Below, piece by piece: positions 1 through 64,000 of a stretch of DNA of 64,000 bases. The DNA is from Lyophyllum atratum (lineage: Eukaryota; Basidiomycota; Agaricomycetes; Agaricales; Lyophyllaceae), in the NCBI GenBank assembly GCA_014905825.1, contig JACGCN010000073.1:1-64000 (forward strand). The letters are read 5' to 3'. Both the position numbers and the translations under genes were made by a program. The stretch's first letter is position 1. Each line of letters begins with the position of its first letter. The notes under the pieces were generated by a model. It saw nothing but the letters and a program-made list of their open reading frames with translations, did no database searches and was not told the DNA's origin.

Positions 1-1182
1 CCCCATACAAGATTATATACATTCTCCTCGGCGGCCTTGCCATAGTGGTCGGCGTATGCGTCCTGATATGGCTTCCAGATTCACCGGTGCATGCCAAGTT
101 TCTGACTAAGGAAGAACGAATCGCCGCACTTGAACGAGTGCGCGATGACCAAGGAGGAACAGAGAACAAGACTCTGAAACGGGCTCAAGCGGTAGAAGCA
201 TTGACAGACATCAGGTCGTGGCTCATTGTCCTCACCACGATGCTCAGTAAGCACCTGCTACTATCTGAAATATCGAATACCCAGCGTCCCGCATCAGCTA
301 GCATCCCGAATGGTGCCCTCAGCAATTGTATGTCCATCCTTGCGATCACAATGACCCGTCCTTACCGACCTCCCCAGTCAGCAATATCATTATCAAGAGC
401 TTCGGTTATACGTACGTCCAGCCATTTTTATCAAGTCGGGGATCGGCCTTTACGAATTACATAGATCAAGACAAACGCTCATTCTATCCACACCTGGGGG
501 AGCGGTGGGTGCTGTTACTGTCGTCTTCTGTGGCTGGTACTCTGGCAAAAAGGTGCACTGATTCATTGTGTATGATTTTTGTTGTGGTGTTAACTTGTAT
601 AGAATGCGCGTATGACACCGATTGTTTTTGCCTTGGTCCCGACCATCATTGGGTCTGGTGAGTTCTATGCTTGGGTATTGTGGGTGATTACTGAAAAGAT
701 ATGCAGCATTGCTCATTGGTCTCAACGGCTCCGACAACAGAGGTGTTCTGCTATTTGGTAAGACTTGAACTTGAAAAACAGTCGAGGGATTATCAACTGC
801 TGCAGGGGTATACCTGATCGGAACATTTGGGAGCGCGCTGTCCACTGTATACGCCTACAATGCCAGCAATACCGCCGGGCATACCAAGAAGAGCACAATC
901 AACGCAATGACTTTGGTGTCCTTTAGTGCTGGGAACATCATTGGCACCGAGATATTTCAACCCAAGGACGCACCTGGTTACATCCCTGGTAAGATCGCGA
1001 TCATGGTCCTACTGACCGTTCAGCTCGGAGTGTGCTTTTTACTTCGATGGATCAATTTGCGATTGAATGTCAAGAAAAGGACACATATTGCTGAAGAGAA
1101 GGCTCGTAGGGGGTGGACGGATGCAGACGTTCAGCGGGAGAGGGAGAGACACGCTTTTGCCGATTTAACGGACAAAGAGTAA
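1..1182 (+). CDS. MFS transporter, Dal5/TNA1-like (3' part)
   Basis: C-terminal half of a major facilitator permease of the allantoate/nicotinate (anion:cation symporter) type, expected in the plasma membrane. The window opens inside the gene, in frame at base 3, with a membrane helix followed by the loop WLPDSPVHAKFLTKEER, which matches the central loop of this family. Several short introns follow (the first at about 247-298). Exons then give the family blocks STPGGAVGAV, MTPIVFALVPTI and a late helix pair around NAMTLVSFSAGNIIGTEIF, and finish with a charged cytoplasmic tail ending DLTDKE and TAA at 1180. No break is visible in the part present. The substrate cannot be told from sequence. 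Two further members of the same family lie at 47356-49463 and 53059-55078. Confidence 0.85.
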
Positions 1183-1586
1183 GATCAAATTGTTTTCTGG
1201 ATTAATCCCCTAGGCTCACGCAACGAAGGAATATGTTCTTCGTATATACAGCTTGAATTATCACGAATCATGAGTTTTGAGGTACTCGCTATCTACCCAC
1301 TGTCCTGATTACTGTACCCACCCGTTTATATGGGTAATTACGCCGACTTGGGTAATTCATACTGTGCAGATAAGTTGCACAACCGCGGGGTTTCAATTGA
1401 TGACATCACAGCCACTTCAACAACTTGAACCGTCCGACATGTCGCTCATTCATGTTTTCCCTCAAACCGCCAAATCGCGTACTAGGCAGGCATCTCCCGC
1501 CGTATCCGTACTAGGCGCTTAGCGATCTTACAGCATACTAGTAGCTACCGGAGCTGGCTACTAGAAAATCCTTTGGAGGACTCTCG
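1183..1586. other. intergenic, no gene seen
   Basis: About 400 bases between the transporter stop and the next start. It should hold the 3' UTR of the first gene and the promoter of the second. I see no RNA gene, repeat or strong TATA box. Confidence 0.5.
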
Positions 1587-4177
1587 ATGAATTCGGCTGC
1601 CCTTGAGACCACCTTTTTGTCTACTCGCATTCTCGCCATTCCGAAGCTCGATAAAGCGAATTTCATTTCAGCCTATCTACAGGAACAATCTGCGCATGTG
1701 AAATACTACGCATCTCAAGGCCGAGCGCTTCTATCATCTTGGGAACACGAAGATCTACCTGGAGTTGTCCTGTCAGAGCCTGTCGAAGAGCCCACGAAAG
1801 CGCGCCTTCCATCACAGCTTCTTGTCGTCGATTATGGCTTTGGGACACCGGTCTTAAAGCCACGAGTTATAATGCGAACCGTAGAAGATACGAAACCGTC
1901 CCTTGCGAAGAAGAACGAGGCTTCGACGACACCAAGAGGATCGACTACTCGCAGACAGGTACTGGCACCCAGTCCAGAGCGACAAGTGAAGCGCAAGCGT
2001 ACACAGTTGAAGTCACCTGCGAAAGTAATCGAGCCTAAGTCTCCGCCCCGTAAGGTTCGTGAAAGACTGAAACCGGAGTCTACCTCTGGTCAGGAGGGTG
2101 AACATGCAACACGTGCGTTAACTATAATACACCAACTCTCACATTTTAACATTTGCTCATAGGTTTAAAGGAACGTCGGGATAGAAAGCGCTCTAAGCGA
2201 GCCATCATCAAACCAACGACCGATGCTGATACAGAGAGCGAGACGACGTCGGAAAGGAATATCGCTAAAAAGGGAAAAAACGAAGAAACCAAACGCCAAG
2301 GCCAAAATACCTGCTGGACTCGCCTTGATGCACGGTTTTTCGGCTACAAACGTGGGCTCTGGCCGACTGACAGTATGCTCTTTTACATGTCCTACTCTCC
2401 CCGCTCAACCATTTCATGTTTCCTAGGTAAGGCCGTCCCTGAATGTTGGTGTGTTCAACAGGGTAAGGCATCTGCCAAAATCAGCAAAAAGCCGGCCAAG
2501 GAAAGCGAGTCAAGTGCATGCATTTCCACGTTGCGACCAACTTACTATTTGTCCGCAGGTCGATTCCAATTCGGATTTACAGAGAAGGACTTTCTCGACA
2601 AGACTCGCAAAGGACCCGGACATAATAAAGTAAAGCGGAAGCGTGTATCGTTATCTTCATCAGGAAGCGATGCTTCTACCGCGAACTCGGAGGAAGATGT
2701 AGATACCCAAGAACGGATCAAGCCTCGAAAGGAGATTAGGAAATCCCGGAAGCTTCAGGACTCGAACACTTGTCCATCTCACATTGCCGACGAAAAGCGC
2801 CCTGAGCATCCGTCGACGAAGCAGGCAGATACCATCAATGGCCACGAAATAAATGCTCCTACTGAGGCTCGCACCAACTCTATAGTCTGGGATATTGAGC
2901 TTGAAGATGCTAGTCTTCCCTCGCAACTAGCGGTCTCAATATCCGAAAAGCGGAGCGCGATGCTCAGTACTCGTCATGCTACATGGGGTGCCTTCCCCAC
3001 TCAACAACCCCCACAAATCGAAATTTCTGCCACTGCACACCAGTCGCTGCGAGAAGGACCTTCTGACCTAGAATTGAATGATGTTACACCGCTGCAGCGT
3101 TCGAGTTCCTCGATTGGCCCTTCAGAATCCGCTTCGCGATGCGGCCAGCCCATTGATCGTCGAGATATACCAGTTGAAGAAGCATCCTCAAAGTATTTCG
3201 GTGTGCCTATGGCTGGGGCTGGGCTCACTATCAGTTCTTTTAATGATACACTAGGACGACCTGCGACTCGGACGGCCACTTGCAATAAGGCCCTATCAAA
3301 TGACATCATCCACGATCCAACTAATATCACGATACACACGCCTCTCTCTCGTCTCTCTCCTCTGTTCCCTTCGGTCCTTCCTGTTTATGACGCTGTCGAA
3401 GCTGGGGACTATGAGAAAATCGACTCAGACACCAATAGCACTGAACACTTGCCCGAAGTAGACCCACAAGATTATGAGTACTCCGAGGGCGATCACCAGT
3501 TGTGGCCGCTCGAGGATATTGGTCCGTCTGAGGAACTGTTTTCGGCTATGACGGACAAGCTTGGGGCTATCTACACGGATGACGAACTTTCTTACGGTAT
3601 CTGCAAGAGCAACAAGAACAGTGTTTCTTTCCACCAATGGCACGAGTTGGAAGGCTCTTCACACCACCATATCTATACTGAAGCCATGGGATACGAAGAG
3701 GAGCAAGTCCTCCTAAATGGCATTTGGGCAGGTGATGAAGACGGCTCGCTTGTTTACGAGGCCGACAACGGTTACTATTCCCGCGGATACGGCGATGGCT
3801 ACGCCTTTCATGCCAATGAACTGGACGGCGACGGTTGTGAGGAAGTGTTCCTCCGGGACCATCACTTCTCGGCTGTCTCGGATGCAGAGGAGGGTGGCAA
3901 CAGTATGTGTGGGGACGAGAGTGTCGAGGCTGATTCAGAAGATGTATCTCATAGCCTATCAACTTCAGGAGACCTCGAGTTAGGTACCGAGGAGGAGGAA
4001 GGGTCCGTTGACGTCACTGCTGGAAGGTTTGCACAGGGTCGGGCGCTGCTTCTTGGGTATTCGGAGCAGGGTGGTCGTCCGTGTCTCGTTAAACCGTCTT
4101 GTCGACCAGAAGTATCGCTGGTAGAGGTTGATGTTGCGAAGGGCTTGAGGAACCATTGGCTTCCCCAAAGACTCTAA
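1587..4177 (+). CDS. uncharacterised disordered protein
   Basis: Not recognised as a named protein. It starts at ATG 1587 and ends in TAA at 4175. The first 175 residues include an ordered-looking N terminus and then a Lys/Arg/Pro-rich stretch. Intron 2113-2162 joins in frame to a basic region. The block GLALMHGFSATNVGSGRLT precedes an intron at about 2373-2426, and a 45-nt intron at 2514-2558 leads to GRFQFGFTEKDFLDKTRK. The C-terminal half is long, acidic and Ser-rich, and closes with a more ordered module (RFAQGRALLLGYSEQGG ... VAKGLRNHWLPQRL). Basic then acidic low-complexity composition suggests a nuclear or chromatin-associated protein, but that is inference. The block around 2262-2460 reads in a different frame from both flanks, so either assembly errors or real lesions are present there (see findings). 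Confidence 0.6.
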
Positions 4178-4534
4178 TATACCAAGTGCGAGCCGTCAGC
4201 CTAGTCACGCGTGACCTTGCAATGAATCTAACATTGACATAAGTAGCAAAACGTTGAGGCCTCAAATATCACTAAGATCGTTGTGGTAGCTATTCCCTGT
4301 GCAAGATATCATTCACGAGACTCCGTGGAATGTTGCGCTTTCATCTACTGACCGAGGAGCCGCTCCGAGGTCCATGTTGCCAACACAATCGCGTCGCGTC
4401 ACATCACCACACTAATTTAATCGCTTGTCGTTGTTTGGCTCAGGTCTGTGTTGAACTGGCCCTTCCATCAACCCCCCTGAAAAGTTCTCTCCCACCCCGA
4501 CAAATACCGAGTAGAACGTTGATCTCGTGTAGCA
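4178..4534. other. intergenic, promoter of GTPase gene
   Basis: About 360 bases between two same-strand genes. It presumably carries the 3' UTR of the upstream gene and the promoter of the GTPase gene. No repeat or RNA gene recognised. Confidence 0.4.
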
Positions 4535-7500
4535 ATGAGCTACAAAGAGAACAACAAAGGGATGGGCAACTCGTCTGTAAGTCGCTTCTGTTTATCATCC
4601 CATCCATCAAAAGTTGATAGACATCATCATATCAGTCTGTCTCAGTAAAACACGAGCCACGAGAAACCTTTATAGCGCCTTTGACGCGTTCCGATTCCTT
4701 GAACAACAACTTTGAAGCCAACCTGTCGAGAAATGCGAAGGTGAAGCCGGAGCCTAGCGATGCGGCTAGAGTGGTGCGCGTTCTGCAAAAGCTACGACGC
4801 GTCCTTCTTCTAACACCATCGGCAGTTCCTCGAAAGGGGTCTTCCCGTCCCCTCATATGTACAGCAGGACAGTGCCTCAGGTGCTCTCGCTCCCCAAAGC
4901 GTACCTGCTCGAAATAGCACCGTGCTCAAGAAAGATGAAGATGTTGTTATGGATGACGCGACCAATGTGCTCGCGCCGCCAGTCACCGACCACCTCATTT
5001 TTACAGTGTATAACTCTGCGGATGAAATTGAATACGCGCCTGAAGACGCATTGCAAGAGGGGCTGTGCATGGTGAAGTCTATCAAGTCTAGCTTGAAGCA
5101 TTTGCAGCTGGGAAGCAAGCTCCGTCAAGACGTATGGCTGCGGGAATTAGAGAGGTACCATGATCATTCTTCGGTTTGAACACAGAACCAAATCTCATAC
5201 CATCTATAGCCTCACAAGCCAAGGTTCCCCCACTACTTTGATCGCCGTATGCGGTGGTAAGTTATAGCAACTTTGGGTGTGGTCCTTAACGAATTGCTTT
5301 TATAAAGCGACCGGAGCCGGCAAATCTTCAATTCTTAATGCCATTTTGGACGGTAATTGAAATTAGATCACGGCCTTGACTTATCTGACCATCTTGTGTA
5401 TACAGACAATATTGTTCCCACTAGCGGCATGCGCGGTAAGCCCCTTTCCATCGTTGTTTATGCCGCATTTTTTTTTTAAACTTTTCACCATAGCTTGTAC
5501 AGCCGTCGTCACGGAGTTGGCATATCATAACAAGCCCACTATCGATGCAGATGTCTCGTTCCTCTCAGAGACGGAGTGGAGAGAAGAATTAGCCATCCTC
5601 CTCAAAGATCTGGTCGATGAAGATGGCAACGTCAAGCGCAGCACTGACCTCAAAAGTGACGCCGGTATCGCGTGGCAGAAGGTGCAGTCTAATTTGACCC
5701 TTCATTCGACTTACAACCATTGACGCATCTCCAGGTCCATGCAGTGTACCCCACCATCAAACAAGAGCGACTAGTTACCATGACCGCCGACCAAATAATC
5801 GCCAGTGATCACAGTCTGTATGAATCTATAGGCGGTGGAACTGTTTTCTAACCGTATGACCAATAACAGACATAGCGAAGATACTTGGAGTCGTCAAGAA
5901 CATCTCAGCAAAGGATTCAAAGGCCTTTGCCAGGGAAATTGGTAAATACATTGATTCCAAAGACCAAAAGCGTGGAGACAAGAAGGACAAGGGAAAAAAG
6001 AAATCGAAAGAAAAGAGTCTCATGGACAAAGTCCGAGAGGCGAGTGGAAATTCGAGGACAAAGGACAATACCAAGGCTGATGCGGACGCGCCCGCCTTGT
6101 GGCCTCTCATTCGGCAAGTGAATGTTCGTTGCAACTCTGCCGCACTATCCACCGGTGCGATCTTGGTTGATCTTCCTGGTATGTTGAGTAACCCTTCATT
6201 GATTCCTACCCCCCTAAACGATATCCGTTTCTCTTTTCCCGCCTTATAGGGGTCGCTGATGCAAACGCTGCGAGGAACAGCATCGCCAAGGACTACATGA
6301 AGAAGTGTGACTGCATTTGGATCCTGGCTCCCATTACTCGGGCTGTAGATGACAAGACAGCGAGAGGTATTTGAACTTGATGATCTTTTGTGGCCCCTGA
6401 TATGAATTGACTCTTTCTTCATGACTAGACCTTCTTGGCGACGCATTCAAAATGCAACTAATGAGTATGTGTTCCATTTCCAATCTCGGAAGCTGTGGAA
6501 TTATCAGCTAACCTTTTTTATTAGTGGGTGAGTGTTATCCTGCGTAGAAAACCGAATTAATCCCATTGCTGTCGTCTATGCAGACGGAAAGTAAGTGGAC
6601 TTACAGACTACCTTTTCATTTGCTTAATGGCTCTTCAATTCCACAGCTACGATGACCATGCTATTACTTTCATTGGTATGCGTCTGTCTCTAATCGTTTA
6701 TCACTAGTCTAAACCATCTATTCGCAGCGAGCAAATGTGACGACGTTTCCTGTTCAGAAGTGATTCGCGCCCTGCGACTTGAAGATGACCCAGAACTTGA
6801 AACCATCCAAGAACAACTAGACCAATATGAAGTTGAACAGGCGCAGTGGAAGAAGATGAAGAAATCATCGGAGACCCAGGCAAAAGGTGAAACCTATCCT
6901 CACTCTCTGTTCTGATCACCCTATTGACACGCTCTTTAGCAATCAAGAAGGAAGTCGAAGGGCTTCGCAAGTACAAGGCACACCTCGAAGACTTGCAGGC
7001 CGGGAAAACAATCGCCCCTCGTCTCATGGCGAAGATGAAGGCCACGAAGATGACATTGTCAAGTTCCAAAAAGCGAAAGAATGCGAGCGCTGGCAAAAAA
7101 GGAGCAACGAAACGGCGCCGAAGCAGCGTAGCGGATGACGACGACAACTCCGATTCTGCGATAGATTCTGACCTTGACAGCGACTCCGACAATAGTTTAA
7201 CAGATTCAGAAGATGAGCGAGACTCAGATGAAGACTCCGATGAGGCTGAATCCAGCTCCGATGTCGAGAACAGCGATGATGAAGACGATGAAGACGAAGA
7301 GGATGAGGTGGCCGAAGAATCTCTTGAGGACCAGATCAAGGAAACAGAGGATGGCATCAAGTCAGCAGGCAAGCGCGCATTGGAGGCCCGAAACCAGAAA
7401 AGGGACGCTACCGATGCTCTTGCAACCCTGAAGAAGAACATCGGCAAGGCTCAACGAGCAAAAAATGCCTTCTGTTCTTTGAAACGATCTGAGGTACTTT

Positions 7501-9487
7501 GATGCGCATGCCCTCGTCTTTGCGCAGTCACTGACACTTTCGTCCAGTACTCTCGCGATGTTTTGAAAGAAGATTTCAGGGTGGGTTTGAAAGACCTGGA
7601 CGGTAAGTGGTTTGTTCACGCTGGCCGTATCCATGCACTAATGGTTACTTGCGCAGATGCTGCTGCTGAGGAGCGTGATCCTGATAACTTCGATCCCAAC
7701 CAAAATATCCGTGGTATGATTCTATTGTATATGCGTCAACAATTGCTTATTTGGCGGCTACCCAGATTATGATGACATCGACCTGCCCGTTTTTACATGC
7801 TCAAGTCGTGATTATGTTCGCCTCAAAAGTTGGTTTTCCCGTTATATTTTGCGCGACTGATTAACTGACAATCACCGTTCTAGGGCAAGTAAAGGGAGAT
7901 GGTGAACCTACCTGTTTCTCCAATGCCGAAGACACCGGGATCCCTGAGCTCCAACAGTGGTGCCACCAACTGACTGTATCTTCGCGTGAACGCGCTGCGA
8001 GGAACTTCCTGGCCCACCTCAAAACCTTCACGACGTCCGTGCAGTCCTACGTTCGAGGGATCGGCGATGTCACCGTGGTGGACCGCAATGCTCTGCGCGA
8101 GAAGTGGGAGTCGGATAACCTGGACAAAGGTTATGACGATGATGACGATTCAGAGGACGATAGATATGGACCCTGGGCCAACTCTAGCGATGACGATCCT
8201 TTCGCCGCTATACTTGGAGGCTTGGGTGGCAGCCTTGGCGCCGAATTGTATTCTGTACACAAGGCCAAGCCGACTCCCAAAGTCGATGCATATGGCCAGC
8301 CTGTCGGCATTACTCCTCGACTTGCGCTGGTAAGCGCCCCGTGATTTATACTTCTTGATGAATTCACCGAGTCAACTTACATCTCAGGAGTTCAGCAAAT
8401 TAGTTGACAAATGTGTCAAGGACTTACAAGACAACTTCAAGGAAGGCTTAGAAGACAAATGTCAAGTTGGTGCAGCAAATGTATGTGAATTCATGATCTT
8501 TTCAGTACACCGACTGATATACCCTTTACAGGCTGCTGCCGCTGCTGTTGCGACCAGTGACGAGTTCGTAGCGTCTATGCATTGGGCAACATATCGAGCT
8601 AGTAAGTCCACTTTCCGACATTTCAAAGAAGATGCTTACTCATTTTAACCAAAGCACTTCGCCGTCATGGATCGTGGCGCAGGGACTTGAACGTTGAACT
8701 TGTCAACCCCTTCACGAGAAATATCGCCCATTCGTGGAGCCAGGTCTTTGAGTCAGATCTCTTCGGCCCCTTCGAAGCTGCCTCCATCGCCTCTATCAAC
8801 AAACTTCTCGAGGAATTTGAAGAGTCGGCGGCAATGGGCCTCAAGGATCGCACGAAGATGCAAGGCAAACAATGCCTCGAGGAAGCACATGTTGCCTTAA
8901 AGAAGACCATGGATCTTGTAAAGGAGACTATGACTAACGAGCAGAAGGAGGTTTCGCGGTGCATGGCACCACACGTTCAGATGCAGTTGATTGAAGGGTA
9001 TGATCGTGCGATGGAGGAGAGAGGACCTGGAAGCGTTGCGCGTCAAAGGGTAGCTACATCAGCCCAGCTCTGTGAGACTTACAAGAGACCTAACCCTATG
9101 ATCCTTTCCACTCAGGCATATTTCCGCGGGTTCATCGATGAATCCAAGGACGAAATCTTTGATGACGGCGCCGATGTCCTCATGGATCGTTTGACGAAGG
9201 CAGCAGAAGCCGTTGGGCAAACTCTTGATACAGCATTGGAGCAGCTCGCTCAGAAGGTGCGTTAGAGCTGTTGTGACGCTTAGGACCCTGTCGTAATCTC
9301 CCGCCGTTTACAGATCGAAGTTAATCTGTCAATCCTCTGGGAGGGTACTGACGACGATCCCACTCAAGCCAGGGCGCGCCAGGATATCATTACCATCGTC
9401 ACTGCAGTCCTGGAACAGATTGAATTCTGGACTAACGCGAAGCAGTCCAGGCACCTACTCAACGATGCTAATGCGATGGAGACCTAA
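4535..9487 (+). CDS. dynamin-like / SLIP-GC (NUGGC)-like large GTPase
   Basis: Large P-loop GTPase resembling animal nuclear GTPase SLIP-GC, a family expanded in basidiomycetes. The start exon 4535-4576 joins 4636 in frame. Visible motifs are G1 GATGAGKSS near residue 185 (split by the intron 5257-5307), the conserved ACTAVVTEL switch block, G3 DLPG followed by VADANAARN, and G4 SKCD. A helical region is interrupted by a nuclear-localisation-like basic stretch (KKRKNASAGKKGATKRRR) and then by a long Asp/Glu/Ser run (7135-7310). The C-terminal half is helical, as in dynamin stalks, and includes NPFTRNIAHSWSQVFE and YFRGFIDESKDEIFDDGAD. About 18-20 introns are needed; 9050-9115 and 9257-9313 were placed by phase. 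Stop TAA is at 9485. The core is intact. Nuclear location and membrane or nucleic acid partner are inferred, not shown. A 3-nt exon is discussed in the findings. Confidence 0.85.
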
Positions 9488-9891
9488 TAGGTCAACCTGC
9501 AAAAATCGTCCTACTTTACCACATTCTACATACCTAATTTGTTCTTCGCGCTTTCTTGATCATCCTACTCCCTGTTAATGCAAGGCCACAACTTCTGTCT
9601 AATAAGTTTCACTCGCTTTCTTGATCATCCTAGTTCCTGTTAATGCAAGGTTACAACTTCTGTATAATAACTTTTACGCTGTACTTGGACAATGGCATCT
9701 ACGGATGTTGCCTATTTCTGAAGCATATAACATATGTACTTGAAAGGTATCGATAGTGAAAGTCATGATGGTCATGAAATTGATAGTAGATGTTGAAATA
9801 CAGTCGGTAGAAATCTACTGGATGGTCGTCGCGAGATCATAAGCGAATAATAAGAAGAAAATTGTACACCAACAAATGAGGGAATCGTTAA
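9488..9891. other. convergent 3' intergenic
   Basis: About 400 A/T-rich bases between two genes that end facing each other. It contains the 65-bp tandem duplication listed separately. No coding sequence seen. Confidence 0.5.
9549..9677. repeat. 65-bp tandem duplication
   Basis: Two head-to-tail copies begin at 9549 and 9614 with the shared start CGCTTTCTTGATCATCCTA. They run for about 65 bases each with a handful of substitutions (for example CTCCCTG versus GTTCCTG, and GGCCACAAC versus GGTTACAAC). They lie just after the stop codon of the GTPase gene, probably in its 3' UTR. Confidence 0.9.
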
Positions 9892-10414
9892 TCAGACTCT
9901 GTATACAGGGCGTCCCTTCCTATCCACCTCTGCGCCTGTGCGGGCATCAGAATAACGTTGTCTGCGCGAATATCCCATGAATCCCCACGTCCCCTTGTTG
10001 TTCCTGTACTTGAACGGCCCGCGAGGGGCTAAGCCGAAAAAGCGACGCATCCGCTCTCCGAATGAGAGGTGATAATGGTGTCCAGCGCCATTATAGCCAC
10101 CAGAATAACTGGGTTGCTGGAGAGCGATGAACATCAAGCGTAGGCGGGGAAAGTAAACTCCATACCATCATCACAGGAGCAGGGACGGCGGCGACCATAT
10201 GTGGAGAATGGCGCCTATGGCCATGATGACTGTGGTGGCTGTGGTGGCTGCCGTGCGTCGGGACGACGAGCACCCCTCCGTCTTGTGGTTGGCCATAGTA
10301 TCCGCTGGTTGAAGCATATTGTGTTGGTTGATACCCATGCCCATGTGAGCTGGTCGTATAGACAACAGGCTGCTGCACTCCGTATTGAGAACCTTGAGCG
10401 GGATAGTAGGACAT
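9892..10414 (-). CDS. small Tyr/His/Gly-rich protein
   Basis: A 157-residue protein of unknown function: exon 10166-10414 (83 codons), a 49-nt intron 10117-10165 with GT..AG ends, and exon 9892-10116. The N-terminal half is low complexity, rich in Tyr, Gln, Gly and Ser, with a His/Ser repeat near residues 56-70 (SHHSHHSHHGHRRHSPH). The C-terminal half is basic and aromatic (LSFGERMRRFFGLAPRG) and ends ARTGAEVDRKGRPVYRV. From memory, that tail recurs in small predicted proteins of mushrooms. No signal peptide or membrane helix is apparent. The composition would suit a phase-separating or RNA-binding protein, but there is no domain to support that. Confidence 0.75.
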
Positions 10415-10737
10415 TTATAGCGGGTTTGTGAGAGATGTGTGGTACTTGTTCGAAACTCAAGATATTATATGGGTCAGGTTGATGTTCTCATCCGGGGATA
10501 ATTTTAGCGCTTAAGGTGTGGCTGACCACAGCCACGGCCCGCAGCACTATAACTCGTAAGTTAAGTATGAATGGGCAGCCTTGTCCTGGTACACGATCTA
10601 TGTAGTGTACTGAATAAACATTGACGCGACATGACAGAGCTAAGTGCGATCGCTGAACTGTCGCGTTGTTCGAGCCTTGACGAGGTCTGCATGAATCATA
10701 GGTAGCCGAGAGCTAACGCAGCCTCCATCTAGGATAG
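10415..10737. other. intergenic, promoter of small protein
   Basis: About 320 bases upstream of the small protein and downstream of GPN3, both on the minus strand. No further gene or element recognised. Confidence 0.4.
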
Positions 10738-11956
10738 TTACTCCAAGGCTTCCGGGAAGTCTCCTTCGTCGAGGTCATGGGGCTGGTAGGGTTGATTAAT
10801 TATTACGGAACCAAATGGATGTTGTGAGCCTACCTCTTTAGGTTCCTCGTCTTCTCCGTATTGCATCGTGTAGTCAATGTGACTTATCACCGTCTCCAAA
10901 GAATCGGAGTTGGTGAGATCGAGAGGCAAAAAGGAGACGAGAGGGTGGTCTTCTATCTATGAGATGAAGTCATGAAGGTCGAAGTCGCCCCACTGATGAA
11001 TTGAAATGATATAACGTACTAGCTGTACAATAGCTTGATTGAGGGCATGAAATCGTGGATTAGATGGGTTGGCTTCTTGACCGCGCCTTGTTGCAAGCAA
11101 CATGGGATCTGGATCCAGATATCTGAGAATTGTGGTCAGCGCGTCATTCCAGGCATGGGAGTCAATAGAGAAGCATGGCATGCCTAGCGATATTTTTACG
11201 ACCTCGCATACCGTTTCTGGCTCCACCGGAAGGATCTTCAGGATTCGATGTGACAAGATCCATCTTCGACATGATATTGATCCAAGGAATCTCAAGGTTG
11301 ACCATAGCGGACATGGCAGAGAGGACGCCACTGGACGATCACGTTAGTCCACCCATGACGGGACGCAGAACAGTGCAACGCACCCGAAGAATTTGTATCT
11401 GTCCTCCATGAATTGGGATTCTATGAGATAGACTGCGCACGTCCGGATCCCTAATCTCGAAAGGTTCTGCACAAGTGTCGGGAGAAACGGGTGGTGTGTG
11501 TACAGCTCGATTTGACCTATTCATCTTCAACATACAGAAGACGTTTCGCGGATGCATTCTCATACCTGGACAGTCAATGATAAGGTAGTCGTCTTCAAAT
11601 CCCCCAAGCTCCTCCTCTAGCCAGTCCATGTTCTGTAGAAGATACCTATGACGCAAACCAACAATTGAGCTGTCTAGGCCTATCCACCCTCGTCCCAGGC
11701 ACTCACCCACTTACTCGAAGCAGTAAACGAGACCGCCATTCGGGCCATATCCAAGCTCATTCATCACATCCTCCAAGCTCACCAGGTCCCTGATATCTAT
11801 AGATGGTGCATACTCGAAGCTGGCTGAGTTGGCGGCGGGATCGAGATTGACCAGATGGCCAGTCCGCTTCGACGCCTGGAGATGGGTAAGGAACGACGTG
11901 CTGAATGTGGATTTTCCAGCGCCCGCTGGGCCTGTGACGAGAACTGCATAGCGCAT
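10738..11956 (-). CDS. GPN3: GPN-loop GTPase 3
   Basis: Homolog of GPN3, a cytoplasmic GTPase that helps assemble and import RNA polymerase II, usually as a partner of GPN1/GPN2. The start ATG (11954-11956) gives [17 protein letters not shown], the G1 loop. Next come [19 protein letters not shown] and the family-defining GPN insert in [11 protein letters not shown], then the [14 protein letters not shown] and [10 protein letters not shown] blocks, and a G4-type SKMDLV on the third coding block. The C-terminal part matches the human ending pattern: [28 protein letters not shown] followed by an acidic tail ending in EALE and TAA at 10738. Several introns interrupt it; one near 10780-10838 probably removes the stretch before PHDLDEGDF. 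It shares a 126-bp divergent promoter with PYM. All key motifs are present. Confidence 0.92.
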
Positions 11957-12082
11957 TGGAGGGTGTTAGTGATCACCGTCCAAGTCTGAAATCCAATTTT
12001 TTAGTCGACCGGCCCGCCGATCGTGATCATCTTAGCGGGATAGGAGATGCTTTCCCACGGTAGACACCTTGCACCCCGTCCC

Positions 12083-12681
12083 ATGTCGAGACCACCTATT
12101 AACCCTGACAAGACCGTTGCTGGCATCGCCCTCGACCCGCAAACCCTCCAACGCGTGATTCCTGAATCTAAACGGCCAGATGGATCGTAAGCTGATCGAT
12201 TTCAGTCGTACATCTGCCTTGTGCTGAAGCCATCATACCAAGTGTCCGCAAGCAGATCAAAATACGGCCGGGTTTCACGCCCCAGGAAGATGTTCGCAAA
12301 TTCAGAGGGACTCGACAGGCCCAGATGGATGCGACTGCCCTTCCTAAGGGCCACATAATCGGCTGGGCACCACCTACACAAAGTACGGCCCCATCTGCAT
12401 CTGCGAAGCCTATGAGCAAAAGCGCGAAGAAGAACGCGAAACGAAGAGAGAAGAAAGGCGACGAGAAGAAGCAGGATGTGCCAGATAATTGGGAGGATGA
12501 GGAAGAGGAAGGTGATGACGCTAAGGCGGCGGGCTCTGATGGGAAGAAGGTCGAGGGGGGCAGCCCGGCGGCTGAGCCAACTAAATCTGAGTCCAAGCGC
12601 CCCTCTCCTTCCGGATCCGATAACGCGCCTTCTACTGTCGATGAACTGTCGTCCAAACTGGGGAAGCTGGGGGTCAAATAG
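12083..12681 (+). CDS. PYM1: PYM homolog, exon junction complex disassembly factor
   Basis: Partner of Y14 and Mago, a small protein that removes exon junction complexes from translated mRNA by binding the Mago-Y14 dimer. Exon 1 is 12083-12186 and exon 2 is 12243-12681, giving 180 residues. The N-terminal Mago/Y14-binding block is clear (IPESKRPDG across the junction to SVRKQIKIRPGFTPQEDV), as is the short motif GHIIGWAPP. The remainder is basic (KSAKKNAKRREKKGDEKK) and then acidic, and ends in a helix ELSSKLGKLGVK that resembles the conserved C-terminal region of the family. The intron splits a Ser codon in the signature motif, which supports the splice choice. An EJC-recycling factor fits an intron-rich genome. 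Confidence 0.88.
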
Positions 12682-12900
12682 CTCTATCATGGTAGATGTC
12701 CATCACCTTTCATGGGTCTGTAAAACCAAAACAACTAATTAAGTGTGTAAGTATATGGGTGTTGGGGATATAGGTTGGTATACATGTAATGCTACAGTTA
12801 TAAGATTATATGTGTGATGTAATAGCGTGGATAGCATACCCTGCATCTATGCCTTGCTTTAGGAGTGCTAACAGCAGTGGGTCCCGCCCGCACAAAGGTC

Positions 12901-14116
12901 CTATGTCCATTCCGCCTTCTCCAATACGCCTTCTGCCTGCGTTTGACTAGAACCATTCCCTATTGTAGGAGGAGGCGCTGGCGCTGGAGGTTGGGGCCTC
13001 GGACGAATCTCCATAGATATGATAATGACGACGACGAAAGCCGAGAGTGTTACTTCGGAAAGGTTCAATAGCGGTAAGGATGGCATGGGAAAGAAACACC
13101 TACAAACGGCTCTCCGCATATTCTCCCATTTTATCTCTTCCACGTCGGTGCGGAGGTCGCTGACGCTCACAATAGCTTTACTGAGGAGCTCCTGATGGTG
13201 GTCGCGTCTCAGAATCATATATGATGTTTGACGGATGCCAACTGACCTCCATGACAATGTCTCGCTGCTTCAAGTCGGCCTTGGCCTCGTTTTTCCGACT
13301 TTCAACGTCCATCTGAATTCTGCGCGAAAATGAACTCAGAGCAAGACTCATATATAACGCGTCTGGACATACTCGTGTTTCAGGGTGCCAATGTCTTCCT
13401 TCATTTTGACATCTAACCGGTCAACTTCGCGGCGTAATGCAGCCGTCGCAGTTCGTATGGTGGCAGAGTCGTTTTTGGTCATCATTGTAATTTCTGCACG
13501 GAGCTCAGAGAGTGCGGCACGAAACAAGTAGGCTTGCTAGGGACACCGATGAGACCGGGCTTATATCGAAAGAAAAAAACAGTAGTCCACGTACATTATC
13601 GACATCCTGCACTGTGAGACCCTCTCGACGGACTTTATTCACGCGATCTACGAGCAAGGCGCGTGTAGCACGCATTAGGCTTCGGGCAGTCGGAGTCGGA
13701 AACGTCTTCTCCAGGGCCGCGAAGAAAGCATGAGTGTGGAACGGAGGGCTAGAGTATGTCGGGGCATGTGAATGCGCGATTTCCGTGGAGGGCACGCTGG
13801 ATATGGGTGAAATTGCTGACAATGGCTGATCTTGGGAGAAGTGCGAACCAGACCGGCTCGAACCGGGAGCGGAAGATGGATCAGAACCATCTCCTGTAGC
13901 GAAGGATTGTGACGACTGGGAGTTCCCCGAAGGATCTTTCGGGTGGGATAAAGAGACAGACGTGGAATCAGAGCTGGAATGGCTGCCGGAGGATGGAGGA
14001 TCCTTGATGGTATGCTCCATTTGTAGGGCCCGGTATGGCATTCGGTGAATTGATGTCCAGGATGGAGGCTTATCAGGTGGAATAAACCGGTAGACCCGGG
14101 GGAGATTGCGCAGCAT
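12901..14116 (-). CDS. DUF1640/CCDC90 family mitochondrial protein (FMP32/MCUR1-like)
   Basis: Member of the family that includes yeast Fmp32 and animal MCUR1/CCDC90B, inner-membrane coiled-coil proteins linked to respiratory chain assembly and calcium uniporter function. It starts at ATG 14116 with a plausible targeting sequence ([11 protein letters not shown]), followed by about 100 Ser/Pro-rich residues. The domain begins at [15 protein letters not shown] and includes [23 protein letters not shown]. After an intron at about 13532-13596 it continues [15 protein letters not shown], with a long coiled coil ([38 protein letters not shown]). Next is [16 protein letters not shown], and one membrane helix near the end precedes a Pro-rich tail and the stop at 12901. 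At least four introns. Its stop faces that of PYM 219 bp away. Confidence 0.82.
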
Positions 14117-14612
14117 AATGGTCGATTATTGGGATTATAGGCTATAGCGTTGTGGAAATAAGCAAGATGGATGTTGACATTTGTTATGTATCAGAGCTGT
14201 CGGCATCTACTGAAGGGCCTCTCTTGAAGTTGATCGTGACCGTCTAGGGCGTTTCTGCTGAATGATAGCCTGTGTACAGACCATTCTCAGTAAAGCCTGC
14301 GCTACGCATACGAGTCTCATCTGCGATTTATCATTATAGAACTCATAGCATGCTGAGCTGTCCCCCTTTAGATCTCTACCATCATCATGTCCCAAAGGAC
14401 CTTCGTTGACTGCCTGACCAGTGACTGAGCATGATATGCATAAGCCTCTGGAAACAGACAGCACTTTTACTCATCTCTCGTTGTATCTGATGGCTATGCC
14501 CAGCATCGATTTAGGCGCCCATCTTTGTAAGATCGATGATGTTACTCTGGGTTACCGAGATCTATATCCAAAGCCACCGCGAAATCCGACGAACCAGTAG
14601 TCCCCCATCAAC
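14117..14612. other. divergent intergenic, two promoters
   Basis: About 500 bases between the FMP32-like start (minus strand) and the GST start (plus strand). It should hold both promoters. Only weak open frames are present and none looks coding. Confidence 0.45.
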
Positions 14613-15694
14613 ATGTCGCAATCCACCTCGAAACTAAGCTTCTACACCAATCACCTGTCTCCGAATGGCCTCAAAGTCTCAATCTACCTCGAAGAACTTC
14701 GTGCCAAGGATCCCAGCTTCGAGTACACGTACGCGATCTCGCTTCCTTCGAGTTTTTCACGTATGATGAAATATCGCCCCTTAGAATTGAAAGAGTCGAC
14801 CTATCGAAAGGAACCCACAAGGTGTGACCACTTATTCTCGGTTCGATATGTCGTAACGAGCGAGGGCGTCAGGAACCTTGGTTCATCAAACTGAACCCTA
14901 ACGGACGCATTCCGCTTCTCGTCGATCACACTCGGGATGACTTCCCGATTTTCGAAAGCGCGGCGATCTTGATGTATCTCGAGCAGAACTTCGACACCAA
15001 GAAGGCATTCTCCTTTGATGCCCAAAAGTTCCCTAAAGAGCATAGCTCGATGCTTCAGTGGATTTTCTTCTCTGTAAGGCAATATTTTTTTAGACTAATA
15101 ACGTCCGAACTCACTGGTCTGGTTTTCATCTAGCATGGAGGCCTCGGTCCGATGCAAGGACAAGGTAAGCTACATCCTGACGGAGACATGGAACGACTTC
15201 ATTGGCTCTCGGCTGTTTGATAGCCCATTTCTTCCTTCATTACTGCCCGGAGGACGTCCCATATAGCAAAACGAGTCAGTGCCATATATCTATTTTCTAA
15301 TATGAAACTATACTCATACCCACCTTCTAGGGTATCGCGACGAGACAAAACGACTCTACGGTGTTCTTGATATTGGACTCGCCGACCGCGACTGGCTCGT
15401 GGGTCCCGGCCGTGGACGCTTTACTATAGCCGACGCGAACGCCCTTCCTTGGTAAAATATTTACCATGCCCATGAGGCGCCAATGAAACTGATGGCTGTG
15501 GTGCCTTCTAGGGTTCGCCTCCATACTCGGGCTGGAATTCAAGCACTCGATGAATGGCCGAACCTCAAGGTACGTGCGGTCTCTCGTATTTATGTCTTTG
15601 CTTCTTCGCAGGGCTAATAAAAATACAGGCCTGGTTTTTGCGCAGTTCTGAGCGTCCGGGCGTAAAAGCTGCCATTCGGTCGGTGGCTTTGTAA
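14613..15694 (+). CDS. glutathione S-transferase, Ure2-like (copy 1)
   Basis: Cytosolic glutathione transferase of the fungal Ure2p-like class. It starts MSQSTSKLSFYTNHLSPNG, the thioredoxin-fold N terminus, then KVSIYLEEL. An intron starts within EYT at about 14727, followed by IERVDLSKGTHK. The next exon carries [18 protein letters not shown], the glutathione-site cis-proline region, then IFESAAILMYLEQNFD. Later exons give the all-helical C-terminal domain: [56 protein letters not shown] and a last exon ending AAIRSVAL with TAA at 15692. Seven or so introns. The order of exons and wording of motifs closely parallel the convergent copy at 16139-17192, so the two are likely paralogs. Confidence 0.87.
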
Positions 15695-16138
15695 TGTTGT
15701 AAATGCATAGTATATTTATTAGGACTTCCATGAAGTATGTTATTGATAATGTTGAACATTAAAATACTTTGCGCGCACCAGATAATTGTCGAGGGATGCC
15801 TTCCGATCTGTCACAATATGTAGCCCAGATGGGTTTGTAATAGTCGGAATTTATCCCATGCGTAGGTACAGGAGCCTCAAGTCGACAAAGGCTCGAGTCG
15901 AATATTCAAATATTCATGCCCCCCATGGACCCGTTAGACCGATGTAGAGCGGCTCCGCTCAAGAAGTTTGTCGACGTTCGACTCAGGCTGTTTGTGATCA
16001 ATTGACATTCAGAGTCAGATATATGAGTCTTCATTACAGGGCTGTAAAGGTTTTCCAAACGTCGGATAGAAGTGGCACACCATGATACATAAACTTATAT
16101 GGGAGCGACTATAGACAACTGGAATAATGCAGCGCTTA
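15695..16138. other. convergent 3' intergenic between GST genes
   Basis: About 440 A/T-leaning bases between the stops of two inverted GST genes. No gene, repeat arm or mobile element recognised. Confidence 0.45.
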
Positions 16139-17192
16139 TTACTTTCCAACCTCGAGACCCGCCGCAACTGCTGGCCTCGCCACAGTGCGCTCGACCCAAG
16201 CCTGTGCAAAAGGATCAGCAATGCTTGTAACATCGCGAGGTCTCGCAGTACCTTGACATTGGGCCACTCGTCCAGAGTTTCAATGCCGCTAAAGGCATGA
16301 ATCCTAACCCTGAAAGATAGACTTCAGTTTCCGGTGGTTTGCAGAAAGCAATAGGCTACTTACCAAGGGACAGTCTTGATGTCAGTGATGGTATATTTAC
16401 CCTTGCCGGGTCCAACAAGCCAGTCACGGTCCTTCAGGCGGATTTCAAGAACACCGTACAGGCGTTTAGTCTCTTCGATGTAACCTGTATCGATGGAGTT
16501 TGAGAACCGCCATATCTCGCGACAGGAATTGGCATACGCTTCTTCGCATAGGGGATATCCTCAGGCGCAAACTTGTTGAAGTGGTTGGCTGAATATATGC
16601 GTCAGATGGCGAGATGTATGCGCCAATGATGTGCTCCAACCTTGTCCTTGCATGGGGCCAACACCTCCGTGCTGAAAACAATAAAGGTAAAAAAGTGTAC
16701 CATCGCAGGTACAGCTTGTCTGTGGCTTACAGCGAAGAACATCCACTGAAGTAGTTCACTGTACTCATTGGGGCTCTGGACGGGATCATACCAGAATTTC
16801 AGATCCTTATCATAGTTGTGAGCCAAATACAACAAGATCGCGGCGGTCTCGAAGACGGCGAAATTGTCGCGACGTCGATCGACCAGGACGGGGATTCTTC
16901 CGTTCGGATTGAGTTTGAGGAACCAGGGTTCCTGAGATGCTGTATTGATCCTAAACTGGACAAGCAATTGAATCGCAGATACATACCTTCTGCACGTTCT
17001 TGCTGATGTCTATTTTCTCGACACTGCAGAACAACACGATCAATCGATGGCTCGCCCACGATCAAACACTCCCGCTCACTCGTAGTCGATTCCGGGGTAA
17101 GCGGCCTTGAGCTCTTCAAGAAAGACTGAGGTTTGGAAGCCGTTGGGTGTGGGGAAAGTGTACAAGACGAAGGGTTTAGAGGAGGTGGACAT
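16139..17192 (-). CDS. glutathione S-transferase, Ure2-like (copy 2)
   Basis: Second glutathione transferase of the Ure2p-like class, inverted relative to the first. The start ATG at 17192 gives [20 protein letters not shown], then [18 protein letters not shown], an intron, [20 protein letters not shown] and [18 protein letters not shown]. Further exons give [27 protein letters not shown] (the Tyr codon is split by an intron at about 16482-16540), [29 protein letters not shown] and a C-terminal stretch with [22 protein letters not shown] is at 16139. It is intact. Motif order and length match copy 1, with differences in about half of positions by eye. Likely role is detoxification or redox, with unknown substrate. 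Confidence 0.87.
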
Positions 17193-17352
17193 TGTTGGAG
17201 ATGGGGATGTGAGGATTTGCTGACCGGTTATATATGCGAGGAGACGCGTGACATCATGCCAACGAAGGATTTCACTCAGGTTACAAATCTTCGCTGAATC
17301 AGCGCACACTGTAGGATTACGAATGGAAAGGGGGGACGTAGAGTAAAAGCCT

Positions 17353-17686
17353 TTAGTTGCTAGGTAACCCTGATCCTGGTACGTTCGTTGCGCTCTTCTC
17401 CGGCGTGTACTCGAACTGCGAGCCTATGATATTACCGCGGAAGCGTTTCCTCATGTCAAGCTATGGAACCACGTTAGATGAAAGACACATGAGAGGTGAA
17501 AAAGGCGCTCACCATGCCCCGTTTGCATTCGAATGTTGCCTTCCGAAGTGACTGGCATTCCTCGGGCAGTTCATCGGCGTGGTGCTTCAAGCAGTCGGAT
17601 GGCAGGTTCCCCTGTTTCAGTACACAATTAGAGTGCATTAAACAGTCCTTGAGTGCAGCGATAAGATTCTGGCATGAGGACGCCAT
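17353..17686 (-). CDS. PET191: cytochrome c oxidase assembly factor PET191/COA5
   Basis: Homolog of yeast Pet191 (human COA5), a small intermembrane-space twin-CX9C protein needed to assemble cytochrome c oxidase. Exon 1 (17513-17686) encodes 58 residues with cysteines at 5, 15, 21, 32, 44 and 54. C5-X9-C15 and C44-X9-C54 give the CX9C pairs, and the block EECQSLRKATFECKRGM is diagnostic. Intron 17461-17512 is GT..AG. Exon 2 adds the expected LDMRKRFRGN and ends PGSGLPSN with TAA at 17353, for 93 residues in all. Proteins of this kind enter mitochondria through the Mia40 pathway without a presequence, which fits the absence of one here. It shares a 133-bp divergent promoter with IBA57. Confidence 0.93.
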
Positions 17687-17819
17687 TTATGCAGCTCGGA
17701 AGCCGAGACGGGTACTGGGGCCCTCCCAATTGTCGCGGTGGGGACAGAGAGCAAAATCTGGCGTCACGTGGGATTTGACGCGTCCTGAATTGGAACGCCC
17801 AACACTCAGTCGGAGCACA

Positions 17820-19147
17820 ATGCGTCCTGCAGTCCTCCAAACTCTCGTCAGAAACATCCCGACTGTGGCCCCGGTCCCAAACAGAGCTGTATTGTCCTTG
17901 TCTGGATCCCACCTCTCCGAGTTTCTCAATGGAATCACCTCCTCACTTGTGCATGAGCCAATAAAAGGCCCCCTTTACACTGCCTTGTTACATGCCCAGG
18001 CACGCACGGTCGTATTGAATAATCCTATTCAACATTGACAGAGACATTATCATCATTTCAGGGAAAAGTTCTCTACGATATCTTCTTGTACACGTCGTCG
18101 GATGCTGCTGGGAAACGCAGTTACCTCTTGGATTACGACCCTCGACCGTCCGAAGCCCCGCCGTTGATGACTCTGCTGAAACGATACGTTCTGCGATCAA
18201 AAGTCAAGATTAGGGACGTCTCAGAACAATACGATGTCTGGGCAGCCTGGGGGAACTCGACGCCAGAACCACAAAGACAGTGGACATGGGCACGGAGTGG
18301 GGTAGTGGAACCTAAGTGGAATGCGCATGAATGGCCATGGGGAATGAAGGACGAATCAATCTTGGACAGAAGGGCTGTAGGAATGGGTAGGCGCTTCCTG
18401 GTCCAGAAAGGAACCCTCCGTGTGTGATTCATCTTCGGTATGATATAATATTCAACTAACAAGCTCATACCGAGCAGCACAGGAAACCTCTGACCACGAG
18501 TTGGCTTCTTCGGATGACTATACCCTCCACCGCATTCTGCATGGTGTACCAGAAGGACAAGTGGATATGCCTGCCATGCAATGCTTTCCTATGGAGTCTA
18601 ACCTGGACATTATGGGTGGATGTAACAGACTTCATTTTTGCCTGACAGTGCCTCACTGATATACCTTTCACTCAGTGGACTTTCGGAAGGGCTGCTATGT
18701 AGGTCAAGAGCTAACTGTCCGCACATACCATACCGGTGTTATTCGTAAAAGGATTCTCCCTGTGGTCATACACAAACCACATCAGTGGTAAGGGCTTGTT
18801 CTGATAGCTCCCAGACAATTCTCATCCATGTTGTGTCTTCCAGGGCTCCAGAAGTTGTGAAACCAACACCCGATGCCCCTTCTTTTCCGGCCAGTTTGAC
18901 TATCATGCCGACCGTTATCCGCAAAGATGACAGCCGAATCATTCCCCGACCCCGGGGGGTAGGGAAGTTGTTGTCGACCCATCAAGGCGTGGCATTAGCG
19001 CTCTTGCGGCTTGAGCAGGTTGAGGCTGCTGAGAGGGGTGATCTCATGTTTGAATTTATGAGTGAGGACTCAGCTCGGGAGAGCGTAGGTACATGGTCAC
19101 TGTCGCACTGGTGGCCAGATTGGTGGCCGCATCAGCCAGAGGAATGA
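17820..19147 (+). CDS. IBA57: IBA57, mitochondrial 4Fe-4S assembly factor
   Basis: GcvT/YgfZ-like protein that acts with ISCA proteins late in mitochondrial iron-sulfur assembly and is needed for aconitase and lipoyl synthase. The start ATG at 17820 gives an Arg-containing, acid-free presequence ([22 protein letters not shown]), then the folate-fold start [13 protein letters not shown]. After an intron comes [11 protein letters not shown], and later [15 protein letters not shown]. The family signature [17 protein letters not shown] lies near 18686-18737. The C-terminal barrel follows ([20 protein letters not shown]), and the tail is Trp-rich ([14 protein letters not shown]) before TGA at 19145. 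Four introns or so. All signature residues are present. It ends 99 bp from the convergent phosphopantetheinyl transferase. Confidence 0.93.
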
Positions 19148-19245
19148 TGGAAATATAGAATATATATCGAGGCTTTTGGGGAAATGATACCTCGACCACT
19201 CAATATGCCCTTACGGTGCTCAAAGATGGCTATTGTCAGGCAGCA

Positions 19246-19694
19246 TCAGAGGGTGGATTCAATTGTAACAGACGCAAGAACATAATCTCCATCGTGGCTA
19301 ACTGAAAGGTGAATTGGACCGATTTTGGATTTGTCTGCAACAATGATAGGGCGATAGACCAATACGGGTTTGGTGCGTACAGCGCCTTCGCCCAATCCAC
19401 GATATGCCAGTTCTTTCCAGGTAGGCCGCACCGTCGGATACATAGCCTTGTACGCCGCTTCCTTTATACCCCAGCTAATCACGTAAGGTAACTTTCAGCG
19501 AAAGTGGCCTGAACGACGTACCGGACAGCGAGAAAACGCACTTGGCGAGAAACATCAGCGGACGACAGTGACTCCCATTGAGAAAATTCCTCCTGGCTGA
19601 GGATACGAGAGGGAAGTCGGCAGCCTCTTCGCTGCAACAAAGCAGCGATGCGGGGGATATGAACAACATCCACGCCAACGCCCAGGATGGCCAT
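19246..19694 (-). CDS. PPT2: AcpS-type 4'-phosphopantetheinyl transferase (PPT2-like)
   Basis: Holo-ACP synthase that moves phosphopantetheine from CoA to the serine of acyl carrier protein. The stand-alone short AcpS form in fungi is the mitochondrial Ppt2 type. It starts MAILGVGVDVVHIPRI at 19694, including the Mg-binding Asp of GVDVV, then SRILSQEEFSQWE and FLAVR. A 47-nt intron splits the Arg codon and leads to WGIKEAAYKAM with the catalytic Glu, and the protein ends IHLSVSHDGDYVLASVTIES. About 133 residues, the usual length for the family. No typical presequence is visible from this ATG. It is divergent from ELP2 with 113 bp between starts. Its product would feed mitochondrial fatty acid and lipoate synthesis, the process that also depends on IBA57 next door. 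Confidence 0.9.
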
Positions 19695-19807
19695 GGATGA
19701 TGGCGGTCACGAAAAATCCCTGATTTTGAGCTCAGATCCAAATCAGGATATCGACTCCGAGATTAGATTTCGACTTCTTACACCCAGACCCAACATTTTA
19801 TGGAATC

Positions 19808-22800
19808 ATGGCTTCTTCGACCGCTTACATAGCTGCGGCCACCAACAGGTACCCTCAAGCTGCGAGTATCTCTCCATCCTCACTTGCGGCCTTTGGTTCC
19901 TCCAACTTAGTCGCGTTATGGAACATAGCTGTGCGTATATATTCTGAACCCGTTGAACCCATCTTATGGACTTGTGCAGGACGAGGAGGGTCGCGGCGTG
20001 TCGGAGACTCTCCCAGGGCACGAGGGCCTTGTCACTTGTGTTCGGTTTGTCTCAGACGCGACGTTCGTCAGTGCAGACGACCGGGGAGTGCTTATCCACT
20101 GGAGGAGACTTGGAGATCAGGCACGCATTCTGGATACTGTTCACCCTCGATACCTTAATAAATGTGCACTCGTTTTCAGTGGAAGTCGTCTGGAAAGATT
20201 CAGGCTCATACCAAAGCAATTTCCTCTCTATGCATACTCGATGACTGGGTTGCAACTGGCTCGTCTGACGCCTCTGTCAAAATTTGGAAAATTGTGCCTG
20301 GTGCTGAAGAATCAGGCAGGAGTTGGAACACTTCGATACTGGATTGGTATTCATTGACATTTTTTTGTTACAGATAATCTAGTGGAGGAGCAACTCATTT
20401 CCTTGCGAGGAAAATATCCGCTTGCTCTCTCCTTGTCGTACCTTCCGCAATCGAAAGGTCCGTTAACGCGTTTAACTGTGCCTCCATGACGACTGATTCC
20501 CTTGAACTCGCAGTAATTGTTCTTGCTATCGCCGGAACCGACAGCAATATACAGATATGGGCTCGATCAGACAACCTCGTACGCCCTTTTTGAGCTCGCG
20601 TCTTCTTTCAGGTAGCTGAAGTGTTCATAGTTCGTACACGCTTCGAGTCTTGCAGGTCACGAAGATTGGGTCAAAGCACTAGACTTCCTGCCACCAAGCA
20701 CTGGAGACCAGCCTCTCGTCTTAGCCTCAGGATCGCAGGACGCGACTATCAGATTATGGTCTATAGAGCCCTGGGCCAGAGAGAGGGCCCTACCCCAAAA
20801 TCCTCGGGCAGATGCTCTGAATGACGAACTACTAGATGCATTTGAGGCATCACTAGGAGACGTCGGCGAAGCTGAGGAAGGAGGAAAGCAGATCTCGTTA
20901 AAGCGACACATATTGACAGTCAAGGCTGACCAGGGGAGGTAGAGCATATTCTATCTGTGCACGACTGAGGAAACTTATCTTCATCGCAGCTCTCAGCAAT
21001 ACTCAATAACTTTTGACGCTCTCCTCATCGGACATGAGGCAGGTGTTACATCCCTTGCTTGGCAGCCGCTTTCGCCTGGTTCTGTGCCAACCCTGCTATC
21101 GACTTCGACAGATTCTTCTGTGATCTTATGGTCACCCTCAACCGTTGTAACGCCCACACAGGATGGATCGACCTCTATATGGATTAACCGTCAGCGATTC
21201 GGAGACATTGGCGGCCAGCGGCTAGGAGGCTTTGTTGGCGGTGCGTGGGCCAAGAAAGGACGTGAAGCCCTGGCTTGGGGGTGGGCTGGAGGCTGGAGAC
21301 GATGGATATGTGATACTTCCCCCAAACATGCCCACGAAGAGGTCTGGTCTGAGTCTGGTGCGATCAGCGGTCACAATGGGCCAGTGAAGGGCCTTGATTG
21401 GAGCCCAGCTGGAACCTATCTGCTCTCCGTAGGGTAAGCCCAGCACTCGATTGTTCCCATGCGTGACTAACCATCTATATAGCCTTGACCAGACAACCAG
21501 AATACATGGTGCAATACCGGCTGCTGAGAAGGATAAACACACGTGGCACGAACTTAGCCGTCCTCAGGTGCATGGATACGACCTTCTCGATGCCGCATTC
21601 ATCGATCCCCTGCGATTCGTGAGTATTGCTGATGAGAAAGTTGTCCGAGTTTTCGAAGCTCCGGGAGGTTTTGTCGATCTTGCTGAGGGATTAGATGTCG
21701 CCAAGTTCGCCGAGAGCGAGGTATCTTATTTGATGTTCTCGGCGTAGCTTTGACTGATTGGGTCTCTGTAGCATAATCGACCCCTGGGTGCCAGTGTTCC
21801 GCCCCTTGGACTGTCAAACAAAGCGATGGAAGATGGTCGGCCGCATTTAACAACCTATATCTATGATTGTGGCTGATTTTCTCTTTCAGCACGATCTCAG
21901 GAAACTGTCAGGCAAACCAAAAGAAGGCGGCATTTTGAAGGGGAGCTTGCTTCCACCACTCTTTGGCCAGAGATTGAGAAGGTTTTCGGGCATGGATATG
22001 AGGCAAGATCTTAAAACTCTACTATTGACAATGCATTTAATTTCATTTCCGTTTACAGTCCATGACTTTAGCAGTTTCCCCGAAGAAGCGACTCATCGCG
22101 ACCGCTTGCAAAGCGACGACGCCTGAACATGCCGTTGTCCGGGTATATGACACAGCAACATACAAGCTTGTCGGGCACCCTCTAGAAGGCCATTCATTGA
22201 CCGTGACAAGGATAGCTTTCAGCCCCGATGAGAAGTTTGTCCTATCCGTCTCCAGAGATAGGTCGTGGAGGTTGTTTGAAGCTCAGGAAAGCGGTGGTCC
22301 GTATTTTGCGCTAGTTACCTCGCGGCATTTTTCACTGACCAGATGCTCGACTGAAAGGTTTTATCCCGGTTGCAGCAGACAAGTCTCATGGGCGAATTAT
22401 ATGGGATTGTGCCTGGGCTGTTGAGGGGGATGTTTTTGCAACTGCGTCTCGAGACAAAACAGTAAGGCCGAGATTCATCGTCCGCAACCGGGTCGGATGA
22501 TTCACTGTAACTATCAGGTCAAGATATGGCAGCAACAAGAGGCGAAAAAGTGGCAGGCTGTGGAAACAATCAAGACTAACGCCCCTGGGACTGCCGTTGC
22601 TTTCTCTCCGGGGACTACGTTACATCGGTTAGTGCTATCCAAACCGTGTCTGCGAGAATCGTGATACATTGTAACGCTTACAGGCGAAGACTTGCCATTG
22701 GATTGGAAAATGGAGAAATCCTCATTTACTCTGCCCCGCAAACATCTGCGGCACCATGGCGTCATGACATGACAATACCCTCGAGGTTTGCGCCTCTTTG

Positions 22801-22964
22801 AAGCGACCCTATAGATGTTAACCTTGTGTTACAGCCGCGCTCACATCAATCAAATACACAGGCTCTCCTGGCAGCCAACTGAATTAGACGTTCCAACCAG
22901 GCTTGCAAGCTGCAGTGAGGATGGTACACTGAAAATAACGATTGTTCAAATGGCTAAAGAGTAA
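19808..22964 (+). CDS. ELP2: Elongator complex subunit 2 (WD40)
   Basis: WD40 protein of the Elongator complex, which modifies wobble uridine 34 of tRNAs; Elp2 is a structural subunit made of two beta-propellers. The ATG at 19808 gives MASSTAYIAAATNRYP, then blades such as LPGHEGLVTCVRF, IQAHTKAISSLC with ATGSSDASVKIW, GHEDWVKALDFLPP with ASGSQDATIRLWSIEPW, and LIGHEAGVTSLAWQP with STSTDSSVILW. The Elp2-specific block RLGGFVGGAWAKKGREALAW is followed by GHNGPVKGLDWSPAGTYLLSVG and TWHELSRPQVHGYDL. Second-propeller blades continue (GHSLTVTRIAFSPDEKFVLSVS), and the last exon ends LKITIVQMAKE with TAA at 22962. More than ten introns. Intact as far as can be read. Confidence 0.92.
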
Positions 22965-23202
22965 CAATGGTTCCGATGACTACGAGTGAAAGGAAAGCTG
23001 ATATACAATGTGGGAGAACAGGGGTTGACAACCCAGACGAGTACTTGATAAGGAGACAAAAATATACTTGGTAAGGAAACAACTTCAGTAGATATGGGGT
23101 GCAATATAAGGGTATCGGACAGGGGTGTGTTGTGCAGTATAGCGGGAAGGCGAAAAACAGCAAACATGGATAGGGATACAAGGTCATCTCGGGGTCATAG
23201 GG

Positions 23203-26200
23203 TCAAACGATATCACGAAGGGTCATGGGGACTTCAGGCTGCAAAAGAGGACAATCAGCACATACGTTCGGTGTCGAAAAAAAGGACTCACGCATTTGAT
23301 CCTGAAGAAAGTATCCTGTCAGAAAACATCCGGTTCTAAAATAAGGACAACTAACTTGTAGAAACATTCTATAGATCGTAACATTTCGACGTCTCCGCCG
23401 GTAGCAGTCACGAAGTTTACAACAACACCCGCACGTGCATAGTTAGATGCAATCGCCGGCGCAACTCTGAAAACATTATTACTGAGTAGACATAGACCGA
23501 ATATGAATAGGCTAACCGGTGGGCATATTCTTCAACAGCTTTGGGTAGGTCTGCAGATAGGTTAGTCCATAATCTTATCATACGGTGCCAGAAGAACTAA
23601 CCATAATTAATGATAAGAGGGACGTGCGATACATCTGGAGTCTTCACTTGAACATCGTATACTACTAAGACTTTCGTGGCAGGTCTCATGATGAGCGAGT
23701 TGGGGTTCCTAAACTTGTTCAGGGCAGCCAACTTGGTTCCCGCATTCATATCACCATGCTATGAAAGACGGTGAGCAAAGGTTCTTACTAGACATGTGTG
23801 AATTCTTACCAGCGGCACAGCTTCTAAACCTCGACTTGCTAATTTATACACAACCGAATCCAAAGCAGTCATCCCACCGACGTGTACAATAGCGTGAGTG
23901 ACTTCAACGTCGTCAAAAAGATCGGCAAGGGCATCCAGCTTCCATTCTCTGGCTTGAGTTGTTTCGGCACTGGAGGCAGCACCTCTTCCAGAGCCGATGA
24001 TACCAAGCCCACCACCTGGTGCCGTAGCCATAGGATCCGCTCTGCCACCAGCTGTGAACGCCAAATATAAATAAAACTGGCGAAGACCTCGAGAGCCTTG
24101 GGTGGTATCTGCATGTGTAACATTCCCATCACGTCGGACCAGGACACGGACAGGCTCTCGCAGTTGAATCGCAGAAGCTAGGTTAAGGACGTCCTGAGGA
24201 ACAGTATTGGAGAAGAGGGCAGTTTGCCGCTCAATTGCCTGGGAGCCGGTTGTGTTTGGCTCTAATGGGGCAGGTGAAGATAAAGACAGAGCAGAAAATC
24301 TACGGCCCTGGTTTTGAAATGGGGAGACGATGCCGTTGCTCGGTTCCAAACTATTGTTAAAGGGTATCTGAGGTATCGGGCCAGGAGTTGAGCTGGAGTT
24401 CGGTGTCCCTGAGCCAATTGGTCGGGAGCGGGGTGGGGGAAGAAGCTTCACGATATTGAAAACAAATTCGTGGAGGTTGCGCGCGATGAGTTGGTCAACT
24501 TCGTCCAAGACGAGGAACCGTACTTCGGAACCGGAAAGTCCACCGGGGGAGGTAAAGAGGGCATGGAGCTTCTGCGGAGTGCCGCAGATGATATGGGGCA
24601 TGTTTTGTTGTAAGAGCCGGAGTTCTTGGGTAAGATCGTTATTAGCTGAGGTAGCACCTACACCCAGAGCGGATCTGACCCCAATGGGTCCCCCGAGGTC
24701 CCGGATCATGCGCTGTGCTTGAGTTGCTTGGTCTACGGTGGTGGAGATCATGATAACAATGGGGCCACGATTTGGGGGACGAACTGTGATGTTGGTGACA
24801 GCAATCTGGATGGCCGGTATGACATATGCAGCGATACGTTCTTGTGTCGGCGGTGCTTGAGCAATTATATCGGAGCCCCGCAGAAGGAATGGCAGCGCTC
24901 GTTGTTGGATCTTGTTCGGAGGGCCAACGCTAATGATGCTGATGAGATGACGAGAAGCATTGATTGACAGCATGCTCACCCAAATTTATTCAAAGACCGA
25001 AGAAGCTCAGGAGACAGTGATAGCTGTTCCCACTTGGAGATGATAGCGCCTGAATCTCGAGGCGAACTACTTGCCCAATTGTCGCCCTGTGCGTCCAGCA
25101 CCTGAAATAGTGTTAAGTCAAGGCTAAAATGATACCCAGATGTAAACATACACCGGATGAGTCCCGACGGAGTAGACCTGTGACTGAGCGACGTTTGTCC
25201 CGGAGGTTATTGTCTTGTCGGCCGATGTTGGGATCAGAGGGGCGAATTGGTAAATCGAGTGTTCCGGCAGACCAGGTACGCAAGGGAGGGTTTGAATGTC
25301 GAGCTGAAGACCTCATCTCAGGCCTGAGCGGTAATCCGTGACCAAGGATAGCTGGGTTGGATATCGTGGAAGGGGGTATCGTTTGATTAGGAGCGATGTC
25401 GCCATTGTGTGTATTTAAACCTGCCATGGAGTTGCTGCGTGTATCGTTATTTGTGGATTGTATATGCTGCGTCTGAATGGCGAGGAGTTGTCCGACTGAC
25501 GATGTTAAGGTATTCAAACGTTGAGAGATCGTGGATATGTCATCAGAGGGTGCTGGTTGATTGGGTGCGATGTTACCTAGTGAGGGTCTAGGACCGTTCT
25601 GTCTGGGACCACTGAGCGGAGGAGATGAGAAGCTGTGGCCATTGGCGTTTGCGGGAGCAAAGGGATCTTTGAACTCAGGCTGCGAGTTATTTCCCAAAGT
25701 TCGCTCCACGAGAAGGTTGACTTTGTGATGCATATCACCAAGGTCACGATGTATCTCTCGCGTAGTGTATTCGCATTGTACCAGGCGGTTTAGAATGTCG
25801 TGGATAATAGGCGAGGCTTTCAATTGAGCTTCGAAAGTTTGCGCTAGGTGATCCATGCTGGGATTGAACTGGCTACCGGAATCCAGAGAGGATACGGGGG
25901 ACAAAGATGTACGGCCACCGTAGGAGGGCGTGCCATTTTGGTTCACGGCTATGGGGGGCGTGGATATGGGTTCTCGACTTCTCTGTTGCAAGGTGAAGAA
26001 AGAGGACCCTGGGGTTTGCGTCCCAGTTGCTCCAGACGTTGGCCCTGGAGTCTCTACGTTGTCATCTCCTTCTGGTAACGTATCCAAGCTCCCGACCATG
26101 CTCGATTCCCTGACTGCTCTGCTTTCTATCCCGGGATGCGGCCTGCCTGCGTCGACTTGGCGAAAGGTAGGTGATTGTCGAGACCAGTCATTCGGCTCTT

Positions 26201-26438
26201 GCGACGGCCTGGGCCGGGAATCATCGTTGGCTGCTGGTGGACTAGGCGAAGATCTCGCAGAACGATATTCAGAAGGTGAGATGGAAAGCGAGGACATCGA
26301 GCTCCGGTCTTGCTCTCGGAATGTGTGATGGCGAAATCCCAATCCCAGTCCACTGCTGCCGCCTTCATCTTCTCCGCCACGTAATCCCCCAGGAAAGAAA
26401 GGCATGGAGGCAGGATTCAAGGCCGCACTCCTTGCCAT
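23203..26438 (-). CDS. degenerate eIF4A-like DEAD-box protein with long disordered N terminus
   Basis: One gene of roughly 950 residues. Exon 1 (to about 25130) is a Ser/Pro-rich N terminus of about 440 residues with a short helical island (DHLAQTFEAQLKASPIIHDI). An exon with WEQLSLSPELLRSLNKFG joins, across the 50-nt intron 24930-24979, to VGPPNKIQQRALPFLLRGSD, a normal DEAD-box Q-motif. Every ATPase motif after that is altered: AQAPPTQERIAA where eIF4A has a GTGKT loop, TPQKL for TPGR, DEVD for DEAD, FSNT for SAT, YDVQVKTPDV for the TDLLARGID block, HRVAPAIASNYARAG for HRIGRGGRFGRKG. HGDM and LIINYDLP are kept. About 130 residues rich in Ser/Pro/Gly are inserted between motifs II and III. 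The last exon ends PMTLRDIV (TGA at 23203). ATP hydrolysis is unlikely; a role in RNA or translation-factor binding is inference. Confidence 0.8.
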
Positions 26439-26844
26439 GGTTTAAGTAGGCAGATGGCAACTAGCTGCAACAATCAACTGCAGAGGGATTCAAAACACGG
26501 TTGGCAGCGGTTGGTAAGCTAGTGATCTCTGACAGCTGAGAGGATATTGATCTTACTTACCGCCGACGGTCGTGGTGGATAGGTAACTATGCAGCTTCCA
26601 TGCAGCGGGTGGAGGTCAATGGTCTGAGTGGAGGGCTTACAACCGTGGAATGATAGCGGCTGTGTGATGATATGTTGGCGGACTACTAGCGCCGATCAAA
26701 CAGGGGAACTTGTGTTTGTGCGACGGTATAAATAAGGAATGTAACAGGATATCCATAACGTATACAATAGGTCCGAATCGTAAAGAGTACATAAATACAA
26801 GCCTCCAACAGCCCTCTAAGCCAGACATTTCGCGAAAGATATAC
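26439..26844. other. intergenic, upstream of pseudo-helicase
   Basis: About 400 bases between the pseudo-helicase start and the stop of the RRM gene, both on the minus strand. Likely 3' UTR plus promoter. No gene seen. Confidence 0.4.
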
Positions 26845-27892
26845 CTAAAGCTCTATGACGATCTTGCGGAGGAAACTCCTCTGTGGGTTCAACACGGATC
26901 GGGCTGCGAGAATGTTTGAGGATGGGAAATTGAAGGTCATGGAATTTACACACTTGAATCCCAACTTGAGTTTGAACTGGTTGAGTAGCCCTTTCTTTAG
27001 ATTTCCTTTCTTTTGTTTGATCCTAGCTTGGAGAGGATCAGACACGACAAAACGGAAGAGAATTATGGAGGACTTACTCCGAACGATGTCCTGAACCTCA
27101 GGAAGGTTTGCAGGTGTGCTGGTTACCTAAAGAAAAGCCAAGGTTAACAACTGATGAAAGCACACTGATCGTCGCGCCACCAGCCCATACGTACCACGAT
27201 CTCAAGACCATCAACCCTCGCCCCATTGAGGCGAAGTGCAAGCTTGGCAGCTTCCAGATTATGAAACTCAATGCTGGCATACTGTCGGTCACGAGAAGTC
27301 AATAAACTCGCAGGGACAGGTACACCAATGGTCACAGCCTGGCCACGGCTACAACGAATTCCGATGCGGCAGATGCTGCCGCAGGGGGCGAACATAGCTC
27401 GCAATCTCTCCTCCGTGATAGACGATTGCAGCTATTACTCATGGTTAGCGATGGATTATCTTGTCATGAATGAGGCACTCACATTGCCCACATATACAAA
27501 AGGCAAGGTATGCTGGACCTTGACCTGGGGGCGGCCTTTGTCTGCATTGGTTTTCATCGCGACCTTCTTCTTCGCCTCTTGAACCGCGTGGAGTTTATCC
27601 TCTCTTTTATGCTGATGAATAGCACCGCGTTTACGCTGAACAGGGGCATTGACTTTCGCACGAACATCAGAGCCTCGCCTGCCTCCTTGAGAAACTTGTG
27701 CAGGACCAGCTGCAACCTGTTGACAATTAGTACAGAGGTGATTAGATGATCATGGTAGCAAACATTAATCTTGTCAGGCGATTGATTCCAGGAAACACGC
27801 ATCACGGAAGAGGCTTGAGGGAGAAGGGTCGGAAAGGATCTTGAGGAGTCGATGGTGCAGCTACGAAGAGCATGCCACTTAAATAGCTGCAT
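26845..27892 (-). CDS. RRM protein with presequence-like N terminus
   Basis: RNA-binding protein with one recognisable RRM. The reading frame has no ATG upstream of 27892, so it starts MQLFKWHALRSCTIDSSRS, basic and almost free of acidic residues, like a mitochondrial presequence. An intron at about 27720-27771 leads to VAAGPAQVSQGGRRGSDVR and a Lys-rich linker. The RRM follows: RNP2-like LPFVYVGN, then LRAMFAPCGSICRIGIRC, and RNP1-like YASIEFHNLEAAKLAL with GARVDGLEIVV. The C-terminal exon is very basic (ARIKQKKGNLKKGLLNQFKLK), and in the chosen frame it ends RKIVIEL at 26845; that last exon boundary is uncertain. It is divergent from FMC1 (235 bp). Function beyond RNA binding is unknown; mitochondrial location is inferred. 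Confidence 0.65.
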
Positions 27893-28127
27893 AATGGCGG
27901 TCAAAGCGTTCAACAAGAGCACCTCTTTGGCCACATGCTGGCCCGCACGACAATTATGGGTAGATCTTCTCGGTAGTCATGGCCTGCCGACCGTGAATCA
28001 AGATGAGCGAACAATGGCTTGGTGGAGGTCTGGTCGAAGGTGTTGGCCCTCCTGCACGTGACGATAACAAACCGCAATTTGAATTTCTCGAACTTCGGCA
28101 CTGCCAACAACTAGCTCCCAAGTCGCA

Positions 28128-28554
28128 ATGTCGGAATTGGCTCATGCGTATCGTGGCATTCTCCGCGAATTGAGGAAGTCGGTGAGTGCTGGATAGGTTA
28201 CCTTTCTGCACTGCTACTCATTCATAAACCAGGCTGTTGCGCCACGAAAAGCCAATCAAACTATAGTGACCAACTATCGTTCTATAGCGGCCCAGTACCA
28301 AAAATCTGGAGATCTGCGTATCCTTCAGGACATGAAAAATGCTCTGTTGTTCCTACGATCACAGCGGGAGCACAAGGTCTGTTCACAATTCATGCGCTGT
28401 GACCGACGTCTGATAATAAACGTCATAAATCCGTCAGCTCTTAATTGAGAGATATAACCCCTTGTTTGACCTCACGGCCAAGGAGCGGATAACAGCGACA
28501 GCACGAAGAGTTGGCCTTAATATGCCCATCCTTCCCAATCCAGAGTCAGGCTAA
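28128..28554 (+). CDS. FMC1: FMC1-like mitochondrial ATP synthase assembly factor
   Basis: Small LYR-type protein matching Fmc1, which stabilises the Atp12 chaperone during F1-ATPase assembly in the mitochondrial matrix. Exon 1 begins MSELAHAYRGILRELRKS at 28128; the YRGILRELR block is the LYR-like signature. A short intron (about 28182-28232) leads to AVAPRKANQTIVTNYRS. A helix LRILQDMKNALLFLRSQREHK follows, then a second intron (about 28376-28441). The last exon carries LIERYNPLFDLTAKERITATARRVGL and ends MPILPNPESG, which matches the VGL..P..P ending of family members. About 100 residues, the normal size. Other LYR assembly factors were considered, but the C-terminal VGLNMP ending points to FMC1. 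Confidence 0.83.
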
Positions 28555-29214
28555 AGGGAACTAGGATTCCCCGTGCTGAGTATCCACAATACATATTTAT
28601 TCACTCTAATATCTCGCTATGCTTCTCTTGTTTCCACAGATTTCCTACCTTTACAGCTCAACTATACTATTTGACGTGTGGCTTGATCATGTCCTGCGTC
28701 GGGAAGTCCATTGTCCATCGTTATCATCTACCCGCCTTCTACCTAAGACTGAGGTAATGAAGCTCAGCTCGACCGCTCGGCCCTAGAACAAGAGAACATT
28801 GCGCATTGGGCCATGCCTTGCTGGCCCATCTCGATTATCAATGACTTCATTGAACGTCAAATATCCAGATTGGGTTTATGTCTACGTTTTCTACATTTGA
28901 TGCGTTCCGCCAACCGCTGGCGCAACGCGTTAACCTAGAAGTCGAATCCTCCGTCCGCGTCATAGCCCGACGACATGCTGATGGTCTTTGAGACTCTACC
29001 GTTTTCGGGGCGAGGATTTTTTGAGTGGTGCTTGCAGCTCTACTTTCGTCATGTGATTGGGACGCGGACGCGTATTGCGCAAATTGGATGGGGAAGGCTG
29101 CATGAATGGTGTGTAGATAGATTATGTAGCTAGTTAGCGTCCACGGCTTTGGGCGGCACTGGTGACCGCACACAATGGTTTCGCGACGCGTATTGTAAAC
29201 AGAGCACAACAAGG
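28555..29214. other. intergenic, 660 bp, no gene seen
   Basis: Between FMC1 and SUA5, same strand. One antisense open frame of 138 codons (28847-29263) overlaps the start of SUA5 and has no recognisable motif. I judge the stretch non-coding apart from the UTRs and SUA5 promoter. Confidence 0.45.
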
Positions 29215-30465
29215 ATGCTGTCCTTGTCAAATTTGTGGAGGATCGTGCACCGATCATACTCACAGTTCATGACTCCGGTATCGACACAGGTCCTCAAATG
29301 TGACCCTTCCTCCATCCACTTTCATCCCGGCTCAGACCAGCCAGAAATTACTTGCCCAGAAACCTTGGCTGCCTTGAAAAACGCGTCACACCACCTCGTC
29401 GATCTCGCGGAGCCTATCGCCTTTCCCACAGAGACGGTCTATGGGCTGGGTGCTATGGCGCTAAGCACTCCTGCTTCGAACCGGATATTCACCACCAAAG
29501 GTCGACCAGCAGACAACCCCTTGATCGTTCACGTCTCGTCGTTCAAGATGTTGAACACATTGCTTCCGGAGGGTTACGTCTTGTCAAGAGCTTATGAGGC
29601 CCTGATAAAGCACTTTTGGCCTGGCGCTTTGACTCTGTTGTTCCCGAGAGACGCTGCGATCGTCCCGACGCTCATTACAGCGGGCCAGCCGACGGTGGCC
29701 ATCAGGATGCCCTCACATCCGGTCGCCAGAGCCCTGATCGCTGTGGCCAACACTCCATTGGCAGCCCCGAGCGCCAATACGTCCGGAAAGCCCAGCCCAA
29801 CTCGAGCAGATCATGTCCTCCGAGACCTCAACGGCAAGATCAACATCATCCTTGACGGCGGCGCTTGCGCAGTTGGGCTAGAAAGCACGGTGGTCGATGG
29901 GCTACACGAAGACGGGAAGATTCGCGTCTTGCGCCCAGGAGGGATCACTGTGGAGGATATCGAACGCGTGTTGAGGGAGGAAATGCATGGATGCAGCCAC
30001 ATCCCGGATGTCCTGGTGCATCGCCGCGATTACATGGACGAAGCAATGGAACAGGCCCCAACGACCCCTGGCATGAAATATAGGCATTATTCACCCTCGG
30101 TTCCCTTGACTCTCCTGATGACATCGTCTCGCCCACCTGTGGGTGAAGCTTCCACCCCAGCCTCGTCGTTTTTGGAATCGCTCAGGGCGGACCGACCACT
30201 GAAAGTCGGTGTCTTGGCACCCACAGATTCTGCTTTGTGGGATATATTGCCCGTAGATGGCTTCCAATGGTCCCGCTATCTGCTGGGGCCGAAAGCGGAA
30301 CCATCTGTATTTGCCCACCGCCTATTCGATGGTTTGCTCACACTCGAACAGCAGGGTGTTGATCTCATGCTCATTGAGGAGATCAAGGAAGACCGAGAAG
30401 GCTTAGCTGTGATGAACCGTGTAAAAAAGGCAGCTGGGGATGTTCAATGGATCACTTTTGAGTAG
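29215..30465 (+). CDS. SUA5: threonylcarbamoyl-AMP synthase SUA5
   Basis: Makes threonylcarbamoyl-AMP from threonine, bicarbonate and ATP, the first step of t6A37 modification in ANN-decoding tRNAs. It is a single uninterrupted exon of 416 residues, unusual here where most genes have introns. The YrdC domain shows FPTETVYGLGAMAL, TTKGRPADNPLIVHV, AIRMPSHPVARALI and PLAAPSANTSGKPSPT; the Lys, Arg and Ser-x-Asn residues used for ligand binding are present. After GLESTVVDGL and VLRPGGIT, a linker with PGMKYRHYSP leads to the Sua5-specific C-terminal domain (KVGVLAPTDSALWDILP, VFAHRLFDGLLTLEQQGVDL). ATG 29215 gives a basic hydrophobic extension (MLSLSNLWRIVHRSYSQF); a second ATG at 29269 would give a shorter form. 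TAG at 30463. Confidence 0.95.
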   Translation: MLSLSNLWRIVHRSYSQFMTPVSTQVLKCDPSSIHFHPGSDQPEITCPETLAALKNASHHLVDLAEPIAFPTETVYGLGAMALSTPASNRIFTTKGRPADNPLIVHVSSFKMLNTLLPEGYVLSRAYEALIKHFWPGALTLLFPRDAAIVPTLITAGQPTVAIRMPSHPVARALIAVANTPLAAPSANTSGKPSPTRADHVLRDLNGKINIILDGGACAVGLESTVVDGLHEDGKIRVLRPGGITVEDIERVLREEMHGCSHIPDVLVHRRDYMDEAMEQAPTTPGMKYRHYSPSVPLTLLMTSSRPPVGEASTPASSFLESLRADRPLKVGVLAPTDSALWDILPVDGFQWSRYLLGPKAEPSVFAHRLFDGLLTLEQQGVDLMLIEEIKEDREGLAVMNRVKKAAGDVQWITFE

Positions 30466-31231
30466 ATTACAGAGACTCACCCATCAAAATGTATCTCGTG
30501 AGTCGCTTATGTCCAGATTATGCTGAGGAATTTCTCACCTTTGACGGTACCCAGACTTCCTAATCGCACCCTGTCGGACATTACAGAGCTCGGTTGTTTT
30601 GCCTCCTCAAGAAGTGGAGAATACTTAGACCTGAACGCATGTGCAAAGCCTCATGCCCGCCTCGTGTTGGACCTCCTGGATGAGTGGCTCTGCCACGAGG
30701 CTCTTTCTCATCGCGCCCGTGTGACTATGTGAAGAAACTCGAAGTTCTCGATGGGGTAGGTACAGCGTTTTTAACTATCAGCACAGGTATCAGCTTGGTG
30801 CCGTGTACTCCCTCTAACCCTTCGACTGCGAACTCCTCATCCTAGTGCGTAGATCCCATGTCATTCACACGTCCATCCTTTTCCTCATTTCAGGATCAGA
30901 TTTGCTCGAAAACGTGTTGGCGGAATGTGCCGCAGACGCGAAAGTTGCTATGTCTCGATCACGTGAGCAGTACCGCGGCGGCGCAGCATCCACCGTCACG
31001 TTGTTCCACCCTTTCAGACGAGCCAGCGGCCCTAGCCTCGTTCCCGCTTCACAGGTTCAATCCCTTTCACGAAGATCCTCATGTTGATCGCTGGGTGTAG
31101 CAGTTCTAGCTGTTTGTCGCCAACAACGTCGGGCACCCGTTCGTATATAAGCAAAGAAAGATGTTTTTCAAATTTCCGTTATCATCTCACGGCTCAAACC
31201 TTCATACACTCGACGCTTTGGTGGCCGTAAT
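30466..31231. other. intergenic, promoter of HMG-box gene
   Basis: About 770 bases. Short open frames exist (for example 30520-30732) but show no motif and no convincing splice partners. The final 90 bases hold a TATA box. A long upstream region is common for regulatory genes. Confidence 0.45.
31144..31150 (+). promoter_or_regulatory. TATA box of HMG-box gene
   Basis: TATATAA lies 82 bases upstream of the inferred ATG at 31232, in a good position for a TATA element followed by a short leader. Confidence 0.55.
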
Positions 31232-32750
31232 ATGCAAATGAACCGTAAGTCTTAGAACATTTGACATAACAAAGTCTTAACCTACCCTCCAAGGCCCAAT
31301 GAAGCAAGAGGAATGCGACCCATCCCAGTATTCCCGACTCTATACAATGCCTACATCACCCTGCCCCTCGAAGCTCGAAGACTTCTCTTTCAGAGATTCG
31401 CCATTCTCAAAGGCTGCTTCTGGCCCCTATCCTCCACGCTTCGATTTTCATTCCTTATCATACGCAACAGGTAATGGGCAGGATGACTCTCCGCCTACTC
31501 CTGTGCTTTACCACCCAAATATCGACCTATCTACGATGCGCCTGGACCAACCTTCCCATTCTTCGACTATTTCTATGTTTACCTCTTCACCCCAAAAATC
31601 GCCGAACTCTCATGTTCCCCGCCCTCCAAATGCGTTCATGCTCTACCGCTCTGACTTTCTCAAACGAGGGGTCATACCATCTCATGTCGAACGCCGCCAA
31701 CAAAATCTCAGCCGCATTGCTGGCCAGTGCTGGAATCTCTTACCGCCGGAAGAGAAAGCGCAATGGCAAGATCGCGCTGCCCAAGTTTTGGCTGAGCACC
31801 AAAAGCGTAACCCTGACTATAAATTTACTCCGGCACCACGAGGTTCTCGTCGTCCTAAGGTCAAGGGTCGCTCAGACGGAGATGTTGATGCTGTCGATGG
31901 CGAGGAGAGGATCAGGCAGATTCGGGAAGAGTACACACGCATTGCCGGGCCTACCGCAAGTCCAGCACGACGTAGGCGCCCAAGAGCTCAAAACCGGAGC
32001 CGCGATTTGGACAAGGAACCGTCCAAAGATAGCCTTCCTCCTGATAATGACGGAAACTCACTCCCCTCCTCCGTTCCTCCGTCGCCATCGCCGTCATTGC
32101 CTTCTCCTAGGCCTGAGCCAAGGGCAGAGGCATCTTTACCACCATTCTTTCCCCAATATTCTTTTCCTCATGCCACTCCTCCACGACGCCCTTCCACTTC
32201 TCTCGGGTTCTCCACTGCCAACGCGCTGCAAGAGAATGCATCTCTGCGGACAGGATACAATGTAGTTCGCCCTTCATCCGCGGCCTCGGAGACTGGCCTG
32301 ACTAGCTACCTGAAAGGACTAGACATTGTGAGTAACATCCCAGATATGGCACTCACGGCCAAACCTGATGTATCATTGCAGACGCCAATAGCTCCTACAT
32401 TCGGTTACGTTTCCTCATGCCCTTCACCAGCGTCATCGATGCAGGCGTTCCATGCCAGTCCCGAGCTCGACACTCACTTCACCTTCCCCACCTTGGATTC
32501 CTATCCTATGACTTCCTATCCTACCATCGAATATGACCGTGAAAGCTCGGCTCGCAACAGCGACTCTTTCCTGGGATCACTGTACTCCTGCGAGCCCTTC
32601 ACCTTCAATGACCCGCCCCTGCTCCCTCAGGAGGACTATTCGCTCATGGGTGACGCCTACCTCTTTAACAACTTCGATCTCTCCACTTTCCAAGGAAGGT
32701 GGGATCTTGATATGTCTCTGCCAGACGTCACGAAGTCCTACACTTTGTAG
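31232..32750 (+). CDS. HMG-box (MATA_HMG-type) transcription factor
   Basis: Sequence-specific HMG-box regulator, expected in the nucleus. I place the start at 31232: a 13-nt exon (MQMN plus one base), a 49-nt intron 31245-31293 with GTAAGT and AAG ends, then RPMKQEECDPS in frame. If the intron is not used, ATG 31299 gives a protein six residues shorter. The box covers about residues 110-185 (HVPRPPNAFMLYRSDFLK, HVERRQQNLSRIAGQCWNLL, AQWQDRAAQVLAEHQKRNPD, YKFTP), typical of the fungal MATA_HMG group that includes mating and fruiting regulators. Flanks are Ser/Pro-rich, with Arg-rich ARRRRPRAQNRSRD after the box. The C terminus is acidic-aromatic and ends LPDVTKSYTL. It is not at a mating locus as far as the neighbours show. 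Confidence 0.88.
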
Positions 32751-32963
32751 AGCAGTGCGCGAGCCTTGATGACCTTTTGTAGTATAGTCTTCCACCTGTC
32801 TTCCACCTGTATTTCTACGGCGCTTTTCTACGTGGAACAGGTCTGCGTTTTCCCTCGTATGTATGATGTATCATAGCCTTTCCAATCTCACATTTCCTGG
32901 CCCTTTACTTTCGGTCTGTACACCGACTTGGCCGCGTCAAAGCAAAAGTACACTAGAGCGAAA

Positions 32964-33524
32964 CTAATCAGCCGTGACACGTGTTATCATTTTCTCCAGC
33001 TTCTCATCCACCAACAAAATGGCCGCCTTGAGCTCAGCATTATGGAAGCCATCAACGAACGAGGATGGCAGCTGATAGAACACGGTTGTGCCAGAGCGAT
33101 CGGCGCTCTCGACGATCATCAAACGCGGAGGAATGCCATATCCACTGCGAATGTCATATCGCATGAAAGTCTCGGCCGTGAGCGGGTTGCCTATCACGTA
33201 GACCACTGCGGATGGGCTGTCGGCTTCCTGGTAGATGTTCATCCACTTATGGTGGTTCATCTCCATAAAGTACCTACGAAGCCTTGAATGAACATCCCTA
33301 CTTAGACACAGTGAGAGCACATACAGGAAGTCATTGCTGCCTGTGATACCAGTGATCAGCTCTACGAGCTCGGCTTTGCTCGCGACTGCTCTGAAGTTTG
33401 ATAAGAACTCGAGCGAGCCCGCCTTGTTCACTTCTGCATCAAGCCTTGCGATGACCTCTTTATAAGGCAGAGTTGTCTCGAAAGTGACAAGTTGCGCTGT
33501 GAAGGGGGTGATTGTTTTCTTCAT
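32964..33524 (-). CDS. DUF302-domain protein
   Basis: Small cytosolic protein of the DUF302 family, whose biochemical role is unknown. The first in-frame ATG is 33524 (MKKTITPFTAQLVTFETTLP). Conserved blocks are YKEVIARLDAEVNKAG, then DFLYFMEMNHHKWMNIYQ after removal of the intron 33274-33324 (the GTATGT donor keeps the frame), PSAVVYVIGNPLTAETFMRYD, GYGIPPRLMIVE and TTVFYQLPSS. The protein ends KLEKMITRVTAD with TAG at 32964, giving about 169 residues. The gene is divergent from DBP8 with 397 bp between starts. The family assignment rests on the NPLTAETFMRYD and PPRLMI blocks. Confidence 0.82.
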   Translation of the reverse strand: MKKTITPFTAQLVTFETTLPYKEVIARLDAEVNKAGSLEFLSNFRAVASKAELVELITGITGSNDFLYVLSLCLSRDVHSRLRRYFMEMNHHKWMNIYQEADSPSAVVYVIGNPLTAETFMRYDIRSGYGIPPRLMIVESADRSGTTVFYQLPSSFVDGFHNAELKAAILLVDEKLEKMITRVTAD

Positions 33525-33921
33525 CGTGAAAGGAGTGAGTAAGACCCTCGACAACAAAAGGAGTTATGATATTGAGTTCCAGGCTGATAATTGAACTTGA
33601 AGTAGGGCCTCGGGGTCGGGGACCGCGGTACGTCCGATAGGGCGGATTCTGAGGCAGTCGACCACTCGCATGCTACGAAGATAGGCTTAGTACATCGCGT
33701 GGTTATTCGTCAGAGTCCAAGCGCCTTCAACTTGTCTTCAACCAACCTTCGACCTGAACCTTGCGACGCCGCGGGGCAAATTCGGATTTCTATCGCTATT
33801 TGTGCATGTTTGTACCGAAAGCCTATGTCCACTTGTCGCTGACATAACCCACGTGCATAGTGACGCCGGCGGCGATCGCAAATTTTCTGAAATTGCAGCG
33901 CTTAGTGTGACTGCTCTATCT
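33525..33921. other. divergent intergenic, two promoters
   Basis: About 400 bases between the DUF302 and DBP8 starts. It carries both promoters. No other feature recognised. Confidence 0.4.
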
Positions 33922-36015
33922 ATGGATGCTGGGACCAAGCGCGTATCTTGCAGCGCAGATGACCTTTCTAGAAAGCTAGAAGGACCCCGCAGGAAAAAGG
34001 CGCGATTGTCCTTAGCGACGGATCCAGATTCCGACGATGCACTGACTGGCAGGGGGTTAGCGAGCGGTACGGATAGTGGGGACGTGGACACAAGCGATGA
34101 AGAACGTAGTACAGAAGATGGGCAGGAGGGTGAAGAAGATGGCGAAGATGCAGAGGAGGAGGGAGACGAAGATGACAGCGACGAAACAGAACCACGACCG
34201 CAGGAGGACCTGGTGGTCCAGGATCGTTTTGGTTCCCTCTTCGAGAGCAAGAAGCGGCTACCGTCCAGACCTTCTTCGCCGCCTATACAACAAAAAGAAG
34301 TGTCCTTTTTCTCCCTGGGTATATCCCCACCACTTCAGGCAGCCCTTTCCTCCATGTCGATCTGGAATCCAACTGGAGTGCAAGCAGCTTGTATACCCCC
34401 ACTACTCTCCGGTAATGTTCAAGCCGCTTTGTTGAAGAAGCTTACACTTACGTATATCAAAACCTCAAGGCAGAGACTGTATCGGTAACGCGAAGACGGG
34501 CTCAGGCAAAACCATTGCTTTTGCACTCCCAATTCTCCAGAAACTCTCGGTCGATCCCTACGGGATTTTCGCACTGGTGCTAACGCCAACGAGGCTCGTG
34601 AGGCTTTTTCTGAACTCCAGTGAATATTTGCCAACAGTTGCCTTGTCTACAGGGAATTGGCATTCCAAATATCTGAACAATTCGCGGTCCTAGGGCCGTC
34701 GCTCAACATCCGTACCGCTGTGGTGGTCGGAGGCATGGATATGATGGCTCAGGCGCTTGAACTCAGGAATCGGCCACACGTCGTCATTGCCACACCGGGC
34801 AGAATCGTGGACCACCTGCGAAGTAGTCCTGGTGAATGGGACTTATCAAGAGTCAAATTCTTGGTATGTCTGGGAACTTTGCATCTAGGGATGTGACCAC
34901 AGTGCTCATGACACCGGCAGGTTCTAGATGAGGCTGATCGCCTTCTGACGGAGACGTTTGCCTCGGAATTGGGCTACTTGTTTGGGGCCCTTCCTCAGGA
35001 TCGGCAGACATGCCTGTTTACAGCGACGCTAACACCCTCGATCGAGGCACTAGCGAGCGCTCAACCGCGACCGGGCAAGCAGAAGCCATTTGTCCATAGA
35101 ATGACCGAAAAGTATGTGCGACGCCGTATTTCATGTGGTCTAATGACGTTGACACTTTGGCAGCATCGAAACGGTATCCACCCTCCAACAATATTATCTC
35201 CTCGTTCCATCCCACGTTCGAGAGACTTACCTCTATCATCTACTTTGCAACCCACCCGACTCCATCGTACACTTGCGCCGCGCTCCCCCAGAGCCCGTGA
35301 AAGGGTCGCGGAAACCGAAACCAAAAGGCCGACAAAAGGAGAAGAGACGCTCTGCGAACGACGAAGACGAAGAACCCGAGCAACCACCGCCTACCATCAT
35401 TTTCTGCACAAGACCTCGTACAGCCGCGTATCTGACGAACTTCTTGAAGTCGTTATCAATACGAAGCACGGCGTTGCATTCTCGCTTGACACAACGGGAA
35501 CGGCTGTCTTCTCTGTCGCTCTTCCGAGCTTCTGTTGTTCCGGTGCTGATATCAACGGATGTAGGAGCGCGAGGACTTGATATCGAAGAAGTAGCCATGG
35601 TCATCAACTGGGACATGCCCAATGAGCCCGAGGAGTACACGCATCGGGTAGGTAGAACGGCGCGTGCAGGGCGAGGAGGCGTGGCGGTCAGCTTCGTGAC
35701 GGAACGTGACGAGGAGAGAGTACTGAAGATTGAAGAACGCATCAGTAAGTGTGCTTGGCGTTCTGGTGATGCCTAACTAATGGAATTGCTAGGCACGAAG
35801 CTAGCTGAGATGACTCTTCCAGAGGGTAAAGTGCTGGAGAAGCTGAACAAGGTGTCGACGGCCAAACGGCTCGCGAAAATGGTAGGTTGCAACTATTCTT
35901 GCAGGGACTACTGCTGACGGTATCGCTGCAGGAACTTCACGACTCTGACTTTGGAAAGCGGGAGGAAATCCACAACATCAAACAAGCGAAGCGAGATCAT
36001 GATCGGGGGCAGTAG
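33922..36015 (+). CDS. DBP8: ATP-dependent RNA helicase DBP8 (DDX49)
   Basis: Nucleolar DEAD-box helicase for small-subunit rRNA processing. The first in-frame ATG is 33922 ([14 protein letters not shown]). An acidic N terminus precedes the Q-motif region [25 protein letters not shown]. After an intron the core motifs follow in order: NAKTGSGKT (I), LTPTR split from [10 protein letters not shown] by an intron, [13 protein letters not shown] (Ib), [10 protein letters not shown] (II), [13 protein letters not shown] (III), [14 protein letters not shown] (IV), [16 protein letters not shown] (V) and [15 protein letters not shown] (VI). The C terminus is basic ([14 protein letters not shown]) and ends KRDHDRGQ with TAG at 36013. 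An unusual Lys-rich then acidic insert (about 35265-35390) sits just before motif IV. All catalytic residues are present, in contrast to the pseudo-helicase at 23203-26438. Confidence 0.93.
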
Positions 36016-36093
36016 CTATGTCCGGAATTAGGGAGAATGTTGTAGAACAGGGAAATTAGGACCAATTTCAAAAAGGGGCAGTGACTGTGGCGA

Positions 36094-36101
36094 TGACGTC
36101 A
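36094..36101. promoter_or_regulatory. palindromic CRE-type site
   Basis: TGACGTCA, the full ATF/CREB-type bZIP palindrome, lies 6 bases before the TATA box of the BTB gene. A second perfect copy is at 37874-37881, downstream of the same gene. Confidence 0.45.
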
Positions 36102-36106
36102 GAGCT

Positions 36107-36113
36107 TATATAA
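36107..36113 (+). promoter_or_regulatory. TATA box of BTB gene
   Basis: TATATAA 78-84 bases upstream of the candidate ATG at 36191, with a CRE-type palindrome directly before it. Confidence 0.55.
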
Positions 36114-36190
36114 GATGGCAAGGGATCGTGCCAGGGCGAGACCCCAGTCTTGTTTCTTTTGCTAGGCAGTCAGTCACACAGACCTTGACC

Positions 36191-37358
36191 ATGGACCATG
36201 CTGATTGGGATAATGTCCTCCAATACGTCGCCGACCCCCTCGACCTCAACATATCCTTCCCCGACAAACGACCCGACCTCAACCAGTGTACCAACCTCAA
36301 TGGCCAGGTCCCGACCCCTCCAGTACGCGTTGTCTATCGGTCTATTCATACATTTGCTCACCCCAGACAAGTCGTCGCACGATGGATCACCGTTACACGA
36401 CGATCCTTCTGAAGCGAACACCCTAGTCTCTGTTTCGACCACTTTTTACCCCGGTGCACAACACCAATCCCTTGGCCCAGACGTTATCTTGCTTTCTTCA
36501 GACAGTGTCTTCTTCTACGTTCATTCTCATTTACTTGTTGGCGCCTCCGAAAATGGCTTTCACTCTTTGCTCCCCCCACCTCCGTCTTCGAAAGACCAGG
36601 ACCCTATCGTCGACGCACCAGAGACCTCGACGGTGCTAAATATCATTCTGCACACCATATACGACATGTCGTGCGCCCATTATTCACCCTCCTTTTCTCA
36701 CCTTTGCACCGCCGTCAGACGATTGCCGTTCTACGGAATACATCCAAAATCACGTGTCATGCCAGGCACGCCTCTCTACTCCCTGCTGCTATCGCAGGCT
36801 CCGCTTTACCCCCTCGAAGTCTACACCCTGTCCGCCTCTTTCAATCTTTATGAACTTGCAGTGTCGACCTCATCACATCTCCTCTCCTTCCCTCTCTCTA
36901 CCTTGACGGACGAAATGGCAGAAGCCATTGGTCCTGTCTACTTAAAACGGTTGTTCTTCCTCCACTTTGGTCGATCCGATGCATTGAAGCGTGTTCTGCT
37001 ATCACCTCCTCATCCACATGCGCCAACACACTGGTGTGACTTTTCAGACCAAAAGAAATTGACCAGGGCCTGGGCGCTCGCCTCGGCCTATCTCGCTTGG
37101 GATGCAAGACCAGGTCTGTTTCTTCCGTGTCGTAGTATATATGTTCCTGACACATCGTGCCTAGATCTCTCGACAAGCACAATGGAGTCAGCTCTGCGGC
37201 CTTTGGAAGAGCATCTTGGATGCGACGACTGCAAGCAAGCGCTCAGAGATCGCATAAAGAACCTCGTCGTCCAGTGGTCCATCGTTAAGGTACGCTGATT
37301 TCGTTTGGATTTGATGTCTACACTTGACACTCTCACCAATATCCAGCGGACGATCTGA
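36191..37358 (+). CDS. BTB/POZ-domain protein (agaricomycete type)
   Basis: Nuclear or cytosolic BTB-fold protein of a type common and expanded in mushrooms; function unknown. The domain starts at GPDVILLSSDSVFFYVHSHLL and continues through HSLLPPPPSSKDQDPIVD, TVLNIILHTIYDMSCAHYSP, FSHLCTAVRRLPFYGI, SLLLSQAPLYPLEVYTLSA and VSTSSHLLSFPLSTLTD. The C-terminal module FSDQKKLTRAWALASAYLAW, then CDDCKQALRDRI and VVQWSIVK, joins a 12-nt last exon (RTI, TGA at 37356) across the intron 37290-37346. The N terminus is ambiguous. ATG 36191 opens MDHADWDNVLQYVADPLDLN in one frame and needs an intron before the BTB frame, while ATG 36198 reads straight through in the BTB frame. The Leu/Asn-rich reading from 36191 looks more protein-like to me. 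Confidence 0.78.
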
Positions 37359-38096
37359 TTGCATGTTCCGCACCCCGCTGACGGCCCTTCCTTCTTCTGG
37401 TGCTCAAAAAACGCGTCACACCCGCTTCCCTCCCTTTTGCTGTAAAACACGTAGCATCCATTCACTGGCCGCTTCTTCATATCGCGCACCCAAAACTGTG
37501 TGCCCATTGCCTCCACCCACGGGTTATCTTATTCGCCGCCTTCGCCAATCGCAAACCGCTTGTACCAATATCTCGAGCATACATTCACACCCACGTATAT
37601 CCAGGCCTCTGACAGCATGGACCCGATACCCAAAGGCCTTACTCTTTTTGCCCCAGACCCATGCATTTGTATCCCCGCTTTGACACAGATCGAACCATAC
37701 ACGCATCTTGATCTCTGTACCACCACCCCAGTTCTCCGTCATACACGCGCAGGGAACTCATACTTTACTTATAAGTTTTTACCCTATTTTACGCAATACA
37801 CGTCCATTAACGATGTCTAGTTGCTTTCCAGGGCCAAGATTGTGAAAAAAGAAAGAAAGAAATGACGCGTTGGTGACGTCAGTAAGTGCCTGAGGACCGG
37901 AGTCAGATCGTCCAATACATTTGTGCCTATTTGTGCACGTGTGGGCCCGAATGGTACCGGCGGCTTGGTTGGCGGCTAGATCAGTGAGCGCGTGAGCCGT
38001 CGCCCGTGTCACTCACGCAGCGTCACTCAGGCCTCAGGTGCCAGCCAGACAGGTATAATCATTATGAATAAAAGTACATGGTCACAAGGTATCGTG
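37359..38096. other. convergent 3' intergenic, 740 bp
   Basis: Between the BTB and MOB1 stops. Only overlapping short frames with no motif. It includes a TGACGTCA palindrome at 37874-37881. No gene called. Confidence 0.45.
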
Positions 38097-39210
38097 TTAT
38101 CGTGCTTTATCCTCTGCGAGAATTGCATCGTTCAGCTCATCCAGCGGTGCGAGTTCTTTCTTATCAACCAAATCAAACTGCAGGTTGATTGTAGTCATTC
38201 AGTATTGCTGTCTTTTGTTGGAGGCGAAAACATACCTCATTGATGAACAGGAAAAAGTGCTTGTAGCTGGTGTTAAGGTGGGCTGCTTGACGCGTCAGAA
38301 AATGACAACTGCTGCATTGCGCCTTATGAATATACCTTCTATGCCAAGGGCGCATATTTGATCAAAGTGGTTGCTGTAGATGTGTGCATACACCCGAAAC
38401 AAGCGGCGGACAATAGTGCGCACAGTATCACGGAAGTTGCGTGGAAACGGTACGCCTTGAATGTAGAGAACGACGTAGGTAAATGAACGAGTAGGAATTG
38501 CATGTTGATAATGCTCACCGATCTTGTTTGGGAACACGCTCTCATCGTCCAGCAGACCTTGTGCCCAGTTCATCAGTGCATCGACATACTCAGGAGCCGG
38601 AAGCTTTGTGGGCCTCTTGTACTTGACACCGTCTTCCCACAGATATTCATAACTGTGCAATAGACATCAATATCCTTTTCGCGCTTTCTCAAACGTCCAT
38701 ACAGACCGTGGGCCAGCGGACATTATCGGACACTGTACAATCAGTGCCGTCAGCCCTAGCCAATGGCGCATAGCATCAGCATCCATACCTCCTGTGACGT
38801 GCAAAACTCGGTGACGGTCCCGTATAGCATGTTCAAATGGTTGAAGAAGTCGACGGCTGACTATCGATTAGCGAGAGTTCGCTCAGCCGTTATCTCGCCA
38901 CATACCATGCACCGCAAGCCACTCGTTCATGTCCTCTCCCTCAGGGAGCTGGACCGCTAATCTCAGGTTTCCGGATCCCTGAACGCGTTATAAATACCAA
39001 GTATCGTGTAATCTGTCTGCATGGATGCATGATGCTCTTACCAAGGTTGCCTCCGCGTATTTTCTCAACTGATATTGTTTCGTCCCCTCTGGCACGTCCT
39101 TGCGCGGCTTGAACGTGCGGGTCTTGCCTCTGATATGTTTTTACACTGGATGTTACATTTTTTCAGCATTCGTATTGCATGGACGCTTACAGGCCGAAGA
39201 AGGACGACAT
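38097..39210 (-). CDS. MOB1: MOB1 kinase activator
   Basis: Mob1/phocein protein, a partner and activator of NDR/LATS kinases in mitotic exit and septation. The start exon at 39210 is short (MSSFFGL). Following exons give RTFKPRKDVPEGTKQYQLRK, GSGNLRLAVQLPEGEDMNEW, AVDFFNHLNMLYGTVTEFC and CPIMSAGPR (zinc-site cysteines), then YEYLWEDGVKYKRP. Next are APEYVDALMNWAQGLLDDES, KIG, VPFPRNFRDTVRTIVRRLF, RVYAHIYSNHFDQI (zinc-site histidines), AHLNTSYKHFFLFINEF and LAPLDELNDAILAEDKAR, ending TAA at 38097. The four zinc ligands expected of the family are all there. About six introns. It is divergent from the DJ-1/PfpI gene, 213 bp between starts. Confidence 0.94.
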
Positions 39211-39376
39211 GGCAGCAGATAATGAGAACTGGACGTACTGGACAATGGTGTGACTATCGATTGCTGCCCTGCTTACAAATCGCATCAAGATCTTATCTTA
39301 TCGTAGTGGGTATTCTCAACATCCAGATCATAGATGACGTGACGGCTCAACTGACAAACCACAGACGACCGGAAAA

Positions 39377-39383
39377 TATATAA
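39377..39383 (+). promoter_or_regulatory. TATA box of DJ-1/PfpI gene
   Basis: TATATAA 41-47 bases upstream of the ATG at 39424, close enough that the leader must be very short. Confidence 0.55.
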
Positions 39384-39423
39384 TGAGCAGTCCGACGCGT
39401 CTTAGAATCCACACAGTCTCACC

Positions 39424-40414
39424 ATGCCTTCCGTTCTCTTTGTATATACCTCAGCCGACAAGACACTCACTGGTAACCAGACGGTGAGGCCTACCGATTT
39501 TCCGTAAGGCCTTCACTAACCAAGACAAAAGGGCTGGTATTTGCCAGAAGCCGCACACCCATACTATGTGCTTGCACCACATTTCAAGATCGACTTCGCC
39601 GCGCCCGAAGGGCCCAACCCGCCTGTCGATGAAGGCAGCGTAAAGGTAGATCCATTCGATCCACTTTGCAAGACATTCTTCTTCAACGTGCTCTAGGCGT
39701 TTGAAAGTGATGAACAAAGCGTAAAGTTCCTCAACGATGACACTGTCAAAGACAAGTTTGCGAACGCAAAGAAGCTTGTCGATGTGAACCCAAAGGATTA
39801 CGACGCGATATTTTACGTTGGAGGCCATGGTCCAGTCATCGATCTGGCATTTGATGATACCAATGCGAAGCTCGCGTCTCTGGTATATATAGATCAGGCT
39901 TATCCCATGACCGCTGTTAACAACCAGGACAGTTTTATCAAGCAGGGAAAATCACGAGCGCGGTGTGCCATGGACCGGCGTCAGTGCTCCCGTACTTCTG
40001 TCGAGGATGACATCTCATGACCTCTGTAGGGCACTCGTTGGCGCCATAGACCCGTCAGGGCACTCGATCTTCGCCGGCAAATCTTTCACGGGCTTCTCCA
40101 ACGCCGAAGAACAGGCCGTCAATAAAGTCAATGTAAGCATACCTGCGATTATCCGAGGTAACGGCCGTTCAGTCTGTAATGTAGGAGATTCCTTTCCTGC
40201 TTGAGGACAAGCTCCAGGAACTGGGTGGCAAGTATGAGAAGGCTCCCGAGCTATGGGCAGTGAGTCATTCTGATCTTCGTCCCGACTTGCTGACGCTTAC
40301 AATGTACATTGTGTTCAGCCCCACGTCGTTGTTGATGGGCACCTCATCACAGGACAGAATCCAGCGTCGGCTGCTGGGGTTGGTGAGGCTATTCTCAAAG
40401 CATTGAAGAAATAA
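39424..40414 (+). CDS. DJ-1/PfpI family protein (Hsp31-like glyoxalase III)
   Basis: Class I glutamine-amidotransferase-like protein of the Hsp31 branch, expected to act on methylglyoxal or as a stress chaperone. The ATG at 39424 gives MPSVLFVYTSADKTLTG, then GWYLPEAAHPYYVL and KIDFAAPEGPNPPVDEGSV. The glutamate after DFAAPEG and the block DAIFYVGGHGPVID are conserved. With the intron closing at a CAG just before 39931, the next exon reads FYQAGKITSAVCHGPA, placing the nucleophile Cys in the usual AVCHG elbow. A short intron starting GTCAGT then leads to ALVGAIDPSGHSIFAGKSFTG, and later exons end HVVVDGHLITGQNPASAAGV and ILKALKK (TAA 40412). The straight reading of this region is out of frame, so the splice choice matters. 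Confidence 0.88.
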
Positions 40415-40645
40415 TCTGTATCAAAATATTTTACCAGAAAAGGGTAGGAGAATACTTGTGATTGCACTATTCGATATGTCATTCGTGCTTGACGTCTTGA
40501 CCCAGCCGTGGATTTTAGGGAAAACGTTCGGAGAACATAAGTTGCTGACTCGTGAACAGACGCCAGGAAGGACGCTCTACCGAATCCAAAGAAATCAAAA
40601 TCATTACACCATTGTTGTACAAGGAATACACCCATGTCGGTGTTA

Positions 40646-41577
40646 TCAAACGAACGCCACAGACATGACCCAGCCTTTTTTCAATGTGAAGCCATCCAAG
40701 GCTGTTTTGGCAACCAAGGCAAGGTCTGGGCTCTCAAAGGTAACTTGGGCTACCTTCACTTTCGCACCTGCGGCATTGGGTGTCGGAGACCATGTTACAT
40801 GTGTTGTCTGGAAGCCTTGGTACCTGAGCAAAATGTCAGCATCATGCAGGGCAAAAGCGTTGGACTACACACTGCTGGAAGAGAACGGAAAGGACTTCGT
40901 CCGTAACCTCTTGCGGTAGGTTGTTGCACACCAGACGCGCTGATGGATATTGCGACGGAGGTGGTATAGCGGTCGTGGCTTCCGAAGAAAGACTGTGAAG
41001 CAGCAATATACTGAGTGACAATAACGACGCGACGTACAAGCATTATTATTCGTTTGCTGTGCTGAATCGTCCTCATCGTCAATTTCCATCTCCTCTTCGT
41101 CCTCCTCTGCCTTTTCCCGTTTTGTAGTCCGCTCCCCATCTGCTTTCTCATCCTCTCGCTGCCGTTTCGCATTCTGTGACACGAGCGCGCTGGCGTTGGC
41201 AGCGGTGGGCGGTACGAACGAGGGATCCTCTCTCCGCAATGTCGCGTATGACTTGCCTTTAGCGTAATCAATGTGCTATGGAACAAGCATGTCATTCAAG
41301 AGTCGGAAGAGAAAGAAAGCGGTGGTCTTACGAGGGGCTTTTCGTAGAACATCATCCCCTCACAAGCCCGCATTGCAGATGTCGCGCCCGCAAGATCTGT
41401 GAACACGAGGAAGGCTTGGCCCCTCATTGATTGGCTTTTTGAGGCGATGATGTCAATGATTTTGCCATAGGTAGTGAAGAGGGCGTATAGCTGCAGCTTG
41501 AGTTCCTCCTTGTTGACCTTATCATTGAGATTGTTGATGTAGAGGGTAGTATTGGGCTGATTGGACGAGGAGGCCAT
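40646..41577 (-). CDS. U1A/U2B''-type snRNP protein (two RRMs)
   Basis: Spliceosomal protein of the U1A/U2B''/SNF family. The in-frame ATG at 41577 opens MASSSNQPNTTLYINNLND. RRM1 carries RNP2-like LYINNL, KVNKEELKLQLYALFTTYGK and RNP1-like MRGQAFLVFTD, then MRACEGMMFYEKPL, the classical U1A-like order. The linker is basic then acidic (KRQREDEKADGERTTKREK, EEDEEEMEIDDEDD). RRM2 opens PSARLVCNNLPQEVTDEVLS, and after an intron with a short spacer continues YQGFQTTHVTWSP and VAQVTFESPDLALVAKT, ending GWVMSVAFV with TGA at 40646. Whether it serves U1, U2 or both cannot be told from sequence; many fungi have a single such protein. Confidence 0.9.
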
Positions 41578-42511
41578 GATTGTGGCGGGACGAGGTCCTG
41601 AACTTTTCAGGATTCCCACGGGCAATTGGGATAGCGCGCCATCCTCAGCCTTGTTCGTGTAAAGGCATGACATAAGCACACATCGGATATTGTCCCCTCG
41701 TCGGCATGAGGACAGCGCGTTGGAGTCAAATACAAGTAGGAAATCGGGCATATTCTAATTGTCAATGTATACTACTACCGGAAAAAATCAAGGGGCTTCG
41801 CGTTACGTTTAGATAGATTTCCTTAGTTCATATCGTCCTCATAATCAGACCGTATATTGTATATCATCTGGATCCTCGCCTTGCGATGCCATGTCAGAAT
41901 CATCAGGCGTCATTGAAGTCATCCCTGCGCTCGGCCCTCTCAACCCTTTCTCTCTCTCCAAGGCCTTCTAGGGTTGTTCTGCCGACCTCCTGAGTCCTGA
42001 CCGGCTTCTAATTATAGTCGCGGGGCATAGGGTTGCTTCCTGAGCCCCATTATATCTTTTTCGGATAGTTATAGCATGTTTAGAGTAATAGCACATACTG
42101 AGTGAGTCTCAGAATCGGCCGGACGTTACAATGGCATAGACAACAAAATTACACGACGCGTTTTAGTGCGTATTATGTACGCGTTTTGGGAAATCAAATT
42201 GTTAGCTCCCCAATTTCCTGCAGAAATAACAACAAGTACAAACACCATTTAGGGTTGCGCCTCTCCAGCGTTCGCGAAAGTTGCAGCTGGCATCTTTGTG
42301 GACCGTCGCGAGTAGAACGAGTTCGAGTTCGTCTGCTTCCCTCCGCCATTCCTTCAAGTCGGAAAACGGCCTTTTCTCTAGCCTCGTGTCTGTCCTACCT
42401 TCTTTTTTAATCCCACTCAAATGTGGTCTGATCATCGCCGTTCAACAGATTTTTGAACTGTAGCTGTCGCACCCTTTCTTGCGCGCCCGGCTGGCTGTAT
42501 CTTCATCCTCG
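41578..42511. other. divergent intergenic, 930 bp
   Basis: Between the snRNP protein and ceramide synthase starts. It holds both promoters and probably a long leader for the synthase, with pyrimidine-rich runs (for example near 42465-42510). No RNA gene or repeat recognised. Confidence 0.45.
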
Positions 42512-43837
42512 ATGACTACCCTCTTTATGACGGAACGGCTTCCTTCCTATCTCGTCCCCTTCTTCTCCCTGTCCTATCCTACCGCCACGCCTAAAAATAC
42601 CGACTCGTTTCCCGATTCCGCGTATTACACTACGGGCCTCCTAGATTTATGTCTCGTCGTTACCTGCATCGCAGTGATGGCCATTCTACGCGACGCCCTA
42701 AGGTTGGGGGTCTTCGAGCCTTTCGCACGCTGGAAGCTCTCCAGAGACTTGAGGAACCGGAAAAAGTTGAAAGCTTCCGACGTGGCTGCCAACGGGAAAT
42801 CCAACGGCCATGCGAACGGCCATGCGAATGGACACGTCAACGGCACGTCTAACAGAAAGAGTCCTGCTGCTAACGGAGTCGCGCAACCAACTTCGAAGGA
42901 ACTTCAAAAAATGCACCGAAGTGTCCTGCGATTTGCCGAACAAGGCTGGTCAGTTGTATATTTCACCCTACAATGGTCCTTTGGAGTCGTATGTTGTGCC
43001 ATCCCACCTTCTCATCTCTTAATGACCCCCACCGCAGTATATTCATCGCAATTTACCCACCCGGATATTCGACCCCACGGACCTTTGGCAAAATTACCCA
43101 CATATACCTCTTGCCGGTCCTCTGAAATTCTACTATCTGACCCAGAACGCGTTCTATATCCATCAAGTACTAATTCTCAATGCTGAGGCGCGACGCAAGG
43201 ACCACATCCAGATGATGGCCCACCACGTCATTACCGTCTTCTTAATGGCCACCAGCTACTTCTCCAACTTCACTCGCGTAGGCTGCCTCATCATGGTTCT
43301 CATGGATTCGTGTGATATATTTCTACCTGTACGTCTTCCTACGCCCACTGTCATTCAATCCTGATGTTGACGCCCTTTTCAGTTGGCAAAGATGATTCGT
43401 TACATCGAAATCAGTCAGCTCGCTTGCGACCTGACCTTTGCCTTTTTCCTAATCTCCTGGCTCATCACACGACACTTCCTGTTCCTTTTCGTCATCTTCT
43501 CTACCTACTATGATCTTCCTAGGCTCGTCCCCTTCAGGTGGTCGGTTGAGGAGGGCCTCTATTTGACCAAAACTGCATGGCTCTTCTTTGTGTCGGCCCT
43601 ATCTGCATTGCAGGTTCGTCCCGTCACTTCAAATGGGTTGTCTCTATCTAAAACTATGCTCAAGGTCCTCCAAATAATTTGGTGTGGCATGATTTGTCGG
43701 ATAGCTTGGCGGGTGCTCACCACCGACAAGGGAGCCTCTGATGATCGCAGTGACGATGAAGGGTAAGAGTGATCATATATCTTCCCGCAGCATGCCCTTG
43801 ACGCGAAGTTTACTTTAGTGATGAGAAAGAGGAGTAG
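42512..43837 (+). CDS. LAG1: ceramide synthase, LAG1/LAC1 family
   Basis: TLC-domain acyltransferase of the endoplasmic reticulum that N-acylates sphingoid bases. The first in-frame ATG is 42512 (MTTLFMTERLPSYL). A first helix (TTGLLDLCLVVTCIAVMAIL) precedes a cytosolic segment with an NGH-repeat, then LQKMHRSVLRFAEQGWSVVY and the TLC domain: ILNAEARRKDHIQMMAHHVI contains the HH of the Lag1 motif, followed by FSNFTRVGCLIMVLMDSCDI. Further helices are LAKMIRYIEISQLACDLTFA, FLISWLITRHFLFLFVIF and IIWCGMICRIAWRVL. The acidic tail is completed by an exon after 43818 and ends DEKEE with TAG at 43835. About four introns. The catalytic histidines and the tail needed in yeast for regulation are present. 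Confidence 0.92.
42800..42846 (+). repeat. NGH-coding short repeat in LAG1
   Basis: A short run of 12-nt units of the form AACGGCCATGCG codes for NGHANGHANGHVNG in the cytosolic segment after the first helix. Units differ at a few bases, so it is an imperfect repeat. Confidence 0.7.
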
Positions 43838-44156
43838 CGCGAAACAGAGGAGAACTTTGAACCCCAGATAGAACTTACAGCTTCTACATATCCCTGGGAG
43901 GTAGATTTAGACTATTTAACCAAAGCATACCATATATACAGCCAATTTTGAGGACTACTACTACTAGTTTGCACTTGAGGCTGTAATTCCATTAGCGCCC
44001 ATCATGTGATCAGAACTTGCCTTATCGGGTTGGCATCATCGACTTAGTCCACTGGCTCTGTACCACTCACATACCTCTGCTGCGCCGCTTCTCCTTCCCT
44101 TTGCTACCCATCTGCACGAACCCTTCTACCTTTCTAGTACTTGCGAGTCGCACCCC
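43838..44156. other. intergenic, promoter of SNF7 gene
   Basis: About 320 bases between two same-strand genes. Presumed 3' UTR and promoter; nothing else recognised. Confidence 0.4.
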
Positions 44157-45034
44157 ATGATGGCCAGCTTCATGAACTACTTTGGAGCTCGGCGCGATCC
44201 CAAGCAATCAGCGCGGGATGCGATAGTCTCACTACGGCAGCAGCTACAGATGATCGAGAAGAAAGAAGACTACCTACAGAAGAAGATTGACGACGAGCTG
44301 AAGAAGGCGAAAGCAAATGCCGTTTCCAATAAAGCAGGTGCGATATTCAATAATATAGAGTGGCTAGTACTGAAAGGTTATACCGTGCGCACTGTAGTTG
44401 CAACAGCTGCTTTGAAACGAAAGAAAGCGAGCGAAGCGGAACTAGACCGTCTAGCTGGGACACGATTACAGCTTGAGATGCAAGTGAATACCCTGGAGTC
44501 CGCTAATCTGAATGCGGAGACAATGACCGCCATGAAGAAGGCGTCAGACGCATTGAAGGTCATTCACGGTAACCTGTGAGTCGCAGTCATTCTCTTGCTG
44601 CGGAAATCCTTATATAACTACGATTAGGGATATGAATAAGGTGGATGCGACAATGGCGGCTGTGAACGAGCAGCGAGAACTGGCAAATGAGATTGCGGAG
44701 GCCCTTGCGAACCCATTGACCTCCGGCGTGGACCTCGACGAAGTAACTGCTCTGCTGATCTTAAGCCGACTTGAACTGATAAACTGTCCACAGGATGAAC
44801 TGAAGGCGGAGCTAGAGGAGTTGGAACAAGACGAGCTGAACGAGCGACTGAGCGGAGCGGAGCGCGCCCCGGTACATATGCCGGAAGGAATGAGGGTTGA
44901 AGGTGTGTTCTGTGTGGTTGTCATTTCTATAATGATGAGCTAACATGCCTCCAGGACAACGACAACCCGTCGCTGTGGCAGAAGACGACGAGGAAGCACA
45001 GCTCAGGGAGCTACAAGCTGCCTTGGCTATGTAG
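44157..45034 (+). CDS. SNF7: ESCRT-III subunit SNF7 (VPS32/CHMP4)
   Basis: Core ESCRT-III polymer protein for multivesicular body sorting and membrane scission at endosomes. It starts MMASFMNYFGARRDPKQSAR (44157; a second Met follows at once), then helix 1 DAIVSLRQQLQMIEKKEDYL and QKKIDDELKKAKANAVSNK. An intron (about 44338-44399) splits the Ala/Val boundary. The next exon gives TAALKRKKASEAELDRLAGT, helix 2 and AETMTAMKKASDALK, and the next MNKVDATMAAVNEQRELANE. The acidic C-terminal half DELKAELEELEQDELNERLS is followed by a final exon ending REL QAALAM, resembling the Alix/Bro1-binding helix and MIM-like tail. TAG at 45032. Three or four introns, length normal. Confidence 0.93.
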
Positions 45035-45358
45035 CGTTGACGCTCCCTTTACCTTGGGTTTCGATTATATATTATTAGGTCCTTGTGCATGTCTTCCATC
45101 TCCACCATCTTGTTTTAATACCATTCTGCACCACAGCATCCATGTACCTTTGATATTAATGACCGAGTGCGATCGTTCAAGAGAGCAAGCACACAGCACG
45201 AGAAGAAGTGGATTGTACAATGTTAAATTAAGGCATTGGGATGATATGTAGGTAGAGTCTTTGCGGTGGTATCAATGCATAATGAAGTTGGGTACCGGAA
45301 TAACCTAGAACCCGAAATAAGATCTTAGGTCTATGTCAGAAAAGGATTATGTGAGGGG
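45035..45358. other. convergent 3' intergenic
   Basis: About 320 bases between the SNF7 and NEM1-like stops. Presumed overlapping 3' UTRs; nothing else recognised. Confidence 0.4.
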
Positions 45359-46847
45359 TTATGATAGAACGCCCGCCGAACGGAGTCCAAGGACACGGCG
45401 AACGTCGGATGTGAACCGCAGTGAATCAAGAACAGGCAGGAGATCAAGAAGGGCTTCGTCCAATGGATCGTGCGTCCAGCCTTCGATAGGAATTCCATTG
45501 GCTGATCGGCCAGGGTATATTAGCTTGTTTTGGGGTAATGCGGAGGAGGCTAACCTTCGTTCACACGGTAGCTGACGGGAGAATTGTCTACCAGACAAAC
45601 GCGCGAAAGGTCTGCCTCTATAATAGATAGATCCTTTGTGAACGACCCGTTGGGTAGTTGGGTGCATGACTTGCAAGAGGTCAGCGTTAGCCTGACGTTG
45701 GGAACCCTCTTACTCACATCCCGGAATAGTCGATGCGCGAGGATTCCGCTTCCAGCGTCCAGCCAGTCGATGACTGGATCGGCATATTCCTGCATAGAAG
45801 CCGTAAATATGACAAGGGTGTACCATCCCGACACCTATCCGAAGCAACTTTAGCGTGTTGAGGGATAATGAAAGTAAGACGCACTGTTCGGAGGAAGAAA
45901 TCCACGAATGGTCGCTTGTAAACATGGTAGAGAGTAGATCGACCTCCCAGCACCACCTCGACCATATGGCTGGCCCCCTTGTTCCTGCTGTTAAACGACC
46001 CCAAACCAAGCAGCCCAGATCCTCCACTCCCTGTCGAATGTAAAGGCCGCGACGTCGAATGAATCAGAGTCTCGTCGAGGTCAAGAACGAGGGTCTTGGG
46101 TAGATGAAAGGGGGTTTTCCGTGTGGCAGAGAGTGGTGTGGATGATCGAGAGGCATTCACCGGCGTTTCGGAAGCACGTACAAGGGCGGCGGGTTGAAGA
46201 GGTACTAATTGGCTCAGTGAGGACAGCTGAGGTTCAGGTGATGGATCGGGAGGTAGGATTGAATCTGTGTTAGCACGACTAACACCAGTAGGCGAGATTG
46301 ATGGGACGGAGGGTGTTGGGATTTCGTCTATGGTTGTTGGTCCATGTAGGCTATCCTGCGTGGCGCGTTCTTCCGCATCAGAGTCTTCTGCCTCGCTAGA
46401 TACAGAAATTGGTGGGTCCTCGAGACTCCTTCGTCTCCAGAGTGACAACCAAACGACACGCAGATTGTCCCATACCAGCACAAACACCCGAATAAAGAAT
46501 ATTCGTCGAATGATATGTTCGACCTGTGGTTTCGACCTGGGTTGCGTCTCAACGTCAGGAGAAACAACAGACGAGCTGGCTGTCGGTATGCCTAGCTTCT
46601 TCAGAGAGGCAAATGTTGGTGATGAGAAGGAGCGTTTGGGGCCCGTCGCTGTCGAGCTGGATGGTGGAGGGAAGAGAAACGACTTTGTCGACCAGGTGCT
46701 CACTCGTTGCAAAGATGGATCCAAGGCCTTATCCTTCCCGCGTCGGTCGCCGATGAATGAGGGTCGGTCAGATGTTGGGGTCGAGGGTGGCGTCTTTGCC
46801 GAGGCCAACACATCGAACTGACGCGATAGGTAAGCCAGAGAATTCAT
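45359..46847 (-). CDS. NEM1: NEM1/Dullard-type CTD-like phosphatase
   Basis: HAD-family protein phosphatase like yeast Nem1, which with Spo7 dephosphorylates the lipin Pah1 at the nuclear envelope and ER. The in-frame ATG at 46847 starts [21 protein letters not shown] long Ser/Pro-rich N terminus contains a hydrophobic segment [20 protein letters not shown], a likely membrane anchor. The catalytic motif DLDETLIHS follows [13 protein letters not shown], and [20 protein letters not shown] and FVDFFLRTV lead to an intron. Downstream exons give [20 protein letters not shown], the segment up to LFRD, then [20 protein letters not shown] and [20 protein letters not shown]. The protein ends GLRSAGVLS with TAA at 45359. 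The two catalytic aspartates are present. Confidence 0.9.
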
Positions 46848-47355
46848 CTGGACTGGCTCGGGGCGCTGTCCAGGGAGGTGGGGAGGGCGGCAGGTGGGTG
46901 GTAGTGGTCGATCAAGAAAGATGTGAGAATGGAGAATGCCCGCCGGGGTGTGCTGCGTCGACGCGTGGGACGAGGAACGGAGATCAATAAATATAACGCA
47001 AACGCTAGTCTCCCCAACGGACTGCTCACACCCAAGATCCGTTTTCTTAGTGGCATTCCCATCACCCAAAATCGTTCCTCGTCTCCATTCCGACAACAAC
47101 GCTTCCAGCGACCACCACATGAGTGGCCCTGTGGCCTGACCGAAGCCCCCGTGATAGCAATAATGATATTCATCCAGACCCATCCTTGTACTCTCTGTCC
47201 TCGCTTGAACAGCCAGCCACTCTGCGTCCTCGGGAAGCTACTCCTTCTGACCCAATCGTACCATTTTGCCGTACCCCAAACTATCGGCCATGTCACTCAT
47301 GTCACCCCATGGTCTAGAAGCCGATATTATTTCTATAAGGTGTAGGTCTACGATA
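46848..47355. other. intergenic, 500 bp
   Basis: Promoter side of the NEM1-like gene and 3' side of the second MFS gene. Open frames in both directions here have no family motif, so I do not call a gene. Confidence 0.4.
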
Positions 47356-49463
47356 TCATAGTAGGTACTTGTGCCGGTCTCCCCTTCTCTCACCCTCGAG
47401 GTTTAATAATGCTAGATGCCGCCGGAATGTAAAGCACATGCCGCCGGTGACCATCGTTGCCAAGATGCAAATTGCGTACGAATTCGAATACGTTGGGCCC
47501 CACGAAGATGGCCATACATAGCTATGGGATAGTCTTGTATGGGGTCGCTACATTCAAGGCAAAAGGGACTCACGAGCCGGCGAGGTTGCCGATGGTTGAC
47601 CCACTATTGATGACTGCAAGCGCGACGGCTCGCTTGGACGACGGTCGGGAAATGGTTCCGCTCGCCCAAGCCAAGAAGCATACGTACCCAGCGTAAGCCT
47701 GAGCCATCAAGAACCTATGAGATCATAACGCTCTTAGAATATGCCAAAGGGTATGATGATGATATCAAGTCTTACAGAGACAGATACCGAAGGGCAGTGT
47801 TCATTGTTGATATAGCAAGAAGGAAGCCTAACACACCAACGGCCAATGGCAGAACGATGTGCCAGTACCGTTCTTCAGTGTGATCAGAATGTCTACATGA
47901 TGGTGAGCAACGAAAGAGAAAAGGAATAGGAATTGACACGCCTCGACACAATCACTGTTACAGCAGTAGAGAATATCCAAGGAGGCGCACACAGGAGCAA
48001 ACTTATCGTCTCGTTGTAGCCCATCGTCGCACTCAACGTCGGAAAGAAAGCATTGAAGGAGACAGCGATGACCATGATTCCGAGCGTGACAGCGAGCCAC
48101 CAGACTTTCCAATCCGTCAAAGCCAACCAGAAACCTTCCTCGCTTTGCCTCCGTGCGTACTTCGAATTCCCCACCGAATCTGCATCGGTTGTGGCTGGTG
48201 AATCTGAGTCAATAACGGCATCTTCAACCATTCTGCGCTTTGCCAGGGCGTTCTCGGCTGGGGTGAGCCAGCTAGAGTTGCTCTCGGGAAAGTCAGGGAG
48301 AATGAATATGGAACAGACGGCCACGAGAATGGTCAAAGAGCCTTCGATAAAAAACAGCCACCTAGCGAGACAGTCATTGCAGCCCCAGAAGAGCCTGCGG
48401 GGAAATCTCACCGCCAAGACGCGTATCCAAAAACGCCATCCATGAGGTCTAAAATTCCGGAGGCCATCAGGCTTCCGAAAGCATTGCTGATGAGGTTACC
48501 GCAAAAGAGAAGCGCAGTTCTTTGGGAGAGTTCGTTCCGTTTGTACCATTTGGAGATGAGGAACTAGCATCGTTAGTCCAGGAAAAGCGATCAGAATGCA
48601 TCTGCTCACCAAGGCACCCGGAAAGAAGGCAGCTTCAACAAAACCTAGAAAAAACCGCGTGCATAGCGCACCGAAGAAACTGGTGCCTCAGAAATCAATG
48701 TTGGGTCATGCATACGAGCCTGGAATTCGAACTTGGTTGTTAGGCCTGATGCTCGTAAGTGAATAGATTCATGTTATTTAGAAATCGTGGAACAAACCTG
48801 TGAGCATGGAAATAAAGCCCCAAATCACCATGCAACACGGCAGATATATTGAAGGTTTTCCAATGTATACAAGTAGCATATTACTATTTGACTCAAGGTC
48901 AAAGATTGTCGAAATAAACAAGACAGAACTCACGAAGGTATCTGCATGAAGATATAGCCTACGTATAGGATTGAGAGGATGGACGCGAACTGATTCCCTT
49001 CGAGGTGAAGGTCTTCTTCGAATCCGCGAAGTCTCGCCGCCCTGTGGAGGGTCATGAGCGTCACTTTAAAAGGTTACTGTGCAGGAAGGCTGACGCAGCA
49101 TTGTTCCTGTCGATATCTGGGCCCATCAGAGGGTTTCTCGTTGCAACGATATGCAAGCTTACAGTTCAACATGTAGATAAGGATGAGTATCGACATGCGT
49201 CGATCCAGTTTGCGTAATAACGAGCGTTCCAGGGTAGCTCTAGCTTCTTCACCACCGAATTCGTGGTCTGGCTGAAGGCTCTCTGGGTAGTTGGACTCTG
49301 TATGGGTATCATATCCATTCTCCTGCACTTCATGATAGAAACATGAGGAAGTACAAGAACACGAACAGGGGTCAGGGGAGGATCCGGACTAACCTATCGG
49401 ACCACCTGAGAGAAGAGGGCGGTCCTCGTCTTCGACAGAAGACCTCAGAGGATAAGTGGACAT
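47356..49463 (-). CDS. MFS transporter, Dal5/TNA1-like (second copy)
   Basis: Complete permease with many introns. It starts at ATG 49463 (MSTYPLRSSVEDEDRPLLSG). A cytosolic N terminus holds FGGEEARATLERSLLRKLDR, and helix 1 ends in the family signature NYIDRNN, rebuilt across an intron. Later exons give ARLRGFEEDLHLEGNQFASI, LYVGYIFMQIPS, CTRFFLGFVEAAFFPGAL, SKWYKRNELSQRTALLFCGN and RWLFFIEGSLTILVAVCSIF. After the central loop come FWLALTDWKVWWLAVTLGIM, SFNAFFPTLSATMGYNETIS, AISTMNTALRYLSL, FLMAQAYAGYVCFLAW and SKRAVALAVINSGSTIGNLA. The last exon carries YVWPSSWGPTYSNSYAICIL and ends RHKYLL with TGA at 47356. No lesion seen. It is divergent from the AlaX-like gene (163 bp). Substrate unknown. 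Confidence 0.87.
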
Positions 49464-49626
49464 GGAGTCCCTATCCAAGGCGATGATGGTGGGTTACTTG
49501 GTGCGAGCTTTACGCATATCATACCTGTATCATACCCGTGTCCGAACTTGTGTCACGGAGTCATACATAATAGGGTCGCATATCGTCCAATCCGAACAAC
49601 GATAGAGATAAAAGACCCTGACCACG

Positions 49627-51296
49627 ATGGCGACCGCTATCCTCCTACCACCAGTCACTCCTACACAATACCACAGAATTATATCTCCAACTCTTCAAGT
49701 ATCCACTGATCCCAAAGTCGCGATCCCCGTTGGATTACTTGCTTGTCAACGTATATCATCTTGTCTCCCAATGAAATATCTGTGGTAACTTCGTCACATC
49801 TAGGTGACCCCCTCCTGCGATCTCTCGACACCTTCGTCGTTGCTACATCTGTCTCTCAGCCTGTGGCACCTCCAGCGAAGAAGCCTGCAAAGAAGGCGGT
49901 GATTGCGCCTGCGATCCCAAATGATCCATTGCTCGAGGTCATACTCCATGACACCGTCATTTTTCCTGAAGGGGGAGGCCAGCCTACCGATACCGGAATC
50001 ATAACTATAACCGCCAACGGAACAGTCTGGGAAGTCCTCCAGGCAAAGCGGCACGGTGGTCACGCAGTCCATTACGTTCGCGTCAAGGACGGGGACGTTG
50101 ATAATGCACTTCTGGCATTCTCACCTGGCGCGAATGTAACAGTGGCCTTGGATCAAGACGGATTCGATAGGCGGTACGACCACGTATGTTCCTTATGTGC
50201 AAAGACGGCATCAACATGCATTGACACTTTTCGCGCCAGATGTCGATGCATACATCTCAGCACCTTCTTTCCGCTCTCCTTGAGACCCGCCTCGAACTCC
50301 CGACTCTCTCGTGGTCACTCACGACTTACCCATCCCCGTGCTATGTTGAAATACCCCGAGGTTTGTCTTCCGAAGAGATTACGGCGATCCAGAACGAAGC
50401 CAATAGACTCGTTTTCGAGGGCAGAAGAGTGCATGTCGAAGTTGAGGAGCTTGATCGCACACAGGAAAAGCCAGCCCCCACTTTGGAATCTGGTCGCGCC
50501 GTTGGGAAGGGCCTCCCAGATGATTATACTGGTGGTGTCAAGAGGATCATCGTGATCGACGGAGTCGATCGCAATCCGTATGTTTCTTTCTTTGCGTGAT
50601 TGTTGCAAACTAAAATCATCTTCTAGTTGCTGCGGCACTCATCTTCCCAGTCTTCACAACCTCCAACTTTTTCTTCTCCCTCACACGGATGCTCTGGCTC
50701 GCTCCACCACTACAAACGCCAGGCTCTATTTCCTTGCTGGCCCGCGGCTCATAACACACCTCACGTCAAGCCACACCTTGCTCACAAACACTGCTGCCAT
50801 CCTAAGTTGTGGGACGTCTCAGGTTCCTGATCGAGTCGGCCAAGTGGCGGAAGAGAGAAGGAAAGCTGAGAAACGTCTTGATGACGTTGAAGTTGAGCTT
50901 GCTAGGCATCTGGCTGACGGATTAGTGCAAGAGATGGCACAGACAGCGGATGGCGATATATATAAGAAGCACATCCACCGCACAGATGATTCAGGAAATG
51001 TTCGCGGCTTTCTGTCTGCTATCTCATTTGCTTTCGTCAACCTCACATCTTCCGATGCAACGCCGCATCTGGTCGTCTTAACCTCGTCACCTTCCTCACA
51101 GTCCGCATCCAGTACAACAGTTGTTCTGCTGTTTGGCTCGGACGATAAGAAGGTGAAGGAGGTGGGCGAGGGCCTGAAAACGAAACTCGGGGTGAAAGGT
51201 GGAGGAAAGGGTGTTTTGTGGAGCGGCAAGTATGTCGGGGTGTGGCGCGAAGCCAAAGAAGGAGTGGTATTGCAGGATTTACTCAGCGGGCTCTGA
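49627..51296 (+). CDS. AlaX-like alanyl-tRNA editing protein (AARSD1-type)
   Basis: Stand-alone trans-editing factor related to the AlaRS editing domain, expected to deacylate Ser- or Gly-tRNA(Ala) in the cytosol. Exon 1 (49627-49750) begins MATAILLPPVTPTQYHRI and joins at 49804 within an Arg codon. Conserved blocks are FPEGGGQPTDTGII, then after an intron MSMHTSQHLLSALLETRL (HxxxH zinc pair) and CYVEIPRGLSSEEI, and after another intron CCGTHLPSLHNLQLF (the CxxxH pair). The remainder includes NARLYFLAGPRL and a helical segment VAEERRKAEKRLDDVEVELA, and ends GKYVGVWREAKEGVV and LSGL with TGA at 51294. All four zinc ligands are present. An Ala/Pro/Lys insert (PPAKKPAKKA) sits near residue 65 inside the editing fold. 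Confidence 0.88.
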
Positions 51297-51436
51297 GGCT
51301 ACACCAGCAGAGTAAGAATTTTTATAGGAGATAGAACACGATATATTGGAATACAACAATTGCAAGTGGTGATAACTTATGTACAAAATACATGGTTCCG
51401 GGAGTAAGCCAAGTCTTGTGTGAGAATGAACGCAAT

Positions 51437-52305
51437 CTATTTCTCCTCCTGCCCTGGCTCGATGTGGACATTGCCCTCAGCCTCGGCGTCACCGTGCACT
51501 GATAAAGTAACCCCAATTTCCACTCCTGGAATGATGGGAGCGAAGCATATAAGTGTAGACTTCGAACGGAGTGTGCGCAGGTGACCACATACTTGTATCA
51601 GTGCCGCCATCTTCACTTTCCAAAGCAGCATCATCTGCTCCTTCTGACATGTAGGAAGATTCCCCATCCGTGAGTCCCCATGCGGCCTCATCCTCCATGT
51701 CGTCGATAGCATCCTCCATGTCAGCATCGACGTCAGTTACTTCGTCTCCCCACTCCTCCTCTGCGTCCATTTCCATATCCTCAGCCAGATAGTCGAATGC
51801 ATCACTGAACCCATCAGAAGTGTCGATGAACCCCTCATCGTCCTCAAAGTCGTTCTCAAGGTCATAGTCGTCTTCAGGTTGGTATTCACCCCCGTCCGAG
51901 GATTCGTCGTCGGATTCAGAGGGCGGCCGAATATCTAAAAATACGTGCCGGCAAGTAGGGCAGTTGCCGTGCTGGGAGTTTTGTGAGAGAGATGATAATG
52001 TGAGCGTAATTGAGGTCTTACTAGGCTCATGATCCATTGTGCGAGGCTTGTCATAGATCTTGACTTTAGCTGACCAGTTACACAGAATTAGATCAAGCTA
52101 CTCACTCCTTTCTGCAGAATATGTGGTTGCAAGCGACAAGCTTTGTGACGCCTGCGTCGGGGTCTGTGTCAAGGAATATAGAGGAGAAAGTGGTGAGACA
52201 TATAGGGCAGGAGTCTTCGGTGTCTGGGAGATCTTGAGAAGTGAGCGTCGGGAGACTGTCGATGGTGAGTCTAATGAGGTCGCTGGTATCGTTTAGGATG
52301 TTCAT
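51437..52305 (-). CDS. RING-finger protein with long acidic tail
   Basis: Probable E3 ubiquitin ligase. It starts MNILNDTSDLIRLTIDSLPT at 52305. The RING begins CPICLTTFSS, continues VACNHIFCRK, and across an intron using the TCAAG acceptor reads ESMTSLAQWIMSL, then after a second intron HGNCPTCRHVF, which gives the C3HC4-type spacing. The next 110 residues are extremely acidic (for example EYQPEDDYDLENDFEDDEGF and DADMEDAIDDMEDEAAWG). A short last exon carries AEAEGNVHIEPGQEEK and stops with TAG at 51437. No membrane helix or other domain is visible. The substrate is unknown; the acidic tail could bind histones or basic ribosomal proteins, but this is conjecture. Confidence 0.85.
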
Positions 52306-53058
52306 GGACGTCCGTTTGTTTTGTTGACTTCCAAGTCACGTCGCGTCGCGTCCACACCTCTATCACGTGCACAACCCGGTACCTGGATACCAGGATAAGC
52401 GTTTTTCACCTTATTTCACCCCGGACCCTTGCAACTAAACGTTCTGCCATCCCCGCCCAGCTCCCCGCCCCTACCCTCCCCTACCACGAAGTAGCCTCAG
52501 GCACAGAGCTAAGAGAACCCCAATTTCAATTTCGGAATAGGTTATTGCTCGGGGCGGGGTAGTAAGTTCTTGCGGTATATGTATTATGGCCCTCCCGCGA
52601 AAACGTGCAACGCTTATTTTGGCCCCTTACTATTAGTAGATCCAGATCCACAGAGACTTGCAGATTGTTTAATTGGCCAACCATGTCTCCCGACATGACA
52701 CGATCTCTATCCTAACAAGATGCTTGAGGCCCTGTTGAGGTCTATTCCACAGCTCCACGAAGAAATGCTCCCGGAACGCCGGTCCGGCAGTTGAGCGGTA
52801 CCGGTGAGCTCCTAACTTCTCGATGTCTTCTTATTTCATGGATCTACCACATGCTCGTGGTTCCGCTTTAACACCATCAGATCCATCTTTATTAGATCAT
52901 ATGCAGCGAAAACCATTCTCCACCCCATGGGCCTCACCATCAGAGTCCGTCAGCCGGTAAATCCTAGGGGTTCTCAGGCGGGATCTATCAGGGCGCCATA
53001 TAAAAAGCACTTCTCGTTCTGAGCTAACTGTGTCCCGACCTTGCGATAACCATCCGCC
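52306..53058. other. divergent intergenic, 750 bp
   Basis: Between the RING gene (minus) and the third MFS gene (plus). It contains a C-rich run at about 52450-52493 and three GCGGGG/CCCCGC hexamers (52451, 52463, 52554) that fit the Mig1/CreA consensus SYGGRG. No gene seen. Confidence 0.5.
52999..53006 (+). promoter_or_regulatory. TATA box of third MFS gene
   Basis: TATAAAAA 53-60 bases upstream of the ATG at 53059, a strong TATA element. Confidence 0.6.
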
Positions 53059-55078
53059 ATGTCCCCGTCTGTGCACTCCAACGAAAAAGATGCGGAGAAA
53101 CAGACAGGCTCTCTGCACTATGATCTGAGCACAGAGGATCCCGATGCAGAGTTCGGTGGAACAGAAGCGCGACGCAAACTTGAGCGCAAACTGCTCTGGA
53201 AGGTGGACATGAGGATGAGCATCATGGTCATCATCTATATCCTCAACTATGTGGGCCTTCCCTTACAGCTCCATATGACCCCAATTGACTGGTCGCCTTA
53301 GGTTGATCGAAACAATGCTGGAGCCGCCAGACTGCGTGGTTTTGAGGCTGATCTGGGGCTGAAAGGTGTGTCTCGCCTACTCCTGTTCGATGATTTGACA
53401 ACTAAGGTATGCCTACCCACTTAGGCCAAGAATTTGCAACTTTGTTGTCCATACTCTACGTGGGATATATCATCATGCAAGTTCCCTCGTACGTGTTTTC
53501 TTTCTCGTGTGGATCCTGGTCGATTGAGCACTGTCCATAGCAATATGTTTTTGAACTGGATTGGGAAGCCATCCCTCTATCTCCCCTTTTGTATGATCAT
53601 TTGGGGAATGATTTCTGTCTTGACAGGTGTGCTGACTCTTTTGACCATCACGGGAGCAACAACTAATCGTCATCACACTGACAGGCATCACACACAAGTT
53701 CGTTCGCCACTTTTAGGACGCGGTCGGACTACTACTAATCAAAAATTTCATCCGCCAGTTTTGTTGGTGCCCTGCTTACGCGTTTCTTCCTCGGCTTCGT
53801 GGAGGCTGCGTTCTTCCCGGGAGCTCTGGTATGTATAAAAACAGATATCTCGCTCTTGTTATTAACTCTCCGGCTTCAGTTTCTTCTCTCCAAATGGTAC
53901 AAACGCAACGAGCTTGGTCTCCGCACTGCCATTTTGTATGGCGGTAACATTATCAGCAATGCTTTCGGTGCATTGATAGCGTCAGGAATTCTGAACGGCA
54001 TGCAAGGCAAGTTGGGACATGCTGCATGGAGGTATGTTTTCCTCGCACGTCTGATGACGTCCCACCTCATGGATCCATCTTAGATGGCTTTTCTACATCG
54101 AGGGTGCCCTCACGATTGGGATCGCTGTCTTGGCCATTTTCGTTTTACCGGATTTCCCTTCCAACTCACGCTGGCTCTCTCCACAAGAACGCGCACTGGC
54201 CCTCCGGCGTATGGAGGAAGACGCAGGTGTAGGGGACGAGGAACAGACTGAAGGTCAAGGGAGCGGCCTTTGGCTGGCTTTGACGGATATCAAAGTCTGG
54301 TGGCTTGCAATGGCGATGACTTCTCAGGTTGTTGCCCTGTCCTTCAACGCCTTCTTCCCTACCTTGAGTGCTACCCTGGGTTATAATACCACCGTGTCGC
54401 TATTGCTGTGCGCACCCCCTTTTGTCTTCACAGTCATTGTCGCGGCTTTCCTGTCTAGGTTGGCGCCATCATCTCTTCTTGAGAGCTTGAATACTAATTC
54501 CAATGATTCTTTCGTACAGTCATTCAGACAAGGTCGGCGAGCGGTTCTATCATATCGCGGCCTCGTTTGGTATGGGAATCCTCGGCTTTGTTATCGCGGT
54601 TTCCACCATGAATACAGCAGCTCGATATGTGTCCCTGTGCGTAGCCCCTAGAGATTTCGGAAATTTCACAAACATCTGACGAGCGAAAACTCTAGCTTTT
54701 TGATGGCCCAGTCCTATGCCGGATTTATCGTGCTTTATGCATGGATGAGCAATACCTTCCCCCGACCTCCTTCTAAGCGTGCTGTTGCTCTTGCACTCAT
54801 CAATGCCTTCTCTCAGCTTGGAAATATCGCTGGATCGTCAGTTCTTTTCTATATTATCCCACCCGTCAATAAATTGAACACCTGTTCACAGATACGTATG
54901 GCCAAAAGCATGGGGACCGACCTACCGAAACTCATATGCTATTTGTATCTCCACATCTGGGTTTTCGATACTATTGTGCTGGGCGTTCAGGCGATACCTG
55001 ATTTCTCTAAATAAAAAACTCGATAAGGAAGAGGAGGAGCGGGGCGTCAGAGTCAAGGGTTTCCGATACATGTTATAA
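53059..55078 (+). CDS. MFS transporter, Dal5/TNA1-like (third copy)
   Basis: Complete permease close in layout to the copy at 47356-49463. It starts MSPSVHSNEKDAEKQTGSLH, then EFGGTEARRKLERKLLWKVD and MRMSIMVIIYILNY, where an intron separates NYV from DRNNAGAARLRGFEADLGL. Following blocks are LYVGYIIMQVPS, NMFLNWIGKPSLYLPFCMII, LTRFFLGFVEAAFFPGAL, SKWYKRNELGLRTAILYGGN and WLFYIEGALTIGIAVLAIFV. Then come WLALTDIKVWWLAMAMTSQV, SFNAFFPTLSATLGYNTTVS, a short exon with GERFYHIAASFGMGILGFVI, FLMAQSYAGFIVLYAWMSNT and LINAFSQLGNIAGS. The last exon reads YVWPKAWGPTYRNSYAICIS and ends GVRVKGFRYML with TAA at 55076. About nine introns. Intact; substrate unknown. Confidence 0.88.
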
Positions 55079-55391
55079 TGACCATTACGACTGTACATTT
55101 CAGCTACCTATCTTGTAGATACGACTATACCCACCTGGAGAACTTTATAATGCTGTTATAACATCCTGAAGTGCATATCATGAGCGAAGGGTCATCAGAT
55201 AAGATTCCACTTCACGTGGCAAGCCGCATATAGAACGCGGGGAAACCTCGGATAGCTCTCGTTCATTCCCCATGATCACTGAACTGGCGCGACCATCTAT
55301 CCGTATGGCCGATATTTCCAATCATCACCCCACGGCAGAGTATATATAAGTCCTGACTTTCACCGGGCCTCTTCCATAACCCCGTACAGAT
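55079..55391. other. intergenic, promoter of beta-mannosidase
   Basis: About 310 bases between two same-strand genes, with a TATA element near its end. Nothing else recognised. Confidence 0.45.
55341..55349 (+). promoter_or_regulatory. TATA box of beta-mannosidase
   Basis: TATATATAA 43-51 bases upstream of the ATG at 55392. Confidence 0.6.
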
Positions 55392-58300
55392 ATGCTTGCA
55401 CGTTCACTTCAAGAATGGTCTTTCACCCAGGTTGGAGGGGGCGAAGGAACGAAAGAGGGAGAGTGGTTGCAGACATCTGAATTTCCGACGTCTGTCCATG
55501 TCGAACTGTTAAAGCTAAAGAAGATTCCTGATCCTGTGCGTATCTTTACACTACATAAACGATATCTGACTTTCCGGTTAGTTCGTTGGACTTCATGAGT
55601 GGGATGTGCAATGTTCGTCCAAGGCTTGCTTCTAGATCTGTACTACAGAATCTCATACAAGACGTATGTAGGGGTGGGAGAAAGTGATTGGGCTTTCAAG
55701 TCCACTTTCACGGTGACCGATGAGGAGCTACGCTCTTCACATATTGACCTGGTCTTCGATGGTCTTGACACCTTCGCCAAGATTGACCTGGTGAGCAGTC
55801 CTTATTCTTACTGTTTTCCATACTTACGAAGTTGCAGAATGGCCGGACGATTCTTGAGTACGCACTCCTGCTGGAATATCGACCGAGTGACACTCAAGTT
55901 GTTCCTTCCTAGAACAAGCAGTCAGTTCGTGTCCCATAGGATTTCGGCCAGAGAAACTCTGAAAGCTGGGGTGAATGAATTAGTCTTGACATTTGAAAGT
56001 GCTTTCTTGAAGGTAGAGTCTATAACCGTTCTCTTCGTAAAGAATTTCTGATCTTCTGCCTAGGGAAGAGATATAGAGAAGAAGCACGGGAAATTCGCGC
56101 TCTGGAACGGCGACTCTAGTCGTCTCCACGTCCGCAAGGCCCAATACAAGTATGTATTTTCAATAGCTGGCTGCAGAGTGGTTGTTGAATCAATACTCAA
56201 TAACAAAGCTATGGCTGGGACTGGGGTACGTCTGGTCAAAGCTGTACTCTTTCATGTTCTTTGATATATGCGTCTCGCCTTAAGGCCCAGTGCTGATGAC
56301 GGTCGGACCTTGGAAGCCCATCTCAATCCAATTCTATGAAAGCCGTATCGTCGACCTGGATGTCAGGAGTGCGATTTCGGAGGCGTTGGATGTTAAACTC
56401 ACTGCCGATACCACCTTTTCCGAGAAAGCCCCAGGGGTTGCGTCCTTTGTGCTGAAAGCCCCTGACGGGTCTATCGAGGCTTCCGCTACGAGGATCCCGA
56501 CTGATACTGGCCATGCGAAGGTCTCTTTCGATTTCGCAGCTGGAAAGCTTGATCTGTGGTACCCTGTTGGGTACGGCAAGCAGCCTCTGTACACCTTTGA
56601 GGCTGAGTTGGCCAATGAAGTGAGTACGTCACGCTATGATGACGATGCTTTGCCTGACGAATGGCGTTCTCAGAATGGCGAAATCCTCGATACCAAGACT
56701 CTGAAAATCGCCTTCCGCCGTGCCCGTGTGGTACAAGATAAATTGATCGACCAAGAAGGTTTAACATTCCTGTTCGAGATAAACAACATCAGGATCTTCT
56801 GCGGTGGTACGTTTCTTGCCTACCGCTGCCTGCGATTTATCTAAATTTCTCTCTCAAAGGATCCAATTGGATTCCTGCGGACTCCTTCTTGACAACGTAG
56901 GTTCTCATTGTGCACCTCTGAGTAAAAAAATTCAACGGCATCTCCAGTGTCACTCCCGACAGGTATAGAGCATGGCTGCAACTCATGGTTGATGGCAACC
57001 AAAACATGGTCCGTGTCTGGGGAGGAGGTATATATGAACAGGATGCTTTCTATGAAATTTGCGATGGCAAGTCATCCGCGACCTTTCCTGCACATCGTGT
57101 TGTCTTACTTTATGAACGTCACAGAACTTGGCCGTAGGACTGTTCTCCTATAGCTGCTGAAGATCTCGCTCACTTTGCATGCAGTTCTAGTTTGGCAAGA
57201 TTTCATGTTCGGATGTGGCCAAGTACGTTATGACCTTCAGAAGGAGTATCGCTAAACCCTTATCATCGCATACAGTATCCAGCCTACGATTCTTTCTTGG
57301 AATCAGTCAAAGTGGAGGCGGAACAGAACGTGAAAAGGCTGCGCCATCACCCTTCAATCGTTATCTTTGGTATGTTGACTTCACACACTAAGTACCTAAC
57401 TGGGAGTTGACTAAGTCTATTTGCAGCCGGGAACAACGAAGGTACATAATGGAATTTTCGCCCATTTCCTCGATATTATTGACAACCCTTAACAGATTAT
57501 CAAGTTGCCGAGGCTCTCAAACTTGAGCTGGACTACGACGACGAGACGGTGGAACAGAACACCGAGACTGATAAGAAGCACTATCTAGATACCAACTTCC
57601 CAGCACGTTACATCTACGAACGCACGCTCCCCGATATTGTTAACAAGTACAGCGACATTCATTATCACCGAGGCTCTCCTTACAGTGGACATGGAAAGCC
57701 CACAACAGACAAGACTCTAGGAGACCTTCATCAGTGTAAGAAATTTGTATGAACTCCATGCCGCACGTCTAACAGGTTGTCCTAATCCAGGGAACGTCTG
57801 GCACGGCTCGCAAGAACCTTGGCATAATTGGGATATCTTGGCTGGCCGCTTTGTTTCCGAGTTTGGCATGTATGTAATGCGTGCCGGAGCCTACCAGCCT
57901 CCAGATGTTCTGCTGACATGCCCTTAGGGAGGGCTACCCGAATATCCGCACAGTTGATCATTGGCTAGGTGGTGATAAAGCCGAACGCTTCCCTCAATCA
58001 AGGTAAGACCTTGAATTCCGCCGGATCCTAGGTATCTTACCTCCTCCATAGGACCAACAACAACCACAACAAGGCCGACGGCTTTGAGCGACGTCTTGAG
58101 GTGATTGGCAGACTACTCATGATCCAGAACGCCACCTAAACGTTCCCTGTAGCTCTATCTTGTCGAGAACTTCAGGCACTCTTTCGAGATGGAGAGGTAT
58201 CCTAGATGTGAAGCTTGAAGTTGCGTCAGTGACTGACTCTTCTTCCAGCTATGTCTACTATACCCAAGTTATGCAGGCAGAGACCCTCGCATCTGCATAT

Positions 58301-59162
58301 CGTCTCTGGCGCCGGAACTGGCAGGGCAAAGGTAGGGAGTACACGGCTGGCGCGCTCGTCTGGCAGGTGAAATACATGGACTTTATATGGTTAGCTGCTT
58401 CTGACGTGGGTGTCTGTAGATCAATGATTGCTGGCCAGTAACATCTTGGGCTATTGTCGACTATTTCCTGAGGCCCAAGCCCGCTTTTTTCACGGTGTCC
58501 CGGGAGCTTCGCCCTTTTACGGTCGGCATGACCAGGAAAGAGCATAAGACCTTCCCAGATGAGCGGTCCGCAGCCAAATTTACAATCGAGACAAAACTCG
58601 AGATCTGGGGCACCAACAGCACCCTTGCTGATAAGAAAGTCACTCTTGAGGTCACTTCCTTCGAACTCGATTCGGAATGGAGAGACACCTGGACGAAGGA
58701 GGTGGTGCTTGCCCAAAATTCGAGCACGGAACTGTACAAAGGAGGCCTTCCAGGACAACCTGTCAGGACAAAGCATAGCGAGGTGCCTAGAGTAATCATC
58801 GTCTCGGCTCGGCTTATCGCAGACGGGGGAGTGCTTGGGCGTTATTCTAATTGGTGTGCTCCGAGTATTCACGAGAAGAGACGGAACTCATCATCATCCA
58901 CAGGCCGGAGCCATTCAAATTCATTCGATTCCCAGCCGTCGAAGAACTCGGCCTGAAAGCGGCCGTCAGCGCCGATGGCGAATCCGTGACGTTGTCCGCC
59001 AACAAACCCATCAAAGGCATCGTCCTGGATGCTGAAGGTGACGACGTCAAGTGGAGCGACCAGGCCATTGACCTAGTTCCCGACGACCCTCAGACTGTCA
59101 AGGCGGTTGGGTTGAAAGGCAGAGAGGTGAAGCTTCGCTACTTGGGCGATGGATCTGCATAG
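55392..59162 (+). CDS. GH2 beta-mannosidase (intracellular type)
   Basis: Glycoside hydrolase family 2 enzyme that removes beta-linked mannose from N-glycan cores and mannan oligomers. The ATG at 55392 opens [20 protein letters not shown] with no signal peptide, fitting the cytosolic type-B form. Sugar-binding domain blocks are [20 protein letters not shown] and [14 protein letters not shown]. Later exons give [48 protein letters not shown] and [20 protein letters not shown]. The acid/base Glu lies in VIFAGNNE and the nucleophile Glu in [11 protein letters not shown], followed by [15 protein letters not shown]. The C-terminal part holds [20 protein letters not shown] and a beta-domain ending [11 protein letters not shown] with TAG at 59160. 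Fifteen or more introns. Both catalytic residues are present and no lesion is obvious. Confidence 0.9.
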
Positions 59163-59446
59163 GCGGACACGAAGCCAAAGAAATGCAATGAAGTAGTTTT
59201 CTAGTATGATTATGTATAAATCTAAGATCTTGTACCTGGATGTGAATATTGGATAGAAACATGCATGAAGTCGTCCAGCATCCCAGTAAAGACATGCTAG
59301 GGCGATTATAATGTACATAAAAACAACATGGGCTACGACTAGAACCCATCTCAGAAGCCCAAAGAAAAAAACTGTGTCTGATGATGCAAGCTGTCCGAAA
59401 AGGGGCGAGAGCGAGATCTATGGTGAGCAAAGCGGGGGTGGTGGCG

Positions 59447-60185
59447 TTACATGACGATACAAGTCTTCGATGTCGGTTCTGGTTGACTGCTGGGAGCGCG
59501 TTTCTCAATCTCGGCGAGACACTGTTCAAACACCTTGCCCACGTTGACGTTGGTCTTTGCGCTGGTCTCCACCCAGGCCGCCTTATTCGCACCTGCGAGG
59601 CGCTGCCCATCCAACGCATCTACCTGCCGGCTATTCCGCGAATCAGCAGATGCATATCTCAGTCAGGCAAGGAAAACGCACTTGTTTTTGAGGTCCGTTT
59701 TGGCGCCGACGATAACACAGGGGATATCCATTACGCCACAGAAGTCAATGATCTTGTCATAGATGACCTGGACCATGTCGAAGGATTTGCGGGACGCGAC
59801 GGAGTATACGAGGACGTAGCCATGAATGCCGATGGCGTGTTTCGGTCCGAGGAGGGAGTACTCGTCCTAGTCATCGCCAGGGGCTAATGAGATTCGTATT
59901 TTCGGAGGGCGCCTGGAGCAGATGCTTACCTGGCCGGCTGTGTCTATGATCTCGCAGTCATACTGGGTGCCCTGGTAGGGAACGGTCTTGCTGAAGGTGC
60001 TTTCTATGGTAGGGTAGTACGATTCAATGAAGTGGTTTTCGACGAATTGCACGATCATGGAAGATTTTCCTATTGATGCTCGTCATCAGTACATGACGTA
60101 GATTGGCAAAGGCAGGCCACCGACCGACTGAGCGAGACCCAAGGACGGCAATCTTTCTCTTCTTGAGTGCATCGCGGCCGGCCAT
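59447..60185 (-). CDS. RHEB: RHEB small GTPase
   Basis: Ras-family GTPase that activates TOR complex 1 and, in fungi, affects amino-acid uptake. It starts MAGRDALKKRKIAVLGSRSV at 60185. The G1 loop GSRSVGKSS is rebuilt across an intron, with the Rheb-type Arg in the loop. The effector region SYYPTIESTFSKTV, DTAGQ joined by an intron to DEYSLLG, and HGYVLVYSVASRKSFDMVQV are all Rheb-like. The G4 position reads GAKTDLKN where Ras proteins have NKxD. After an intron ending AATAG come GQRLAGANKAAWVETSAKTN (G5 SAK) and VFEQCLAEIEKR. The C terminus is CIVM, a CAAX box for prenylation, followed by TAA at 59447. About four introns. Confidence 0.93.
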
Positions 60186-62472
60186 GTCGGGAGGTGTGGA
60201 GGGGGAGAGGGGAAGCTGTGGCACGCTGTGCAACAGGGATCCACAGGCGACTGTTATTAGATCTAGCACTCCGAGTCGGGCTATAACTCTCCGGGTACGA
60301 TTAAACAAGCGGGCGAAGGCGTGGCAGTTGGCGGGGAAGGTCAGGGAAGGTGTGGGGAGTTAGGCTTAAGCTAGGCCCTACTTTATGGCTCAGTCGTCTG
60401 TCTCGGTGGACCCGGCGCCAAAATCAGCCCTCATGTTGACCTGGTGACCTTCATATAATGCGCTTCCGTCGACAAGGGCTGACCAAATGAGAGTAATCTT
60501 GGTCGCTTGTACGTTTGCACGTCGCCATACACCCTTCTAGCCATTGCTAACGACGTGTGCGGTCCGAGTTTCAGCCACATATTGGGATGTCCGACTGCAC
60601 GCGATCAGCCAATCTCAGCCTGCCCCCTGGACTTGCCAGATCTCGTTACGAAGGAGTACAGTAGAAACCATATCTATCTTTGTCACTTCAAACGCGGGTC
60701 GATAAAATTTCGAGAGCCTCAAGGGTCTCGGTGCATGTGGTACGCGGCTCGCCAATCTCTACCATATGGGCCCTGGACGTAGCCAGACGTAGCCTCAGCC
60801 AAACAGCTAGAATGGATCTCACATTTTCAAGCGCGGCATTCATACATGCAAGGCACATCGACGAGCAAAATAAGCGTTTCTGTATGCACTCAAGCAGACT
60901 CAAGCCACCTGGCACAAGGCCTGAATTTTAAAAACACATTTTGTTCGGTTCCTTGGATCCACACTCCCGTACGGTAGGAATAACAGTTCCGCCGGTCCGG
61001 CGTATTTTGATGATGAACATTAAAACCACGGTAAGTACGAAGTGACTGGCATCGGCCAAATGGTGGTCACTGGTCAACGTGCGGCGTGCCTGATTCTCTA
61101 CCACCTTTTGAGCATGGCCTCGGACGTCGGGGTGGATCCACGGTTCCTCACACCGTAAGACGGAAGGAGATGGCCCACGTTGTGATTTTGCGACACTGGA
61201 GTAGCTGCGAGAGCTCAAAGGACGTTGGGATGGACGTCAGAACTTATAAGTTATAATGTGTCCGCATTGACAACTTGTATTAAAACCACGAGTTCAGCTT
61301 CATGTGCACATATATCTATCATCCGTCAGTATGGCGCATTAAACTGGGAAGTGATGCGTACCCTACCCGGATAGAACCAATGTGCCTCTGAAAGATGAAT
61401 GACGTCAAATTTAAACAGAGGTCCGAAACCCAAGGACACAGATATACTGCACACCCTACACAAGACAGTGACTTGACAGTAACGGATTGCAGAGCATGGA
61501 GGTAGTGAAACCCATTTTTAGTGGAGAGGGCTGGCTCCTTCCACTACGAAGGATGAGACAAGGTAGCCTCAAGATGGCATTCAGGATTCGTGAAGGATAT
61601 GAAGGGTAGATTCAGGGGCAGGCACTGATTCTCCGTCGGCGGGCGTCCCAACTCGCGAAAAACGTAAGAGGCCGATCGAGTAGATGGCCGCATACTAGTT
61701 GCGTGGGCAGGGATGACGAGATCCTGCTGTTGACTCTAGTCTGGGAGACGCAGCCTGGCTTCAGTCTTACCGCTGCGATATGATCATCGGTCGTGAGCCT
61801 TCCATGACTGGGTGGATCGCAAGTACAAAGGCAGACAGGATGTCCGCAAGGTTAACTTTCGAACCCCTTCCAAAACCTCCAGGTAGCTTCACGGATATGT
61901 TCGAATATCCCTCCGCGCAGGGTCACGGACCGGATCTGGACCTTTGCCTGGATTACCTAGAAGCTGTTCTGAGGCGGCGTGCAGGTGGTGCAAGACGGAA
62001 GGTTGGCTGATTGAGTCGAGCCTAGATGTAAATCAAGTAGGCAAGGTCTTCCCATCAAATTGAGCCCTGTTATTGACTCACTGAGTTATAGTCGGCGTAA
62101 TAACGGGCGCAAGGTGTATGAACAGAATTATGTCATCGGAGAGAAAAATACACGACACTGGGTGGTCGTGTGGCCCGCAGCAGACGTTTAAGACGGGCGC
62201 CCTCGGTATGCATCGTAAGGTTGATCTTCCGCACAGCAAGACAGCGTCGGACACGTCGGGTGAGGTCAGGACTGGTCGGGATATGGAGCACGTTCGTTCT
62301 AGGTTTATAGATGGCAAAGCTAGAACTGGTCAATGTTATACTGGTCAACGCTGGGTGTGAAGGCGGTGGGGAAGAGGAAATTGAAGTGCACTGGTGCTGC
62401 TTAGCTAAGGGCCATAAAGATCAAAGTGCAGGAATCAGTGGATCTATCATCTGATCATCGCTTCCAGCAGAA
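60186..62472. other. gene-poor stretch, 2.3 kb
   Basis: Longest region without a clear gene. It includes the RHEB promoter at its left end and the SKT5-like promoter at its right. I searched for reverse transcriptase or transposase motifs, terminal repeats and tRNA B-boxes by eye and found none. A TGACGTCA site is at 61400-61407. One short open frame (61780-62010) is listed separately. Confidence 0.5.
61780..62010 (+). CDS. doubtful 76-codon open frame
   Basis: Begins ATG at 61780 and runs 76 codons, with an amphipathic stretch GPDLDLCLDYLEAVLRRR near its end. It has a protein-like composition but no recognised family, no evident splice partners, and sits alone in a gene-poor region. It could be an exon of an unrecognised gene, a decayed fragment, or chance. 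Confidence 0.2.
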   Translation: MIIGREPSMTGWIASTKADRMSARLTFEPLPKPPGSFTDMFEYPSAQGHGPDLDLCLDYLEAVLRRRAGGARRKVG

Positions 62473-64000
62473 ATGTCTGCTCCTCCTGTTCCTCCTCGTC
62501 CATACAGTGCGCAGGGCCACTCCTTTCCCTACAACGCACCCCCTCCAGTTCCCCCCGTTCCCCTTGAGCTGCGATACGACTCGCCGCCGCACTTCAGCGA
62601 CCCAATCGCAGCGCCAAGACCCCATCGAGTCGACCCCTCAGTCCCTGCCAATGTGAGTTCACCAATCGGCTCACATCGTCGAGCATGCACCGACATCTTC
62701 CTCAACGCAGATGGCCCGTAACCTCGAGGAATACCCCAACATCAACTACGCCCCCGGATTTGGTATCCCGCAGCAACCCGCTCGTGGTCCATCCCCCCTT
62801 CCTCCTCCACAAGGCGCCAACTGGTCACCCTGGGGTGGAAGTGCAGGAATGTCTACCCCACATCTTCCGCCATTCTCGAACTCCTCTCCGCAACAGCCAC
62901 CGCCGTTCTCTTCAAACCCCACCCCACAGCATGCTCCATACACCTACTCCTCGCCGGAACCTGCCCAGCAGCCTCCGCTACAGCCCGCTGCTCACACTGC
63001 TCCATCACTTACAGCACCTATCCCAACAGTTGATACCCTTCAGCCCGCAGTACCCAACATTCATAACCCCACCTACGATCCTTCACTCAAGGTTGCATGG
63101 GCGCGCGATGTACTCGCTCTCGTAGACAGAACTCTCAATACTTCCTCGTCAACCGACCCTCCCGTTGGCCCCGCGATTATCAATGACCCTGCGCTCCTTC
63201 GTCTTGCTCAGCTTGCTGTTCCTACCATCCTCCAGATCGCATCGTCAGCAGCACAGCCTGTCCCTCCATACGTCGCAGAAGCCATATATCTCCGGGCGAC
63301 CTTAGCAGCGAGTGGCGCATACCCAGAACATATTCCTCACAACCCACGTGTTGCCTTCCGCGATTTTGAGACCTCTGCAAGGGGCGGGTATGCTCAAGCC
63401 TGGTTCAGACTCGGCAGAGACTATGAGAACTTCAACGACGTGCCACATGCCCGGGACTGTTTTGAACGGGGTGTCAAACTCGGTGTTGAGAGCTGCGCAT
63501 ACGTGAGTTCTTGTATTTCTGCTTCGATAACGTCACTGATTACATGTAGCGTATGGGCATGGCGCACCTCATGGGTCAGCTTGGCGTCCAGGCCAACCCA
63601 TCCGTCGCTCTCCCGCTGCTACATCGTGCAGCGACTCTGGCCACTGTGACCACGCCCCAGCCAGCGTACATCTTCGCATTGCTCCTGCTCGGAGAATTTA
63701 ACTCTCTACCGTCACCCCTCCCTCCTTCTGCATTTAGCCCTTTCGTGTCCGCGGGATCTACTCCGACCTTGGAGGTCCGAAAACACCTAGAGCGCGCAGC
63801 GTACCTCGGATTTGCTCCAGCCCAGTACAAGCTCGGTCATGCCTATGAATTTGCCCAGCCTCCTTTCCCCTTCGACCCACTGCTCAGCGTTCAATACTAC
63901 AGCCTGGCGAGCCAACAAGGCGAGGTAGAGGCGGACATGGCGCTTAGCAAGTGGTTCCTCTGCGGTTCTGGAGGTGCAGAGGGAGGCGATGATGGTGGAT
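62473..64000 (+). CDS. SKT5/CHS4-like Sel1-repeat protein (5' part)
   Basis: N-terminal part of a chitin synthase III activator-like protein; such proteins bring Chs3-type synthase to sites of wall growth. Exon 1 (62473-62652) begins MSAPPVPPRPYSAQGHSFPY and is Pro-rich. A GT..AG intron ends at 62710, giving MARNLEEYPNINYAPGFGIP. After another 100 Pro/Ser/Gln-rich residues the conserved region begins: SLKVAWARDVLALVDRTLNT, RLAQLAVPTILQIA, then Sel1-like repeats EAIYLRATLAASG, AFRDFETSARGGYAQAWFRL, ARDCFERGVKLGVESCAY, an intron 63503-63549, RMGMAHLMGQLG, RKHLERAAYLGFAPAQYKLG and QYYSLASQQGEVEADMALSK. It runs off the window at 64000 and is intact so far. Confidence 0.88.

Follow-up and report, generated by a model that had tools for sequence, protein, structure and literature searches.

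An eIF4A-like pseudo-DEAD-box gene in Lyophyllum atratum and its mushroom relatives

The locus and its gene model

The window, a stretch of 64,000 nucleotides from Lyophyllum atratum (contig JACGCN010000073.1), carries an eIF4A-like pseudo-DEAD-box gene at 23203..26438, as given in the preliminary description, on the minus strand. The spliced model runs from an ATG at 26438 to a TGA ending at 23203 and encodes a 958-residue protein in eight exons without an internal stop, bearing out the long open frame that had been read across several introns. All seven introns are GT-AG and 50-54 nt long. The 10-nt exon 7 yields a C-terminal FYKIKCPEVPM, the consensus of the relatives (Table 1).

Table 1. 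Coordinates of the pseudo-helicase gene and its features in the window
Feature	Position	Strand	Basis or comment
Whole gene, eIF4A-like pseudo-DEAD-box, 958 aa, 8 exons	23203..26438	-	No internal stops; other mushrooms have full-length relatives of about this size
Exon 1, residues 1-429, mostly disordered N terminus	25152..26438	-	Spliced model; AlphaFold2 of relative P0002
PAM2-like LNPASMPFFP, residues 7-16	26391..26420	-	Relaxed pattern in 113/124 relatives of at least 850 aa (matches listed)
Predicted long helix, residues 198-248	25695..25847	-	Conservation 0.70
Predicted helix, residues 300-327	25458..25541	-	Conservation 0.82
Basic/Ser blocks RTWSAGxLDLP and KRRSVxGLxRRDS, residues ~384-429	25152..25289	-	Conservation 0.84 and 0.83
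Exon 2, start of RecA domain 1, R464 (= eIF4A1 R45 position)	24980..25101	-	Model, alignment
Exon 3, with the Q motif, a DEVD motif II, replacements at motifs I, Ia, Ib, III and IV, the two inserts and the first part of RecA domain 2	23810..24929	-	
P-loop, AQSGTGKT (eIF4A) to APPTQERI, residues 495-502	24833..24856	-	Identical in 251/251 complete rows (matches listed)
Exon 4, HGDM, replaced motif V, IINYDLP	23602..23758	-	Model, alignment
Exon 5, replaced motif VI begins	23517..23550	-	Spliced model
Exon 6, remainder of replaced motif VI (HRVAPAIASNYARAG)	23356..23466	-	Model, alignment
Exon 7, micro-exon of 10 nt	23292..23301	-	Frame requires it
Exon 8, C terminus PMTLRDIV and stop	23203..23238	-	Spliced model

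An RRM gene (Pfam RRM_1; 26850-27750, minus strand) lies just upstream, and in models from Arthromyces, Amanita and Steccherinum (P0013, P0227 and P0246) an RRM protein is fused ahead of the pseudo-helicase. Because of these fusions, the two genes may have remained neighbours across orders. The plus strand holds a Sua5-type threonylcarbamoyl-AMP synthase in a single open frame (29134-30465), an HMG-box protein, perhaps a transcription factor (31281-32750), and, about 7 kb away, a separate DEAD-box gene (33691-35776) whose ordinary later motifs provide a contrast within the same window.

Contig C64 carries a second copy of the gene (locus L024), which matches the first at 99.4% identity over 6 kb and has an open frame and intact splice dinucleotides. 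The copies differ by four synonymous changes and by three non-synonymous ones at residues 265, 448 and 698, all outside the helicase motifs, and at 4 of 359 intron sites. Their pN/pS of 0.25 (3 versus 4 changes; Fisher p 0.07) is weak evidence when taken alone. Given this identity and the many other loci that look paired, we infer that the two are alleles, the second copy probably being the other haplotype.

Replaced helicase motifs and their spread among relatives

Pfam assigns both DEAD (58.2 bits) and Helicase_C (34.5 bits) to the window protein above cut-off, and its two RecA domains belong to the DEAD-box fold superfamily, a membership that denotes homology, not activity. The best solved relative by sequence is human eIF4A-I (E 8.3e-43), then eIF4AIII, and a profile of the relatives ranks solved structures in the same order. 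These searches, with an identity of 31-36% to eIF4A and FAL1 (versus 26-27% to DHH1 or PRP5), uphold the lengthwise alignment with eIF4A that had originally been made by eye. For three relatives, NCBIfam returns bacterial helicase models only, all far below their cut-offs.

The preliminary description held that every ATPase motif was lost. This stands for motifs I, III, V and VI and fails for motif II, which is still D-E-x-D, and for the Q-motif, which keeps its IQ. The replacements it read at motifs I (APPTQERI), Ib (TPQKL) and III (FSNT) are all present, motif V has no ARGxD, and the arginine fingers are gone from motif VI. Compared with eIF4A, motif Ia changes from APTRELAQQ to STTVDQATQ, Ib from GTPGR to GTPQK, II from DEAD to DEVD (Asp-Glu and the last Asp retained), III from SAT to the SNT of FSNT, IV from VIFINTRRK to IVHVGGMTA, and VI from HRIGRGGRFGR to HRVAPAIASNYAR. 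The Q-motif is partly retained (FGVGPPNKIQQ): W453 aligns with eIF4A's upstream aromatic residue, and 4 of 9 active-invariant residues are kept; such residues number 3/7 in motif Ia, 1/4 in GG, 1/9 in IV and 5/12 in V. Four active eIF4A/FAL1 sequences share 232 invariant columns, 93 of which the window protein retains, and 74 of 365 aligned columns are invariant within the active and pseudo sets each, yet different between them. Since the P-loop and arginine fingers are gone, ATP hydrolysis is very unlikely, and the pseudo-helicase would be unable to hydrolyse ATP or unwind RNA.

Three protein searches, each represented by its best 120 hits (of 372, 398 and 246), list 252 different proteins as relatives (120 + 106 + 26); candidates are selected on words in common, a procedure that may miss more divergent relatives, and the set is not a census. 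The named relatives among the matches listed run from Lyophyllum to Rhizoctonia, with genera such as Auricularia, Exidia, Rhizoctonia, Sphaerobolus and Ramaria, and many rows are fragments. We take all organism-named relatives in the list to be Agaricomycetes; the lineage is confirmed for L. atratum and Rhizoctonia solani.

Among the matches listed, the P-loop reads APPTQERI in every complete row (251), DEVD and FSNT stand at motifs II and III in 252/252, and STTVDQA stands at motif Ia in 249/251. Motif Ib is GTPQKL in 243 of the 252 and GTPHKL in the other 9, TP[QH]KL thus being common to all; IQQRA occurs in 245 of 246 complete rows, with VQ in one. Motifs V and VI show small variations, HRVAPA at motif VI being found in 124 of 170 complete rows and other variants in the remainder. 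GxGKT/S, DEAD and HRxGR are absent from all 252 listed relatives; a SAT.P string occurs elsewhere in three rows, the motif III position being FSNT in every row. The motif losses that the preliminary description proposed to look for in orthologs are shared by these 252 proteins, which reach beyond close kin and include no relative with intact motifs among the matches listed.

A decaying gene or a wrong gene model might be suspected because one gene has lost several catalytic motifs and has a 10-nt exon, but identical replacements in the 252 listed relatives, the intact frame and splice sites of the second copy, and the like length of other species' full-length models make this reading barely credible. 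Decay and artefact were rejected on the intact spliced model, the open second copy and the replacements shared among the relatives listed. The selected non-catalytic role that had first been proposed instead of decay is strongly supported by the shared replacements and the open second copy, and the pseudo-helicase very probably has such a role.

A tree of six active helicases and 16 pseudo sequences, which has no outside root, places the pseudo sequences on a stem of ~1.75 substitutions per site (support 100) with inner branches of at most ~0.2, a shape that implies much change, then little. DHH1 and PRP5, also long branches, join beside the pseudo clade, with a risk of long-branch attraction; the tree supports one pseudo clade with a long stem, not its exact sister. 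The catalytic replacement may have arisen once, before the split of the Agaricomycete orders represented.

Conservation in the 124 relatives of at least 850 aa among the matches listed, measured as the frequency of each column's most common residue and averaged over the region, is 0.90 in RecA1, 0.91 in residues 701-757 and 0.86 in RecA2; it is 0.43 in the first insert and 0.44 in residues 61-180. Few parts of the protein vary as little as the old ATP cleft, which suggests that this cleft has a new job, such as domain locking or partner binding. An ATP-independent RNA binder, in which the RecA domains would grip RNA or poly(A) with no need of a nucleotide cycle, is consistent with the conservation of domain 1, with TP[QH]KL at motif Ib in all listed relatives and with the retained IQ of the Q-motif; this reading is improbable, and the alteration of the RNA-contact motifs Ia, GG, IV and V counts against it. 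Weak nucleotide binding is possible because motif II survives, as does part of the Q-motif, and the constancy of IQ (245/246 complete rows) and DEVD (252/252) among the matches listed could fit a regulated binder that holds nucleotide without hydrolysis and signals to partners. Such a binder is quite improbable, the P-loop Gly, Lys and Thr being replaced in all 251 complete rows listed. In P-loop NTPases, phosphate and Mg binding is unlikely without these residues.

Predicted fold, N terminus and partner surfaces

AlphaFold2 models of the full protein are poor (mean pLDDT 48.4) and those of the core reach a mean pLDDT of 63.6, both from a shallow alignment; the two RecA domains are present in the predicted structure. 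Sequence and model together indicate a retained helicase fold from which the catalytic motifs are gone, retention of a role being argued from conservation only. The Ser/Pro insert noticed earlier after motif II is real (residues 638-700) and poorly conserved (0.43). A second, Gly-rich insert, GLGIIGSGRG (residues ~774-788), lies between the RecA domains and has a conservation of 0.85.

The N terminus of ~440 residues had been described as disordered, which agrees with its mostly low pLDDT and overlooks conserved blocks (residues 7-16, 198-248, 252-262, 300-327, 384-400 and 413-429), two of them predicted to be helical. In relative P0002, pLDDT is mostly below 50 except in or near the two helices: a long one at 200-210 and 212-250 (P0002 numbering; block-mean pLDDT 68-91) and a weak one at 302-329 (47-59). 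Among the 124 long relatives listed, RTWSxG is found in 118 and RR[DE]S in 122.

The first of these blocks resembles a PAM2 motif. PAM2 is defined by a hydrophobic residue (Leu) at position 3, Asn/Ser at 4, Phe at 10 and Pro at 12, with an invariant Ala at position 7 (PMC2854688), and a second source calls a side chain bulkier than Ala at position 7 highly unfavourable (PMC7356810). The mushroom motif, LNPxSxPFFP, has Leu 3, Asn 4, Pro 5, Phe 10 and Pro 12; of the 94 complete motif rows among the matches listed, 93 have Ser at position 7 and one has Cys. The strict pattern with Ala 7 occurs at the N-terminal motif place in none of the 252 relatives listed, its sole match being at residue 286 of P0051, elsewhere than the PAM2-like motif. 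The 11 of 124 long relatives without the relaxed pattern comprise six models that start inside it, one with LDPTSTPFFP and four without that part. Shuffling of residues 1-440 produces the relaxed pattern in 21 of 20000 trials, for a pattern that was defined after seeing the sequence. In P0013, P0227 and P0246, with an RRM in front, the motif lies at 291, 265 and 255, where the pseudo-helicase part starts.

The PAM2-like motif suggests docking on poly(A)-binding protein (PABP), a reading against which Ser at position 7 counts. The genome holds two kinds of PABP-like locus, each at two places (L025-L028), where MLLE matches adjoin PABP-like RRM frames. These loci have a canonical GKITGMLLE, showing no compensating change in the MLLE signature, the part of the pocket compared. 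An eIF4E-binding motif (YxxxxL-hydrophobic) was considered as well and rejected, being absent from the window protein and present in 6 of the 124 long relatives listed.

The eIF4G-contact surface of eIF4A bears on a second candidate partner. Human eIF4A1 contacts eIF4G through R45, D265, E268, D296 and T298, and D296K or E268R significantly lowers eIF4G binding, as reported in PMC7470955. Among the 16 pseudo sequences, R45 is retained in kind in 15, D265 in 16 and E268 as Asp/Glu in 16; in all 16, D296 is changed to Gly and T298 to Glu/Asp, which counts against eIF4G binding. The genome contains 10 MIF4G matches. It also has two eIF4A genes with intact motifs (L007 and L018, 84.6% identical in aligned columns) and a FAL1-like gene.

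A rival reading is a conserved pseudo-helicase whose partner lies outside translation, in a nuclear or decay complex with CWC22, NOT1 or a similar MIF4G protein, much as for eIF4AIII or DDX6, and whose N-terminal motif binds a different target from PABP. FAL1/eIF4AIII is about as near in sequence as eIF4A, D296 and T298 are changed while D265 and E268 are retained in kind, PAM2 position 7 deviates, eight further MIF4G matches exist in the genome beyond the top pair, and the top VIA-align rows include DDX6, tied with many others. This alternative is unlikely, although not strongly so: eIF4A-I ranks first in the sequence searches, and a partner outside translation leaves the PAM2-like motif unexplained.

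A candidate adaptor and its known counterparts

The whole mechanism tentatively preferred here is a non-catalytic mRNP adaptor that bridges PABP and an eIF4G/MIF4G-type partner. Its N-terminal PAM2-like motif would dock on the MLLE domain of cytoplasmic PABP, and the RecA2 face, with part of the eIF4G-contact surface of eIF4A retained, would hold a MIF4G-type protein, either eIF4G or a relative. The rebuilt cleft, perhaps with the Gly-rich inter-domain insert, might fix the domain arrangement or bind a new ligand. The outcome would be a bridge from poly(A)-bound PABP to a translation scaffold, or an occupant of the eIF4A seat on that scaffold. A decoy or scaffold acting on eIF4A partners is possible. 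A more specific and rather unlikely version is an ATP-independent "dead eIF4A" which would be seated on poly(A)-bound PABP and replace eIF4A on eIF4G or a MIF4G relative, forming an eIF4F-like complex without unwinding, its ATP site rebuilt as a fixed binding site.

Many of the listed relatives carry database names such as RNA helicase, eIF4A, FAL1 or translation initiation factor, and mushroom annotation thus includes a likely non-helicase among the helicases. An entire fungal class seems to retain a catalytically dead eIF4A relative with its ATP site fixed anew. Knowing the partners of the protein would show how an eIF4A scaffold serves in the absence of ATP, and would put to the test a role of PABP-bound pseudo-helicases in regulating translation or the fate of mRNA. 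By titles and the starts of abstracts, no description of a mushroom pseudo-eIF4A family was found in the open-licence literature. DEAD-box pseudohelicases as such are already known, Utp25 being one; the mushroom protein stands apart by its eIF4A-group origin, its PAM2-like tail and its fixation across the Agaricomycetes sampled.

The closest counterparts, eIF4A-I and eIF4AIII (FAL1), share two RecA domains, 31-36% identity, and the stretches IQQRA, WKLDxLxDL, HGDM and INYDLP with the pseudo-helicase. Unlike them, it has the P-loop and motifs Ia, III, IV, V and VI replaced, and adds two inserts and a ~440-residue N terminus with the PAM2-like motif. Utp25/Def is a DEAD-box pseudohelicase of the SSU processome that likewise combines a DEAD-box fold with vestigial motifs and a disordered N terminus and is evolutionarily kept; Utp25 itself is without a DEAD sequence and belongs to ribosome assembly (PMC9539457). 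By that description, the mushroom protein differs in belonging to the eIF4A group, in keeping DExD and in its PAM2-like motif. The MLLE-binding PAM2 proteins (Paip2, eRF3, Ataxin-2, LARP4B and Ustilago Upa1) have the same LNPxxxxFxP core close to the N terminus and within a disordered stretch; compared with them, the mushroom motif has Ser 7 for Ala and mostly Pro 9 for the preferred Glu.
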